Part shown: one piece after another, positions 1-64,000 of the stretch
Layout: every line of letters starts with the position of its first letter
Position numbering within the stretch: position 1 is the first letter of the stretch
NCBI GenBank assembly: GCA_913060665.1
Contig: CAJXUY010000008.1
Location: forward strand, 119,301-183,300
Length of the DNA stretch: 64,000 nucleotides
Origin: an uncultured Oleiphilaceae bacterium
Lineage (GTDB): Bacteria > Pseudomonadota > Gammaproteobacteria > Pseudomonadales > Oleiphilaceae
Direction: 5' to 3'
Translations under genes and position numbers: made by a program
The notes under the pieces: model-generated
What the model saw: only the letters and a program-made list of their open reading frames with translations
Databases searched by the model: none
What the model was told of the DNA's origin: nothing

Positions 1-1602
1 TTGAGAAAATGCAAACTCATAGGTGTCTATGGTTTCAGGGTTCAGGTTAGGGTTTCCCAATGAAACGGGGTTGCTGGTCACGTATAGTTCTGCAATTGAT
101 GGCGCCCTAAATGCCCGACCATATAACAACTTGGTGGTAATGCTATCTGTTGTTGCCCAGACTAATGCTAGTCTTGGGTTGATAGTGTCACCAAAATCTG
201 AGTAATGGTCATACCTTACACCAGAGGTGAGCTGCCAGTTATCTGAAAACTGCCATTCGTCTTGAGCAAAAACATGATAGCTGGTTCGACCTTCTTCAGG
301 TAGCCAGACTTCGGCGGTATCTGTAACATCTTCTATGCCGGGTTTAGGTGAAAAGTCTGGATTAAAGTTTTTTGATTCTGTGACTTCAAAAACATCCCCC
401 CAAAAGCCACCTGCGCCTAATCGGACCAGGTGGTCGTTAAAGCCTTTATAGATACTATTGAAATCAAATCGAGCGTTTTCAAGTTTATACCCTGGATTAC
501 CAATAAACCCGTCCGGATAAGCTCCGCCGAATGCTCCAGGAGGAAATACCCACACATTTTCTTCAACGTCTTGTGTTCCACGGTAATAGCTTGCTCGGCC
601 TTCAATGCCCCAGTTAGGGGTGAGATCATTTAGTGTATACGTATAATCTGCACTAATTCGATTGCTGCCAAATCGTCCGTTGGGGTCTAGAGCCTGTGCG
701 ATTCCAGGGGCGGTACCAAGGTTTCTTCTGCCTTGATAGCCAGCTCTAAAGCGCGAGTTTTCGTAAGCGATATCAATTCTTGAATCGATCATATCGTTCA
801 TTGTGTTTACAGCGCCAGGTGCAAACGATGCGTTTGTCATGAATGCTGCGTCTAGCGTCGTTTGAGCGTCTTGATGTATGGTTTCTTTCCAGCCATCGGT
901 TGTTTCGTACTCAAGAGTGAAGCCGATATCAACCCCGTTATAATTTCCTCCATGTAGTATCCAGCCAGCTTGGGTATCAAAGCTCCCCGCTCTTGCGCCA
1001 ACTTGGGTTCCATCGATGTCCTTGCCTGTTTTTGTGATGATGTTTATCACACCTGCAAACGCATCTGCGCCATGCATTGCAGAGCCTGGTCCACGAATAA
1101 CCTCTATTCGACTTATCGACTTAACTGGCATGCCTGTCCATGTATTTCCTCTATTGCCAAAAACTAGGTCGGTAATAGGGATACCATTAATTAACATAAG
1201 TGTTTGAGGGTTGTATGAGGATGTGATACCGCGAATATTATATTTTGGTGCGAATGCTTGATCTGAACGCCCAACATGAATACCTGGAACTGTTTCAAGA
1301 ATTTCATCCAAATCAGTGGCACCCATGGCAATGATGTCTTCTTCTGTAATAAGCGTCGCAATAGCTGCGGCTTTATCCAAGGGTGTCTCCGTCCCTGTCG
1401 CAAGGCTGGTCACCCGAACTTTTCCCAACTCTTCTAGCGGTATGTCCCATAGTCCACCACCCCCACCAAAAGGGTCATCACTCGCCATAACCGAGCCACT
1501 TGCTAACGCTATCGAAAAAGCTAATAGACCAGGCAAAGGTGAAATAGAAACAAAAGGAGAGGGCGCTCGATCAACGAAAGGAGTTATAGGCTTTTTAATC
1601 AT
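1..1602 (-). CDS. TonB-dependent receptor, partial (C-terminus runs off the window start)
   Basis: Reverse-strand reading frame is open from ATG at 1602 to position 1. Plug motifs: ...LDEILETVPGIHVGRSDQAF...YNIRGI...IEVIRGPGSAMHGADAFAGVINIITKTG. Missing from the ORF track because no stop lies inside the window. Confidence 0.9.
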   Translation of the reverse strand, partial: MIKKPITPFVDRAPSPFVSISPLPGLLAFSIALASGSVMASDDPFGGGGGLWDIPLEELGKVRVTSLATGTETPLDKAAAIATLITEEDIIAMGATDLDEILETVPGIHVGRSDQAFAPKYNIRGITSSYNPQTLMLINGIPITDLVFGNRGNTWTGMPVKSISRIEVIRGPGSAMHGADAFAGVINIITKTGKDIDGTQVGARAGSFDTQAGWILHGGNYNGVDIGFTLEYETTDGWKETIHQDAQTTLDAAFMTNASFAPGAVNTMNDMIDSRIDIAYENSRFRAGYQGRRNLGTAPGIAQALDPNGRFGSNRISADYTYTLNDLTPNWGIEGRASYYRGTQDVEENVWVFPPGAFGGAYPDGFIGNPGYKLENARFDFNSIYKGFNDHLVRLGAGGFWGDVFEVTESKNFNPDFSPKPGIEDVTDTAEVWLPEEGRTSYHVFAQDEWQFSDNWQLTSGVRYDHYSDFGDTINPRLALVWATTDSITTKLLYGRAFRAPSIAELYVTSNPVSLGNPNLNPETIDTYEFAFSQ

Positions 1603-2047
1603 TGCTACACCGCTATAAACACTAAGTAGTTATTAAAAGCATTATGGAGTGGTTAACACCATTGCCTCACAATGCTCTTTTATTATTTTTTCAGTCCATT
1701 ACTATTGAGTATATCGGTTTTTTTATATTTGGCTATGTCTAAAACAAGCTAATTTAATGATTTAACGAGGATTTTTTATAACGTTTAGAAATATGGCTGC
1801 ATGAAGATTATATTGTTGGTGCTATATGAGTGAGGCGTTTCCGGGTTGGTGTTATATAGAGGTGCTATATTGATGTTGCGGCTAGTGGTGGGGAATTGAT
1901 ATTGGGAGAAGAATCTACGTTTGATTGAGTCTAAAAACTATCTCATATTAAAAAACTATCTCAGCGCTTTAATGTGCCGGTGCAATATTTTATTTGAGGT
2001 TTGGGTCATAAAGATGAAAGGCACTTAGATAAGTGCCTTAATTAAGT

Positions 2048-3781
2048 TTATTGTCCTCTTTTGAGCGGCCCGGGTTTGGCGATGCCGAAGCCCTGGCCGA
2101 AATCTATGCCCATGGCTTTAAGCGCATCTTCTGTTTCTTGGTTTTCGACAAATTCTGCGATGGTTTGCAACCCTGCGGCATGGCTAATGCGGTTACAGGC
2201 TTCGACGATACCTTTGTCGATAGGGTCGTTGAGTAGGTTTTGTACGAAACTACCGTCGATCTTGAGATAATCAACCGGTATGGTTTTAAGATATGAGAAT
2301 GAACTCATGCCTACACCAAAATCATCTAATGCAAACTTAAAACCTTCGTCGCGAATTTCAGTGATAAATTCTACTGCGTCTGCAAGGTTATCAATCGCGG
2401 CGGTTTCGGTTATTTCAAGACAGATGCGACTTGGCTTTATATCGTACTCTTTTAATAGCTTTCGTATATCGTTAAAAAACGAGTTATCACTCAGTGAGGT
2501 GCCGGACAGGTTAATGAAGAATGTGCCTTCATTTTTTTTGCCGAGCCCGGATTCTGATAAATATTGAAATACGTTCTTGACCACCCATCGGTCGATAAGG
2601 GGCATAAGATTATAGCGTTCGGCAGCGGGTATAAATGCGCCTGGAGGCACTAATCCGCCGTCTTCATAAAGTCTTACCAAAAATTCTCCGTGCTCACCTA
2701 CACAGCTTGGTTGTAAGCCTTTCATCGGTTGAAAATAGAGCATGAAGCGGTCTTCTTCGAGGCCTTGTTTTATTTTGCTGGCCCATTGCATTTCATTTCG
2801 GCGCTGATTGTATTCGGCGTCGTCTTCGCTGTACCACTGTATACCGTCGCGGCCTTTATCTTTGGCTGCATAGCAGGCCATATCGGCGCAGCTCATCAGT
2901 TCATGAACTGAGCTGGTACCCTTGTTGATGGCGACCATGCCGCAACTGATGCTGATAGCAAAAGGTTTGTCTTGCCATGAAAAACGAAGATCTTTGATAT
3001 CTTGGCGTATACGCTCCGCTAGCACCATAGCACGTTCTTTTGAGGTGTTTTCTAGCAGTATGCCGAATTCGTCACCGCCTAGTCGAGCGAGTGTGTCGGT
3101 TTCTCGTATATGGTGCTGTAGTGTACGGGTAACTTGTTTGAGTAGTTCATCGCCTGCTACGTGTCCGCAGGTGTCATTGACTATTTTGAATTGATCAAGG
3201 TCGAGATACATCAATACATTGGGTTGGTCGAACAGTTTACTGTCGTCTACCGCGGCCCTAAGTCGCCGCTCAAACTCTTTGCGGTTAAGCAGGCTGGTGA
3301 GGGTATCGTGAAACGAGAGATAATGAAGGTTTCGTTCGGCCTCTTTGCGGGCTTGCTTGCCTTCTGTAGCTTGTAGCTCTCGTTGAATAACGGGTATGAG
3401 TCGTACAAGGTTGTCTTTCATGACATAGTCTTGCGCGCCAGTTTGCATGGCTTGCACACCGACCTGCTCTTCGATGGTGCCTGAAACGACAATGACTGGC
3501 ATGTCGGGGTCGATCTCTTTAACAATTGTGATGGTGTCTTGAGAGGTGAGCCCCGGCATATTGTGGTCAGATATCACGACATCCCAATTGTGTTGAGTCA
3601 TTGCATCGCGAAGCGCACCTTCACCCTCTACCTGCAGGTATTCGGGTCTGAGGCCTCCTTTTCGAAGTGCCCGAATTATTAACAGGGCATCGTCTTCTGA
3701 GTCATCAATTATTAATATATGAAGCACTTTATTCACTGCGACTGTTTGCTCTTGTTCATTGGGGCGTTTTGTTGATTCCAA
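2048..3781 (-). CDS. Response regulator with GGDEF and EAL-type domains
   Basis: N-terminal REC (IIDDSEDDALLI...VVISDHNMPG), RETDTLARLGGDEF, C-terminal EAL-fold with FALDDFGVGMSSFSYL. Confidence 0.92.
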   Translation of the reverse strand: MESTKRPNEQEQTVAVNKVLHILIIDDSEDDALLIIRALRKGGLRPEYLQVEGEGALRDAMTQHNWDVVISDHNMPGLTSQDTITIVKEIDPDMPVIVVSGTIEEQVGVQAMQTGAQDYVMKDNLVRLIPVIQRELQATEGKQARKEAERNLHYLSFHDTLTSLLNRKEFERRLRAAVDDSKLFDQPNVLMYLDLDQFKIVNDTCGHVAGDELLKQVTRTLQHHIRETDTLARLGGDEFGILLENTSKERAMVLAERIRQDIKDLRFSWQDKPFAISISCGMVAINKGTSSVHELMSCADMACYAAKDKGRDGIQWYSEDDAEYNQRRNEMQWASKIKQGLEEDRFMLYFQPMKGLQPSCVGEHGEFLVRLYEDGGLVPPGAFIPAAERYNLMPLIDRWVVKNVFQYLSESGLGKKNEGTFFINLSGTSLSDNSFFNDIRKLLKEYDIKPSRICLEITETAAIDNLADAVEFITEIRDEGFKFALDDFGVGMSSFSYLKTIPVDYLKIDGSFVQNLLNDPIDKGIVEACNRISHAAGLQTIAEFVENQETEDALKAMGIDFGQGFGIAKPGPLKRGQ

Positions 3782-4190
3782 GCCAGTACCTTCCTAGAAC
3801 TTTTACCTGATCTATAAATTGGTCAAAATCAACAGGCTTATTAATGTAACTGTTAGCGCCTAATTTGTAGCCGTCTACCATGTCTCGTTCTTCGTCTGAT
3901 GAGGTGAGTAATACAATAGGTATAAGCGACGTTCGCTGATCATTTCGTATGTTTTTGAGAACTTCGAGCCCGTTTAACTTAGGCAGCTTAATGTCTAAAA
4001 AAATAACTTGTGGTGTCTCGTCTGGGTCTCGGTTTTTGAATTTACCGGTTCCAAATACATATTCCAAGGCTTCTTCACCGTCACGGGCAACCACTACAGT
4101 GTTTTGTGTTTCAGTTTTCTTTAATGCACGAAGGGCCAGCATTTCATCACCTGGGTTATCTTCGACTAGCAGTATCGTCCCGGAACTCAT
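3756..4190 (-). CDS. Single-domain response regulator (Rcp1/CheY-like)
   Basis: ILLVEDNPGDEMLALRALKK...VIFLDIKLPKLNGLEVL...SYINKPVDFDQF; overlaps the start of the downstream GGDEF/EAL regulator. Confidence 0.92.
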   Translation of the reverse strand: MSSGTILLVEDNPGDEMLALRALKKTETQNTVVVARDGEEALEYVFGTGKFKNRDPDETPQVIFLDIKLPKLNGLEVLKNIRNDQRTSLIPIVLLTSSDEERDMVDGYKLGANSYINKPVDFDQFIDQVKVLGRYWLGINKTPQ

Positions 4191-4249
4191 TTTATTTCTC
4201 CATTTATTGCCACTTTAAAGTCTAGTTTAAAGATGGTGTTCTGCCAGAT

Positions 4250-5788
4250 TTAATTGTCTTGTTTAGGTAAGTCTGGGTTATTCCCACTTCTGTATGAGAT
4301 TTTTTCACCTGGAGGAGGTCGATCATCATATAGAGTGAAGTAGAATGTTGCACCTTCATCTAAGGTTGATTTTGCCCAAATGTCGCCGTGGTGACGATGC
4401 ATTATTCGGTAGACGGTTGCTAGTCCAATGCCGGTGCCATCGAACTGCTCAGGCGAGTGCAGGCGTTGGAAGGCTGTGAACAGGTTTTTAGCGTATTTTT
4501 CGTCAAACCCTGCGCCGTTGTCTTTAATAAAGTAGATGGTATGGCCATTTTCTACGTAGTAGCCGACCTCTATTTTTGGACGCTCTTCATATTTGGTGTA
4601 TTTCCACGCATTGCCTATTAGGTTATCGAGAGCCACTTCCATTAGTTGAGCGTCGGCCATGATGTACATTTCAGGTTGAATCTGAACATCAACAATGCGG
4701 CTGGGCTCTTCTTGTTGAAGTTGTTGAACCACGTGTAGGGTCATGTCAGTGAGATCAAAATGGGTGTCTTTAATTTGTTTACGGGTTACGCGAGAGAGTT
4801 GAAGTAGACTACTAATAAGAATGCCCATTTTCTGACTGGCTGCTCTGACTCGCTTAAGGTAGTCGTGGGCAGTTTGATCAAGCTCTGGCCCGTAGTCTTC
4901 TAGTAGTGCTTTGCTGAACCCGTCGATGGCACGAAGTGGGGCACGAAGATCGTGGGATACCGAGTAACTAAACGCTTCAAGCTCTTTATTGGCCATCGCT
5001 AGCTCTTTGGTTCGTTCGTTTACTTTTAGCTCAAGCCCTTCTGCATCTTCGGTAATAATTTGGTTTTGGTCTTGTATTGTCGAGAGCATGTTATTGAAGG
5101 TGTCTACCAGATCGCCGATTTCATCGTGACTCTCTTTAGTTGCTCGCAATGAGTAATCTTTCTTGTTGCTGATTTGTTTTGCCGTGTCTTTTAGCAGTAA
5201 TAGCGGAGTCGTAATGTAGTTCTGCAAAAATGAAGAGATAATAAATACGGTGAGTATAACCAGTAATGAAAATACTCCTGCTGCAACAACATAGGTGGAT
5301 AAATTCTTATTCAAACTACCTAAGGATACTCGAATATACAGTAAACCCAGCGGCTCACCATCTACCACAACCGGCTCAGATACCTGATAGTAACGCTCAT
5401 CAAAATGATTGAGGTTTCGGCTAGGGTGGTCTGGGCAGCCGGTAATTGAGGTGCTACTACTATCTTGATAGTGTTCGTTTTTATTGAAATAGGCGAGTAT
5501 GTCATCGAACTCGCTATAGAGGCAGGTGGCTTCGACATCATCGTGCAGGATGAGGCTGTCTACGTTTTCTTGCAGTGTCTCAGTATCGGTAAAGAGTATC
5601 GCCGCATGGCTTCGATTAGCGATAATTTTAGACGTAGTGGTAAACTCTTTGATGATATTGTTGCGCTGAGAGATATACTCTAGCGCAATAAATACCGAAC
5701 TCAACAACACTACCGCCAACAGCGTTGACGTCATGATGATCATCGTGAGTTTCTTCTTTATGGGCAAATATTTGACCCCAAACATCAT
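4250..5788 (-). CDS. Membrane sensor histidine kinase, CHASE8-like sensor, HAMP, HisKA, HATPase
   Basis: TM-periplasmic-TM, HAMP, YSVSHDLRAPLRAIDGFS, N/G boxes. Start placed at the internal MMFGVKYLP because the longer ORF overlaps the upstream YfiR-like gene. Confidence 0.88.
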   Translation of the reverse strand: MMFGVKYLPIKKKLTMIIMTSTLLAVVLLSSVFIALEYISQRNNIIKEFTTTSKIIANRSHAAILFTDTETLQENVDSLILHDDVEATCLYSEFDDILAYFNKNEHYQDSSSTSITGCPDHPSRNLNHFDERYYQVSEPVVVDGEPLGLLYIRVSLGSLNKNLSTYVVAAGVFSLLVILTVFIISSFLQNYITTPLLLLKDTAKQISNKKDYSLRATKESHDEIGDLVDTFNNMLSTIQDQNQIITEDAEGLELKVNERTKELAMANKELEAFSYSVSHDLRAPLRAIDGFSKALLEDYGPELDQTAHDYLKRVRAASQKMGILISSLLQLSRVTRKQIKDTHFDLTDMTLHVVQQLQQEEPSRIVDVQIQPEMYIMADAQLMEVALDNLIGNAWKYTKYEERPKIEVGYYVENGHTIYFIKDNGAGFDEKYAKNLFTAFQRLHSPEQFDGTGIGLATVYRIMHRHHGDIWAKSTLDEGATFYFTLYDDRPPPGEKISYRSGNNPDLPKQDN

Positions 5789-5798
5789 CGCCCCCCCC

Positions 5799-6323
5799 TT
5801 ATTGTATGACATGGTTAGCCAGTTCCAGTAGCTTCGAACTGATCTGAATGTTAGATGCGCGGGCTTTTTTGAGGTTGATGTCAAACTTGACCACATTCCC
5901 CAGTTTTATAAAGCCAATAATCCCGCCTTTATCGATGAAACTATCTATATCACTCACGGTTAACACCGGGTGATTGTTGATTCTGGTGAGCAACTCGTTC
6001 GCAAACTTTTCTTCTGATGGGCTAATGAATACTACCGTGCAGTCTGGTCGGTCTTTTTTGTCGGGGTAGGTTATCTTCAGCGGACGGTTGCGGGCTTTGA
6101 GTGTATTAAGTTTTTCGGATTGGGCGCCAAATGGATTTTCGCCGTACACACAGATATTAATATTATTGGTAGTCGGTTCTTGAGGCCAGGTAATAAACTT
6201 AATGAAGTTGTAGAGGTAGACCGCTTTAATCTCGTTTTCAGAACGAGCGTGTGCGGGCGTACTGATACACGAAAATAGCAACATGTAAAGAAATAGGAGG
6301 CTTTTCGCCGAGCGGCTTATCAT
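5799..6323 (-). CDS. YfiR/DUF4154 family periplasmic protein
   Basis: Signal peptide, then ENEIKAVYLYNFIKFITWP...CVYGENPFG...GIIGFIKLGNVVKFDINLKKA, typical of DUF4154. Confidence 0.85.
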   Translation of the reverse strand: MISRSAKSLLFLYMLLFSCISTPAHARSENEIKAVYLYNFIKFITWPQEPTTNNINICVYGENPFGAQSEKLNTLKARNRPLKITYPDKKDRPDCTVVFISPSEEKFANELLTRINNHPVLTVSDIDSFIDKGGIIGFIKLGNVVKFDINLKKARASNIQISSKLLELANHVIQ

Positions 6324-6447
6324 TAATCCGTTGATAATCTTATGTTAATTGTTTTTATAGTTAAGCGTAGTTAAATTCTAGGCTTCAATACATGAGCTGT
6401 AAAGTATTATTTTTATTATGATTATTGGTATGAAATAACGAATATAC

Positions 6448-6470
6448 AAAAAAGTGAATCCATTCACTTT
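6448..6470 (-). terminator. Rho-independent terminator downstream of the 6530-6874 gene
   Basis: Minus strand reads AAAGTGAATGGATTCACTTTTTT: perfect 9-bp stem followed by a T tract. Confidence 0.75.
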
Positions 6471-6529
6471 GCCTTTCTAGTGCTTAGTGCTTAGTGTTTA
6501 GTGCTGTATTGATGTAGCAGTTATCAAGA

Positions 6530-6874
6530 TCAACCATTCGCGGCTTTTTTGTGTTGCTTGAGCATCGCCATAAATTTTTTACTGAGGTCTAAAAAGCGGG
6601 GGGTGGGTCCAATATCTTCATAGAGTGGGTCTCCTTGCTCATCTTCTGCAATTATTTTATGCCCTGTTTTGTAGGGAAAGCTTGTTTCAAGCTCATCAAG
6701 CGCGGCCGATAGTAGTTCGCTTATTAGTTCTTCTTCCGTTCGCTTTGGGTACATTTCTGAAAGTGCGGCTATGCGTGCGGCATCTTCAATGGGCAGTCGG
6801 AGGGTGTATTCTTTATTGGTTAAGCGTGCTTTTGCGCTGTCTTCCCAGTGCTTGGCAAGAGTGGATATTTTCAT
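6530..6874 (-). CDS. Conserved small hypothetical protein
   Basis: MKISTLAKHWEDSAKARLTNKEYTLRLPIEDAARIAALSEMYPKRTEEELI...; internal ATG chosen as the start. Confidence 0.6.
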   Translation of the reverse strand: MKISTLAKHWEDSAKARLTNKEYTLRLPIEDAARIAALSEMYPKRTEEELISELLSAALDELETSFPYKTGHKIIAEDEQGDPLYEDIGPTPRFLDLSKKFMAMLKQHKKAANG

Positions 6875-7061
6875 CGAGACACCTGCTATTCTATTGTAAG
6901 AAATCACTATGTTAGCGATCTGGCAAAACCACTTATCGCTATAAATAATTGTCTTTTCGTTTAATTAAGTGTAGACCTACAACTATAAAGTCCAAGTGAA
7001 TTTTAGGATTAGCCCGTTATTTTTTCGGGTTGTTTTTGCTTTTTCGATTAGGGAGAACCAT

Positions 7062-9719
7062 ATGTCTGAGTTGAATCCATCGTTAAGAGACAATGTTCGC
7101 ATGCTGGGAGAGCTGCTGGGATTTAGTATTGAAGAGCACCTGGGGCAGGAGTTTCTCAATAAGATTGAGGCGATACGTGCGGCGGCTAAAGATGATCGTG
7201 GGCGGGTAGGTGAGTCGAGTCCTGCGTTGCTTAATATTCTGTCTGAAATGAAAGATTCTGAACTGGTTCCGGTGACGCGTGCCTTTAACCAGTTTTTGAA
7301 TCTTGCCAATATTGCTGAGCAGTACCACGGTATTCGTCGTCACCGTGAGGATGATTCAGTAGGTGATGTTGAGTCAATGTCTGAGCTTTTGACTCGGTTA
7401 AAAGCATCTGGCATTAGTGATGATGCAATATCTCAGCTCATCAGTGAGTTGACTGTGGAGTTTGTGCTGACGGCTCACCCCACCGAAGTGACTCGTCGTA
7501 CGTTGATTATGAAGTATGAATCTATTGCAGATTGTTTGGCTGCATTGGATCAAACAGATTTATCCGCTGATGAACGGGAGGAGATTGTTGAGCGGTTACG
7601 TATCTTGGTCGCTGAGGCCTGGCATACCGATGAAATACGGCATGAGCGCCCGACCTCTGTTGACGAGGCCAAATGGGGGTTTGCGGTTATCGAAAACAGT
7701 CTTTGGTATGCGGTGCCCAAGTTTTTAAGGGGGATGGATCAGGCATTAATGGAGCAGTGCGGTAAGGGACTTTCGACGGATGCGTGCCCTATTCGTATTG
7801 CCTCCTGGATGGGGGGGGATCGAGATGGCAACCCTAACGTGACGGCGTCTGTAACGCAAGAGGTGATGTTGTTAAGTCGCTGGATGGCGGCTGATCTATA
7901 TCTTCGTGATATTAATATTTTAAGGAATCAGTTGTCGATGTGGGATGCCAGTGAGGAGCTGCACCGGCAAGCGGGGTCTAATCGTGAACCCTATCGTGAA
8001 TTATTAGGGCGATTACGCAAGCAGTTAATGGCGACGCGGCAGTGGGCCGAGAAAGCGATTGAATGGTTGAAACAGGGGCGCTCCGATTTATTGGCGCCTG
8101 AGCCGCAGGTGTTATTAGAAAATAGCCGCTTGGTTGAACCGTTATTAATCTGTTACCGCTCATTAATTGAGAAAGGGCTTCATACGATTGCGAACGGGCA
8201 GTTACTAGACACTATTAGACGAGTGCATTGCTTTGGCTTGGAGTTAGTGAAGCTTGATATTCGACAAGATTCTGAACGCCATCGCAATGTCCTTAACGAA
8301 GTGACTCAGTATTTAGGTTTAGGTGCATTTTCAGCGTGGAGTGAAGACGAAAAAGTACAATTTTTGGTTAAAGAATTGCGGGGTAATCGGCCCTTAATAC
8401 CTCAGAAATGGCCTGCTTCAGATGAAGTGGATGAGGTGTTGTCGACGTGTCGCGTGATTGCCCAGCAACCTCCGGAGGCACTGGGTTCTTATGTGATCTC
8501 AATGGCGGGTTTACCCTCTGATGTATTGACGGTTATTTTGTTACTCAGGGAGTGTGGTATGACACACCCGATGCGAATTGTGCCGCTTTTTGAGACTCTG
8601 GATGATCTGACATATGCGCCTGAGTGTATTGATCGACTGTTATCGAATGACTGGTATAAGGCCTATACTCATGGGCACCAGGAAGTGATGATCGGGTACT
8701 CTGATTCTGCTAAAGATGCGGGTCAGATGATGGCTGCTTGGGCGCAGTATCAGGCACAGGAAAAACTCGTGGCTACGGCTGGTCAGCATGCTGTACGATT
8801 AACGCTTTTTCATGGTCGCGGCGGAACGGTTGGCCGAGGGGGTGGCCCTGCTAATCGTGCGATTCGTTCGCAGCCGCCTGGTTCAGTGAATGGCACTTTT
8901 AGAATTACTGAGCAAGGCGAGATGATTCGTTTTAAATTTGGTTTGCCGAAAGTGGCAGAGCAAAACCTGTCGGTCTATACCACGGCCGTTATCGAGGCAT
9001 CTCTGCTACCGCCTCCTCAGCCTAAGGGTGAATGGCGTGAAATGATGGGTTGGCTAACAGAACGGTCGCTGGCCTCTTATCGTCATATTGTTAGGGAACA
9101 CCCTGACTTTGTCAGCTACTTTAGGTCGGGCACGCCAGAGCAGGAACTAGGTAAGTTAGCGCTAGGGAGCCGACCGGCAAAACGCAAAGCGACAGGGGGG
9201 ATTGAAAGCTTGCGCGCAATACCCTGGATTTTTGCCTGGACACAAACACGCTTGATGTTACCGGCTTGGTTAGGTGGCGATGAAGCGATTAAAGCAGCGT
9301 TAGACGCGGGTAAAGCGCCAACCTTGCATGCGATGATTGAAGAGTGGCCGTTCTTTAAAACCCATATCGATATGCTTGAAATGGTGGTGGCTAAAGCAGA
9401 TACCCGTATTGCTCGCTATTACGATAACCGTTTAGTGACGGAAAACTTAAAGCCGCTGGGTAAGCTTTTACGGGAACGACTAAACGACACGGTATTATGG
9501 GTTAACGAGTTAAAGCAGCAAGAGTCGCTATTGCAGGATAACCCAGTATTTAAACACTCGATGATTGTTAGAAACCCTTATACAGACCCTTTGCATTATC
9601 TTCAGGCTGAACTGCTTAAGCGCGTTCGGTCAGAAGATGATGTGAGTCTGGCGACGGTTGAGCGAGCTTTAAAAGTCACTATGGCGGGGATTGCGGCCGG
9701 TATGAGAAATACAGGGTAG
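7062..9719 (+). CDS. ppc: Phosphoenolpyruvate carboxylase
   Basis: VLTAHPTEVTRRTL, GYSDSAKDAGQMMAAWAQYQAQE, FHGRGGTVGRGGGP, C-terminal RNTG; start at MSELNPSLRD. Confidence 0.97.
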   Translation: MSELNPSLRDNVRMLGELLGFSIEEHLGQEFLNKIEAIRAAAKDDRGRVGESSPALLNILSEMKDSELVPVTRAFNQFLNLANIAEQYHGIRRHREDDSVGDVESMSELLTRLKASGISDDAISQLISELTVEFVLTAHPTEVTRRTLIMKYESIADCLAALDQTDLSADEREEIVERLRILVAEAWHTDEIRHERPTSVDEAKWGFAVIENSLWYAVPKFLRGMDQALMEQCGKGLSTDACPIRIASWMGGDRDGNPNVTASVTQEVMLLSRWMAADLYLRDINILRNQLSMWDASEELHRQAGSNREPYRELLGRLRKQLMATRQWAEKAIEWLKQGRSDLLAPEPQVLLENSRLVEPLLICYRSLIEKGLHTIANGQLLDTIRRVHCFGLELVKLDIRQDSERHRNVLNEVTQYLGLGAFSAWSEDEKVQFLVKELRGNRPLIPQKWPASDEVDEVLSTCRVIAQQPPEALGSYVISMAGLPSDVLTVILLLRECGMTHPMRIVPLFETLDDLTYAPECIDRLLSNDWYKAYTHGHQEVMIGYSDSAKDAGQMMAAWAQYQAQEKLVATAGQHAVRLTLFHGRGGTVGRGGGPANRAIRSQPPGSVNGTFRITEQGEMIRFKFGLPKVAEQNLSVYTTAVIEASLLPPPQPKGEWREMMGWLTERSLASYRHIVREHPDFVSYFRSGTPEQELGKLALGSRPAKRKATGGIESLRAIPWIFAWTQTRLMLPAWLGGDEAIKAALDAGKAPTLHAMIEEWPFFKTHIDMLEMVVAKADTRIARYYDNRLVTENLKPLGKLLRERLNDTVLWVNELKQQESLLQDNPVFKHSMIVRNPYTDPLHYLQAELLKRVRSEDDVSLATVERALKVTMAGIAAGMRNTG

Positions 9720-9859
9720 AGGTGTATGCTAGGCTGTCTCTATTTTCATATCTTTACAAAACGTAAACTACGGCTACAGGCATTTGTGAACGGGTCGTCA
9801 TGTAGCTGCAGTCTCACAGGCTAAACTAGCGACATACTTTTAGTTAAGGTGGTGTTTTT

Positions 9860-11257
9860 GTGCCAATTGCAGTTAAGTTAAATCAGTATCTGGGTCGCCA
9901 GAATGTGTTTGTTCATGAAATCCCTCATGAGCGCACGGTATCACTGGGTTGTGCGATCAGTAAGGCTAATGTAACACCGGATGCCACGTTAAAGTCAGTG
10001 TTAATGATTGACGTTAAAGGCGCGGTAATGGCTGTTTTTCCGTTTCCTGCTGAATTAAACATTGATGCAGTTAATCAGGCGCTAGGGCGTAATCTACAAC
10101 TACTGACACCAGAGCAGTCAGATAAGCTGTTTACAGATTGTGAGACTGGTGCTCACCCGCCTATTGGTGGGGCTTATGGCATTCCGATGATTATTGATGA
10201 ATCGTTGCTGGAGCAAGACCTTTTCTATCTCCAGAGTGGCTGTAATGCGACTATGCTACAGATGGATGGTCGTGCTTTCAGGCTGGCTATTGCGGGTACA
10301 AGTAAAGGTCCTATTGCCGTTTGGAAAGAGGGTTCTGCGGGCACGTCATCGTTAAATAACGGCAATTTGTCTATTGATGATGTGGCTAAGAAATTAGAAA
10401 AACTATATCGCCTTCCACCGATGCCTGCTATTGCGGTTAAAATCCTTCATTTGGTGACTGATCCTGATTCTTCTGTCGGAGAGTTGGCAGAGGTTATTGA
10501 GTGTGACCCAAGCCTCGCTGCACAGATTATGCGTTATTCACGCTCTGCCTTGTTTAACTATCAGGGTGAGATCAGAAGCGTACAAGAGGCTGTTAATATT
10601 GTACTAGGCTTTGAGCGGGTTGCTCATATCGCGATGGGGGTTGCAGCCTCTAAAGCCTTTGATATTCCGAAAGAGGGACCTCTAGGCCTTGATGCATTTT
10701 GGAAACATACGCTTTATAGCGCCACCTTGTGCCAGCATTTAGCACAAAAATTGCCATCAGAGGCGGGGGTTGACCCAGGGTTAGCCTACCTTACCGGTTT
10801 ACTTCATAACTTTGGTTTACTTTTAGTAGGGCATTTGTTTCCGCCAGAGTTTTGTATGCTTAACAAGCTGCGAGAGGCGAATCTTGAGCTATCGATGGAC
10901 GCGATTGAAAAGCAAGTCTTTGGTATGGGGGGGGCGCAAGATTTAATAGCACTTGGACATGGCACCATTGGCGGTATTTTGCTAAGAATGTGGAACTTGC
11001 CAGAAGAAGTGGTGAAATCTGCCGCCATGCATCAAACTATCGGTTACCAAGGTGATTGCCAAAATTATGTGCAGTTGGTTCAGTTAGCGAATTGTCTGCT
11101 TAAATCGCATGGTATTGGTGATGAGCTAAATGAGCAGGACCCTGAACCACTAATAGAGGCGCTTGGCTTGACGGTTGATAAGACCCATGAAATTTCAGAG
11201 GCCGCAATGAGTCGTTGCAGTGACCTCGACGCAATGGCTGCAGAAATGGCAGCTTAA
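9860..11257 (+). CDS. YbaK-like (aminoacyl-tRNA deacylase-like) domain fused to an HDOD domain
   Basis: N-terminal YbaK-like region, then LEKLYRLPPMPAIAVKILHLVTDPDSSVGELAEVIECDPSLAAQIMRYSRSALF (HDOD); GTG start. Confidence 0.8.
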   Translation: MPIAVKLNQYLGRQNVFVHEIPHERTVSLGCAISKANVTPDATLKSVLMIDVKGAVMAVFPFPAELNIDAVNQALGRNLQLLTPEQSDKLFTDCETGAHPPIGGAYGIPMIIDESLLEQDLFYLQSGCNATMLQMDGRAFRLAIAGTSKGPIAVWKEGSAGTSSLNNGNLSIDDVAKKLEKLYRLPPMPAIAVKILHLVTDPDSSVGELAEVIECDPSLAAQIMRYSRSALFNYQGEIRSVQEAVNIVLGFERVAHIAMGVAASKAFDIPKEGPLGLDAFWKHTLYSATLCQHLAQKLPSEAGVDPGLAYLTGLLHNFGLLLVGHLFPPEFCMLNKLREANLELSMDAIEKQVFGMGGAQDLIALGHGTIGGILLRMWNLPEEVVKSAAMHQTIGYQGDCQNYVQLVQLANCLLKSHGIGDELNEQDPEPLIEALGLTVDKTHEISEAAMSRCSDLDAMAAEMAA

Positions 11258-11794
11258 GTGCTGGCCAGGTTTATCTCTATTTGGGACAGCAATAGCGGCC
11301 TTTCCTTGGATTATTCCGTGACATCATGAATTCTATTTTGTATGAGTCGCCTGGCAAGTCATCGTATTTTGTCGGGTTTATTGATTGGTATTTGGTTTAA
11401 TCAAAATTCCGCATTTCCCCTTACTGTTGCCTTTTCTTACTCCAACTTCGTATAATGTCCGGCTCGCTATAACAGGTGTTTTAAATAAGCTGCATATAAT
11501 GCCGAATGATTTAGCGTAAATTATTGATAAATAATTGATAAATAGATTTCTTTGATAAATGTAAAGGCGTACGGCTGTAAATTAATAGATCGTGTAGGTT
11601 AAATTTAACCGATTAAACCGTTTATATCTTTCAATACAAGGTCGTATTGCGAGGGTTTAGTCTTTTTATCAAAATGGAATGATGTAGCGTTATTACACGG
11701 TTGGCTGTTAATTAGACGTAAGACTGTAAAGCTGAAAAGTATTTTTGATTTAACTTTTAAACTATTTTTATAAATTTATGGGAGCAATCCAGCA

Positions 11795-12451
11795 ATGCGA
11801 GTCATTTTATTAGGCGCACCAGGCGCAGGTAAAGGCACACAGGCGCAATTTATCTCAGAGAAGTATGATATTCCTCAAATCTCAACTGGTGATATGTTGC
11901 GAGCAGCGGTTAAAGCCGGTACTCCACTAGGCGTTAAAGTTAAAGAAGTGATGGCTTCAGGTGGTTTGGTGTCTGATGAGACGATCATTGCGTTGATTCA
12001 AGAGCGTATTAAAGATCAAGACTGTGCAAATGGTTTCTTGTTTGATGGCTTCCCTCGTACTATTCCACAAGCTGAAGCACTTAAAAACAACGGTATTAAA
12101 ATTGATTCTGTTGTTGAAATTAGTGTTGATGATGAAGAAATCATTGGTCGTTTAAGCGGTCGTCGTGTTCATGAAGCGAGCGGTCGTATTTACCATATTC
12201 AATACAATGCACCTAAAGTTGACGGTAAAGATGATGAAACTGGCGAGCCGTTGATTCAGCGTGAAGATGATTCTGAAGCAACTGTTCGTAAGCGTTTGGA
12301 TGTTTACCATGCGCAAACAGCGCCTCTCATTGAGTACTACCAGGGTTGGGCTAAAGACGACGCTGAGAATGCTCCCGGTTATGTTGCTGTTGCGGGTGTT
12401 GGAACGGTTGATGAGATCCGTGAAAAAGTATTTGTTGGTTTGGAAGGCTAA
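11795..12451 (+). CDS. adk: Adenylate kinase
   Basis: [20 protein letters not shown]...[17 protein letters not shown]...[15 protein letters not shown]. Confidence 0.98.
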
Positions 12452-12474
12452 TTTTCGCTAGCGATTCTAATACC

Positions 12475-12532
12475 AGAGGGCTAGAAGCCCTCTAAAAGGG
12501 CTGTATCCGAATTCCGGTACAGCTTTTTTTTT
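12475..12532 (+). terminator. Tandem hairpins, the second followed by a T tract (adk terminator)
   Basis: AGAGGGCTagaAGCCCTCT (12475-12493), then GCTGTATCCGaattCCGGTACAGC followed by a T run. Confidence 0.8.
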
Positions 12533-12552
12533 GAATTTAAGAGAGTGTAATA

Positions 12553-13269
12553 ATGGCTTGTATACTGGCGCTTGATACGTCATCTGAAGGCTGCTCAGCG
12601 GCTCTCATTAAAGAAGGTAAGGTGACTAGCGTATACCAGGTGGTGCCACGAGACCATACGCGTAAAATCATCCCGATGATTCAGCAAGTGCTTAAAGAAA
12701 GCGGTACCGAGCCAGAACAACTTGACGCTATTGCATTTGGTCGGGGTCCGGGTTCATTTACTGGTTTGCGTATTGCGGCAGGTGTGACTCAGGGCTTAGC
12801 CTATGGGTTGGGTATCAAGGTTCTTCCTGTATCGACATTAGAGGCGATGGCGCTTGAGGCATTTGTGGTGTCTGGCCATCAGCAAGTGGCTACGGCCATT
12901 GATGCGCGTATGGATGAGGTCTATTGGGGAGCGTTTGAGGTTGTTGATGGCAACGTTGTCGCCGTTCAGCCTGAGTGTGTTTGTAAGCCTGAAGATGTGA
13001 TGCTAGCTGAAGGTGGCACTAGTGGTGCAGCGTTTTCAGGTGTTGGTAGTGGCTGGTCGTTTGTGCAGAGAATGCCTGAGTCGGTCCAGGGTCGAGTGTC
13101 GCTGGATGATCAAGCTCTAATGGCAAAAGCTGAATATATTGTCAGGATCGCAGACCGTAAGTATAGTGCTTCAAATGGTGCCTCAGAGGACATTGTTTCG
13201 GCTGAGCAAGCAATACCGGTTTATTTACGCGATACCGTTACGTGGAAGAAATTGCCAGGACGGGAGTAA
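12553..13269 (+). CDS. tsaB: tRNA threonylcarbamoyladenosine biosynthesis protein TsaB
   Basis: MACILALDTSSEGCSAAL...FGRGPGSFTGLRIAAGVTQGLAYG. Confidence 0.95.
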   Translation: MACILALDTSSEGCSAALIKEGKVTSVYQVVPRDHTRKIIPMIQQVLKESGTEPEQLDAIAFGRGPGSFTGLRIAAGVTQGLAYGLGIKVLPVSTLEAMALEAFVVSGHQQVATAIDARMDEVYWGAFEVVDGNVVAVQPECVCKPEDVMLAEGGTSGAAFSGVGSGWSFVQRMPESVQGRVSLDDQALMAKAEYIVRIADRKYSASNGASEDIVSAEQAIPVYLRDTVTWKKLPGRE

Positions 13270-13342
13270 ATTACTGTCATCCCCCCTATGTCTGCGCGGG
13301 GATGATAAACGCTCTACACTTTGAAAGACTTAAGGAACAAAA

Positions 13343-14143
13343 ATGGATTGGTTTCAAACCTTGGCGCTTGCGCTTATTCAGGGGTTAACTGAGTTCTTAC
13401 CCGTATCGAGCTCTGCGCATTTAATTCTGCCCTCTCAGGTGCTTGGGTGGGCTGATCAAGGGCTGGCTTTTGATGTGGCGGTTCATGTGGGCACATTGCT
13501 CGCGGTGGTACTGTATTTTAGACGAGACGTGGTTAGCCTTACGTTGTCGTGGATTGATAGTGCCTTAAAGCGCAAGCATACTGATGAGAGTCGTTTAGCG
13601 TGGTTAATTATTTTAGCGACTATCCCTGCGGGGGTTGCGGGTCTATTACTGGATGATTACATTGAGGCTAACTTGCGTTCAGCGGTGGTTATAGCGACCA
13701 CCACGGTGTTGTTTGGGGTGGTGTTGTGGTGGTCTGATTTTAACGGTAGTCGCACGCGTTCGTTAACATCGATAAATTGGAAGGACGCCTTGATAATTGG
13801 CTTTTCTCAAGCGCTGGCGCTAATACCAGGTACATCTCGTTCAGGTATTACCATGACCGCTGCACTGTTGATTGGTTTTAGCCGTGATGCTGCTGCTCGA
13901 TACTCGTTTTTGCTTTCGATTCCGCTGATTGCTGCAGCGGGTTTGTTGAAGGGCGTTGAGCTAGTCCAAACCGGAACTGATGCTCAATGGACCATGATAG
14001 GGGTGGGTACGCTTGCGGCATTTTTGAGTGCTTATGCGTGTATTCATCTTTTCTTGAGCTTTCTTGAGCGGATAGGTTTTACACCTTTTGTCATTTATCG
14101 TCTTTTACTAGGCGCGGTTTTAGGGTTATATTTACTAATGTGA
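13343..14143 (+). CDS. uppP: Undecaprenyl-diphosphatase
   Basis: ALIQGLTEFLPVSSSAHLILP, PGTSRSGITMTAALLIG. Confidence 0.96.
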   Translation: MDWFQTLALALIQGLTEFLPVSSSAHLILPSQVLGWADQGLAFDVAVHVGTLLAVVLYFRRDVVSLTLSWIDSALKRKHTDESRLAWLIILATIPAGVAGLLLDDYIEANLRSAVVIATTTVLFGVVLWWSDFNGSRTRSLTSINWKDALIIGFSQALALIPGTSRSGITMTAALLIGFSRDAAARYSFLLSIPLIAAAGLLKGVELVQTGTDAQWTMIGVGTLAAFLSAYACIHLFLSFLERIGFTPFVIYRLLLGAVLGLYLLM

Positions 14144-14206
14144 CGCTGAACATTGAGTGCTCGATAGTAATATAGAAAAACGTATTAGATAGAACGGCAG
14201 GCTTGG

Positions 14207-14539
14207 GTGGAAATAAATAACGCGATTGTTCCTGTAAATATCAGTCGCCCTCAGGCCGAGGGGGCTAATACCCGTGTGCCAAAAAGTAATGAAGTTGTAG
14301 GCGATGCCTCTAGAGAGCGCCGTACAGACCGAGCTAATAGTGAAACTATTGACCCTGCGGAGTTACAGCGCAGGGTTGAGCAGAAACAGGCCTCTCAGGC
14401 CATTGATGTAAGTCGCGCTCAACCCCCTGAGTCTTTTTCACTAAACACTCAGCAAGCCCTTAATACCTACCAGCAAACCGAAATTGCGGCACAGGAATAT
14501 GAGGGTGGGGTGTTAGTTGGTATCGACTTGTTTGCTTAG
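14207..14539 (+). CDS. Small hypothetical protein
   Basis: 110-aa ORF with GTG start between uppP and rsmJ; no recognisable domain. Confidence 0.5.
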   Translation: MEINNAIVPVNISRPQAEGANTRVPKSNEVVGDASRERRTDRANSETIDPAELQRRVEQKQASQAIDVSRAQPPESFSLNTQQALNTYQQTEIAAQEYEGGVLVGIDLFA

Positions 14540-14553
14540 ATGAATGTCTTTAA

Positions 14554-15378
14554 ATGAATCCAATTGATATTAAAGCGTCACTTGCTGTGACTGTTAGCAC
14601 GAGCGGTGATGAGGTTGCCGCTACCGGTTTTGCGCAACGCTTGGGGCTAGAAATGCTGAGTGATGTAACCCCGACAAAAGAGCGTCGGTTCCCCTTTTTG
14701 ATGATCTACGGTCAAGATGGTCCTTCATTGGTAGAGACCGGAAAAGGGGCTCCGGGGCCTGTTAATGCAGATTTTGTTTCAGGTAAGGTAGATCACCGGC
14801 GTAAGTTTGGTGGCGGTAAAGGGCAGCTTATTGCTAAGGCCGTGGGTCTAAAGTCCGGCATTACACCCCATGTATTAGATGCCACTGCGGGGCTTGGCCG
14901 AGATGCGTTTGTGTTAGCCAGTTTGGGCTGTCAGGTAACGTTATTAGAGCGCTCACCTATTGTTGCCGAGTTGTTGTCTACTGGGCTTGAACAGGCTCGT
15001 TTATCGTATGATGTGGCACCGATTATTTCACTGATGACAATGATTAATGAAGATAGCATTGAATGGCTATCGGTTCAGAATGAGCCTGTGGCGGATGTTG
15101 TTTATCTCGACCCTATGTTTCCTGATCGGGATAAATCATCGTTAGTTAAAAAAGAGATGCGGTTGTTTAAACCTCTGGTGGGGGGAGACCTTGATGCAGA
15201 AGCGTTGCTTTCTGCAGCCTTAGAAAAGGCTCGGTATCGTGTCGTCGTGAAACGTCCTCGCAAAGCGCCTGCAATTGAGGGTGTTAAGCCAACGTTAAAG
15301 CTTGAAGGAAAAAGTAGCCGTTATGATATTTATACTTTGAAGTCGATGGAGGGCTTAAGAGGGTCGTCGTTAGGCTGA
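14554..15378 (+). CDS. rsmJ: 16S rRNA (guanine1516-N2)-methyltransferase
   Basis: [33 protein letters not shown]...[22 protein letters not shown]. Confidence 0.92.
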
Positions 15379-15398
15379 CCTATCGTATTTAAGCCCCT

Positions 15399-15421
15399 GT
15401 AGCCTCGAAGCGGAATCAGGG
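15399..15421. repeat. REP-like intergenic element (short form)
   Basis: GTAGCCTCGAAGCGGAATCAGGG; shares 15 bp exactly (CGAAGCGGAATCAGG) with the element at 35317-35348. Confidence 0.55.
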
Positions 15422-15434
15422 TTTTTGGCAAGCT

Positions 15435-17912
15435 TTAACTCAGCGTGGTAACCTGCAACACACCTTGTCTCATTTCAGCATTGAGCACCAGTTTGGCATC
15501 TTCTACTACGTAAGCTAATTTCTCGCTGTAAACCAATTTTCCGTCTTCATTTTCGGTGACAATACCGTTTTCTTTTAAGTTTGCGATAAAGTAGCGGAAT
15601 AGTGTTTTATCAAAAAATTCCGGAGCATTGAGGCCATAAAGTATCGACATCCGTTGTGCCATTTGTGTGCTTTGTTCTTCAAGCTCTGTTGCATCTAACA
15701 CGCCAGAGCCCTGGTTACGCAGTACCGCGATACTGATGTAGTAACGTTCGATTGTTTGAATAATAAAGCGGGCTAGAACACTAAGTAATACAAAGTTTGC
15801 TGAGCCGGTGCTAGGACGGCAGAGGCTATCGCCTTCAACGTGCAGCATATCGTTATTGATCAATACATCTACCCACTGTTCGATTACATCTGAAACGTCT
15901 TCCTTGTCCCAATGAATGAATAGTTCAGCCTTAATATAAGGATAGATAGAGCGAACCAGAAAGACGACTTTTTCTCGTTTCATCATCGGGTTATTTTGGA
16001 ACAGGCTAGCGATAAGTGCTGGCACTGCATATAGATGAAGAATGTTATTACGATAGTAAGTCATTAGCGTGGCGTTGCTGCCTTCTAATGTAATAATGTC
16101 ACCCAAACTCTGCTTCTGCCGTGCGACTAATCCCATTTTTTCAGCATATTCCAGCCAGTCTTTTCCGCAGCCATCTGGGTAAGACATATGTGGGCTGTAT
16201 GGCATCTGTTTTAGCAGGTTGCTGAAGGTATCCATCTGGCTCGCTAAAATTCTCTCATCCATTGACTGCTTGGCGGTTGATAACAGTATCAAGCCGGCCA
16301 TGTTGATGGGGTTGATAGATGAGGCATCATTAATATGAGTGGTAATCTTGTCCGCGAGATCATTGACGACATTGTTCAGCCACTTAGGGCGGTATTCTGC
16401 GTCATATGCCTGGTCTTTCCAGTGAGGTTGCTGTTCGTCTAAAAACTGGTTTAGATAGATAGGCTCACCAAAGTTAACATTCACTTTACCGAATGACTTT
16501 CGAAGATTTGAAAGCGACCTGAATAACCCAAAAACAGACTCTTTTTCTTTCTTCTTACCGCGAAGTTCGCCTAAATATGTGCGCCCTTCGAGTACTTTTT
16601 CATAACCGACATATACGGGCATAAAAGCGATCGGTTTACTGCTATTTCGCAGATAACTACGCACAGTCATGGCGATCATGCCAGGGCGCGGTTGCAGCAT
16701 CCTTCCGGTTCGGCTTCGACCACCCTCAACAAAGTATTCAACAGAGTATCCTTTAGAGAACATTTGGTAAAGGTACTCGTTAAAGATGGCTGCATAGAGT
16801 TTGTTGTTTTTGAAACTACGACGCATAAAGAAAGCTCCGCCACGGCGAAGTAGCGGTCCAACGATAGGCATATTAAGGTTAATGCCCGCAGCAATGTGAG
16901 GCACCATTATGCCGTGTTTGTAGAGAACGTATGAGAGTAATAGGTAATCGATATGGCTTCGGTGGCAAGGTACGTAGACCACAGAATTCTCTTTAGCGAT
17001 TTCTTGTACCGTCTCAATATTTCGGATATTCACGCCATCGTATATTTTGTTCCATACCCAAGAGAGAACCCGTGATAAGAACCGGATAACGGTCATGGAA
17101 AGGTTAGATGCTATTTCATCACCATATTTAATCGCTCGGGCTTTTACCTTTTCTGGGGAGGTGCCTTCTTCTTTTGCAGTCTCTCTTATGACATCTTTAA
17201 CCACCGTGCTGTGGATAAGTGAATGTACCAATGTGCGACGGTGTGATAAGTCAGGGCCGAGGATCGCTTGACGCGTGCGGCGGAAGTGCACCCGTAATAT
17301 TCTGGCGAGTTTACGGGTAGCAATCTCTTCGTTGTTTTCGGCTTCGTTTTTTGTCTCGTTAATGATGCTCTGAAGCGAGATCGGTTTGCTGAACTGAACG
17401 AATGTTCTTCGTCCGTGAAGCATAATAATCAAGAACTTTTGCAAGCGACCTGCTACTGACCAGCTATCGGACAGTAGTATTTTGAACATCGACTTTTGTT
17501 TCTCAGGCTCACGCCCCCATAAAAGTGAAACGGGCACAATTTGTACGTCTAGGTCAGGGTTAAGCTCAGCTTCGTGAACCATTTGCTTAAGACGCTCTGT
17601 TACGGTGGGGCTTTGGCGTTTTCGAAACCATTGTCCTTGGCGTGAATATAAAAAGAAAAACGAACGCCGAATACCTTTTCCTCCAATGGGAAGAGCAGCT
17701 TGCGAAGAAGGGAGATCCGCAGCAAGGCACTCCTGTTCGAGTACCAGTCGACTAGAAAATGAGTTGTACTGCAATACATAACAAACAGGTTTATCGGGGT
17801 TGAGTTGTAAAAAGTCCTTTTCGCTACCGACAACTTCGGTTTTTACCCAGAAAAAAAGTATTCTTCTCAATATATTGAAGAAAAAGGAGCTTAATCCCAA
17901 AAAGTGGCTCAT
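15435..17912 (-). CDS. plsB: Glycerol-3-phosphate 1-O-acyltransferase
   Basis: 825 aa; VYVPCHRSHIDYLLLSYVLYKHGIMVPHIAAGINLNMP, EYFVEGGRSRTGRMLQPRPGM. Confidence 0.97.
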   Translation of the reverse strand: MSHFLGLSSFFFNILRRILFFWVKTEVVGSEKDFLQLNPDKPVCYVLQYNSFSSRLVLEQECLAADLPSSQAALPIGGKGIRRSFFFLYSRQGQWFRKRQSPTVTERLKQMVHEAELNPDLDVQIVPVSLLWGREPEKQKSMFKILLSDSWSVAGRLQKFLIIMLHGRRTFVQFSKPISLQSIINETKNEAENNEEIATRKLARILRVHFRRTRQAILGPDLSHRRTLVHSLIHSTVVKDVIRETAKEEGTSPEKVKARAIKYGDEIASNLSMTVIRFLSRVLSWVWNKIYDGVNIRNIETVQEIAKENSVVYVPCHRSHIDYLLLSYVLYKHGIMVPHIAAGINLNMPIVGPLLRRGGAFFMRRSFKNNKLYAAIFNEYLYQMFSKGYSVEYFVEGGRSRTGRMLQPRPGMIAMTVRSYLRNSSKPIAFMPVYVGYEKVLEGRTYLGELRGKKKEKESVFGLFRSLSNLRKSFGKVNVNFGEPIYLNQFLDEQQPHWKDQAYDAEYRPKWLNNVVNDLADKITTHINDASSINPINMAGLILLSTAKQSMDERILASQMDTFSNLLKQMPYSPHMSYPDGCGKDWLEYAEKMGLVARQKQSLGDIITLEGSNATLMTYYRNNILHLYAVPALIASLFQNNPMMKREKVVFLVRSIYPYIKAELFIHWDKEDVSDVIEQWVDVLINNDMLHVEGDSLCRPSTGSANFVLLSVLARFIIQTIERYYISIAVLRNQGSGVLDATELEEQSTQMAQRMSILYGLNAPEFFDKTLFRYFIANLKENGIVTENEDGKLVYSEKLAYVVEDAKLVLNAEMRQGVLQVTTLS

Positions 17913-18158
17913 AGTTTCATCTTTACGTAGCTAAACAATGGAGGTAAGTTTATCTGCTAACGTTGAAGGTAGCAAAGCTCAAACCTTCCAATAACATTAC
18001 CAAAAAGTATAAGAGATATTTCTTTTTGCATGTGAATCAACCTATTTAAGCGCTTGAAAAGCATATAGACTGTTCATATATTTTAAGTGTTAGATAGAAA
18101 TACATTATCCTACTTGAACCGACTATAAAAATAGTAAAGAGGGAGTTATTCACTCGTC

Positions 18159-19085
18159 ATGATCCAGATTTCAGAACTCACTCGAAAATTTGGCCCGTTT
18201 ACAGCGGTAAACAAGGTCAGTTTCGAGGTTAAGCCGGGCGAAGTGCTGGGTTTTCTTGGGCCTAATGGTGCAGGAAAATCAACCACGATGAAGATGATTA
18301 CCGGGTTTTTGGCGCCCACCGCGGGTCACGTGAAAGTGATGGGGCAAAATGTAGCCAAACATCCGATGAATGCCCAAAAACAAATGGGGTATTTACCAGA
18401 AGGAGCGCCTTCTTATGGTGATATGTCCGTTTTGAAATTTCTTCGCTTTATCGGGAAAATTCGAGGTTTTAGTGGTGATGAACTTGATCAGCGAATTCAC
18501 AAGGTTGTAGATCAGGTTGCGTTATCAGAGGTTTTAAATCAACGTATTGAGACATTGTCTAAGGGGTTTAAGCGTCGAGTCGGCATCGCTCAAGCCATTA
18601 TCCATGACCCTCAAGTGCTTATTCTAGATGAGCCTACCGACGGCCTTGATCCTAACCAGAAGCATCAGGTCAGGGAACTGATCAGGAACCTTGCCAAGGA
18701 TAAGATAGTTATCATCTCAACACATATTCTTGAAGAGGTGAGTGCAGTCTGTACGAGGGCGCTGATTATCTCGGCAGGCAATATCGTATTTGATGGCACG
18801 CCTGTTGAGTTGGCGGCGAAATCAAAATACCACAATGCGGTGTCGGTTAAGTTTTCGCATCCTTATGAGGTTAAGCAAAAGCTTGAGTCATTGGTCAATG
18901 TGTACCGTATTGACTGTGAGGATGAGAGTGGTTTGATTACGGTCTTCCCTGAAACAGGTAAATCAGTACTTAAACAGGTGAATGAACTGATTCACATACA
19001 AGATTGGGAGGTTGAGGAGCTTCATGTTGAAAAAGGACGACTTGATGACGTTTTCCGTCAGGTAACAGTAGGGGAGGTTGCATGA
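18159..19085 (+). CDS. ABC transporter ATP-binding protein (GldA-like)
   Basis: FLGPNGAGKSTTMKMITGFL, LSKGFKRRVGIAQAIIHDPQVLILDEPTDGLDP. Confidence 0.93.
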   Translation: MIQISELTRKFGPFTAVNKVSFEVKPGEVLGFLGPNGAGKSTTMKMITGFLAPTAGHVKVMGQNVAKHPMNAQKQMGYLPEGAPSYGDMSVLKFLRFIGKIRGFSGDELDQRIHKVVDQVALSEVLNQRIETLSKGFKRRVGIAQAIIHDPQVLILDEPTDGLDPNQKHQVRELIRNLAKDKIVIISTHILEEVSAVCTRALIISAGNIVFDGTPVELAAKSKYHNAVSVKFSHPYEVKQKLESLVNVYRIDCEDESGLITVFPETGKSVLKQVNELIHIQDWEVEELHVEKGRLDDVFRQVTVGEVA

Positions 19086-19816
19086 TGGGTACTGGTATTA
19101 TTATGAGGCGAGAGTTGGCGAGCTACTTTACAACACCGCTAGCCTATATTTTTATTGTTATCTTTTTGATGATGTCAGGTGTATTTACCTTTTATCTTGG
19201 ACGTTTTTTTGAACGGGGCCAAGCAGACTTAATATCCTTTTTTAACTTCATTCCTTGGCTCTACCTTATTCTAGTGCCTGCTATTTCGATGCGTCTATGG
19301 TCTGAAGAGCGTAAAAGCGGCACGATAGAGCTTTTGATGACGCTTCCTGTAACCGTTGTGCAGGCGGTATTAGGAAAGTTTCTGGCTGCGTGGTTGTTTA
19401 TTGGGGTTGCGTTGATGTTGACGTTTCCGGTTTGGGTGACGGTCAATTATCTGGGTGAGCCTGATAATGGTGTTATCTTTGCGAGTTATCTAGGGAGCTG
19501 GTTAATGGCCGGTGGCTTTTTGGCGGTAGGGTCTTGTATTTCGGCGACGACTAAAAGCCAAGTGGTCGCGTTTATCCTCACGCTTGTTATTTGCTTTATC
19601 TTTGTTGCAGCAGGGTTTCCGATGGTGCTGGATGCGTTTACCGAATGGGCCCCATTATGGTTGATCGATGGCATCTCTTCGTTGAGTTTTTTAACGCATT
19701 TTGATGCGGTGTCAAGAGGGGTGATTGATCTTCGTGATCTGCTTTATTTCTTAATAATGACGGTGTGCTGGTTAGCGGCTACCACGGTTGTTATCAACAT
19801 TAAAAAAGCAGATTAG
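19082..19816 (+). CDS. ABC-2 type permease (GldF-like)
   Basis: MRRELASYFTTPLAYIFIVIFLMMSGVFTF...SEERKSGTIELLMTLPV; multiple TMs. Confidence 0.9.
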   Translation: MMGTGIIMRRELASYFTTPLAYIFIVIFLMMSGVFTFYLGRFFERGQADLISFFNFIPWLYLILVPAISMRLWSEERKSGTIELLMTLPVTVVQAVLGKFLAAWLFIGVALMLTFPVWVTVNYLGEPDNGVIFASYLGSWLMAGGFLAVGSCISATTKSQVVAFILTLVICFIFVAAGFPMVLDAFTEWAPLWLIDGISSLSFLTHFDAVSRGVIDLRDLLYFLIMTVCWLAATTVVINIKKAD

Positions 19817-19833
19817 GACAGGGAATTAGATCA

Positions 19834-21732
19834 ATGAAAAATATGATGCATTCGAAAACCGGCCTGATTGTTATTCTCGCCATCTTTATCGTTTTTTCGC
19901 TACTGAGCGCCCGGCTGTTTAATGGGGTTCGCTTAGACTTGACAGAAGGTCAGCTCTATACGTTGACAGGTGAAACACAAAAGATACTGAGTGAACTTGA
20001 TTCGCCCGTTACATTCAAACTGTACTTTTCTGAGAAGGCTACTGTTGAGTTGCCCGGGCTAAGAACTTATGCCCATAGAATAAAAGAGTTACTCGAAGAG
20101 TATAAAACCCTGTCGGGTGGCAAACTTAAGGTCACGTTCGTTGACCCTATCCCATTTTCCGAAGAGGAGGACGAAGCTTCGTCAGCAGGTCTTCAGGGAG
20201 TTCCGGTAGGTCTTCGGGGAGATGAGATATTCTTTGGGCTTGTCGGTACCAATGACAGTGGTGCTGAAGAAATTATTAGCTTCTTCCAGCCTGATAAAGA
20301 ACAATTTGTGGAGTATGAGCTCACAAAGCTGATTTATAATTTATCGAACCCGAGGCTGCCCGTGGTCGGTATTATAAGTGGGGTTAATATTAACGGTGGT
20401 TTTGATTATATGACTCGCCAGCGCCAACCTGCCTGGGTTGTGATGCAGCAGATGGAAGACTTGTTTGATGTTCGCCCGCTCGCTGATGATGTTGATGAGA
20501 TCGATCCTGAAGTTGATATTTTGCTACTGGTTCATCCTAAAAACCTTTCTCAGCAGATGCTGTTTGCGATTGACCAGTTTGTGATGAAAGGAGGCCGTAC
20601 ACTGGTATTTGTTGACCCATTTGCTGAGGCAGACCAACCACCTGCTCCGATGGCTGCATCTGCAAGCCGCCGTTCTGACCTAACGCCACTGTTTGCCGAG
20701 TGGGGGATAGCGCTTCAGGACGCACATATTGTTGGAGACTTTGCCAATTCGTTGGTCGTTAATATGGGGGACGGGAGAAACCCTGTTCGCCATATTGCAC
20801 TGTTAGGACTTGATACCGCAGCGTTTAACGACGAAGACGTCGTAATGGCAGGGCTAGAAAGCATTAACCTCTCATCGGTTGGTATTCTCGATTTACTTGA
20901 GGGGGCTACGACCACAGTGGTGCCCCTAATCCAGTCAAGCGCAGAGTCCCAGCCGTTAGTGGCAGGTCGGTTGAATGAGTTGCAAAACCCTGAAGCCTTG
21001 ATGGAGTCATTTGCTCCGACCGGACAACAGTACACTTTAGCCGCTAGAATTACAGGTTCTGCCAAATCTGCTTTTCCTGAAGGGGTCGAAGTTGAAGAGC
21101 AAGAAGTTGTGGCGGAAGAGCCTGATGTGGCTGATGCAGAGCCTGTAATGGTGAAACGCCTGCTCGTACCTGAAGTATTAGAAAACAGTAATATTAATGT
21201 TATTGTGGTAGCCGACACCGATATATTAAGTGATCGCCTATGGGTTCAGGTTCAGCAGTTTTTTGGTCAGAGAGTCGTATCTCCCTGGGCTGATAATGCT
21301 GGCTTTTTAGTTAACTCACTAGAGCATCTTGCAGGCAATGAAGATTTGATTAATATCCGCAGCAGAGGCCGTTTCTCAAGACCTTTTACTAAAGTGGAGG
21401 CGTTACGTAGAAATGCTGAAGAGCAGTTTTTGGCGCAACAACAAGTGCTTCAAGAGCAGCTGCAAGAAACAGAGGCGAAACTACTTGAGATGGAACAAAT
21501 GCGTGGAGATGCCGATAGTGCAATACTATCTGAAGAGCAAGCATTAGAACTTGCCCGTTTTCAAGATGAAAAGGTTAAGATTAGAAAAGAGCTTCGAGAT
21601 GTCCAGCATCAGCTAGATAGGGATATTGAATCATTGGGTACTGAGCTTAAAATGATTAATATTTTTCTAGTGCCGTTACTTTTGACGTTATTTTTAGTGC
21701 TTATGAGGGTTGTCAGAAAACGTGTCACCTAG
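19834..21732 (+). CDS. GldG-like ABC-associated auxiliary membrane protein
   Basis: N-terminal TM then RLDLTEGQLYTLTGETQKILSELDSPVTFKLYFSEKA; C-terminal coiled coil and TM. Confidence 0.85.
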   Translation: MKNMMHSKTGLIVILAIFIVFSLLSARLFNGVRLDLTEGQLYTLTGETQKILSELDSPVTFKLYFSEKATVELPGLRTYAHRIKELLEEYKTLSGGKLKVTFVDPIPFSEEEDEASSAGLQGVPVGLRGDEIFFGLVGTNDSGAEEIISFFQPDKEQFVEYELTKLIYNLSNPRLPVVGIISGVNINGGFDYMTRQRQPAWVVMQQMEDLFDVRPLADDVDEIDPEVDILLLVHPKNLSQQMLFAIDQFVMKGGRTLVFVDPFAEADQPPAPMAASASRRSDLTPLFAEWGIALQDAHIVGDFANSLVVNMGDGRNPVRHIALLGLDTAAFNDEDVVMAGLESINLSSVGILDLLEGATTTVVPLIQSSAESQPLVAGRLNELQNPEALMESFAPTGQQYTLAARITGSAKSAFPEGVEVEEQEVVAEEPDVADAEPVMVKRLLVPEVLENSNINVIVVADTDILSDRLWVQVQQFFGQRVVSPWADNAGFLVNSLEHLAGNEDLINIRSRGRFSRPFTKVEALRRNAEEQFLAQQQVLQEQLQETEAKLLEMEQMRGDADSAILSEEQALELARFQDEKVKIRKELRDVQHQLDRDIESLGTELKMINIFLVPLLLTLFLVLMRVVRKRVT

Positions 21733-22570
21733 TGCTATTGAAGAGGTCGTTCAGCGACCTCCCACGGTGCTTATTTTTGACTCGGGAGTAGGCGGGCTGA
21801 GTATTTGCCAGTCAATTCTTTCGCGTTGTTCTGGTGTGCGCATTATCTATGTAGCTGATAATGCGTCGTTTCCCTATGGTACTAAGTCAGAGGACTATCT
21901 GCGTCGCCGTATTACTTTTGTTTTGTCGGGGCAGTGTGAACAGTATCAGCCAGATATGCTCGTGATTGCCTGCAATACCGCAAGTACATTGGTGTTATCT
22001 GACTTAAGAGCGGTGCTTAGTATTCCTGTTGTGGGTGTGGTGCCTGCCATTAAACCCGCTGCAGAAACAACACAAACCGGGGTTATTGGGCTGCTGGCCA
22101 CTGCCGCAACGGTTCAGCGGCACTATACGGACCAACTCGTTGCTGATTTTGCGACCCATTGTGATGTTATACGCGTGGGGAGTAGTCGGCTCGTCGAGAT
22201 GGCCGAGTCCTATTTAAGGGGCGAGTCGGTAAGTGAGACTGAGTTAGCGGAAATATTGGCTGATTTTTTTTGCAACACTATGCCCCGCCGAGTTGATAAA
22301 ATTGTGTTGGGTTGCACGCATTTTCCGTTATTAAAAGCTCAGCTTGAACAGTGTGCACCGCACCCTGTTGAATGGATAGATTCGGGAAATGCTATTGCCA
22401 AGCGCGTAACGGGGCTATTCGATTCGGCCGGTTTAGCATCAGATAGCTCAATAGAGCTTATGCACAAGGTAAGGTTTACTGGCTCAGCCGTTGCCAATAA
22501 ACACTTTAATCAGCGTCTAAGGTTGCTTGGTTTTCAGGATTTTGAGATTGAAGAGTATATTATTGATTGA
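21710..22570 (+). CDS. murI: Glutamate racemase
   Basis: IFDSGVGGLSICQSIL, YVADNASFPYGTKS, ACNTAST, VLGCTHFPLL; TTG start at 21710 or GTG at 21722. Confidence 0.93.
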   Translation: MSENVSPSAIEEVVQRPPTVLIFDSGVGGLSICQSILSRCSGVRIIYVADNASFPYGTKSEDYLRRRITFVLSGQCEQYQPDMLVIACNTASTLVLSDLRAVLSIPVVGVVPAIKPAAETTQTGVIGLLATAATVQRHYTDQLVADFATHCDVIRVGSSRLVEMAESYLRGESVSETELAEILADFFCNTMPRRVDKIVLGCTHFPLLKAQLEQCAPHPVEWIDSGNAIAKRVTGLFDSAGLASDSSIELMHKVRFTGSAVANKHFNQRLRLLGFQDFEIEEYIID

Positions 22571-22716
22571 TGATAAAGAGGGTTTGGCATTAACTACTCA
22601 ATATAGATAGGCTTTAAGGGAAATCGCTTATAGCTATGTGGAGCTTTACTGATGATACTACCATCGCATAATGTGATGACATTTAAATCGTTAATAATAA
22701 TAGTTTGGGGATAAAG

Positions 22717-23502
22717 ATGAATAAATGGGTTTTGGGAGTAATGTTCGGCGTTATGGCCCTAATTTTTGTGGGTTGCGCGAGTTTTGGTAGTTTTGGGCGG
22801 GTCATTAATGTAGGTATGGCCACTAATTATCCGCCTTTGGCGTTTGATAAGGGTGGGCAGGTGCAAGGGGTGGAGGTCGACTTTGCTAATGCACTAGGCG
22901 AGTTCCTTAATGCATCTGTAAATATTAAAACATATTCTTGGCAGGCTTTACTTGAAGCACTTGATGCAGGTGAAATTGACGTGGTAATGTCAGGGGTATC
23001 GATTACTGATAAGCGTAAAGAGAGGGCTTTGTTTTCTGACCCCTATATGGAAATTGGTCAAATGGCGATAATAAGAACCGAAGATGCGGGACGCTTGGCA
23101 TCTAAGAGTGCGTTACTATCAGAGGCATATCGAGTAGGTTATTCGCTTAATACTACAGGTCAACACTTTGTAACAAGCAAGTTGAAAAATGCTAAGCAGA
23201 TTGGGTTTGCTACCAGTACAGACGGTATAGAGGCGCTAATTAACAATAAAATAGATTATTTTGTGCATGATGCGCCTACTGTTTGGCACTTAACGAGTTC
23301 TTATCCTACTGATGATCGAATATTTGGCCTTTATACACCATTAACCGATGAATATTTAGCTTGGGCGGTTAAAACAGGTAATGTCGAGCTTCAGCAAGAG
23401 CTAAATACGGCACTTGAGAGCTGGAAAGCGACTGGCTTTTTAAAAAGCACGCTTAGTAAGTGGATTCCGGTATCGGTTGTATTGTCTGAGCCAGAGGCCT
23501 AA
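22717..23502 (+). CDS. Lipoprotein, extracellular solute-binding protein family 3
   Basis: Lipobox ALIFVGCA; VINVGMATNYPPLAFDKGGQVQGVEVDFANALGEFL...DVVMSGVSITDKRKERALFSDPY. Confidence 0.88.
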   Translation: MNKWVLGVMFGVMALIFVGCASFGSFGRVINVGMATNYPPLAFDKGGQVQGVEVDFANALGEFLNASVNIKTYSWQALLEALDAGEIDVVMSGVSITDKRKERALFSDPYMEIGQMAIIRTEDAGRLASKSALLSEAYRVGYSLNTTGQHFVTSKLKNAKQIGFATSTDGIEALINNKIDYFVHDAPTVWHLTSSYPTDDRIFGLYTPLTDEYLAWAVKTGNVELQQELNTALESWKATGFLKSTLSKWIPVSVVLSEPEA

Positions 23503-23542
23503 TTAAATTACGCACGACTTTATCTTAAAATGCGAGCATAAA

Positions 23543-23567
23543 AAAAGGCGGAAAATATCCGCCTTTA
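23543..23567 (+). terminator. Rho-independent terminator
   Basis: AAAGGCGGAaaatatCCGCCTTT. Confidence 0.75.
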
Positions 23568-23620
23568 ATATTCGAGCTATTGTTAGTTCAAACTTATTTA
23601 TCTTAAAAGCATATAACCAC

Positions 23621-24628
23621 TTAAATAACCTTTGTCAGTTTAAATATCGAGATAAATGCTCGTAAAGGTAGTGCCCCTTTGTGTGCGCAATAGGTTTTCT
23701 CAATATCACCTCTGAAGCGTCCTTTGGTAAATGCGAGCCCTTTAAAGTTGTATAGCGAGTTCCCTTTTTCATATACCAAGCTGCTTAGCTTACGTAGAAT
23801 TTTTGACTCTTGAGGTTCTACTTCATCGGCCAGCATTAACGGTATCAAGCCCAGATCAAGGTAAGGTACACCCTCTTCTTTAAATACTTCCATTGCATGA
23901 GTAAGCAGTGTATAGAAAATACCCTGTTTAAACTCAGCATTTGCGCGAGAGATGTTAGGTACGTAGCTAACGATTTCGTTGTTGTGGTATATCGGGTCGA
24001 AGTAAACAAAGCCCACTGCTTTGTCACCTTCATACGCGTAAAAATGACGTTCGTTTTCTTTGTAGTCCATCTTCATCGGGCGGATCAAAAAGCTGATTTC
24101 ATTAGCCTTACACTTACGTGTTTTTATCCATGCTTCTGAAATCTCACGGGTGTGATCATCGCTAAAACGCTCTTTGACGGTAATACCATTCTTTTTAGCT
24201 TGGTTGATAGCGGTACGAAGCACTTGTTTCTTTTTGCCTTTGAGAGACCAGTTTTTAAGGTCAATCGTTGATTCAGAGCCAAACTGTGTGCCGTAAAGCC
24301 CAAATTTAGCGTGTAGGATATCCACCACAGGTTTACTGATCTGGATATAGCTAGCATTTGGGAACTTGTTGTGGAACGCGGTGACAATTAGTTCAAAATC
24401 TTTTTTGTCGGCAACCGGGTCAGATAACACGAAGGTCGCCCCCCACTGCCTCATATACCCGATATAGCCAACGTTTGGAATATCAAAGTACTGCATTCCA
24501 GGTTGTAGTGTGGAGAAGGACTGGGAGTGAGATCCATGTTTTTTGAGATACTCAACTCTTTCCGAGAACGAAAATGTATTGTCGCTGGCAATGTTTAATC
24601 CGTTATGGACTAATGCTTGATTATCCAT
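23621..24628 (-). CDS. DUF2156-like (GNAT-fold, LPG-synthase C-terminal-like) protein
   Basis: YFDIPNVGYIGYMRQWGATFVLSDPVADKKDFELIVTAFHNKFPNASYIQISKPV...YVPNISRANAEFKQGIFYTLLTHAMEVFKEEGVPYLDLGLIPL. Confidence 0.7.
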   Translation of the reverse strand: MDNQALVHNGLNIASDNTFSFSERVEYLKKHGSHSQSFSTLQPGMQYFDIPNVGYIGYMRQWGATFVLSDPVADKKDFELIVTAFHNKFPNASYIQISKPVVDILHAKFGLYGTQFGSESTIDLKNWSLKGKKKQVLRTAINQAKKNGITVKERFSDDHTREISEAWIKTRKCKANEISFLIRPMKMDYKENERHFYAYEGDKAVGFVYFDPIYHNNEIVSYVPNISRANAEFKQGIFYTLLTHAMEVFKEEGVPYLDLGLIPLMLADEVEPQESKILRKLSSLVYEKGNSLYNFKGLAFTKGRFRGDIEKTYCAHKGALPLRAFISIFKLTKVI

Positions 24629-24690
24629 TCCAGTGGCTCCTATAGGGTTTTGGTATTTTATTGTTGTTGTTTCTTATTTTAATTTTTCAA

Positions 24691-25344
24691 TCAGGCTTGT
24701 TTCTGGCCCATAATAGACCAGTAGCAATTCAGTCCTAAAAATCTGAATTGTTTCTTATCTTTAATGGTAAGCCCCAGTTCTTTCATTATTTCGGGGTAAT
24801 TATAGATATTGTGCATGGCGTTGTTTGCGACGATCCAAAAGATCGATACTGCGCCGAACCAATAGGCTTTTTGTAGTGCTCTATTAACGATATTGCCAGA
24901 AGGGTACTCAAAGTCACCGATTACTACTTTAGCGTTAGGCTTGGCACACTTCATAAGGTGGCGAAGGATCTCAAGCATCATCTCTTCGCTAAATACGTTT
25001 AAGAAGAAGTTTGCGATAACCATGTCATACTGCTCAAACTCTTCAAATTTTAAAATGTCGCTATGAATTTGCCTGATGGCCAGGTTGCCAGGATGCTTAT
25101 CAACGGCTTCTTGAAATTTGCGAAGCATTGTTTCGGATAGATCAACCACCGTTACATCTGCACCTAGCTCTGCGGCCTTAATAGCATCTTTACCATGACC
25201 AACACCCGCGATAAGAATCTTGTCACCGGCTTTAACATGCTCGACATCAAGCATAGCTCTTTTGCAGTTATGAATGGACTCTCCACCGTATATGCTACTG
25301 AGGAAATCGTATGCAGGACCAATAAACTTATATCTATCTTTCAT
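24691..25344 (-). CDS. Class I SAM-dependent methyltransferase
   Basis: DKILIAGVGHGKDAIKAAELGADVTVVDLSETMLRKFQEAV. Confidence 0.88.
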   Translation of the reverse strand: MKDRYKFIGPAYDFLSSIYGGESIHNCKRAMLDVEHVKAGDKILIAGVGHGKDAIKAAELGADVTVVDLSETMLRKFQEAVDKHPGNLAIRQIHSDILKFEEFEQYDMVIANFFLNVFSEEMMLEILRHLMKCAKPNAKVVIGDFEYPSGNIVNRALQKAYWFGAVSIFWIVANNAMHNIYNYPEIMKELGLTIKDKKQFRFLGLNCYWSIMGQKQA

Positions 25345-25816
25345 GCTTAATCTCTTATTGTTTTACAGCAAGTCCATCGTACTGGATGTTGTGTTATTTA
25401 TTCGCACTTTCAGTTTTAATGCTGATAAGCGTTTGATGGATTTATGGTAAAGAAGCCCCTTTTCAAAAGCTGTGAGGTAACACTCATTTTCGTTTGCAAA
25501 AGTTAACAAAACGTAAAATTTTGCAAAAAACATCGATAAATTATAGAAGTGTCCGACAATTTTTTTGGATTGTAGGACAATTGAAAATCGTCTTTAGAGT
25601 CCCATCGTTAAAGGGGTTTAGCAATTTTTTGGGGTTGAAATGTTCTCAGATTAACGCAAGTGGAAAGCGTAATAGTGATGTGATGTGATGTTACTGTGGC
25701 TGGTGTGTCAGGACGGGAGAGGGAACTAGAGAGGCTAGAGGAGGGGCGAGAAGTAAAATCGCATTCCTGGCGACGGAGTTGAGTCCTTCAATATATATTC
25801 GTAGCACCCTCTCGTT

Positions 25817-27988
25817 TTAACTGGCCTTTGATTGAACGTCACTGTTTATTAATAGAATCGTTTCATCTGCTGGCCTGGCCTTGCCGAAGAAGAATCCTTG
25901 TATTTCATGACAGCCAAGGCTTTTTAAATACTCAAGTTGATTAGCGGTTTCGACCCCCTCAGCTACTATATTCAGTTTTAAACCGTGGGCCATAGCGACA
26001 ATTGCATTGACGATACAGGCTTCATTTTCAGAATTCTGAATATCATGTACAAACGATTGGTCGACTTTTAAGGTATGAATCGGAAGTTTATGAAGGTAGT
26101 TTAATGATGAGTACCCGGTTCCAAAGTCATCAATTGCGATGGTGATGCCGTGGTCCGCCAGTTTACTTAGTTTTTGGATCATGTGTTCAAGGTCATTCAT
26201 GATCACGTTTTCGGTCAGCTCAATCTCTAGGTTTTCAGGTGGGAAATTGTATTCTTCGAGCTGCTTGAACAGCATATTAACAAAGCGTGGGTGTTCTACT
26301 TGAGAAGGTGAAAAATTAACCGCTAGGCGTATTTCTTTATGTCCAGCATCTATCCAGCTTTTGACTTCTGTACAAGCTGTTTTGAGGACCCATTCGCTAA
26401 GATCGACAATTAGCTTGGTCTCTTCTGCTAATGGAATAAACTCTGACGGATAAATAATTCCCCGCTCTGGGTGATACCACCTGATTAGTGCTTCCACGCC
26501 AATAATTCCGCCAGTTTTCGCATTTATTTGTGGCTGATAATAGACTCTAAACTCATTATTATCCAATGCGTTGCGCATGTCTCGTTCAACTTTTAGGCGG
26601 TTTGAACAGGTGACATTCATGGCGTCTGAATAGAACTGGTAGCCGTCTTTTCCTCTGCCTTTAACGTGATACATGGCAATATCAGCATTTTGAATAAGCT
26701 GTTCGACGGTATTTCCGGCTTCATCATACATGGCGATGCCTACACTTACGCCAACAAAAACCTCATGTTCGCCCAACATAAACGGTTCTTTAAGTACGTT
26801 AATAACTTTTCGGGCGATTTTTCGGGCATCTTCTTTTGAAGATATGTCGGGCAGCAGCAGGGTGAACTCGTCGCCCCCAAAGCGCGATAACGTATCGCCT
26901 TCTCGTAAGCAGTTCTCTAGCCGCATAGAAACGGATTGAAGCAAGCGGTCCCCCATCGCATGACCTAATGTGTCGTTTACGATTTTAAAGCGATCAAGAT
27001 CCAAAAACATAACCGCTAGGCCTTGAGTGTTTCGCTTGGCGTGTGTAATGGCTAAGCTTAACCTGTCTTTAAAGAGTGCTCGATTGGGCAGTCGGGTGAG
27101 TAAGTCGTGATACGCCTGAAAGTTAATAAATTCTTCGGCTTCTTTTCTTTCAGTAATGTCTCGAGCGGTACCATAGGTGCCAATGAGTTGTTTGAGGCTG
27201 CTACCAGGTGCACTCTTTAATCCAGAGGTGCTGCTCTCGATGGGGAACACCGTTACTTCAAAGAAACGCTGAGCGCGATTGTCGTCGTGAGATTTAAGGT
27301 GTAGCTCTATTGTTCGAGTCGTGCGTCCACTTTGTTCATTATCTTTAAAGATATAGCCTGCTCGTTCGGCATCTTTGTCATTGATGATCGTTTCATAGTG
27401 TTTACCGAGCAGGTCTCGTTTATGGTAACCAAGGATCGATTCAACTTTATTATTAATAAATGAAAAACGACCTTCACGGTCAAGCATAAATACGATGTCA
27501 GGGGAGCTGTTAACGATGTATCGATGGAGCTCTTCGGATTTTTTAAGGCGCGCTTGCATTGCATTATGAGCTTTTTCAAGCAGCTTCTTTTGCAGCGCGT
27601 TTTCGACGGTTGCCAATAACTCTTCAGGAACATAAGGCTTCTTGAGGTAGTCGCAAGCACCACGGCGAAGTGCTTTGCTGACGGCAGAGAATGAAGACTC
27701 ACCACTGACCACAATAGTTGCGGTGTTGATTTGCCTTTCAGACATGAAGTCCATGACCTGGTGTCCGCTAAAATCTCCCATTCGAAGATCCAGTAGAACA
27801 AGGTCATACTGTTGCTTGGCGAGTTGCACACATGCGTTTTTGCCACCTAGTGCTGCATCAACCTTATAATGGTTGGCAATCAACAGCTCTTGCAGGCTCG
27901 TTAGTAGTCGCTCTTCATCGTCTACAACGAGAAGGCGCGCTTTATTTATATTTATAGACAGGTCGATGTCTTTATTATCAGCTTTCAT
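25817..27988 (-). CDS. Response regulator with PAS, GGDEF and EAL domains
   Basis: REC (LLVVDDEERLLTSLQE...VLLDLRMGDFSGHQ), PAS, REGDTLSRFGGDEFTLL, GVEALIRW, IDDFGTGYSSLNYL. Confidence 0.95.
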   Translation of the reverse strand: MKADNKDIDLSININKARLLVVDDEERLLTSLQELLIANHYKVDAALGGKNACVQLAKQQYDLVLLDLRMGDFSGHQVMDFMSERQINTATIVVSGESSFSAVSKALRRGACDYLKKPYVPEELLATVENALQKKLLEKAHNAMQARLKKSEELHRYIVNSSPDIVFMLDREGRFSFINNKVESILGYHKRDLLGKHYETIINDKDAERAGYIFKDNEQSGRTTRTIELHLKSHDDNRAQRFFEVTVFPIESSTSGLKSAPGSSLKQLIGTYGTARDITERKEAEEFINFQAYHDLLTRLPNRALFKDRLSLAITHAKRNTQGLAVMFLDLDRFKIVNDTLGHAMGDRLLQSVSMRLENCLREGDTLSRFGGDEFTLLLPDISSKEDARKIARKVINVLKEPFMLGEHEVFVGVSVGIAMYDEAGNTVEQLIQNADIAMYHVKGRGKDGYQFYSDAMNVTCSNRLKVERDMRNALDNNEFRVYYQPQINAKTGGIIGVEALIRWYHPERGIIYPSEFIPLAEETKLIVDLSEWVLKTACTEVKSWIDAGHKEIRLAVNFSPSQVEHPRFVNMLFKQLEEYNFPPENLEIELTENVIMNDLEHMIQKLSKLADHGITIAIDDFGTGYSSLNYLHKLPIHTLKVDQSFVHDIQNSENEACIVNAIVAMAHGLKLNIVAEGVETANQLEYLKSLGCHEIQGFFFGKARPADETILLINSDVQSKAS

Positions 27989-28140
27989 ACTGCTCTTATG
28001 AACTATTCAAGTTTCATTATAATCATGAGTTGTCCTCCTTTACATTGACTAACTTCCTTTGGCAACTTGCCTGATTAGTTGATGCGGTATAGCTCTGCCC
28101 AACTAATGCCCTTGTTCCTTAAATTTTAGTGCTGGTGACT

Positions 28141-30252
28141 CTATGAGTCGATATTACGTACTGGTATGAGTACTTGCATCTCTGTTCCAGACTTACTGCT
28201 TCTACAGCTTATACTGCCACCCATCTCGGTTACCAGATTTTTTGTGATACTTAACCCTAACCCTGAATGGCCTTGCCCTTTAGTCGTTGTTACGGGGTGA
28301 AATAAGTTGTCTAAAACATTGTCCGGTATTCCGGGGCCTTTATCTGCGACGACTATTTCAACATAGTCCCGACCGTTAACGTTGACTTTACGGGAGGTGC
28401 TTAGGCGAATTTCACCGCCTGATGTCATCGCTTCCGTGGCATTTTTAATCAGGTTGGTTAACACTTGCCTAATATGATTGCGATTGCCTTGTTGGCGCTC
28501 TAGCTTTTGGTCTAGTACCACATTGCAGCTCACCGCATGACTCAAAAAAAGAGATCCCTCAAAGAGTTTATTGAGGTCCGCTATTTCCCGGTTGATATCG
28601 ACGCCGGGTTCTTGATCTTCTTCGTTTGTCTGAAGGTCTCTTAACCTGAGAATAATTTGACCGGTGCGATCAATCTCTTCTTTTAATATCTCGATTTCAG
28701 GTTGTGCTTCATGTTCACTACCGAGTTTTAGTGCAAGGCTTTCAAGGTAGTTTCGGACAATGCTGAGAGGGTTGCTGGCTTCATGCACCACTTCGTTGAC
28801 TTTAAGGTGCAGTTCTTGCTCAGCAGGAGATAACAATGGCTCTTGATTTACAGATTTTAGTTGTTCGCAGGCATTTGCAGCCTCTGAAGAAAAGTAATCG
28901 AGTAGGCGTAATGTATTAGGTTCGATGTCTTTCTTGGAGGCGCGGCCCATTACAAGAACCCCTATTACGTTTCCGTTGACGATCATGGGTACTGATACAA
29001 AATTAGGACTATTGGTCAATTTCACGAAGTGCTGATCTATAACCGGCAATGCGTTAGGGAAAAAAGACTGGTTTGCAGAGTTAACAATGGTTTTGTTGAT
29101 CGTCGAACTTGCAATTAAGCTTCTTGAAGGTTCAAGCGGAATTGAAAGTTCAGTTTCAAGCGTCGAATCGTTGAGATCTGAAAACCGGTGGTACTTTAGG
29201 TTTCCATCAGCCGAATCGATCAAAAGTACCTGAGTACCTTTGAACCCAAAGAGCAACTCGGCCGCTTCCTGAATGCCTTGAAATAGGTGAGGGAGTGAGC
29301 TTGATTGTGAAAGGTGGTTGTTGGTTGACTGTAGCAGCCCAACATTTCTAATTTGTTCTGCCAGTTCGACTTGCTTCTTCTTGTCTATCTCTGTTTCCCA
29401 GTCACTATCAATGTCGATGCTGAGTGATTGGGCAATTTTAACGACTTCGTGTTGAATTTGTACCACTATTTCTTTCGTTAAGGCGGCGGAAAGACCAAAC
29501 ATACTTTCTGCTATTTCGAAACTTTCCGCTTCTTCCAGCGCATTGTCTTTACTGAGGTGGCTGGATAAAAAGATTAGTTTTACCAAATGGTGAGCATCAA
29601 GTACGGCATTGAGCGGCGCGTGATGGAAGCGGATTGCGTCTGAGGTGAACTCACCAAGACTCCACTGACCTATAAGCCAGGCGCCAACATCTGAATGGTT
29701 AGTGAGGAACAGTTTGTTCTCAAGCGCTGTGCGACTATTTTCGGTCATCTCGCTCTGAATTAGCTGGCTGTATTCATCAGGGTGATTGGCTTCAAGTACT
29801 AGTTCGCCAATATTATGCAGTAACCCTGTCAGGTAAGCTTGCTCTGGTTGTCGGTAGCTTGTGAGAGTCGCTAGGGATTTGGCTAGTAATGCACAGGATA
29901 AAGATCGTCGCCAGAAGTGCTTAAGGTATTGAGTATGCGCATTATTAAACCCAGAAAAAAATTGCTGAACCGATGCGGTAATAACAATAGTTTTAATAGT
30001 TTCTGTGCCCAGTACGAGTAACGCTCTTTCTAATGAGTTTACCTTTCCGCCCCTAGAATAAAACGAGGAGTTTGCAAGAGAGATCACGCGAGCGGTAATC
30101 GCAGCATCTCGACTAATAATATCGGATATTTTTTGGAAATTGGCAGTGCTGCTTTGGCAGGCTACCAACATATCAACCAGTATATGAGGAAGCGAAGGTA
30201 GCTTGTTTACCTTTAACTCCTCAAAAATGGCGTCCGAGTTATTTGTCATCAA
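28141..30252 (-). CDS. HDOD - GAF-like - histidine kinase fusion protein
   Basis: N-terminal LPSLPHILVDMLVACQSSTANFQKISDIISRDAAITARVISLANSSFYS (HDOD), GAF-like middle, C-terminal VVHEASNPLSIVRNYLE and HATPase boxes (NLIKNATEAM, DKGPGIP, GHSGLGLSI). Confidence 0.9.
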   Translation of the reverse strand: MMTNNSDAIFEELKVNKLPSLPHILVDMLVACQSSTANFQKISDIISRDAAITARVISLANSSFYSRGGKVNSLERALLVLGTETIKTIVITASVQQFFSGFNNAHTQYLKHFWRRSLSCALLAKSLATLTSYRQPEQAYLTGLLHNIGELVLEANHPDEYSQLIQSEMTENSRTALENKLFLTNHSDVGAWLIGQWSLGEFTSDAIRFHHAPLNAVLDAHHLVKLIFLSSHLSKDNALEEAESFEIAESMFGLSAALTKEIVVQIQHEVVKIAQSLSIDIDSDWETEIDKKKQVELAEQIRNVGLLQSTNNHLSQSSSLPHLFQGIQEAAELLFGFKGTQVLLIDSADGNLKYHRFSDLNDSTLETELSIPLEPSRSLIASSTINKTIVNSANQSFFPNALPVIDQHFVKLTNSPNFVSVPMIVNGNVIGVLVMGRASKKDIEPNTLRLLDYFSSEAANACEQLKSVNQEPLLSPAEQELHLKVNEVVHEASNPLSIVRNYLESLALKLGSEHEAQPEIEILKEEIDRTGQIILRLRDLQTNEEDQEPGVDINREIADLNKLFEGSLFLSHAVSCNVVLDQKLERQQGNRNHIRQVLTNLIKNATEAMTSGGEIRLSTSRKVNVNGRDYVEIVVADKGPGIPDNVLDNLFHPVTTTKGQGHSGLGLSITKNLVTEMGGSISCRSSKSGTEMQVLIPVRNIDS

Positions 30253-30761
30253 TTATCACTTCTTATATCTGTTATTGAGTTGTATTCTCATTTATTGTTC
30301 AAGAAACAAGCTCTTTGTTTTAGATGTAAATTTATGCCTATGACACAAACTCAACAGGGTGCATCCGCCTTTATTTAATAAAACAATACTACTTTGGTAT
30401 TACAAAGCAGCATTATAGGATTAAAAACTTAAGCACCGCGTCACGTTTCTAGCTTTATATAACAATAATTTAGGTGAAATTTCAGCCTGTAATTGTTCAC
30501 TTTAGATCATATATTAAACAAAATCATTACCAGATAGTAATTAATATTCGTTAGAAATTAAAGGGTTGTTGGTGTTTATTTAGGCAAGTTATAGGAATTG
30601 CTATGCAAAAATAGAATAAAAAATGAAACAAGGGTCATTATTTTTTATTCTTTATCGATAATAATCGTTATAGAATGTGTTCACGTTATAACCTTTGAAT
30701 AGGGATGAGGGTTCTTCAATAAAGCCCCTAAAAATTAGAATGAAGACCCGGTAGTATTTTG

Positions 30762-32291
30762 ATGGCTATAGAAAACAATATATCGTCAGCTGTATCCGCT
30801 CCACCGACAGTCGTAGGCAGTGCTGGTAGTAAAACGCGTGTTATTGCGTTTACTAGCGGAAAAGGGGGAGTAGGAAAAACCAGTCTTTCAGTGAACCTTG
30901 CGCTCGCCTTGGCGCGCTCCGGTTCAAAAGTGTGCTTGTTTGATGCTGATATGGGCATGGCCAATGTTAATATCATGTTGGGTATTACACCCGCTCATAC
31001 GCTTGAACATTTGTTTACAGATGAAAAATCGATTGAAGAAATTCTGGTCACCGGCCCTGCAGGGCTTGATATTGTGCCGGGCGCTTCAGGTTTTTCACGG
31101 TGCGTAGATCTTGAGGGGGACCAACAGAAGAGGCTTGTTGCTGCCTTGTCATATCTTGAGCCTAAATATGACTACCTTATTATTGATACCTCAGCGGGTA
31201 TTTCATCGACGGTACTTCATTTTGTTGCAGCCGCCCAAATGGCCGTTATTGTCATTACCCCAGAACCTACATCCTTAACCGATGCATTCTCGCTGCTTAA
31301 AGTGCTTCGTCGACGCGGTTACAAGCGTATGCCCCAGGTTGTGGTGAATATGACTCAAAGTGCTGCAAAGGCTGATAAAATTTATCGTCGTTTTGATGCG
31401 GCGGTTAAAAAGTATATAGGGTTGAGTACTGAGTATTTGGGGTATATATGGATGGATGAAAGTATCCGGGCATCGGTTACTCTTCAAAGACCTGTTGCGC
31501 TTCTACCTGAGGGTGATCCCTCTTGTAAAAGTTTCTATCGCCTAGCTGATAGCCTTGATAGTGCTTATAGCCGGGGGCGTGTTCCAGGTTTTTCCTTTAC
31601 AACGTACTGGGAAAAAGTCGTCGAACGCTCGACGAAAAAGCGGGCGAAGGCCGCGGCTGCGGCGGCTAACATGAATGAACCTGATGTTTGCCCTGAGAGT
31701 GTTAGTCGCCTGCCGGATCAATCGGTTGACGTGGCAACCAAACCAAGCTCTTTTGAAGCTGAGGACGCGAGTAGGGGAAAGGATAATATTAATCCACTCC
31801 ATCAGTCGTCTGAAGATCAGTTGGTTGACCTTCGAGTTCGGCTCAATCAGTTTCTCCTGAATGATGACACGACACCTGAGCAGGTGACCACGTTATTATC
31901 GAGTTGTATTTTTAGCTATGGCGATCAATTGGGCGGCGCGGCGAGTGATTTGCTGCATGGGTTGCTTCAAGTCATTGATCCTGCAGCATTGAGTGATGAG
32001 CATCGCAGCTTGATGATCCAAAACCTTGAGAGGTTGAGGTTAGTTCCTAGTGAAAGGCCTGTACAAACTGATGCGATAGAGGCACCTGCGGCCGAAAAGG
32101 ATAAAAAGCTGGCAGATGAGCATTTAGCGTTAACGTTATCGGAACCGAAGCATGTCTATAAACATCAATATGATGAAAGCGAATTTGGGTGTCAGGACCG
32201 GTTAGTAGAAAGGATAAGAGCGTCTAAAGGCAAGGTCTCATTAGAGGACCTGCTTGAGTCGATTAAGTATGCATCGTTAGTTGACTCATAG
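30762..32291 (+). CDS. MinD/ParA-family ATPase (FlhG-like) with a long C-terminal extension
   Basis: FTSGKGGVGKTSLSVNLALALARSGSKVCLFDADMGMANVNIMLGI; Walker motifs complete; about 240 aa beyond the ATPase core. Confidence 0.85.
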   Translation: MAIENNISSAVSAPPTVVGSAGSKTRVIAFTSGKGGVGKTSLSVNLALALARSGSKVCLFDADMGMANVNIMLGITPAHTLEHLFTDEKSIEEILVTGPAGLDIVPGASGFSRCVDLEGDQQKRLVAALSYLEPKYDYLIIDTSAGISSTVLHFVAAAQMAVIVITPEPTSLTDAFSLLKVLRRRGYKRMPQVVVNMTQSAAKADKIYRRFDAAVKKYIGLSTEYLGYIWMDESIRASVTLQRPVALLPEGDPSCKSFYRLADSLDSAYSRGRVPGFSFTTYWEKVVERSTKKRAKAAAAAANMNEPDVCPESVSRLPDQSVDVATKPSSFEAEDASRGKDNINPLHQSSEDQLVDLRVRLNQFLLNDDTTPEQVTTLLSSCIFSYGDQLGGAASDLLHGLLQVIDPAALSDEHRSLMIQNLERLRLVPSERPVQTDAIEAPAAEKDKKLADEHLALTLSEPKHVYKHQYDESEFGCQDRLVERIRASKGKVSLEDLLESIKYASLVDS

Positions 32292-32374
32292 TGCCTCAAC
32301 ATTATTATAATTTTAAACCACTATAGATAGGCATCTATTTTGGTAACATGGAATAGACTTCTAGGGACGGCGTC

Positions 32375-33250
32375 ATGGTTAGAAATGAAAATATTCAATT
32401 TTCTTCATTGGGCGACCGCCTTAAGGGTGTGCTTTTTTTACCTGATGCTCATCATCTTACTGACTCAACGCTACTGCCTGCGGTGATCCTTTGCCATGGC
32501 GCCATAGACTATAAAGAACACTTTTTTGGTTTTGCTGAATTCTTGGCTGAAAATGGGTATGCGGCGCTTGCACTCGATATGCATGGTCATGGTGAGAGTG
32601 AAGGGGAAAAGTACCACGTTAAGATGGCAGAATGGGTGCCTGATATACAAGCCGCTATCGTGGCATTGTCTTCTCATGGCGAAGTTGATGCTTCACGTAT
32701 TGGAGCGCTTGGGTTTTCATCGGGTGGCTCGGCTATTCTAGAGGCCGCAGTACAGCAGAGCCCATTAAAAGCATTGGTAACACTGGATGCAACCGTGCGG
32801 AATGTGGTCACGCCTCTTGAGGTTGCTTTTTTTAAGACGATTTCACGATTGAGTGGTGTTAAGCGATGGGTAGTGGGGGGGGATATCAAGCTGCCCTTAT
32901 ATAAAATGGCAATTAGAGTTCCTGTGTCCTGTAATCTAGACGTTAGCAATCAGTTTTTCGCTGATCCATACTTTAAGTTGGGTTATAATGCTTATCCTCT
33001 GCCGGGCGCTATTGAAAGCGTGATTATTGATACTATTGATCGTGTTGATCAAATAGTCGTTCCGGTATGCGTCATACACGGGGAGGAAGATCAAATCGAC
33101 TCACCTGGCTCTGCTCGCCTCTTATTTGAAAGGCTTCGCTCACAAAAACAACTTAATATCATTCCCCGCAGCGGGCATATTGGCCATATGGATTATCAGA
33201 AAAATAAAATTCATGATATTGCTAAGGCGTGGTTTGATACTTATCTTTGA
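32375..33250 (+). CDS. Alpha/beta hydrolase (dienelactone-hydrolase-like)
   Basis: PAVILCHGAIDYKEHFFGFAEFLAENGYAALALDMHGHGESEG...GALGFSSGGSAILEAAV. Confidence 0.82.
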   Translation: MVRNENIQFSSLGDRLKGVLFLPDAHHLTDSTLLPAVILCHGAIDYKEHFFGFAEFLAENGYAALALDMHGHGESEGEKYHVKMAEWVPDIQAAIVALSSHGEVDASRIGALGFSSGGSAILEAAVQQSPLKALVTLDATVRNVVTPLEVAFFKTISRLSGVKRWVVGGDIKLPLYKMAIRVPVSCNLDVSNQFFADPYFKLGYNAYPLPGAIESVIIDTIDRVDQIVVPVCVIHGEEDQIDSPGSARLLFERLRSQKQLNIIPRSGHIGHMDYQKNKIHDIAKAWFDTYL

Positions 33251-33651
33251 TAAACGTTTACCAATATAAACATACCCTTTAAACTCGGTTGTCCTACAAT
33301 CTATAGTTGTTCTGATAACCACGTCCTGTCTGACTTGTGAGGCGGTTCACGATATCTTTCTGATATTTCTAAAACACTAAAAATTGTGTGCTGGTTCACT
33401 ATTACGATTGTAACGATCTGTAAAGCTGTATATAACAATCGCATCTTATAAGGCACTGGAAGTTAGTTCTGATTAGGCTCACACTGGTGCTTCAGTTAGC
33501 ACCGACTAACGTTTAATAATAAACACTAATAGGCTGTGTGATTGAGTCCAAGTGAAGGGCATAGAGTTTGTTGAAGCGAGTTCGAATCAAACCTCGCCAA
33601 GGCATATGGCGCATAGGGAAATACTTACAATAATTTAGGCACAGGTGAGTT

Positions 33652-35235
33652 ATGGTCACGAACAATTTAGCTGTAGAAGCACTCAATAATACCAGCATAT
33701 CCGTTCTCAAGTCCCTAAAAGGGAAACATGTATTGGTTACCGGCACTACCGGATTTGTGGGCAAGGTCATAATAGAAAAATTAATACGAGAGGTTCCCGA
33801 GATAGGTGGGATATATCTACTGATCCGGGGTAGTCGCCAATACCCCACTGCAGAACACAGGTTTATGAATGAGGTGGTCAGCTCTTCGATATTTGAGACA
33901 ATGAAAGATGAAGACTCCCAGACATTTGAGCGCTTTTGTCGTCAAAAAATACATTGCGTGACAGGGGAGGTGACAGAGCGGCACTTTGGGTTGAACACGG
34001 CAGATTTTAATTCGCTGATTAATATGGTTGATGTGGTGGTTAATTCTGCTGCCAGTGTGAATTTTAGAGAAGCGCTTGATCAGGCCATTTCGATCAATGC
34101 ATTATCACTTTATAACATTGCAGAGTTTTCACAGTTGGCCGGTCATATTCCCGTTTTACAGGTTTCTACTTGCTATGTTAACGGATTTAATCAAGGAGAT
34201 TTGTCCGAAAATAACGTTGAGCCCACCAGTGGGTTAATCCCGTATGATGACAACGGTTATTATCAGGTCGAACCATTGATAGACGAGCTGCAGACAAAAA
34301 TCTCTGAGTTTAACGATAACTTCACGGGACGTGAGCTTAATGAAAAATTGATTGAATTGGGTATTGCTGAATCGAACCGCTTTGGGTGGAATGACACCTA
34401 TACATTTACCAAGTGGATGGGTGAGCAGATATTAAGGAAGGCGCTAAAGGGTTCTGCCTTAACCATTTTACGCCCTGCCATTGTTGAAAGTACATTGATA
34501 GGGCCTGTTCCCGGCTGGATAGAAGGGGTTAAGGTCGCAGATGCCATTTTGATGGCTTATGCGCGTGAGAAGGTGACGTTCTTTCCGGGGGACCCTAACG
34601 GCATTATCGATATTATTCCTGCTGACTTGGTTGCAAACGGTATTATTCTCGGTGTTGCTGAGCTGCTTCATCAAGAAGATAAGATCAGTGAGGGTGAGCA
34701 GGTTGAACTGCAGCACAGCGTTTACCAATGCTGTAGTAGTGGTTCGAATCCTGTAACCATAAAGCAGATGATAAAACTGGTTCAACAAGAAGCAGATGAT
34801 AACTACCAGCAGCACGAAAAGCTGTTTTATCGCAAACCCAAGCGCCCGTTCATGATGGTGAGTAAGAATGTGTTTTTGGGAATGATGAATACCATGAAAT
34901 ATCCCCTTATGGCAGTTAATAAACTGGGTAAGTTAGTTGGGCTTAATGTTCAGGCTAAAACTCTGAATAATATCGAAACGGCGATGAATTTATCGACGGT
35001 GTTTTCGTTTTACTCTGAGCCTAAATACAGATTTCATAATGAGCAACTGATCGCATTGAGTAACCGAATAGATGATGGGGAACGCTCGTTATTTCCGGTT
35101 GATGCTCGGTTAATTGATTGGGAGCGATATATGAGAAAAATTCATATCCCGGGTTTAAATCGCTACGCGCTAAAAAAAAGAACACTCAAGAAAATCCGCG
35201 CAAACGTCGATGAGCAAAAAAGTAAGGCGGCCTAA
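33652..35235 (+). CDS. Fatty acyl-CoA reductase (alcohol-forming; NAD_binding_4 / male-sterility family)
   Basis: LKGKHVLVTGTTGFVGKVIIEKLIREVPEIGGIYLLIRG, VNSAASVNFREALDQAISINALSLYNIAEF, WNDTYTFTKWMGEQIL, LFPVDARLIDWERYMRKIHIPGLNRYALKKR; resembles the Marinobacter FAR family from memory. Confidence 0.9.
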   Translation: MVTNNLAVEALNNTSISVLKSLKGKHVLVTGTTGFVGKVIIEKLIREVPEIGGIYLLIRGSRQYPTAEHRFMNEVVSSSIFETMKDEDSQTFERFCRQKIHCVTGEVTERHFGLNTADFNSLINMVDVVVNSAASVNFREALDQAISINALSLYNIAEFSQLAGHIPVLQVSTCYVNGFNQGDLSENNVEPTSGLIPYDDNGYYQVEPLIDELQTKISEFNDNFTGRELNEKLIELGIAESNRFGWNDTYTFTKWMGEQILRKALKGSALTILRPAIVESTLIGPVPGWIEGVKVADAILMAYAREKVTFFPGDPNGIIDIIPADLVANGIILGVAELLHQEDKISEGEQVELQHSVYQCCSSGSNPVTIKQMIKLVQQEADDNYQQHEKLFYRKPKRPFMMVSKNVFLGMMNTMKYPLMAVNKLGKLVGLNVQAKTLNNIETAMNLSTVFSFYSEPKYRFHNEQLIALSNRIDDGERSLFPVDARLIDWERYMRKIHIPGLNRYALKKRTLKKIRANVDEQKSKAA

Positions 35236-35316
35236 ATGAACGAAACAGACCTTGTAGCCGTGATGAAAGGAGGTACGACGGGAACCAAGGAAAGGGAGTG
35301 GACGGTAAGGTTATAA

Positions 35317-35348
35317 CCCCTGATTCCGCTTCGCTGCATCAAGGCTAC
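35317..35348. repeat. REP-like intergenic element (long form)
   Basis: Minus strand GTAGCCTTGATGCAGCGAAGCGGAATCAGGGG; same family as 15399-15421. Confidence 0.6.
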
Positions 35349-35374
35349 GAAGGGGGAGGGAATCGTCTAAATAC

Positions 35375-35403
35375 AAAAAAGCCCCGTTTATCGGGGCTTT
35401 TTT
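35375..35403 (+). terminator. Rho-independent terminator (near-symmetrical)
   Basis: AAAAAAGCCCCGtttatCGGGGCTTTTTT. Confidence 0.9.
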
Positions 35404-35718
35404 ATGTTAAAGAAAATCTGTTTGTCGCGTTATTTTTTCGATATTGAGGTATTCATCTTTGAATCATGTCTATTTTATAAAATATGATTATACTTCATGA
35501 GCATAGAACGTAAATCAAAGGATTTAATGGCTAATAAAAATACTAAGATTCAACAATGAAACCCTGCTGTATATGTCGTTTAGTGCGAAGCGGCTCTATA
35601 CCTTGGTCTAATTTAAAACTGGCAGGTTGAAGAGTAGAAATAGAATAATCATTTCTATACAAACAATAAATCATATGTTGACAGTCATGGTTAATGGATC
35701 AACGAAGAGGATAAAAAG

Positions 35719-37665
35719 ATGAGTGATGGTAAGGTGTATCCAGTTAAAGAGTCTGCTAAAAGCCGAGCACTAGTAGACAAAGCGCAGTATATGTCTATGT
35801 ATAAGGAATCGGTTGATAACCCTGATGCTTTTTGGGGTGAACACGGAAAAAGACTGGACTGGATTAAGCCCTATACGACGGTTAAAAACACCACCTATGA
35901 CCGTAACAACTTATCTATTGAATGGTTTGAAGATGGAACACTGAATGCGAGTGTGAACTGTCTCGATCGCCACCTTGCAGAGCGTGGGGATCAAACTGCT
36001 ATCATTTTCGAAGGGGATGACCCAGCTGATTCTCGTCATGTGACTTACCGTGAGTTACATGAAGAGACCTGTAAATTCGCCAATGTTCTGAAATCTCAGG
36101 GCGTACAAAAAGGCGATATTGTAACTATTTATATGCCAATGATTGTAGAAACAGCGGTAGCGATGTTGGCTTGTGCCCGAATCGGCGCTATGCATTCTGT
36201 GGTGTTTGGTGGCTTCTCCCCTGAGGCTTTGGGTGCGAGAATTAAAGATGGTGGCGCTAAATGGGTTATTACTGCAGATCAGGGTTTACGAGGTGGTCGT
36301 CCTATACCTCTTAAGAGAAATGTTGATGCGGCGCTGAGTAGCCCTGACGTTATGACTGTTGAGAAAGTGTTTGTAGTTAAACGTACGGGTGGCGAGATTA
36401 ACTGGGAGGAAGGACGCGACGTCTGGTTCCATGAGTTAATGTCCGATGTTAGCGCGGAATGTGCACCTGAAGAGATGAATGCAGAAGATCCGCTGTTTAT
36501 GCTGTATACCTCTGGCTCTACCGGTACACCAAAAGGCGTGTTACATACGACTGGAGGCTATATGGTATATGCCTCAATGACCCATGAGTATGTATTTGAT
36601 TATCAGCAAGGTGATATCTACTGGTGTACTGCAGATTTTGGTTGGATTACGGGTCACTCTTATATTCTTTACGGACCACTCGCCAACGGGGCTGTTACGG
36701 TGTTGTTCGAAGGCGTGCCAAATTACCCTGATAGCTCTCGTATTGGTAAGGTTGTTGATAAACATAACGTTAACGTGCTTTATACCGCTCCTACGGCGAT
36801 TCGCGCACTGATGGCAGAAGGCGATCAGTATATGAAACAGAGCACGCGAGAAAGCTTACGTCTGCTAGGGACCGTCGGTGAGCCGATTAACCCTGAAGCG
36901 TGGGAATGGTATTACAATGTTGTCGGCGATGAGCGTTGCCCGATAGTGGATACTTGGTGGCAAACTGAAACCGGCGGGATTTTGATTTCACCATTGCCGG
37001 GTGCGACTGATCTGAAACCTGGCTCTGCTACATTACCCTTCTTCGGTGTGCAGCCAGCATTGGTGGATGGTGACGGTAATATTCTAGATGGTGCAACCGA
37101 AGGTAATTTGGTTATATTGGATAGCTGGCCAGGCCAGATGAGAACGGTATATGGTGACCATGAACGTTTTATTCTGACTTATTTCAGTACCTATCCGGGC
37201 ACTTACTTTACCGGAGATGGTGCACGACGTGATGAAGATGGCTACTTCTGGATTACCGGCCGCGTTGATGATGTACTTAATGTGTCGGGTCACCGAATGG
37301 GGACTGCAGAAATTGAGAGCGCGTTAGTGGCGCATCCTCTTGTCGCAGAAGCGGCGGTTGTAGGCTATCCTCATGATATCAAGGGACAAGGTATTTATGT
37401 TTATGTCACACTTAACCATGAAACTGACCCTTCTGATGAGCTGAAAACTGAGCTAGTAAAATGGGTTCGTAAAGAGATTGGCCCAGTGGCGTCTCCTGAT
37501 CTTATTCAGTGGGCTCCAGGGTTACCTAAGACGCGATCAGGTAAAATCATGCGCAGAATTTTGCGTAAGATTGCCGCCAACGAGCACGATAGCTTGGGTG
37601 ATACCTCAACGCTAGCAGACCCTTCTGTTGTTGAAGATTTGATTGAATACAGGGAAAACACCTGA
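35719..37665 (+). CDS. acs: Acetyl-CoA synthetase
   Basis: [55 protein letters not shown]. Confidence 0.97.
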
Positions 37666-37666
37666 T

Positions 37667-38323
37667 ATGACCTATAAGATCATTATTGCCGACGATCACC
37701 CGCTGTTTCGTGCCGCTTTAAAACAAGCAGTAGGGCAAGCAGTAGATGACGTTGAGGTGATTGAGGCCGATACGATCGCTGAGTTACAGCGATCGGTGTT
37801 GGAAAACTCCGATGCAGACTTAGTGTTGCTTGACCTTAATATGCCGGGTGCTCATGGCTTTTCGGGGCTCGTATTTATGCGAGGTCAGTATCCTGGGCTG
37901 CCAGTCGTAATGATCTCTGGTACAGAAGATATACAAGTTATTCGCAAGGCTATTGATTATGGGGCGTCAGGTTTTATTCCAAAATCGACGTCACTACAGT
38001 TAATAGCCGAAGCTATACAAGCGGTCCTCAATGGTGATGTGTGGTTACCTGCAGATGTGCAGGGGCGTATTGATCGTGTTGATCCTGAAACCTGTGACTT
38101 TTCTGAAAAGTTAGCGACGTTGACTCCGCAACAATTTAGAGTGTTGGGGATGTTGATGGAAGGCTTGTTGAATAAACAGATTGCCTATGAACTCGATGTT
38201 TCAGAAGCGACGATCAAAGCTCATATCACTGCAGTGTTCAGAAAGTTAGGAGTTCGTAACCGGACTCAGGCGGTCATCGCTGTTCAGCAACTAGAAGTGG
38301 AGCGACCTGTTGTTCCTGAGTAA
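37667..38323 (+). CDS. crbR: LuxR-type response regulator (CrbR/ErdR-like)
   Basis: MTYKIIIADDHPLFRAALKQAV...VLLDLNMPGAHGF; C-terminal LTPQQFRVLGMLMEGLLNKQIAYELDVSEATIKAHITAVFRKLGVRNRTQAV; starts 1 nt after the acs stop codon. Confidence 0.75.
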   Translation: MTYKIIIADDHPLFRAALKQAVGQAVDDVEVIEADTIAELQRSVLENSDADLVLLDLNMPGAHGFSGLVFMRGQYPGLPVVMISGTEDIQVIRKAIDYGASGFIPKSTSLQLIAEAIQAVLNGDVWLPADVQGRIDRVDPETCDFSEKLATLTPQQFRVLGMLMEGLLNKQIAYELDVSEATIKAHITAVFRKLGVRNRTQAVIAVQQLEVERPVVPE

Positions 38324-38353
38324 ATTAATGAGTCTTATCGTTAATAGGTCAGA

Positions 38354-39577
38354 CTAAGCTCTTTTTTCTGCACGTTGACGTGACATATCCAGAATCGGCG
38401 CACAGGCGACTCGGTTTCTTCCTAATCGTTTAGCTTCGTATAGCGCAACATCTGCACGGTGGAATAAGTCGTGAACACTGTTATCTACAGAGGGATATAA
38501 CGTTGAAACACCCAAGCTTGCAGAGAGCGAAACGGTGGTTTCGCCATACCTTATTGATATTTTTTCAATTTGGCGCCTGAGTTTGTCCGCAAGAGTCATG
38601 GCTTGGTCATGAGGGAGTGTTGGCAATAGCGCTGCAAACTCTTCACCGCCGACTCTTGCGAGTGTATCCATTGTACGATTGAATCTGGTTTTGAGTGTTC
38701 TCGACATCTCTTTCAGGCATTCATCACCAATTAGATGCCCGTAGATATCATTTACTTTTTTGAAGTGGTCGAGATCGATCAGTATTAATGAAATGGGTTT
38801 TTGGTCGCGAATGGCGCGATGAAATTCGTCGTTGAACTTTTCATCGAAGTAACGCTTATTCTTAAGCCCCGTTAGTGGATCGAGGGTATTAAGCTCAGCT
38901 AATTGGTTAGACTTCTCTTCAAGCTCATATTGACTGTTGAGTGCTGTAAAATATTCCCTTCGCTGAATGCCAGATATACCGTAAAGCCCGCAGAAAAGTA
39001 GGATGCTGAGAACGGTGAATGATGATGAAAATGGGTGGCCAACCATTAAAATAGCAACACTTGAAGGGACTAACATCGGCGCAAGGAAAAATGTCAGAAA
39101 GCGTCTTGAGGGAGCAAGTGATGCTAGGCCGCCGGCACAGAGTCCTGCGCCTGCAATCATGGTTGATGCAGTGGCTTCATTGAATGATGAGTCCATAATG
39201 AGGTGGCCAGAGCACATCCCCCAAGCAAGACTGGATGTCGTTACACCCAGCAGAAGTATGTTGCCTTCACTGCCTTTGTTACTACGGCACCTTATTCTAT
39301 AAATATAGATACAGGACAGTCGAATCAGGGCAGAAAGACCAATAACAGACGTCAGTATGATTGTTGTACGAACTCTGGATGGATCAAAAAAGTAGTCATA
39401 TTTAGGCAATATAAGTGCTGCCCAAACCGCTAGGTAAAAGATCACGCCCGGAAATGAACGGGACGCTAAATCTTGATAGAGCTGTTTTGTCGCTTTAGGA
39501 AGAAACTTTGCGTCTATGTATGCTTTCATGACCTTGCTCACGCCACGTTGTGATAGTGCCCATCGGGCTATATACAT
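38354..39577 (-). CDS. Membrane-anchored diguanylate cyclase (GGEEF)
   Basis: Multiple N-terminal TMs; NRTMDTLARVGGEEFAALLP; RxxD (RTMD) intact. Confidence 0.93.
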   Translation of the reverse strand: MYIARWALSQRGVSKVMKAYIDAKFLPKATKQLYQDLASRSFPGVIFYLAVWAALILPKYDYFFDPSRVRTTIILTSVIGLSALIRLSCIYIYRIRCRSNKGSEGNILLLGVTTSSLAWGMCSGHLIMDSSFNEATASTMIAGAGLCAGGLASLAPSRRFLTFFLAPMLVPSSVAILMVGHPFSSSFTVLSILLFCGLYGISGIQRREYFTALNSQYELEEKSNQLAELNTLDPLTGLKNKRYFDEKFNDEFHRAIRDQKPISLILIDLDHFKKVNDIYGHLIGDECLKEMSRTLKTRFNRTMDTLARVGGEEFAALLPTLPHDQAMTLADKLRRQIEKISIRYGETTVSLSASLGVSTLYPSVDNSVHDLFHRADVALYEAKRLGRNRVACAPILDMSRQRAEKRA

Positions 39578-39846
39578 TGCACTCTTATATAGCTTGGAGC
39601 CCTATCAATCATTATTATCCTTTCTTTTTGTGTAGCGCTTGGTTCCTTGGCGCTAAGTAATCTGTGGGGTGAGCAGTGTGCGTGTTGTTAGTACTCTTTT
39701 TAGTTTTATTATCGTTATACAGAGGATACTAGCATCTCAAACTGAACAAAAAACGGACAAGTCTACGTTTTGAGAAATGTAACGAGAGGTTTCACATTGT
39801 TTTACAATACGGCATCGTTTTACCGTACTTAATTGCTATTAAGTGT

Positions 39847-40743
39847 TTAGTCGCCCGAAGAGGCTATCAGTATCTTATTTCGCAGCCAACGATTGGCTGG
39901 GTCTTTGTCGACATTAATGTGCCAATACAAATGAACATCTATGCCGGGTAACTCTACTGGCAACGGGTAGGTCGAGATATTAAGTACTTTGCTGAACATC
40001 TTGGCGGCTGTTTCAGGTATTGTGAGTAGCATGTCGCTGCTTTCTACTACTCTGCAGGCAGAGAAAAAATGTTGGCAGCGTAACCCCACTCGTCGTTGTA
40101 AGCCCAGTCGTCCTAGTTCGAAATCTTCTAGCCCAGGCCCTGACACTCTCGACGATACCAATACGTGTTTTTGCTCAAGATAACTCGCAAGATCGAGTTG
40201 ATTGTTTAAGGCCGGGTGATTGCTGGCTGCGACCACCACCAATTGGTCATTCTCTAATTGTGTATGACAAATATTATTGCCAACGGGTAATAGAATATCG
40301 ATGGCGAAGTCAATATCGCCCGATGCCAGTTTATTTTCTAGTTCGCTACGCCTGACACGGGTGCTGGTGAGATCGATTAGCGGTGCCTCACTATTGATAT
40401 GGCCCATTAGGTAGGGAAGGTATGAGGCTTCTAATGAGTCATGAAGACTAATGGCATATCGTTTGTGTGCTGAGGATGGATCAAATTGCCTTGATTGCTG
40501 TAACGCAACCTGAAGTTGATGTAGCGCTTCGCGAACATCTGATATCACATTCTTGGCGACGGCCGTTGGCAGCATTTTATTACTTTGACGCACAAACAGA
40601 GGGTCACCGAAGTGATCTCGCAGTCGGGCGAGTGAGTGGCTAACGGCAGGTTGCGTCAGGTTTAGTACATTAGCTGCCCGAGTAAGGTTACCTTCGGTGT
40701 AGATCGCATCGAACACAATAAAAAGATTTAGGTCTATTCTCAT
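39847..40743 (-). CDS. LysR-family transcriptional regulator
   Basis: MRIDLNLFIVFDAIYTEGNLTRAANVLNLTQPAVSHSLARLRDHFGDPLFVR. Confidence 0.95.
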   Translation of the reverse strand: MRIDLNLFIVFDAIYTEGNLTRAANVLNLTQPAVSHSLARLRDHFGDPLFVRQSNKMLPTAVAKNVISDVREALHQLQVALQQSRQFDPSSAHKRYAISLHDSLEASYLPYLMGHINSEAPLIDLTSTRVRRSELENKLASGDIDFAIDILLPVGNNICHTQLENDQLVVVAASNHPALNNQLDLASYLEQKHVLVSSRVSGPGLEDFELGRLGLQRRVGLRCQHFFSACRVVESSDMLLTIPETAAKMFSKVLNISTYPLPVELPGIDVHLYWHINVDKDPANRWLRNKILIASSGD

Positions 40744-40938
40744 ACTGTTGTCTCTGATGATCGTTAATGATCAAATTCTGATTAAGCTAGGTTAACCCCT
40801 CCAAACTATAAATACAAATAATAGATATATATTATAACTATTCATTTGTTTAATTTATAAGGTCGCAATAGCATTAGATCAACAGATGAATTGCTTGGTT
40901 TATGAACTAACCTAATTTACGAGACTGCATCATTAACA

Positions 40939-42186
40939 ATGGTTAAGCCTTTGGAGGCCTTTATGGATTTCAGCTTGTCAGAACGTTCACAGGATTATCT
41001 GAGTCGCGTTAAATCTTTCATGGAGAAAGAGATACTGCCTATAGAGGATGATTACTTTCGAGAGCTGAAGTCGTTGGAAAACCCTTGGGTGGTGCTGCCC
41101 ATTATAAAAACGCTAAAAGAGAAGGCGAAGGCGGAGGGGCTTTGGAATCTATTTTTGCCGGTTGAGGGTTATGGTCCCGCGTTAAGCAACGCCGAGTATG
41201 CACCGATTGCCGAACAAACTGGGCGTAGCTTTATCGCCCCAGAAATATTTAACTGTAATGCGCCCGACACCGGCAATATGGAAGTATTGGTGCACTATGG
41301 TTCAGAGCAACAAAAAGAGCATTGGTTAACGCCGCTCCTTGAAGGAGAAGTTCGATCTGCCTTCTGCATGACTGAGCCTGACGTCGCTTCTTCAGATGCC
41401 ACTAATATGGCGGCAACGGCAATGATTGAGGGTGACGAGGTGGTTCTGAATGGCCGTAAGTGGTGGAGTACGGGTATAGGCCACCCTGATTGTGAGGTGT
41501 TGATTTTTATGGGGGTGAGTAAACCCGATGCGCACCGTCACCAACGCCACTCTATGGTCTTGGTGCCTAAAAATACACCGGGCGTTAAGGTCGAACGTAT
41601 GTTGCCTGTTTTTGGCGACCTTGATGAGCCTTATGGACATGGCGAAGTGAGCTTTACCGACGTTAGATTACCTAAAAGCGCCATTATTTCAGGCCTTGGT
41701 CGGGGCTTTGAAATCGCGCAAGGTCGCTTAGGGCCTGGCCGTATTCATCACTGTATGCGAGCAATAGGGGCATCTGAACGGGCATTGAATTTACTGATTA
41801 AAAGAGCGGTGAGCCGTGAAGCGTTTGGTCAACCTTTGGCTAAGCTCGGAGGCAATCGAGATATTATCGCCAATGCGAGAATGTCTATAGAGCAAGCGAG
41901 ATTATTGACCATTAAGGCCGCGTGGACGTTAGATACAAAGGGCATCATGGGGGCTATGAGTGATGTTTCCCAGATTAAAGTCGTCGCTCCTAACGTGTTG
42001 CAGACTATCGTTGATCAGGCGATGCAAATTCATGGTGGCGCTGGTATGAGTGAAGACTTCCCGCTTACACAGATGTATGCCTATGCTCGCTGTTTACGAC
42101 TGGCTGACGGGCCTGATGAAGTGCACCGGTTGCTAATATCGAAATTTGAGTTGGCGAAGCATAAGCACTTGATGAAGAACGCATAA
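40939..42186 (+). CDS. Acyl-CoA dehydrogenase family protein (ACAD10/11- or LvaC-like subgroup)
   Basis: SAFCMTEPDVASSDATNMAATAMIEGDEVVLNGRKWWSTGIGHPDCEV...QIHGGAGMSEDFPLTQMYAYARCLRLADGPDEVH; TTA-start alternatives not excluded (second ATG at 40963). Confidence 0.9.
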   Translation: MVKPLEAFMDFSLSERSQDYLSRVKSFMEKEILPIEDDYFRELKSLENPWVVLPIIKTLKEKAKAEGLWNLFLPVEGYGPALSNAEYAPIAEQTGRSFIAPEIFNCNAPDTGNMEVLVHYGSEQQKEHWLTPLLEGEVRSAFCMTEPDVASSDATNMAATAMIEGDEVVLNGRKWWSTGIGHPDCEVLIFMGVSKPDAHRHQRHSMVLVPKNTPGVKVERMLPVFGDLDEPYGHGEVSFTDVRLPKSAIISGLGRGFEIAQGRLGPGRIHHCMRAIGASERALNLLIKRAVSREAFGQPLAKLGGNRDIIANARMSIEQARLLTIKAAWTLDTKGIMGAMSDVSQIKVVAPNVLQTIVDQAMQIHGGAGMSEDFPLTQMYAYARCLRLADGPDEVHRLLISKFELAKHKHLMKNA

Positions 42187-42223
42187 GCACTTGATGAAAA
42201 TGTAGCCTGAGAGTAATTAGACA

Positions 42224-43027
42224 ATGACTGACAAAAGAATATTTATAACAGGCGGTGCCAGCGGGTTAGGAAAAGCCGTTGCTATGCGCTTTGCTCGAGA
42301 CGGTTTTAAGGTCTGCATCGGTGACGTTAATGATGAACGAGGGATAGAAGCAGAAGCTGAACTTAAGGCTATTGCCCCTGATGCTTTCTATTTGTTTTGT
42401 GATGTGACCAAAATAAAGCACCTTGAGAGTGTTCGTGCTGAGTTAGAAGAGCGCTGGGGTGGTGTTGATATAGTGGTTAATAATGCCGGTGTCGGTGGCA
42501 CAGCAGGGTCTATTGAAGATGTGAGCCTTGCTGACTGGCAGTGGGTAATTGATGTTAACGTGATGGGGGTTGTTAGGGGCTGTAAAACATTTACGCCGTT
42601 ATTCAAGCAACAAGGGAGTGGCCATTTTATTAATATCGCCTCAGCCGCTGGTTTGCTGAGTGCGCCGATGATGAGTAACTACAATGTGACAAAGGCGGGT
42701 GTTGTTTCATTATCTGAAACGCTGCTGGTTGAACTCAGCAGTCACAACATAACGACGAGTGTGGTGTGTCCTGCGTTTTTTCAAACTAACCTAACAGAGT
42801 CAATGCGTTCCCATATTGGCGGTTTGCATTCAAAAGTAAACAAGTTGATGAGCCGTTCAAAGATTACCGCTGAAGATGTTGCGGAGAGTATTTTTGAGGC
42901 TTACATGAGGCAAGAGTTCTGGGTCGTGACCCATCCGCTAGAGCGCCGGATGTGGTATGTAAAACGCTTTTCACCGAAAGTCTTTAATATGTTGATGCAA
43001 CGTCATGCCAAGAAACTTTTTTCATAA
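42224..43027 (+). CDS. Short-chain dehydrogenase/reductase
   Basis: RIFITGGASGLGKAVAMRFA...VNNAGVGG...YNVTKAGVVSLSETLLVEL. Confidence 0.92.
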   Translation: MTDKRIFITGGASGLGKAVAMRFARDGFKVCIGDVNDERGIEAEAELKAIAPDAFYLFCDVTKIKHLESVRAELEERWGGVDIVVNNAGVGGTAGSIEDVSLADWQWVIDVNVMGVVRGCKTFTPLFKQQGSGHFINIASAAGLLSAPMMSNYNVTKAGVVSLSETLLVELSSHNITTSVVCPAFFQTNLTESMRSHIGGLHSKVNKLMSRSKITAEDVAESIFEAYMRQEFWVVTHPLERRMWYVKRFSPKVFNMLMQRHAKKLFS

Positions 43028-43048
43028 CTTATCAGGGTAGGGAGCTCC

Positions 43049-44113
43049 ATGTCGATATTAGATGAAGCATCTGAAGTCAGAGAAGGCGAGTCCCTTGATC
43101 TGGATAAAGTAGATCAATACCTAAAGCAGGCATTGCCTGATTTGGAAGGCCCGTTGCAGGTCAAACAGTTCCCGGGCGGGGCTTCAAACCTTACTTATCT
43201 ATTGCGGTATCTCAATGGTGACTTGATATTACGTCGACCCCCGTTTGGTCATATTGCTAAATCAGCCCATGACATGATTCGTGAATCCAATATTATGCAG
43301 GCGCTTCGTCCGGTTTATCCCTATGTACCTGGTATACTGGCTCAGTGTGATGATCATTCTGTGATGGGGTGTGATTTCTACGTGATGGAGCGCTTTGTCG
43401 GCATTATCCCGCGTCAGGAAATGCCAAAAGAGGTCGCGCTAAATGAAGCCGATACGCGTCGTTTGTGTCTAAATGTTATCGATAAATTAGTAGAGTTGCA
43501 CCAAGTTGATTACAAAAAGGCTGGGCTTGAAGGTATTGGCAAAGGCAGTGGTTATGTTAAGCGCCAAATAGAAGGCTGGAGTGATCGTTATACTAAAGCG
43601 ATTACTGAGGATGCAACTTCGTTTGAGACGGTGATTGCATGGTTAAAAGAAAAAATGCCTGAGGATGTCGGTACCTGCATTATTCACAATGATTATCGTT
43701 TTGATAACGTCGTATTAAACCCCGATAACCCATTCGATATTATCGGCGTGCTGGACTGGGAAATGGCGACCTTAGGTGACCCGTTAATGGACTTGGGTAA
43801 CACTCTGGCGTATTGGGTTCAAGCCGATGATGACCCACCGTTTCAGTTTATGCGTCGCCAACCCACCCACTTAAATGGCATGCTGACACGAGAAGAGGTG
43901 GTTGATTATTATCTGGGTAAATCCGGCTTAACGCTTGCCACATTCGACTTTTATGAAATATACGGCTTGTTTCGTTTAGCCGCCATTATTCAGCAGATAT
44001 ATAACCGCTATTATCATGGATATACCAAAGACAAACGTTTTGCTGGATTTGTACATGCTGCTCAGTACTTGGAGCAGCGTTGCCTGAAACTGATAGAGAA
44101 TAGTGAACTCTGA
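43049..44113 (+). CDS. APH-fold phosphotransferase family protein (LvaA/ACAD10-kinase-like)
   Basis: VKQFPGGASNLTYLLRYLNGDLILRRPP, IIHNDYRFDNVVLNPDNPFDIIGVLDWEMATLGDPLMDL. Confidence 0.9.
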   Translation: MSILDEASEVREGESLDLDKVDQYLKQALPDLEGPLQVKQFPGGASNLTYLLRYLNGDLILRRPPFGHIAKSAHDMIRESNIMQALRPVYPYVPGILAQCDDHSVMGCDFYVMERFVGIIPRQEMPKEVALNEADTRRLCLNVIDKLVELHQVDYKKAGLEGIGKGSGYVKRQIEGWSDRYTKAITEDATSFETVIAWLKEKMPEDVGTCIIHNDYRFDNVVLNPDNPFDIIGVLDWEMATLGDPLMDLGNTLAYWVQADDDPPFQFMRRQPTHLNGMLTREEVVDYYLGKSGLTLATFDFYEIYGLFRLAAIIQQIYNRYYHGYTKDKRFAGFVHAAQYLEQRCLKLIENSEL

Positions 44114-44805
44114 TGGGTGCGATTTATTTAGTTAGACATGGGCAGGCTTCGTTTGGCAAAGCCGATTACGACAAATTGTCTGATAAAGGTTGTCGGCAGT
44201 CTGAAATACTAGGGCAACATTTTAAGCAATTGGTTGAGCCTGATCGCTACTATTCGGGAAACTTACTGCGGCATGAGCAGACAGCAAACTACTTTATGTC
44301 GGGGTTTGGTGGGCGTGACTTAGCAACAGTTACGCATTCAGGTTTCAATGAGTTTAACCACGTTGAAGTTCTCGTTAAATATCGACCAGAGTGGCAAGAA
44401 TTTAATGTAATGGCGGCTGATATCGCAAAGGAAGTGGTACCTCGAAAAGCATTTCAACAAGCATTTTCAGATGCCGTTACCCGGTGGGTATCTGGTCATC
44501 ATGATGTTGAATATCAAGAGACTTGGATGCAATTTAAAGCTCGCTGTACCGCCGCTTTAAGTGATGTTATTTCACAGTCTTCAGATGCGAAAAATATTGT
44601 GATATTTACCTCTGGTGGGCCGATCTCGGTGATGATTCAGCAGATTCTTAAACTGGATGATCGAGAAACCTTATCGGTTAATCAAGTATTAGTGAATACA
44701 GGCGTGACCAAGCTGCTATTTTCCGACGACCGGTTGAATTTGTCGTATTTAAATAACTACAGTCACCTCGAAATCGCGAATGGTGATTGGGTGACCTACC
44801 GCTAG
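44113..44805 (+). CDS. Histidine phosphatase family protein
   Basis: IYLVRHGQASFGKADYDKLSDKGCRQSEILG; overlaps the preceding stop codon. Confidence 0.9.
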   Translation: MGAIYLVRHGQASFGKADYDKLSDKGCRQSEILGQHFKQLVEPDRYYSGNLLRHEQTANYFMSGFGGRDLATVTHSGFNEFNHVEVLVKYRPEWQEFNVMAADIAKEVVPRKAFQQAFSDAVTRWVSGHHDVEYQETWMQFKARCTAALSDVISQSSDAKNIVIFTSGGPISVMIQQILKLDDRETLSVNQVLVNTGVTKLLFSDDRLNLSYLNNYSHLEIANGDWVTYR

Positions 44806-44867
44806 GTTTTTAATTGACAATAGGCCCCTGCTTTCGCGAGGGTGACAACGATAAAGGGGAGAGTGAA

Positions 44868-45632
44868 ATGAGTAATCTATTTGATTTATCAGGAAAGGTC
44901 GCATTGGTAACCGGTGCGAGTCGTGGCATTGGTGAAGGTGTTGCCAAATTGTTAGCTGAGAATGGAGCTCACGTCATTATATCGAGCCGTAAAATTGAAG
45001 GTTGCCAGCAGGTGGCAGATGAAATTAAAAAAGCAGGTGGCAGTGCCGAGTCGATCGCCTGTCATATCGGCGATATGGAACAGGTCGAGTCTATTTTTAC
45101 GCAGATAGAAGAGACTCACGGTAAACTTGATATTTTGGTCAATAACGCAGCAGCCAACCCTTATTTTGGTCATGTACTGGATACAGACCTTAATGCATTT
45201 CAAAAAACCGTCGATGTTAACATTAGAGGTTATTTCTTTATGTCGACGTATGGTGCGAAGCTGATGAAGAAAAACGGTGGTGGCGCTATTGTGAATGTGG
45301 CTTCTGTTAACGGCGTGATACCGGGAACCTTTCAAGGCATTTACTCGATTACTAAAGCGGCTGTTATTTCAATGACCAAAACATTTGCTAAAGAATGTGC
45401 TGGACTCAATATTCGAGTGAATGCGTTATTGCCTGGTGCAACGGATACGAAATTCGCATCTACTATTGTTAATAACCCAGAGATTTTGAAGAAAGCGATG
45501 GAGCATGTACCGATGAACCGTGTCGCAAGCCCTGACGAAATGGCGGGTTCTGTGCTTTATTTAGTCTCTGATGCGGCGAGTTATACCACGGGCACCTGCT
45601 TGAATGTTGATGGTGGGTACTTGTTAGGTTAA
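44868..45632 (+). CDS. Short-chain dehydrogenase/reductase
   Basis: GKVALVTGASRGIGEGVAKLLAENG...VNNAAANPYFG...YSITKAAVISMTKTFA; start at internal ATG. Confidence 0.92.
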   Translation: MSNLFDLSGKVALVTGASRGIGEGVAKLLAENGAHVIISSRKIEGCQQVADEIKKAGGSAESIACHIGDMEQVESIFTQIEETHGKLDILVNNAAANPYFGHVLDTDLNAFQKTVDVNIRGYFFMSTYGAKLMKKNGGGAIVNVASVNGVIPGTFQGIYSITKAAVISMTKTFAKECAGLNIRVNALLPGATDTKFASTIVNNPEILKKAMEHVPMNRVASPDEMAGSVLYLVSDAASYTTGTCLNVDGGYLLG

Positions 45633-45693
45633 CGCTTTTACAGCGATGGTTCAGACTTGATCGTGCGATAAAACGGGATAAGGGAATAGAATA

Positions 45694-46752
45694 ATGAGTC
45701 AGTCTTGGTTGATTTACGGTGCTTACGGTTATAGTGCTCAATTGATTGCACAAGAAGCAAAGCGAAGAGGGCTAACGCCGATTCTCGCTGGTCGGGATGA
45801 GTCGAAGCTTAAAACTGTCGCTAATCGTTTGAATTTTGATTACCGTGTTTTTTCGCTGGATGACCCTAAGGTGGTTGCTAAGCAGTTAGCGGATGTTGCT
45901 TTAGTGATCCATTGTGCGGGCCCATTTTCTCATACCAGTAAACCGATGATTGAAGCCTGTGTTTTGTCGGTCACGCACTACTTTGATATAACCGGCGAGA
46001 TTGATGTTTTCGAATATGCTCACAGTGATGTTGTGAATGGACGAGCGAAAGCGGCGGGTATTGTTGTTTGCCCAGGGGTAGGGTTTGATGTCATACCTAC
46101 CGACTGTGTTGCTCGTGTATTGTCAGAAACTATGCCGGATGCGACCCATTTAACCTTGGGTTTCTCCGGTGGTTCTGCGCTAAGCCCTGGTACTGCAAAA
46201 AGTTCAGTAGAAGGGTTGGCCAGTGGCAATAAAGTACGCATCAATGGCGAAATTGTTTCGTCTGGTGTTAATACTCGGGTCATTGATTTTGGCAAAGGCT
46301 CTAGAAACGCAATGAATATTGCGTGGGGTGACGTGAGCACGGCCTTTTATTCTACGGGGATTCCTAACATTGAAGTGTATATACCGGCGTCTAACAACAC
46401 CATACGAATGGTTAAGCTCGCATTGCTATTAAAACCCGCGTTACGATTGGACGTTATTCAGACTTTTTTGAAAAAACAGATTGAGAAAAAAGTCGCAGGC
46501 CCAGGTGAAGAGATAAGGCGTAAATACCGCTCGTTGGTTTGGGGGGAGGTGCGTAACCGTTCAGGTGAGGTTAAGACTGCTTACCTTGAAACGCCTAATG
46601 GTTACGATGTGACGGTACTCGGGCCGTTAGCGATTGTTGAACATTTCTTAAAGGGTAAAATCGATTGTGTCGGGAGTTTAACGCCCTCTTTATTAATGGG
46701 TAGCCATTTTGTTTCAACACTACCTGATACCTCAGACATTCGAATACAGTAG
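45694..46752 (+). CDS. Saccharopine-dehydrogenase-like NAD(P)-binding oxidoreductase
   Basis: WLIYGAYGYSAQLIAQEAKRRGLTPILAGRDESKL...VIHCAGPFSHTSKPMIEACV. Confidence 0.85.
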   Translation: MSQSWLIYGAYGYSAQLIAQEAKRRGLTPILAGRDESKLKTVANRLNFDYRVFSLDDPKVVAKQLADVALVIHCAGPFSHTSKPMIEACVLSVTHYFDITGEIDVFEYAHSDVVNGRAKAAGIVVCPGVGFDVIPTDCVARVLSETMPDATHLTLGFSGGSALSPGTAKSSVEGLASGNKVRINGEIVSSGVNTRVIDFGKGSRNAMNIAWGDVSTAFYSTGIPNIEVYIPASNNTIRMVKLALLLKPALRLDVIQTFLKKQIEKKVAGPGEEIRRKYRSLVWGEVRNRSGEVKTAYLETPNGYDVTVLGPLAIVEHFLKGKIDCVGSLTPSLLMGSHFVSTLPDTSDIRIQ

Positions 46753-46784
46753 TAACTGCTGTTATTCTCTTATGCCCACTTGTG

Positions 46785-49700
46785 TTATCTAAAATCCCTC
46801 GATGTAATGTCGAGGGTGTTAATAAGGTGGTTCAGGTTTGTGAGCTTACCCGCAATCACATGCAGTACATCGCCTTCCCGCTCTAAAAAACCATTCACTT
46901 TAAGTAGTTTTGATGTGAGTAGTGCCTGCCGTTGATACTTAGCTGTAGCTTGCCATACCACGATATTAATATTACCTGTTTCATCTTCCAGAGTGACAAA
47001 TGTGACACCCGTTGCAGAGCCGGGACGTTGTCGTCCTGTTACCAGCCCCGCTACTTCAACTAACTGTTTATGGGGGATTTTTAATAGCGCTTTGGCACTT
47101 AGACTTCGAGAAAGCTGGTGGTGAGTCCTCAATAGACTAACAGGGTGTCGTTCTAGGGTAACGCTCGTACTGGCCATATCTTCAATAATAGTTTCGCCTT
47201 CATTGGGGGCGGGTAGAGATATTACTTCTGATAAGTCGTGATCGCTGCTGTGTTCAAAGATCGGGGCAGGGGCCTTAAGTGCCAGAATATCCCAGCGAGC
47301 TTGATAACGGTGACCCGATAACGAGCGTAGCGCACCGGCGCTAGCGAGCAACTCTAATTGGTTGTTAGTGATACCAGCCCTCTCTTTTAGATTGTCTAAT
47401 GATCGATAGCCATGAGGGGGGCGATGCTCAGCAGTGGCTAATGCCGCTTGATACATTAACCCTTTAATCAGCCGCAAACCTAATCTAATGGCTATGGTTG
47501 TTTCTGTTTTCTCGCTATGTACTGGCAGCGTTTCTAGCTTGTGATCCCAGTCGCTGTGCTCAGCATCAATCGGCAGCATGTTGATCTGATGACGTTTGGC
47601 ATCCTGAATAAGCTGATAAGGTGAATAAAAGCCCATGGGCTGACTGTTCAGTAGCCCACAATAAAATGCGGCAGGTTCATGTCGTTTAAGCCATGAGGAT
47701 ATGTAAACCAATAATGCAAAACTGGCTGCATGAGACTCTGGAAACCCGTATTCACCAAACCCACTGATTTGACGGTAAACCCGCTCTGCAAAGTCTTGAG
47801 AGTGCCCCCGGGCCAGCATGCCATTGATGAGTTTATCTTGAAAGGGCTTTAGTTTTCCGTTTCGCTTCCAGCTTGCCATTGCTCTGCGAAGTTGGTCTGC
47901 TTCACCTGCTGTAAAGCCCGCTGCTACCATAGCCAGTTTAATCACCTGCTCTTGAAATATAGGGACTCCCAGTGTTCGTTCCAGTACTTCGCGCACCGCA
48001 TCGTTAGGGTAACTGACGGCTTCGAGCCCTTGTCGGCGCAGTAGGTAAGGGTGAACCATATCCCCTTGTATCGGGCCGGGTCGTACAATCGCAACTTCAA
48101 CCACCAAATCATAGTAGCTAGCAGGTTTGAGTCGGGGAAGCATACTGATTTGTGCCCGTGACTCTACTTGAAATACGCCAATGCTATCCCCTTGTTGAAG
48201 CATTTTATAGACTGCCGGGTCTTCAGCGGGGATATTGCTGACCGATAATGGTTGTTGCCTAAACCTGTTCGCCAAATCAATCGCTTTACGAATAGCGGTG
48301 AGCATGCCCAGTGCCAGAATATCGACCTTGAGTAACCCTAATGCTTCAAGATCATCTTTGTCCCATTGAATAATGGTTCGGTCAGGCATTGATGCGTTTT
48401 CGATGGGGACTAATTGATCAAGAGGGCCCGATGAGATGACAAAACCTCCTACATGCTGTGAGAGGTGACGGGGAAACCCCCGTATGGTGTCGACTAACTC
48501 AACAAAGTGGTGCATCAAGTGATGCTTCGAGCTGGAGGACGCCTTTGTATTGGGTAATTTGCTAGCGTGTGGCTCTGCGGTATTAAAAATGCCTTTTTCT
48601 TCTGCTTGCTGGCTCCAGGAAATTGAGGTGTCTCGCCAGTCCACGCCGCTAAGCAACCGTTCTATTAATGTGAGATCGATGTTGAGAGCTTTACCGACTT
48701 CTCTAATGGCGCTCTTTGATCGGTAAGTAATCACGGTTGCGGTTAAGGCCGCTCTATCTCGGCTATATTTTTGATAGATATATTGAATGACCTCTTCGCG
48801 TCGTTCATGTTCAAAATCAACATCAATATCGGGCGGCTCATTCCGCTCTTTTGAAATGAACCGTTCAAATAACAGAGTGACTTTGGTGGGGTCTACTTCG
48901 GTTATTTGCAGGCAGTAGCAAACCACCGAGTTGGCGGCTGAACCTCGTCCCTGGCAAAGAATATTCTGACTTCTTGCGAATCTTACAATATCGTCAATGG
49001 TCAAGAAATAGTGTTCGTAATGAAGGGTTTCGATGAGTTCGAGTTCTTTTTCTATCAGTGCTTTTACCTGAGCGGGTGTTTCGCCAGGAAAGCGGATTCG
49101 CTCTCCGGCGTTGACCCGTTGCTTAAGATAATCGATGGCAGATACATTCGGTGGAACGAGGTCTGAAGGGTATTCATACTTCAATTCGTCCAGAGAAAAA
49201 TGACACCGATTAGCAATATTAAGTGTTTCTTTTAGCAAGGCTTGAGGGTAGAGCTTATGCAGCTTTTTGAGCGTGCGAAGGTAGCGCTCGCCGTTTGAAT
49301 AAAGGTTTTTACCCGTTTGATTGACAGGTGACCCGAAACGAGTAGCGGTGAGCACGTCTTGAAGTTTTTGCCGTGACATTACGTGCATATGAACATCGCC
49401 TGCAGCAACTTCGGGAATTGAAAAATGTTGAGAGAGTTGGTGCGTGTAATTTCTGAGTGATGGGTCTTGATGGTCCAATAAACGCTCAACCAACAGCCAT
49501 ATGCGACCTTTAAAGTGGTGCGTGAGGTGGTACGCCAGTGAATGATCATGGCTTGTGTTGCCTGCAGGCCGCCAAAGTGCCAAGCACTCTGAAAGCCCCT
49601 GTTCCAGGTCCGACATCTGTAAGAGGTATTGACCTTTTTCGGCCCTTTTTCGGCAAGTGCTAATCAGTCTACACAGTTGACCGTAGGCTTTTCGGTTAGG

Positions 49701-49952
49701 GGCAAGCAGCACTAGTACATGGTTCTGAACGCGAAATTCGCTACCGACAATTAATTTTAGATTGCTGCCCCTCGCGGCTACATGAGCCCTTACGACCCCA
49801 GCGACTGAGCATTCGTCAGTTATTGCTAGCGCGCTATAGCCAAGTGTAATCGCATGCTCTACCAGCTCTTCAGGGTGTGATGCTCCACGGAGAAAGGTGA
49901 AATTACTGATGCAGTGTAATTCTGCGTAAAACTGTGCGGATATAAGGGGCAT
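46785..49952 (-). CDS. dnaE2: Error-prone DNA polymerase III alpha-type subunit
   Basis: PHP domain YAELHCISNFTFLRGASHPEELV; QGRGSAANSVVCYCLQIT; PDIDVDFEHERREEVIQYIY; start at MPLISAQF. Confidence 0.95.
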   Translation of the reverse strand: MPLISAQFYAELHCISNFTFLRGASHPEELVEHAITLGYSALAITDECSVAGVVRAHVAARGSNLKLIVGSEFRVQNHVLVLLAPNRKAYGQLCRLISTCRKRAEKGQYLLQMSDLEQGLSECLALWRPAGNTSHDHSLAYHLTHHFKGRIWLLVERLLDHQDPSLRNYTHQLSQHFSIPEVAAGDVHMHVMSRQKLQDVLTATRFGSPVNQTGKNLYSNGERYLRTLKKLHKLYPQALLKETLNIANRCHFSLDELKYEYPSDLVPPNVSAIDYLKQRVNAGERIRFPGETPAQVKALIEKELELIETLHYEHYFLTIDDIVRFARSQNILCQGRGSAANSVVCYCLQITEVDPTKVTLLFERFISKERNEPPDIDVDFEHERREEVIQYIYQKYSRDRAALTATVITYRSKSAIREVGKALNIDLTLIERLLSGVDWRDTSISWSQQAEEKGIFNTAEPHASKLPNTKASSSSKHHLMHHFVELVDTIRGFPRHLSQHVGGFVISSGPLDQLVPIENASMPDRTIIQWDKDDLEALGLLKVDILALGMLTAIRKAIDLANRFRQQPLSVSNIPAEDPAVYKMLQQGDSIGVFQVESRAQISMLPRLKPASYYDLVVEVAIVRPGPIQGDMVHPYLLRRQGLEAVSYPNDAVREVLERTLGVPIFQEQVIKLAMVAAGFTAGEADQLRRAMASWKRNGKLKPFQDKLINGMLARGHSQDFAERVYRQISGFGEYGFPESHAASFALLVYISSWLKRHEPAAFYCGLLNSQPMGFYSPYQLIQDAKRHQINMLPIDAEHSDWDHKLETLPVHSEKTETTIAIRLGLRLIKGLMYQAALATAEHRPPHGYRSLDNLKERAGITNNQLELLASAGALRSLSGHRYQARWDILALKAPAPIFEHSSDHDLSEVISLPAPNEGETIIEDMASTSVTLERHPVSLLRTHHQLSRSLSAKALLKIPHKQLVEVAGLVTGRQRPGSATGVTFVTLEDETGNINIVVWQATAKYQRQALLTSKLLKVNGFLEREGDVLHVIAGKLTNLNHLINTLDITSRDFR

Positions 49953-49953
49953 T

Positions 49954-51408
49954 TTATGCAAACCAGCCTTGTAGATACCAGTTCCCCTTCGCATCACGAA
50001 ACCCCCAACCTAATGCCCCGTGAGGAAACTGAATGGTGTAATAGTCTCGACGTATGGCGTCTTGGTCCCACCAGCCAGATGAAATTCGCTCAGGACCGGT
50101 TAAAAAAATTAAGTTACGGGGGTCTAGAGGGTAGGGCGATGCGCAAAGCCAAAGTGGGCGCTTTTCTATTAATATCCCAGATGCTTTTTGGGTCGGTAAT
50201 GAGCTCGAAGTTGAGGTGTTTTTTTTACGATTTTTGGGTGATGTATTTGCTGGCATCAACGCGTGGGCTTTTTCCGGGCGATGTTCTGCATTAACCATTA
50301 ACTGGGTGATAGCATGATCACCCAGCCTTGCATGGAGCTTACCCAGTAGTTGTCGTAAATCTGATTGGTGATGTCGTACTTCCTCAAAAAAATCATCACT
50401 TTTCACATCCAGTGGTGCGAGTTGATCAACCTTCAAAGTAACCGCCAGCATCGGGGCTGGAATTGTGTGGCGCTCGAGACGCAAACGACAAAGTAGCAAC
50501 AGCTCTTCACTATGATGCTCTTGTTGCGCTGACCTAATGTTAATGTGAGTCGATGAATGTTCACGATGTATGAGTGTTATCAGTAATGTATCGGTCGTGA
50601 GTTGGTATCGGGTGAGGTAGTCTGATAATTCGCGTAATAACCTCTGCAATGGAAACAGCACCGCATTGATGTGCTCCATCTCGGTAATAAAGTCGAGCCG
50701 ACGAAAGAAATGGTTAGGTTGTCGATAAGCGACTTGAGGGTCGGCGGCTTTACCTGAAAGTTTATTGAGGTAAACGATGAGTTCGGTACCAAAGCGTTGG
50801 GTTAACTCGATAGGGGGGAGTGACGTTAGTTGTTGCAGCGTCTTTAGGCCCATTCTACGACAGCGTTCAGCCGCATTATTGGGTAGTTCAGCCTGAAGCA
50901 GACTTAGCTCTGCCAAACGAGCGCCTAATTCTTCAGTGTTATCGCTGCATAAACCTTGCTGATTACGAGACAGAAGTCGTGCACTAATGGGGCTTGTTGC
51001 GGTGGCTATATTGAAGGTAAAACCTTGGTTACTAAATTCAGCATAGAGTTGATTCCACAGTTCATTGAGTCCATTAAACAGCTTTAGCATACTGCCTACT
51101 TCTAATAACAAACCATCGGGTGGGTAGAGTGTAATGTGTGATGCATATTGATAAGCCAATGCAGCCAACGACTCTAGTGTGATACTGGCTTGTGTTGGGT
51201 CGTAAGCGGTTGCGCTGAGTTTCGGTAGTAAGCAATAAGCAGTGCTTAGCGACATGCCTTTGGTAATGCCTGCTTTTTGCGCTTCGTTATTGAGCCATTT
51301 TACAGCCGGAGGTGTGTCGTCAACCACGACTAACGGTAGTGGTGCTTCCAGCCCTCGCATAAGGTGGTCTAGAGGGAGCTGGGGGAAGTCTAAATAAAGC
51401 CAAAGCAT
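49954..51408 (-). CDS. imuB: Y-family polymerase-like mutasome protein ImuB
   Basis: LWLYLDFPQLPLDHL...AQKAGITKGMSLSTAYCLLP; position between imuA and dnaE2. Confidence 0.92.
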   Translation of the reverse strand: MLWLYLDFPQLPLDHLMRGLEAPLPLVVVDDTPPAVKWLNNEAQKAGITKGMSLSTAYCLLPKLSATAYDPTQASITLESLAALAYQYASHITLYPPDGLLLEVGSMLKLFNGLNELWNQLYAEFSNQGFTFNIATATSPISARLLSRNQQGLCSDNTEELGARLAELSLLQAELPNNAAERCRRMGLKTLQQLTSLPPIELTQRFGTELIVYLNKLSGKAADPQVAYRQPNHFFRRLDFITEMEHINAVLFPLQRLLRELSDYLTRYQLTTDTLLITLIHREHSSTHINIRSAQQEHHSEELLLLCRLRLERHTIPAPMLAVTLKVDQLAPLDVKSDDFFEEVRHHQSDLRQLLGKLHARLGDHAITQLMVNAEHRPEKAHALMPANTSPKNRKKNTSTSSSLPTQKASGILIEKRPLWLCASPYPLDPRNLIFLTGPERISSGWWDQDAIRRDYYTIQFPHGALGWGFRDAKGNWYLQGWFA

Positions 51409-51417
51409 CGTAGAGTC

Positions 51418-52086
51418 TTATACCTTGTTTGACCACGGGCCTGCTATGACGTTTTGTTCATTGCAAGGGGGGTGGATATTGATAAGTTGTTGCCTGACGG
51501 CCCAACCTCCACGGCGTTTTAGAATAGAAACGCCCAGTGCATTATTAGCGGGTTCGAGTTTTAGCCTTAATGCGGCGGCAGAGTGTTGGTTAGCGCAGAG
51601 TGCTGCGCGAAACAAAAATGCAATACTGTCGGTTTTTTCGGTAGCGAGTTGTAAACGTCTAATGTCGTTAGCGGCCAGTTTTTTTGGCCACGAAATAGCA
51701 AGGCCACAGTGTTGACTACGGAGAATTTGCTCTAGAGCCCATAACCCTTCTTGTGGCGTGTCAGGGCGAATGATCACTAGTTTTGAGAGGTCAATACCAT
51801 GTTGCGCAAGCGCAGGCGCATAGGGAATAAAAGGCGGGTCTATCCAAAAAATATAACGCCCTTTATCGACGACGGATTTCATTGCCGGCAGCAATAACTG
51901 CAGCTCGCCAATACCGGGTGTATCACAAAGCAGCTCGGTTAATGCACCTTGTGGCCAGCCGTGTCCAGGAAGAAAATGGTCCAGTGTGTGCCAGCCGCTA
52001 GCAATAGCCTTGACGGGGCGGTCTTTAAATTGTCCAGCCTGCCAAATTTGTGCGTTTTGGATAAGGTTGTTAAGGATATTATTCAT
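51418..52086 (-). CDS. imuA: Translesion synthesis-associated protein ImuA
   Basis: SGWHTLDHFLPGHGWPQGALTELLCDTPGIGELQLLLPAM; RecA/SulA-like; ATG at 52086 or GTG at 52095. Confidence 0.92.
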   Translation of the reverse strand: MNNILNNLIQNAQIWQAGQFKDRPVKAIASGWHTLDHFLPGHGWPQGALTELLCDTPGIGELQLLLPAMKSVVDKGRYIFWIDPPFIPYAPALAQHGIDLSKLVIIRPDTPQEGLWALEQILRSQHCGLAISWPKKLAANDIRRLQLATEKTDSIAFLFRAALCANQHSAAALRLKLEPANNALGVSILKRRGGWAVRQQLINIHPPCNEQNVIAGPWSNKV

Positions 52087-52105
52087 TTTGATCACTTATA
52101 AAATA

Positions 52106-52125
52106 TACTGTTTGTTTGTACAGTA
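52106..52125. promoter_or_regulatory. LexA/SOS box upstream of imuA-imuB-dnaE2
   Basis: TACTGTTTGTTTGTACAGTA: CTGT-N8-ACAG with TA flanks, about 20 bp from the imuA ATG. Confidence 0.88.
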
Positions 52126-52279
52126 TATTTTATTTATCTAAAGATGCAATGCATGTATAGCGACAAAATATCAGGTATGTCTATCCGCTATTAAAATGGA
52201 AGGATATAATCCCAATATTATTATTTTGAATTATGAATACTGTTATCTTCAATGAAGCCGTATAGAGAAGGGAATCTTA

Positions 52280-54748
52280 ATGTTTAGTACCGTCAAAAAA
52301 GTCATTAAATATACGCTGCTATTTTATATCTCTTTATATGCGCTGGTGTGGGCACTTTCACCTACGGTTATTCGTTATTTCTTATCTGACTATTTGGAGT
52401 CGCAGCAGCTGGCGTTATCGAGTGAATCTTCTATTCGTTATAATCCTTTTTCGTCCCATTTAGAAATACAGGACTTATCCGTATCAAAGCGTGACCGTAT
52501 TGAGCACCCTGTATTTTCGTTAAAGTCACTTGAATTTGAATTGCGCTTTCATCAGCTACTGTTTGATCAGGTTTATGTCTCTGAATTTATCATTGATGGT
52601 TTGTATTTAAATATAAAAAAACTCGGTGAGAACCTCGAAATAGCCGGAGTGATGCTTCCTTTATCAGAGGATGCCGCCGTTGCAATTGAGCAGGCCGAGA
52701 GTCCTGAAGACGTTGTAGGTAATAGCGAAAAAGAAGTACCCGCTGATGTAAGTGAAAACGATGACGGAGATTTTCCATATAAATTAGATATTCCTGAACT
52801 AACCCTTAAAAACTCTGTTATTGAGTTTGTTGTAGATGAATCCCCACATCGGGTGAAACTTAAATCGTTTGTGATTACTGATTTTGGTGCCACATTGGCC
52901 GCGCAGAGTTTATTGCTCGCGGTTGATAGCGAAGTTAATCAGTCTTCACTTGCTCTTGATGTGACTGCAGACTTGAAAAATGGTGACGGTAAGATACGTG
53001 TTGATCTTGATCTCACGAAAATTAAACTGGCCAGGTTTAAACATTTTTTACCTGAATCCATTACAACGTTTGAAGGGCTGGTAAGTTATAGCGGGCAGCA
53101 TACGATTGAGCTAGGCGCTGATAATATCGTGATTGAATGGCCTAAGCTGTCACTACTTGCCGAGAATGTATTAGTGACTCAGGATGATATAACCGTTGAG
53201 CTTGCTAAAAAACGTTTCGATAGTCGTACGATGAAGCTTACGTTGAATACCGAAGATGCCGATGAACCAGCAATTATTGAAGGTACTGCACAGTTAGTTC
53301 TGGATGAATTTAAGGCGCTATATGGCTCAGAGGAGCAGCTTTTATCATCTTTTAATCAGTTGCTATTGAAAGATATTGTGCTTTCTCAAGAAGAGGGTAA
53401 TCATCAGGTTTTGATTGATAGCATTGATCTATCGGGTGCGTTATTTTCGGATAACTTGAACGATGATACCCCCGCATTAGCTCAGTTTTCCTTGTTAGGA
53501 ATAAATGAGGTGGCATTAACAGAGCAGGGTATATCGATTTCAGATATAAACCTGTCGGGGTTGGCGGTTGACGCACAATTAAGCAAAGACAAGGTGCTTC
53601 TAAATTTAGTTGATACAGGCGCGCCTGCTGATGTAGCGTCAGCGACGGCTGAAACATCACAACCTGATGAACAAGCAACAGAGCCTTCATTGCCACAACC
53701 GGAAGAACCTGCGGATCAATTCTCAATTGCACTGGGTGAGTTTACCTTTGGCGATGATGCTCATATCCACTTCACCGACAATAGTGTTAACCCTGTCTAT
53801 GAGCGGCACTTTATTATTACATCGCTTAAGGCAGGTCCGTTTGATAGCCAATTACCTGATAATGAGAGCCTCTATAGCATCGCAGGCAAAAGTGAAAAAT
53901 ATGCTAACTTTGAGTTTTCGGGTAGTGCAAAACCATTTGCTTCAATACCTGTTTACCATCTAAAAGGCTTTTTTAAAGAGGTCAGTTTGCCTGGAGTTTC
54001 GGCTTATATTAAAGATGCACTTCAATATGAAATTCAAAGTGGGCAGTTAGATTTGGGGCTTGATGTGACCTTAGAAGGCACGACGATTGATGGTGAAGCG
54101 GATGTGCTGTTGAGAGGTATTGAGTTGACCGCTGCAGATGATCATGAAGCCGGTACGGTTAGTGATCATTCGTCAGTTCCCTTTAACGTTGCTCTGGGTA
54201 TGCTTAAAGATAGTGATGGTAATGTAGAGCTGTCCTTGCCGCTTTCCGGGGACACCAGTAGCCCCTCTTTTGGTCTTTCAGGCTTCATGACACTACTGAT
54301 TCAGCAGGCAACACTGTCTGCCGCTCAAGACTATTTGATTACCACATTTGTACCTTATGCCAGTGTGGTGAAGGTTGCGATTGTCGCCGGGGAGTTTGCG
54401 CTTAAAGTTCGTGTTAATGATCTGGTATACCCCGCGGGAGAGGTCACGTTGCAACCTGAACATGAGGTATTTCTGAAAGAGTTTGCTGCGTTAATGAACG
54501 ATAAAGAAGACGTTAATCTTAGGTTGTGTGCGGTGGCAATAGCAGCAGATATTGGTAAGCCCGCAGGCACTAAAATTGTTGAAAAATCAGATATTGAGAA
54601 ACTCAAAAATATTTCAAACCAACGGGTACATAACTTTAAAGACTATATGGTTGAAAAAGAGAAAATAGGCTCATCAAGGCTGTTACTCTGCACACCTCAG
54701 GTGAATTCAGATGAGGATGCTAAGCCGAGCCTGACGTTCTCGACATAG
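52280..54748 (+). CDS. DUF748 / AsmA-like envelope protein
   Basis: N-terminal TM, SESSIRYNPFSSHLEIQDLSVSKRD, repeated beta-rich segments. Confidence 0.8.
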   Translation: MFSTVKKVIKYTLLFYISLYALVWALSPTVIRYFLSDYLESQQLALSSESSIRYNPFSSHLEIQDLSVSKRDRIEHPVFSLKSLEFELRFHQLLFDQVYVSEFIIDGLYLNIKKLGENLEIAGVMLPLSEDAAVAIEQAESPEDVVGNSEKEVPADVSENDDGDFPYKLDIPELTLKNSVIEFVVDESPHRVKLKSFVITDFGATLAAQSLLLAVDSEVNQSSLALDVTADLKNGDGKIRVDLDLTKIKLARFKHFLPESITTFEGLVSYSGQHTIELGADNIVIEWPKLSLLAENVLVTQDDITVELAKKRFDSRTMKLTLNTEDADEPAIIEGTAQLVLDEFKALYGSEEQLLSSFNQLLLKDIVLSQEEGNHQVLIDSIDLSGALFSDNLNDDTPALAQFSLLGINEVALTEQGISISDINLSGLAVDAQLSKDKVLLNLVDTGAPADVASATAETSQPDEQATEPSLPQPEEPADQFSIALGEFTFGDDAHIHFTDNSVNPVYERHFIITSLKAGPFDSQLPDNESLYSIAGKSEKYANFEFSGSAKPFASIPVYHLKGFFKEVSLPGVSAYIKDALQYEIQSGQLDLGLDVTLEGTTIDGEADVLLRGIELTAADDHEAGTVSDHSSVPFNVALGMLKDSDGNVELSLPLSGDTSSPSFGLSGFMTLLIQQATLSAAQDYLITTFVPYASVVKVAIVAGEFALKVRVNDLVYPAGEVTLQPEHEVFLKEFAALMNDKEDVNLRLCAVAIAADIGKPAGTKIVEKSDIEKLKNISNQRVHNFKDYMVEKEKIGSSRLLLCTPQVNSDEDAKPSLTFST

Positions 54749-54832
54749 TCTTACTACTCTACGGCTATGATGCAACGAGAATGACGCAGATGTGTAGCGT
54801 CACCAGCAGAGTTTAGTGGACATGAACGTCGG

Positions 54833-57800
54833 CTACTTCTTAGTCTGGCTTTTAATGAGTTTGGTCATCATGGCTCTAAGCGCGGCAGGTTTTACGGGTT
54901 TATGAAGTATTTGGTAGCCTCTTTGATGAACCTCGTCTACCAATGCATCGCCTGTTTGCGCGGTGACCAATACCCCTGGAATACTAGTGCCTGGTGGTAT
55001 TGGTTCAAAAAATGATTGTAGTTGATCCATTGTATCCAGACCATTTTCATCATTGTCTAATTGATAATCAGCCAAAATAATCTCGGGGCGTTGGTCAGGG
55101 CATTTTGTTTGAGCATCTGCGAGGCTGCTGGCAGCGATAACCTGACATTTCCAGCCTCTCAATAAAGTGGCCATACCCTTTAAAATGGTTGGATCGTTAT
55201 CAATACAAAGCACATTTAAATCTTCTAACCCGCCGACTTTTCGTGTTGATATGGAGGCTTGTTCATTAGCGGCTGGTGCGGGCTTACTTTTACCAATGGG
55301 CACCGTAATTGAAAAAACACTTCCTTTACCCAATGCTGAGGTAACTTTAATCGGGTGATCTAGAATATGGCTTACCCGGTCTACAATAGCGAGCCCTAAC
55401 CCTAACCCTTTTTTCTCGTGGCCATGATGAGGAAGGCGCTTGAATTCTTCGAAAATCAACGTGGTATCACTTTCAGATATACCTGGGCCGGTATCCCACA
55501 CTTCAATACGAAGAAACCCTTTTAATCGACGACAACCCATGAGAATTTTTCCGCTAGTCGTATAACGAATGGCATTGGACAAGAAGTTTTGAATTACACG
55601 GCGAAGTAACTGAGAGTCAGAGTGGACCGTTTGATAGCACGGTACCGTTTTGAGTGTTAGATTTTGGTTTTCTGCAATGACGGTAAACTCAGCGCTTAAT
55701 TGTTTAAGAACATCTTGAATACAGAAGTCGATTACATGGGTTTCGAGTACACCCGCATCTAGCTTTGATATATCGAGTAAGGTACTGAGAATTTCTTCTG
55801 CTGCGGTTAGCGAGTGATCAATATTTTCAATCAGCCCTCTATCTTTATCCTGCTCCTGCTCCTGCTCCTGCTCCTGATGTTGTTGGTGCAGAGCAGAGGT
55901 AAATAGTCTGGCTGCGTTCAGAGGTTGAAGTAAATCGTGACTGGCTGAGGCGAGAAAGCGTGTTTTACTCTGATTAGCTTGCTCAGCAACTGACTTGGCT
56001 TGTAGTAACTGATCATTAAGCACCGATAGCTCTTGTGTTCTGTCTTCAACTCGTTTTTCGAGGTAGGTGTTGGTTTCTTTTAATGCCTGAGTTGTTTTTC
56101 TGAGGTCTGTAATGTCGGCAAAGGTCGTTACAAAACCGCCACCAGGGGTCGGGTTACCTTGAATGAGGAGTATTGACCCATCTGGACGATCACGCTCATA
56201 TTCATGAGGCGTTCCATCTTGCATGAGTTGCAGTCGCTCTTCAATCATGGCTTCTATTTTTTCAAGTGATAGGTTGGCTGCAATAAGGTTTAATCTCACT
56301 AAGTCGGCAATAGGCCGACCTACATGCACGAACCCTTTTGGGTAATCGAACAGACTTAGGTATCGTTGATTCCATGCAACGATGCGTTGTTGTTCATCGA
56401 TGACGCTGACCCCCATCGATATATTCTCAATAGCCGACTGCAAGAGGTCTCGGTTAAACTGCATCACTTGAGAGGCTTCATCAACAATGCTGACGACATC
56501 TTCAAGGTGCATGTCCCGGCCTTTAATGGTTGAGTCTAATACCACCTTAGCGGTTGATGAGCCAATCGCACTGGCTAGTTGCTTTTCGATAAATTTAAGT
56601 AGGTTAGGGCTCGCATGGCGACCGGGCGATAGCTTTTCTCCATATCGTGTTTCGTAGATCATAAATACGGCATCGGCTTTTTCGGGCCCCATAAAGCGTT
56701 CAGATAATGCTTTAAGGTCATCTATAGTGGCGTTGCTTTTTCGCTGCTCAAGCTGTGAAGCCTGCTGAGATATATCGACTTCGTGAAAGAAAGCGGCTGC
56801 TTGTATTTTTTCTCGTACTCGCGCTCGGGTTAGCAGTGACACCGCAATATAGAGGAAGAGATTGGTGCCCAAACTCCATACGATACCGTGGGTAATCAGC
56901 TGCATCTCGCTACCGAATAATGATGTAGGGGTTAACCAACTATTGTTAAATAACCCCTTTTCGATGAAATCTGATGATATCCAATCATTACTAGCGAGGG
57001 TGGGTAGTAACAGTGTATAAACCCAGATTAGGAAGCCGCTTGTTAGTCCACTGACAGCCCCGTGAAAATTACCTCGTCGCCACATTACGCCGCCAATTAA
57101 TGCGGGGGCAAACTGCGCCACTGCCACAAATGATAATAAGCCGAATGAGGTAAGACTGAAGTCTTGTGCTGTAAGCCGATAAAAGCCATAGGCCAGCAGT
57201 AACAATAAAATAATGGTGACACGGCGAATGTTCAGAAACAATCGGCTCAAATTGCGTTGTTGATTGAGCTTGATCTGAAATAGTTTAAAAATAATGGGAA
57301 TAACAATTTCATTGCAGACCATGGTGCTAAGAGTTACTGATGAGACAATTACCATTGCCGTTGCAGCTGACCCACCGCCTAAAAAGGCTAAAATCGTCAA
57401 CCATTTCTGATCAGCAATAATCGGCAGGTTAAGCACTAAGGTATCGGCATTTACCGAGCCCTCATCAAACATCAACCAACCAGCGCCGGCTATCGGTAAA
57501 ACAAAAGCGCTAGCGATGATGAGGTACAGTGGCATCATGATGCGAGCGACTTGGAAGTCGTAACGGTGATAGTTTTCTACCACGGTGACATGAAATTGCC
57601 GTGGTAAGCAGATAATAGCGCACATTGATATGAGGGTTTGCGCGATAAACTCGCTACTACTAAAGCCACCAAGACTGAATTTTTCGAGCCCTGATGATTG
57701 GTTGATGCGGGTAAATATGTCGTCAATACCATTAAACATACTGTAGCAGACAAACAGCCCCACAAATACGAATGCCACCAGTTTGATAACAGACTCAAAC

Positions 57801-58393
57801 GCCACGGCTTGCATCATCCCTTGGTGATGCTCTGTGGCATCGAGATGCCGAGTGCCAAATACGATGGTAAAGAGCGCCATTAATAGCGCAATCCACCAAG
57901 CGGTGTCTTTAAACAGGGATATGCTGCTGGTGTCTTGTGTTACATCCCCTGTGGTTAAAATACTAAACCCCATCGAAACGGCCTTTAGCTGCAGTGCTAT
58001 ATACGGGATGATGCCAATCACCGCAATGGTGGTGACTAATACGGCAATGACTTGAGATTTACCATATCGAGCCGCAATAAAATCAGCAATAGACGTGGTG
58101 CTTTGTTTTTTGCTGATACGAATAATACGATCGATAATCGAGCCAAAAAAGAAGAAGGTTAACAGTGGCCCGAGGTAAATAGGTAAGAATCCTAAGCCTT
58201 CAGTCGACGCCCGCCCAACGGCGCCATAGAATGTCCAAGATGTAAAATACACGGCCATCGAGAGGCTGTATATTTGCGGCCGAATAAACCGGTTATTATA
58301 AAGAAATGAATGACGGTCTCCATAATAGGCGATACCGAAAAGCGCGCTAATATAGATAAAAGAACAGGCGATTAATATCCAGCCCTGAACCAT
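54833..58393 (-). CDS. crbS: Hybrid histidine kinase with N-terminal sodium:solute symporter domain, PAS, HisKA, REC (CrbS/MxtR-like)
   Basis: SSS-like TMs (MAVYFTSWTFYGAVGRASTEGLGFLPIYLGP), LASASHDLLQPLNAARLF, LGLGLAIVDRVSHIL, C-terminal REC LNVLCIDNDPTILKGM. Confidence 0.85.
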   Translation of the reverse strand: MVQGWILIACSFIYISALFGIAYYGDRHSFLYNNRFIRPQIYSLSMAVYFTSWTFYGAVGRASTEGLGFLPIYLGPLLTFFFFGSIIDRIIRISKKQSTTSIADFIAARYGKSQVIAVLVTTIAVIGIIPYIALQLKAVSMGFSILTTGDVTQDTSSISLFKDTAWWIALLMALFTIVFGTRHLDATEHHQGMMQAVAFESVIKLVAFVFVGLFVCYSMFNGIDDIFTRINQSSGLEKFSLGGFSSSEFIAQTLISMCAIICLPRQFHVTVVENYHRYDFQVARIMMPLYLIIASAFVLPIAGAGWLMFDEGSVNADTLVLNLPIIADQKWLTILAFLGGGSAATAMVIVSSVTLSTMVCNEIVIPIIFKLFQIKLNQQRNLSRLFLNIRRVTIILLLLLAYGFYRLTAQDFSLTSFGLLSFVAVAQFAPALIGGVMWRRGNFHGAVSGLTSGFLIWVYTLLLPTLASNDWISSDFIEKGLFNNSWLTPTSLFGSEMQLITHGIVWSLGTNLFLYIAVSLLTRARVREKIQAAAFFHEVDISQQASQLEQRKSNATIDDLKALSERFMGPEKADAVFMIYETRYGEKLSPGRHASPNLLKFIEKQLASAIGSSTAKVVLDSTIKGRDMHLEDVVSIVDEASQVMQFNRDLLQSAIENISMGVSVIDEQQRIVAWNQRYLSLFDYPKGFVHVGRPIADLVRLNLIAANLSLEKIEAMIEERLQLMQDGTPHEYERDRPDGSILLIQGNPTPGGGFVTTFADITDLRKTTQALKETNTYLEKRVEDRTQELSVLNDQLLQAKSVAEQANQSKTRFLASASHDLLQPLNAARLFTSALHQQHQEQEQEQEQDKDRGLIENIDHSLTAAEEILSTLLDISKLDAGVLETHVIDFCIQDVLKQLSAEFTVIAENQNLTLKTVPCYQTVHSDSQLLRRVIQNFLSNAIRYTTSGKILMGCRRLKGFLRIEVWDTGPGISESDTTLIFEEFKRLPHHGHEKKGLGLGLAIVDRVSHILDHPIKVTSALGKGSVFSITVPIGKSKPAPAANEQASISTRKVGGLEDLNVLCIDNDPTILKGMATLLRGWKCQVIAASSLADAQTKCPDQRPEIILADYQLDNDENGLDTMDQLQSFFEPIPPGTSIPGVLVTAQTGDALVDEVHQRGYQILHKPVKPAALRAMMTKLIKSQTKK
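55849..55876. repeat. Hexanucleotide microsatellite (CCTGCT)4.7 inside the hybrid kinase gene
   Basis: CCTGCTCCTGCTCCTGCTCCTGCTCCTG; encodes (EQ)n in HQEQEQEQEQDKD. Confidence 0.95.
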
Positions 58394-58657
58394 CTTTCGC
58401 CTCTTTATGAAAAATATAAACGTATAACACTACGATAATTAAGTGTAGATCGCTAAGTAACCTTTGTCATAAAGCATAACCCTCACCATAGAATATTCAA
58501 TAGATGTCACTTCTAAATTACAGGTAAACACATAACTATTTGAATTTAAGGATAAATAAATCGATAGACTAAAGTCTTATTTCAACTCCATCAATTGAAG
58601 CCTATCTTTGATATACCGCTACAAAAATAATAAGTGGAATACTCGTGGAGGAGTCGT

Positions 58658-58921
58658 ATGTCAGATAATAAACAAAATGCGCAAGCATACTGGAAAGAGA
58701 ACGTAAAACTTTTACTAACGTTGTTAGTGATTTGGTTTGCCGTTTCATATGGATGCGGAATTCTATTCGTAGATGCGCTGGATACAATCAAAATTGGTGG
58801 ATTCCCACTCGGTTTTTGGTTTGCTCAGCAGGGATCTATCTATACCTTCGTTGTTTTAATTTTTGTATATACGGCTCGAATGAATACTCTCGACCGTAAA
58901 TATGATTTTCATGAAGAATAG
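58658..58921 (+). CDS. DUF4212 small subunit of sodium/substrate symporter
   Basis: AYWKENVKLLLTLLVIWFAVSYGCGILFVDALDTIKIGGFPLGFWFAQQGSIYTFVVLIFVY. Confidence 0.9.
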   Translation: MSDNKQNAQAYWKENVKLLLTLLVIWFAVSYGCGILFVDALDTIKIGGFPLGFWFAQQGSIYTFVVLIFVYTARMNTLDRKYDFHEE

Positions 58922-58935
58922 GAGGTAGACAGATA

Positions 58936-60711
58936 ATGGATACCCAAACACTCATATATCTATTTGTAGGTGCTACTTTTGCACTTTATATTGGCATCGC
59001 AATCTGGTCTCGTGCAGGCTCTACCAGTGAATATTATGTAGCCGGTGGTGGTGTTCACCCCATTGCTAACGGTATGGCTACAGGCGCAGACTGGATGTCC
59101 GCTGCGTCATTTATCTCTATGGCGGGTATCATCTCCTTTGTCGGACGTGATGGCGCAGTTTACTTAATGGGTTGGACGGGTGGTTATGTACTGCTCGCCA
59201 TGTGTCTTGCGCCTTATTTAAGAAAGTTTGGTAAGTTTACCGTTCCAGAATTTATTGGTGAGCGTTACTACTCTCAAGCGGCCCGAGTGGTTGCTATTAT
59301 CTGTGTTATCTTTATCTCGTTTACCTACGTCGCAGGTCAAATGCGCGGTGTGGGCATTGTGTTCTCTCGTTACCTTGAAGTAGACATCAATTCAGGTGTA
59401 CTGATCGGTATGGCTATTGTGTTTTTCTACGCAGTACTCGGAGGTATGAAAGGAATTACCTATACGCAAGTTGCACAATACTGTGTGATGATCTTTGCTT
59501 ATATGATTCCTGCTATTTATATCTCTATGTTGATTACGGGTAACCCCATTCCTCAGCTTGGATTTGGTGGGACTCTCAGCGGCAGTGATACTTTCTTGCT
59601 TGATAAGCTAAATGGACTGTCTCAGGAACTTGGCTTCTCGCAATATACGGCCGGTAGTAAATCCACCGTTGATATGTTCTTCATCACCATGGCATTAATG
59701 GTGGGTACCGCCGGTTTACCACACGTTATCGTACGCTTTTTCACGGTACCTAAAGTGAGTGATGCGCGTAAGTCAGCAGGTTATGCTCTATTGTTCATCG
59801 CGATCCTTTATACTACTGCACCAGCCGTTGCATCATTTGCACGTGTTAACCTACTAGAAACCGTTAGTGAAGCTGAGTACCAAGGCCTACCTGATTGGTT
59901 CGAAAGCTGGGAGAACGCGGGTCTACTGGCATGGAAAGATAAAAACGCCGACGGCAAGATCCAATATGTTGCAGGTAAGCCATTTGCAGGTAAACCATCA
60001 TTTGATGGTGATGCTCGGGGCGCTAGCAACGAACGTATAGTCACCAACGAGTCAACCGATAATGCGAATGAACTGTATGTTGATCGCGATATTATGGTAC
60101 TGGCTAACCCTGAAATTGCTCAATTACCAGGCTGGGTGATTGCGTTAATGGCCGCTGGTGGTTTGGCGGCAGCGCTATCGACCGCCGCAGGTTTACTATT
60201 GGTTATTTCAACATCGATCTCGCATGACTTGTTGAAGAGTAACTTAATGCCAAACATAGATGAGAAAAAGGAACTTCTGGCCGCACGATTTGCCGCCGCA
60301 GCCGCGATTTGTGTCGCCGGTTACTTTGGTATTAACCCGCCAGGTTTTGTGGCTCAGGTGGTCGCCTTTGCGTTCGGGCTTGCCGCATCTTCATTCTTCC
60401 CCGCAATACTCATGGGTATCTTCTACAAGAAGATGAATAAAGAAGGCGCAATAGCCGGTATGGTGTCAGGCTTGGTATTTACCTTTGCTTATATCATCTA
60501 TTTTAAGTTCGTAAATCCAGCCGCCAATAGCCCTGAAAACTGGTTCTTCGGTATTTCACCAGAAGGCATCGGTACATTGGGCATGTTGTTGAACTTTGTA
60601 GTGGCGTTCGCAGTAGCCAAGGTTACTCCACCACCACCAGAGCGTATTCAACATCTGGTCGAAGATATACGTGTTCCTCGCGGTGCCGGCGCACCAGTAG
60701 CGGATCACTAA
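58936..60711 (+). CDS. Sodium:solute symporter (ActP-like / VC_2705-type large subunit)
   Basis: STSEYYVAGGGVHPIANGMATGADWMSAASFISMAGIISFVGRDG...AAALSTAAGLLLVISTSISHDLLK. Confidence 0.92.
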   Translation: MDTQTLIYLFVGATFALYIGIAIWSRAGSTSEYYVAGGGVHPIANGMATGADWMSAASFISMAGIISFVGRDGAVYLMGWTGGYVLLAMCLAPYLRKFGKFTVPEFIGERYYSQAARVVAIICVIFISFTYVAGQMRGVGIVFSRYLEVDINSGVLIGMAIVFFYAVLGGMKGITYTQVAQYCVMIFAYMIPAIYISMLITGNPIPQLGFGGTLSGSDTFLLDKLNGLSQELGFSQYTAGSKSTVDMFFITMALMVGTAGLPHVIVRFFTVPKVSDARKSAGYALLFIAILYTTAPAVASFARVNLLETVSEAEYQGLPDWFESWENAGLLAWKDKNADGKIQYVAGKPFAGKPSFDGDARGASNERIVTNESTDNANELYVDRDIMVLANPEIAQLPGWVIALMAAGGLAAALSTAAGLLLVISTSISHDLLKSNLMPNIDEKKELLAARFAAAAAICVAGYFGINPPGFVAQVVAFAFGLAASSFFPAILMGIFYKKMNKEGAIAGMVSGLVFTFAYIIYFKFVNPAANSPENWFFGISPEGIGTLGMLLNFVVAFAVAKVTPPPPERIQHLVEDIRVPRGAGAPVADH

Positions 60712-60762
60712 GAGTAAGGCCTCTTGTTTAGTTAAATTAATAACTCGCAACAAGAAACCATT

Positions 60763-60793
60763 GGGCGCTTTAGGAAACTGAAGCGCCTTTTTT
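60763..60793 (+). terminator. Rho-independent terminator downstream of the symporter
   Basis: GGGCGCTTtaggaaactgAAGCGCCTTTTTT. Confidence 0.85.
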
Positions 60794-60842
60794 GTTTGAG
60801 GGGAGCTTATAAAGAGAGATTTAGATTGAAAACTAAATGAAT

Positions 60843-61826
60843 CTAGCGCTCTAATGGACTTATAACACCACTTGCACCTTGGCCTAGTACATGGGTATAA
60901 ATCTCAGTAGTTTCTACATTCGCATGCCCCAGTAGTTTTTGAATCGTTCTAATATCGTATCCCTGCTGTAATAAAGATGTCGCGAAGCTATGTCTAAAGG
61001 TATGGCAGTTTGCATGTTTATGAATACCTGCTTCGGTGATAGCCGCTTTAACTGCTCTCTGAACCGACCGATCCATTATATGATGTCGCCTGGTTTTATC
61101 TGATCGAGGGTCAACAGAATAATTGTTTGACGGGAATAAAAACTTCCACTCTAACGATGACGCTGATTTTGGGTATTTATAGGCTAGTCTATCTGGCATA
61201 TATACCTCACCAAACCCATCTTCAATATCTTGGTTATGGATTAACTGAACCAATGCAATTTGCTTTTTTAGCGCCGCATGAAGCACTGAAGGTAAAATTG
61301 TTGAGCGATCTTTACCCCCTTTACCATCGCGTACAATAAGCACGTTCATATTGAAATCAAGATCTTTAACTCTGAGCCTAATGCACTCGGATATGCGAAG
61401 GCCTGAGCCGAACATCAATTGTGCCATTAGTTTATAAGGTCTCCGTAACTCATCAATGACACGTATCGCTTCATTATGAGAAAAAACCACCGGTAATCTC
61501 TGTGGCTTCTTAGCATGAGAAAATTTCAAGTCTTTTAGTTCAATACCCAAAAACTCTCGATATAAAAATACCAGCGCATTTAATGCTGTCCTTTGCGTAT
61601 TTTTAGCCGCATTGAGTTGAACCCCCAAATGATCAAGGTACATTTCAATATGTGCTTCAGATAAAAGAGAAGGGTGCTGTTTATTATGGAAGCGTATGTA
61701 TCTTATTATCCAGCTGACGTAGGTTTTTTCAGTTTTATAAGCTAAGCCTTTTTTGCGAATATAGAACCGTAGTTTATCTACAAACCGCTCTGGTTTAGCG
61801 GGAAGAGGGGTGGGGATATCCTGCAT
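60843..61826 (-). CDS. intI: Integron integrase (IntI-type tyrosine recombinase)
   Basis: [57 protein letters not shown]; IntI-type extra segment [45 protein letters not shown] before the ATG. Confidence 0.95.
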
Positions 61827-61860
61827 TAATTAAACCTCCTTGTTAATTAAATTAGAATGC

Positions 61861-61884
61861 TACTGTACATAAATACATACAGTA
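61861..61884. promoter_or_regulatory. LexA-like dyad upstream of intI
   Basis: TACTGTAcataaatacaTACAGTA; contains CTGT-N8-ACAT at 61863-61878. The full dyad spacing is N12 between CTGT and ACAG, so it is non-canonical. Confidence 0.5.
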
Positions 61885-62088
61885 TATCTACATTAAACCT
61901 CTTAGTATTAGTAAGTCTGAGATGAATACTTTGATTCAGCTTGTAGTCGTATTTGTGGCTGTTATTAGAGCCGTATCAAACAATAAAAGTCAGGATATAC
62001 GACAGTATGTCGCTTTTTGAATAAGTCTTTTATATAAGTATCTGTATTTATTGAGTCTATAATATTTATTAGTGGTGTCACTTTTTTG

Positions 62089-62115
62089 CAAATTGCGACA
62101 CAGTGTCGCAATTTG
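62089..62115. repeat. 27-bp perfect palindrome in the integron leader
   Basis: CAAATTGCGACAC-A-GTGTCGCAATTTG. Confidence 0.95.
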
Positions 62116-62203
62116 AGGGAATGGTTAGCCATATTGCTAGGCTAATAAATTGATTTCTATTGAAATGATTTGTTTTTAAACGATATTATAAGCAAAAAGT
62201 AAT

Positions 62204-62237
62204 CTACGACATGAGGTCGTAGAATTAGCTGTTATAT
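62204..62237 (+). other. Inferred attI crossover region (junction G62231|T62232) with an adjacent 7-bp dyad
   Basis: GTTATAT at 62231-62237 is the exact complement of the first cassette's R'' ATATAAC (62543-62549); CTACGACatgagGTCGTAG at 62204-62222. Confidence 0.75.
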
Positions 62238-62668
62238 TTCAAAATTTCAAAAGGAGTTTTATGCAACGCGAAGAATTGAAAAGCCTTAATCAGCTCCTAG
62301 AAGATGCTATGTATTCGTCAACAAAGAAGGAAGCTCAAGTTTATTTAAACCGTTTAGAGTTTAGTGCAAACAACCTTAGAAGTAAGGTAGAACCATATGC
62401 ATATAATAAGCTGAAAGAAGCAATTAACTATGCAAAACAGGCATCAGGTCAGGCCAGTGAAAAAGAGCATTGGGTTTCTTCTGCCCAGCAATCATGGTTT
62501 GTCTTTGAAAGTGAAGTTAGTGACTGAATCGTACTATCAAAAATATAACAAGGCCAAGCAACATCAGCCACTTCATGGCTTGGACAGCCTTGCAGCCGCG
62601 CTTTTTGTACATGGCTTCGCCATTGTTGCACAAAAAACACAACTACAAGTCTGCCGTTGTTGGCAGCG
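62232..62668 (+). mobile_element. Integron gene cassette 1 (437 bp)
   Basis: Bounded by the attI junction and the attC1 cleavage point; R' GTTATAT / R'' ATATAAC. Confidence 0.88.
62261..62527 (+). CDS. Cassette-encoded 88-aa hypothetical protein
   Basis: AAAAGGAG RBS then MQREELKSLNQLLEDAMYSSTKKEAQVYLNRLEFSANN...; only sizeable sense ORF of cassette 1 outside attC. Confidence 0.75.
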   Translation: MQREELKSLNQLLEDAMYSSTKKEAQVYLNRLEFSANNLRSKVEPYAYNKLKEAINYAKQASGQASEKEHWVSSAQQSWFVFESEVSD

Positions 62669-62674
62669 TTAGTT
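62543..62674. repeat. attC1 (132 bp)
   Basis: R'' ATATAAC, hairpin-rich core TTTTTGTACATGGCttcGCCATTGTTGCACAAAAA, R' GTTAGTT; near-identical to attC2. Confidence 0.93.
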
Positions 62675-63062
62675 GTTTTAATCCCCAAAGATTGAGGGGT
62701 TGAGTGAACGGGGTGCGGCTGAATGTACTGTTCTTTTCGTCACATTGTTCGATCTTAAACAGGCGTATAATATCCCGTTCTGTTTAAGACCACTTCGTAA
62801 GAGGCTGATACAAGTTTCAATCAACATCATTCTTGTCCTGATCAAGCGAGAGTGAAGGGCAAACAAAAGATCAAGATTATTAAAACGTAGTAGTCGGGAA
62901 GTGGATTGTTCTAAACAACCATCTAGGCAACCGCACAACTAACAAGGCCAAGCAACATCAACCACTTCGTGGTTTGGACAGCCTTGCAGCCGCGCTTTTT
63001 GTGCATGGCTTCGCCATTATTGCACAAAAATCACTACTACAAGTCTGCCGTTGTTGGCAGCG
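62669..63062 (+). mobile_element. Integron gene cassette 2 (394 bp), no convincing ORF
   Basis: R' GTTAGTT / R'' AACTAAC exact complement; only a minus-strand 86-aa ORF with a TTG start inside the attC boundary. Confidence 0.9.
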
Positions 63063-63068
63063 TTAGTT
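62937..63068. repeat. attC2 (132 bp)
   Basis: AACTAACAAGGCCAAGC...GGCAGCGTTAGTT. Confidence 0.93.
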
Positions 63069-63501
63069 TTACTAGGCATTTATCTTACTTAATTCGTTAT
63101 TTAATAAGGATATTATGACCAAAACGTTATTAGTAGCACTTTCTGTTTTTTTAATAGCATGCAGTACGGCAAGCAACAGAGAGGGTAAAATTGTCGATGC
63201 GTCTTCAGATTATTGTCGTGAAATACGCATAGACCGTCCAGAGCTGTATTACGACATATGTGAGACTACTGGTGGCTGGGAAGATAGAGATCCAAAAGGG
63301 TATGCTAAAGCTCATGAGCAGCAATCATTTACAGGTGACTTTGTTGATGATTTCGTAGACGGCGCAATAGACGAAGCTGTAGAGCAGACGGTAGAGGGAA
63401 TTTTCGATGCCCTCGATTAACAAGAAAACTAACCAGCAAATGTTTAGGATAGCTTTGCTACGCGGCTTCGCCTCTCCACAAAACTACCTAAAATTAGGGC
63501 G
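63063..63501 (+). mobile_element. Integron gene cassette 3 (439 bp)
   Basis: R' GTTAGTT / R'' AACTAAC exact complement; one lipoprotein ORF. Confidence 0.88.
63115..63420 (+). CDS. Cassette-encoded 101-aa predicted lipoprotein
   Basis: MTKTLLVALSVFLIACSTAS lipobox; RBS-like AAGGA. Confidence 0.8.
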   Translation: MTKTLLVALSVFLIACSTASNREGKIVDASSDYCREIRIDRPELYYDICETTGGWEDRDPKGYAKAHEQQSFTGDFVDDFVDGAIDEAVEQTVEGIFDALD

Positions 63502-63507
63502 TTAAGT
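63427..63507. repeat. attC3 (81 bp)
   Basis: AACTAACCAGCAAATGTTTAGGATAG...CTACCTAAAATTAGGGCGTTAAGT. Confidence 0.8.
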
Positions 63508-63949
63508 GTCGTTATGCGTAATATATTAATTTTAATAGTTATTCTTCTTACATTAGGGTGTGAATCTAATAAAAATGATTCACCAAGCGAGCTTCAGAAA
63601 CAAAAAGTATTCTGGGCTTCAGAGCTGGATAAGAGTTTTGTTTTAGGTATAAAAAAGCAGGAAATTATTTCTTGGTTTCAGCATAAGGGTGTAGAGCCAA
63701 GTTATAAAGAAAGCAGTAATACAATTTCTGCCATAGTATCCAAAACCGAAGGTGATGGCTTAGTTTGTAAAGAGTGGCATGTTATTATCAAAATCACACT
63801 AAATAATAGTAATGAATACGTAAGTCACACAATAGATCAGGCTGGTGTGTGTTTATAAAAATCAAACACTTAACCATAACATCAAAGATCGCCAGACAAG
63901 CTGGCTGGACCTCCAATCGCTGCGCGATTTCCGGCCCTTTATGTTGGCG
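63502..63949 (+). mobile_element. Integron gene cassette 4 (448 bp)
   Basis: R' GTTAAGT / R'' ACTTAAC exact complement; one lipoprotein ORF. Confidence 0.87.
63514..63858 (+). CDS. Cassette-encoded 114-aa predicted lipoprotein
   Basis: MRNILILIVILLTLGCESNKND lipobox. Confidence 0.78.
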   Translation: MRNILILIVILLTLGCESNKNDSPSELQKQKVFWASELDKSFVLGIKKQEIISWFQHKGVEPSYKESSNTISAIVSKTEGDGLVCKEWHVIIKITLNNSNEYVSHTIDQAGVCL

Positions 63950-63955
63950 TTGAGG
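63868..63955. repeat. attC4 (88 bp); a further cassette starts at 63950
   Basis: ACTTAACCATAACATCAAAG...AATCGCtgcGCGATT...CTTTATGTTGGCGTTGAGG. Confidence 0.82.
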
Positions 63956-64000
63956 CTGTAGAAAAACCTCTTTTCCCCTCCTATATCTGGTAAAATACAG

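Follow-up and report, generated by a model that had tools for sequence, protein, structure and literature searches.

The closest described system is attI1 of class 1 integrons, in which the L, DR1, and DR2 counterparts are bound by IntI1 (PMC3518468). Two extra IntI sites are present in attI1, and the full site favors attI x attC recombination (PMC3518468, PMC8946536). Most attI sites are reported to lack accessory integrase sites, which may have been acquired on mobilization, and no DRs are reported for Vibrio cholerae attIA (PMC8191803). Extra IntI sites are likewise reported to be lacking in a class 4-like Aeromonas chromosomal integron (PMC10609294). No description of remote integrase sites was found in the literature searched, older subscription papers on attI being outside its range.

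The attI leader described here lies in a 64,000-nucleotide stretch of DNA from an uncultured Oleiphilaceae bacterium (the window, defined here as the whole stretch analyzed). Like V. cholerae attIA, it is part of a sedentary chromosomal integron and has a candidate Pc just upstream of attI. Like attI1, it has an IntI-adjacent site, a GTT crossover, an L box, and extra upstream sites that contain a TAYG core and are oriented like R. It differs from attI1 in half-site sequence and in extent: attI1 is ~65 bp long with only DR1 and DR2, whereas the window site is ~235 bp long, has two further remote dyads, and has no DR2-like site at -42.

Integron Locus

The features of the locus are as follows.

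60843..61826, minus strand: intI, integron integrase of 327 aa, intact (full frame; TIGR02249 418.6 bits, cut-off 265)
61863..61878, intI promoter region: LexA-like box by sequence, CTGTACATAAATACAT (one mismatch to CTGT-N8-ACAG)
62000..62012: dyad 1, CGACAGTATGTCG (CGACAgtaTGTCG), with the extended left half GATATACGACA
62096..62108: core of dyad 2, CGACACAGTGTCG, within a perfect 13-bp inverted repeat at 62089..62115 around CGACAcagTGTCG
62160..62189, plus strand: candidate Pc, TTGAAA-N18-TATTAT (consensus match only)
62207..62219: core of dyad 3, CGACATGAGGTCG, extended by 8-bp arms to TCTACGACatgagGTCGTAGA at 62203..62223; the left half is a DR1-like site, and the outer part of the L box forms the right half
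62216..62227: L box, GTCGTAGAATTA, invariant in four homologous leaders and aligned in 72 attI sites
62231..62234, plus strand: attI crossover G^TTA (G62231^T62232), where homology with a second leader copy stops
62232..62668, plus strand: first cassette (ORF 62261-62527; attC ends at GTTAG 62668)

The intI gene begins with an ATG at 61826 and is divergent from, and adjoins, attI. It encodes the only integron integrase in the whole 4.39-Mb genome (a single TIGR02249 match over the cut-off). A relative in the genus, G001, has CTGTACATGAATACAG at the position equivalent to the LexA-like box. The TATTGAA and -10 region of the candidate Pc are largely kept in homologous leaders.

GTTR is common at the crossover among the 72 leaders. 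The second leader copy, located on contig C5, confirms the crossover position in the window: its match breaks off precisely at this point, and a different cassette comes next. The ORF of the first cassette has no Pfam or NCBIfam family match. Cassette 2 (62669-63070) has no convincing ORF of its own; it is the first cassette at the C5 attI, and a similar cassette comes first in G003 (L015).

Leader Dyads

The initial annotation placed three CGACA-based dyads at 62000-62012, 62096-62108, and 62207-62219, with centers about 96 and 111 bp apart and the last about 12 bp before the attI crossover. The dyads are found exactly there. Their centers measure 96 and 111 bp apart, and the end of dyad 3 is 12 bp from the crossover at G62231, as set by the second leader copy. 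The axes of dyads 1 and 2 are ~225 and ~129 bp before the crossover, and 207 and 111 bp upstream of dyad 3. Dyad 3 is located a short way downstream of the start of the candidate Pc and has one mismatch (T/G) to the exact motif. Dyads 1 and 2 are both in the interval that separates Pc from the intI promoter.

The left half of dyad 3, TCTACGACA, is in the place and orientation expected of DR1 and shares TACG with it, at an offset that differs by ~4 bp (the attI1 query was verified on plasmids). By analogy, the correspondence of the left and right halves of dyad 3 to DR1 and L of attI1 points to IntI as the probable binder.

A further sequence between dyads 1 and 2, GTGTCACT at 62074-62082, is invariant in four homologous leaders and looks like a degenerate TGTCGCT half-site.

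Genome-Wide Count and Second Leader Copy

The motif is rare in the genome, with five exact CGACANNNTGTCG sites in 4.39 Mb. The chance expectation for a 10-base pattern is 4.2 (4.39e6/4^10). Four of the five are in the two leader copies (two in the window and two in the C5 copy), and it is therefore the clustering, not the count, that is non-random. A single match on contig C12 is consistent with chance.

The second leader copy is the reverse complement of C5:6141-6443 and is 81% identical to window positions 61932-62234 (305 aligned positions; L006, L275). It contains all three dyads at similar spacing, and the match ends exactly at GTTA. Past its crossover, the copy runs into cassette 2 of the window and then a cassette array. 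Only 2 of 30 dyad core letters are changed between the copies, compared with 19% across the whole alignment. No intI remnant was identified beside the copy within the first 16 kb of C5. A single integrase apparently serves two attI sites, each with cassettes downstream.

The arrangement of the window would suit dyads 1 and 2 as IntI operators only, through which IntI represses its own promoter and/or Pc with no part in recombination: dyad 1 is upstream of both the LexA-like box and the intI promoter, and the candidate Pc lies between dyads 2 and 3. In the intI-less C5 copy the dyads are retained with no intI promoter in cis, although they may control Pc there, and a purely operator role is considered unlikely. 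Retention of the dyads in this copy favors a putative role tied to attI or Pc over one at the intI promoter alone.

The C5 attI module adjoins a gene that in the relative G001 has an Rnk-like gene after it instead. The Rnk-like gene was considered as the ancestral neighbor of the C5 array, but this genome (G000) has no close homologue.

Leaders of Related Genomes

IntI is present in 5 of 5 genomes of the window's genus. All three dyads are kept in G001 (IntI 89% identical) and G004 (IntI 76% identical), so the conservation on which the initial annotation had staked the motif holds in homologous leaders. The G004 leader is identical to L033, and the four-leader alignment is composed of the window, C5, G001, and L033. 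In this alignment the CGACA and GTCG of dyads 1 and 2 are invariant, as is GTCGTAGAATTAGCTGTTA, which covers the right half of dyad 3 and continues to the crossover.

The CGACA dyads are absent from the G002 and G003 leaders (IntI 56% identical). These leaders contain other repeated motifs, GGGAAG-like, the last of which is again right before AATTAGCTGTTA or AATCAGCTGTTA. Distant integrases, even in the window's genus, have a different half-site with a similar layout.

Stem or Protein Site

Dyads 2 and 3 fold at -14.6 and -11.0 kcal/mol, respectively, and terminator-like matches are present at dyads 1 and 3. Both would fit the dyads acting as hairpins or cruciforms, whether as RNA structure, terminator, or extruded DNA. 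The four homologous leaders show no compensatory change in the dyad arms beyond shuffles (169-222 of 500 shuffles reach the observed value; four sequences, low power). Compensatory stem evolution had been suspected from the C5 copy and was rejected from pair counts on the four leaders. In L033 the left half of dyad 3 drifts while the right half is invariant, and other lineages also carry their half-site as direct repeats. A structural role of this kind is quite improbable. Fixed cores, free flanks, and a drifting dyad 3 left half form a pattern that would be typical of a protein site and speaks against an RNA or cruciform stem.

Positional Layout across Integrons

A first set of 80 IntI loci of GTDB genomes, plus the genus and one locus from a viral collection, yielded 72 leaders with an assignable crossover. 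In most of the 72, an inverted pair abuts the crossover with its axis ~17 bp upstream. Palindromes are 3.8x enriched in the bin at ~17 bp before the crossover (60 leaders), and in 56 of 113 leaders the arms of the innermost dyad match at 5 or more of 8 letters, compared with 12% at random positions. The half-site is particular to each lineage, examples being TTCGTATA, GTCGTTGA, TACGCAG, and TTGATAG.

Recurrence of a leader's own half-site upstream was compared with that of half-sites from other lineages (own-versus-foreign test). In the 72 leaders, the own half-site recurs ~42, ~145, and ~260 bp upstream of the crossover, and foreign half-sites do not. The p-values are 6e-6 for -275..-215, 8e-7 for -160..-115, and 2e-5 for -50..-33, and the control stretches show no excess (p=0.69 and 0.46). 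The crossover rule and test windows were picked after inspection of this first set. The unchanged test was then applied to a non-redundant hold-out of 53 leaders, none closely matching the first set, with the same but weaker result: p is 1e-4 for -160..-115, 0.005 for -50..-33, and 0.026 for -275..-215, the last weakly replicated. Control stretches of the hold-out again show no excess (p=0.85 and 0.36). All p-values are optimistic owing to non-independence among related leaders.

In the combined set, the own/foreign ratio is 16.5x at -48..-37, 6-9.5x over -156 to -133 (9.5 at -156..-145), and 5-10x over -276 to -241 (10.6 at -276..-265). Dyads 2 and 3 of the window fit the common positions, and dyad 1 is nearer (-235 versus ~-265). 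An own half-site near -42 is absent in the window and the C5 copy, though many relatives have one. Dyads 1 and 2 are clear palindromes in some lineages only; elsewhere, single half-sites or widely spaced pairs are present. Generic palindromes at the dyad 1 and 2 positions in all lineages were looked for and not seen, strong enrichment being confined to the dyad 3 bin.

Chance clustering combined with shared ancestry of the leader would fit a genome-wide exact-motif count near expectation. The own-versus-foreign test, with its controls, contradicts this reading, as does the presence of the same layout in lineages whose leaders are unrelated in sequence and whose half-sites differ, and it can be regarded as very improbable.

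Among the highest-ranked TIGR02249 matches, taken as a class-level hold-out, most had no crossover recognizable by the trained matrix, and the support for the rule comes from the other integrases. IMG/VR yielded only five distant integrases, mostly uninformative.

Half-Site and Integrase Identity

Half-sites differ by 0.3-0.65 of 8 letters between integrons with IntI at least 70% identical, and by 3-4 letters at 50-70%. IntI distance and half-site are correlated (Mantel rho 0.415; 0 of 2000 permutations reach this value). The two IntI types of Marinobacter are 68% identical and differ in half-site. CGAAC/GTTCG is a Marinobacter counterpart of the CGACA/TGTCG of the window. Oceanisphaera, which belongs to a different order, has an IntI 84-90% identical to one Marinobacter type and the same half-site as that type. 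The half-site also switches along with IntI in the window's genus, and one Kangiella MAG has two integrons with IntI 79% identical and different half-sites.

One strong exception was identified. M. mangrovi and M. halodurans have IntI 98% identical, and their half-sites differ. Marinobacter halodurans (G904; L180, L182) has two integrons with diverged integrases and leaders that are 92.7% identical over 316 bp. A leader probably passed between these two integrons by attI leader conversion within the genome, and the mismatch with M. mangrovi would result from this swap. Such a swap leaves one M. halodurans integrase beside a non-matching site.

The initial annotation also suggested a regulator controlling Pc. 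The 3-bp spacers and conserved halves do resemble operators of dimeric helix-turn-helix proteins, as a separate dimeric transcription factor would require. No single recognition sequence is found across the host genus, as an operator would have, in either the window's genus or Marinobacter. The half-site differs between integrons of one genus, even of one MAG (L075/L076), it is common to different orders together with the integrase, and no regulator gene adjoins intI within the window. A host factor would leave unexplained why half-sites vary along with the integrase, and this part of the initial annotation is improbable. Switching of the half-site with the integrase points to the behavior expected of IntI, not of a host regulator. 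Regulation of Pc or intI by IntI itself is possible.

Proposed Extended attI Model

The leader is probably an extended attI with an array of IntI-type sites, in which the remote pairs tune recombination and perhaps Pc/intI expression. The attI architecture analogous to class 1 that was proposed initially is supported by the half-site being specific to the integrase lineage, by dyad 3 as an L box plus DR1-like site, and by positions kept across many genera. As judged from sequence, the CGACA dyad motif is one lineage's version of this wider layout.

Dyad 3 would be composed of two IntI monomer sites placed back to back. This arrangement must be assumed because the halves are too close for the usual facing recombinase monomers. 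The right half of dyad 3 would be the L box, the partner of the R box at the crossover, with an accessory site of DR1 type as the left half. Dyads 1 and 2 would be remote pairs of the same half-site. With IntI at the dyads and the intervening DNA looped or wrapped, the array probably helps assemble the attI x attC complex. Occupancy of the dyads would also damp Pc and/or intI, as predicted from the positions of dyad 3, just past the Pc start, and of dyads 1 and 2, in the interval from Pc to the intI promoter. Putative IntI binding could serve recombination, expression, or both.

Phage lambda-type attP is a recombination site with a core, remote recombinase sites, and intervening DNA. Both it and the window site have remote sites; in the window, these share the half-site of the core.

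A more general form of the model is tentative. Many sedentary chromosomal integrons may have an attI of ~235-270 bp in which remote sites, specific to the integrase, stand at fixed distances, and IntI would bridge from these sites to the core. One nucleoprotein loop would then control cassette capture and the Pc/intI promoters, and mobile class 1 integrons would keep only the inner part (L, DR1, DR2).

To our knowledge, attI annotation outside the classic classes is mostly beyond current tools, and the array would supply a sequence rule for it. The specificity between attI and IntI would become directly testable by half-site swaps. If dozens of chromosomal integrons do carry a lineage-specific array at fixed positions, the view of accessory sites in PMC8191803 would be reversed.

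Distinct attI Type

Seven leaders (L163, L171, L173, L189, L202, L215, and L216) have a GC-rich dyad followed by TTAA right before the crossover. Most of this group also contain a AATAATTATTATG tract upstream and represent a distinct attI type.
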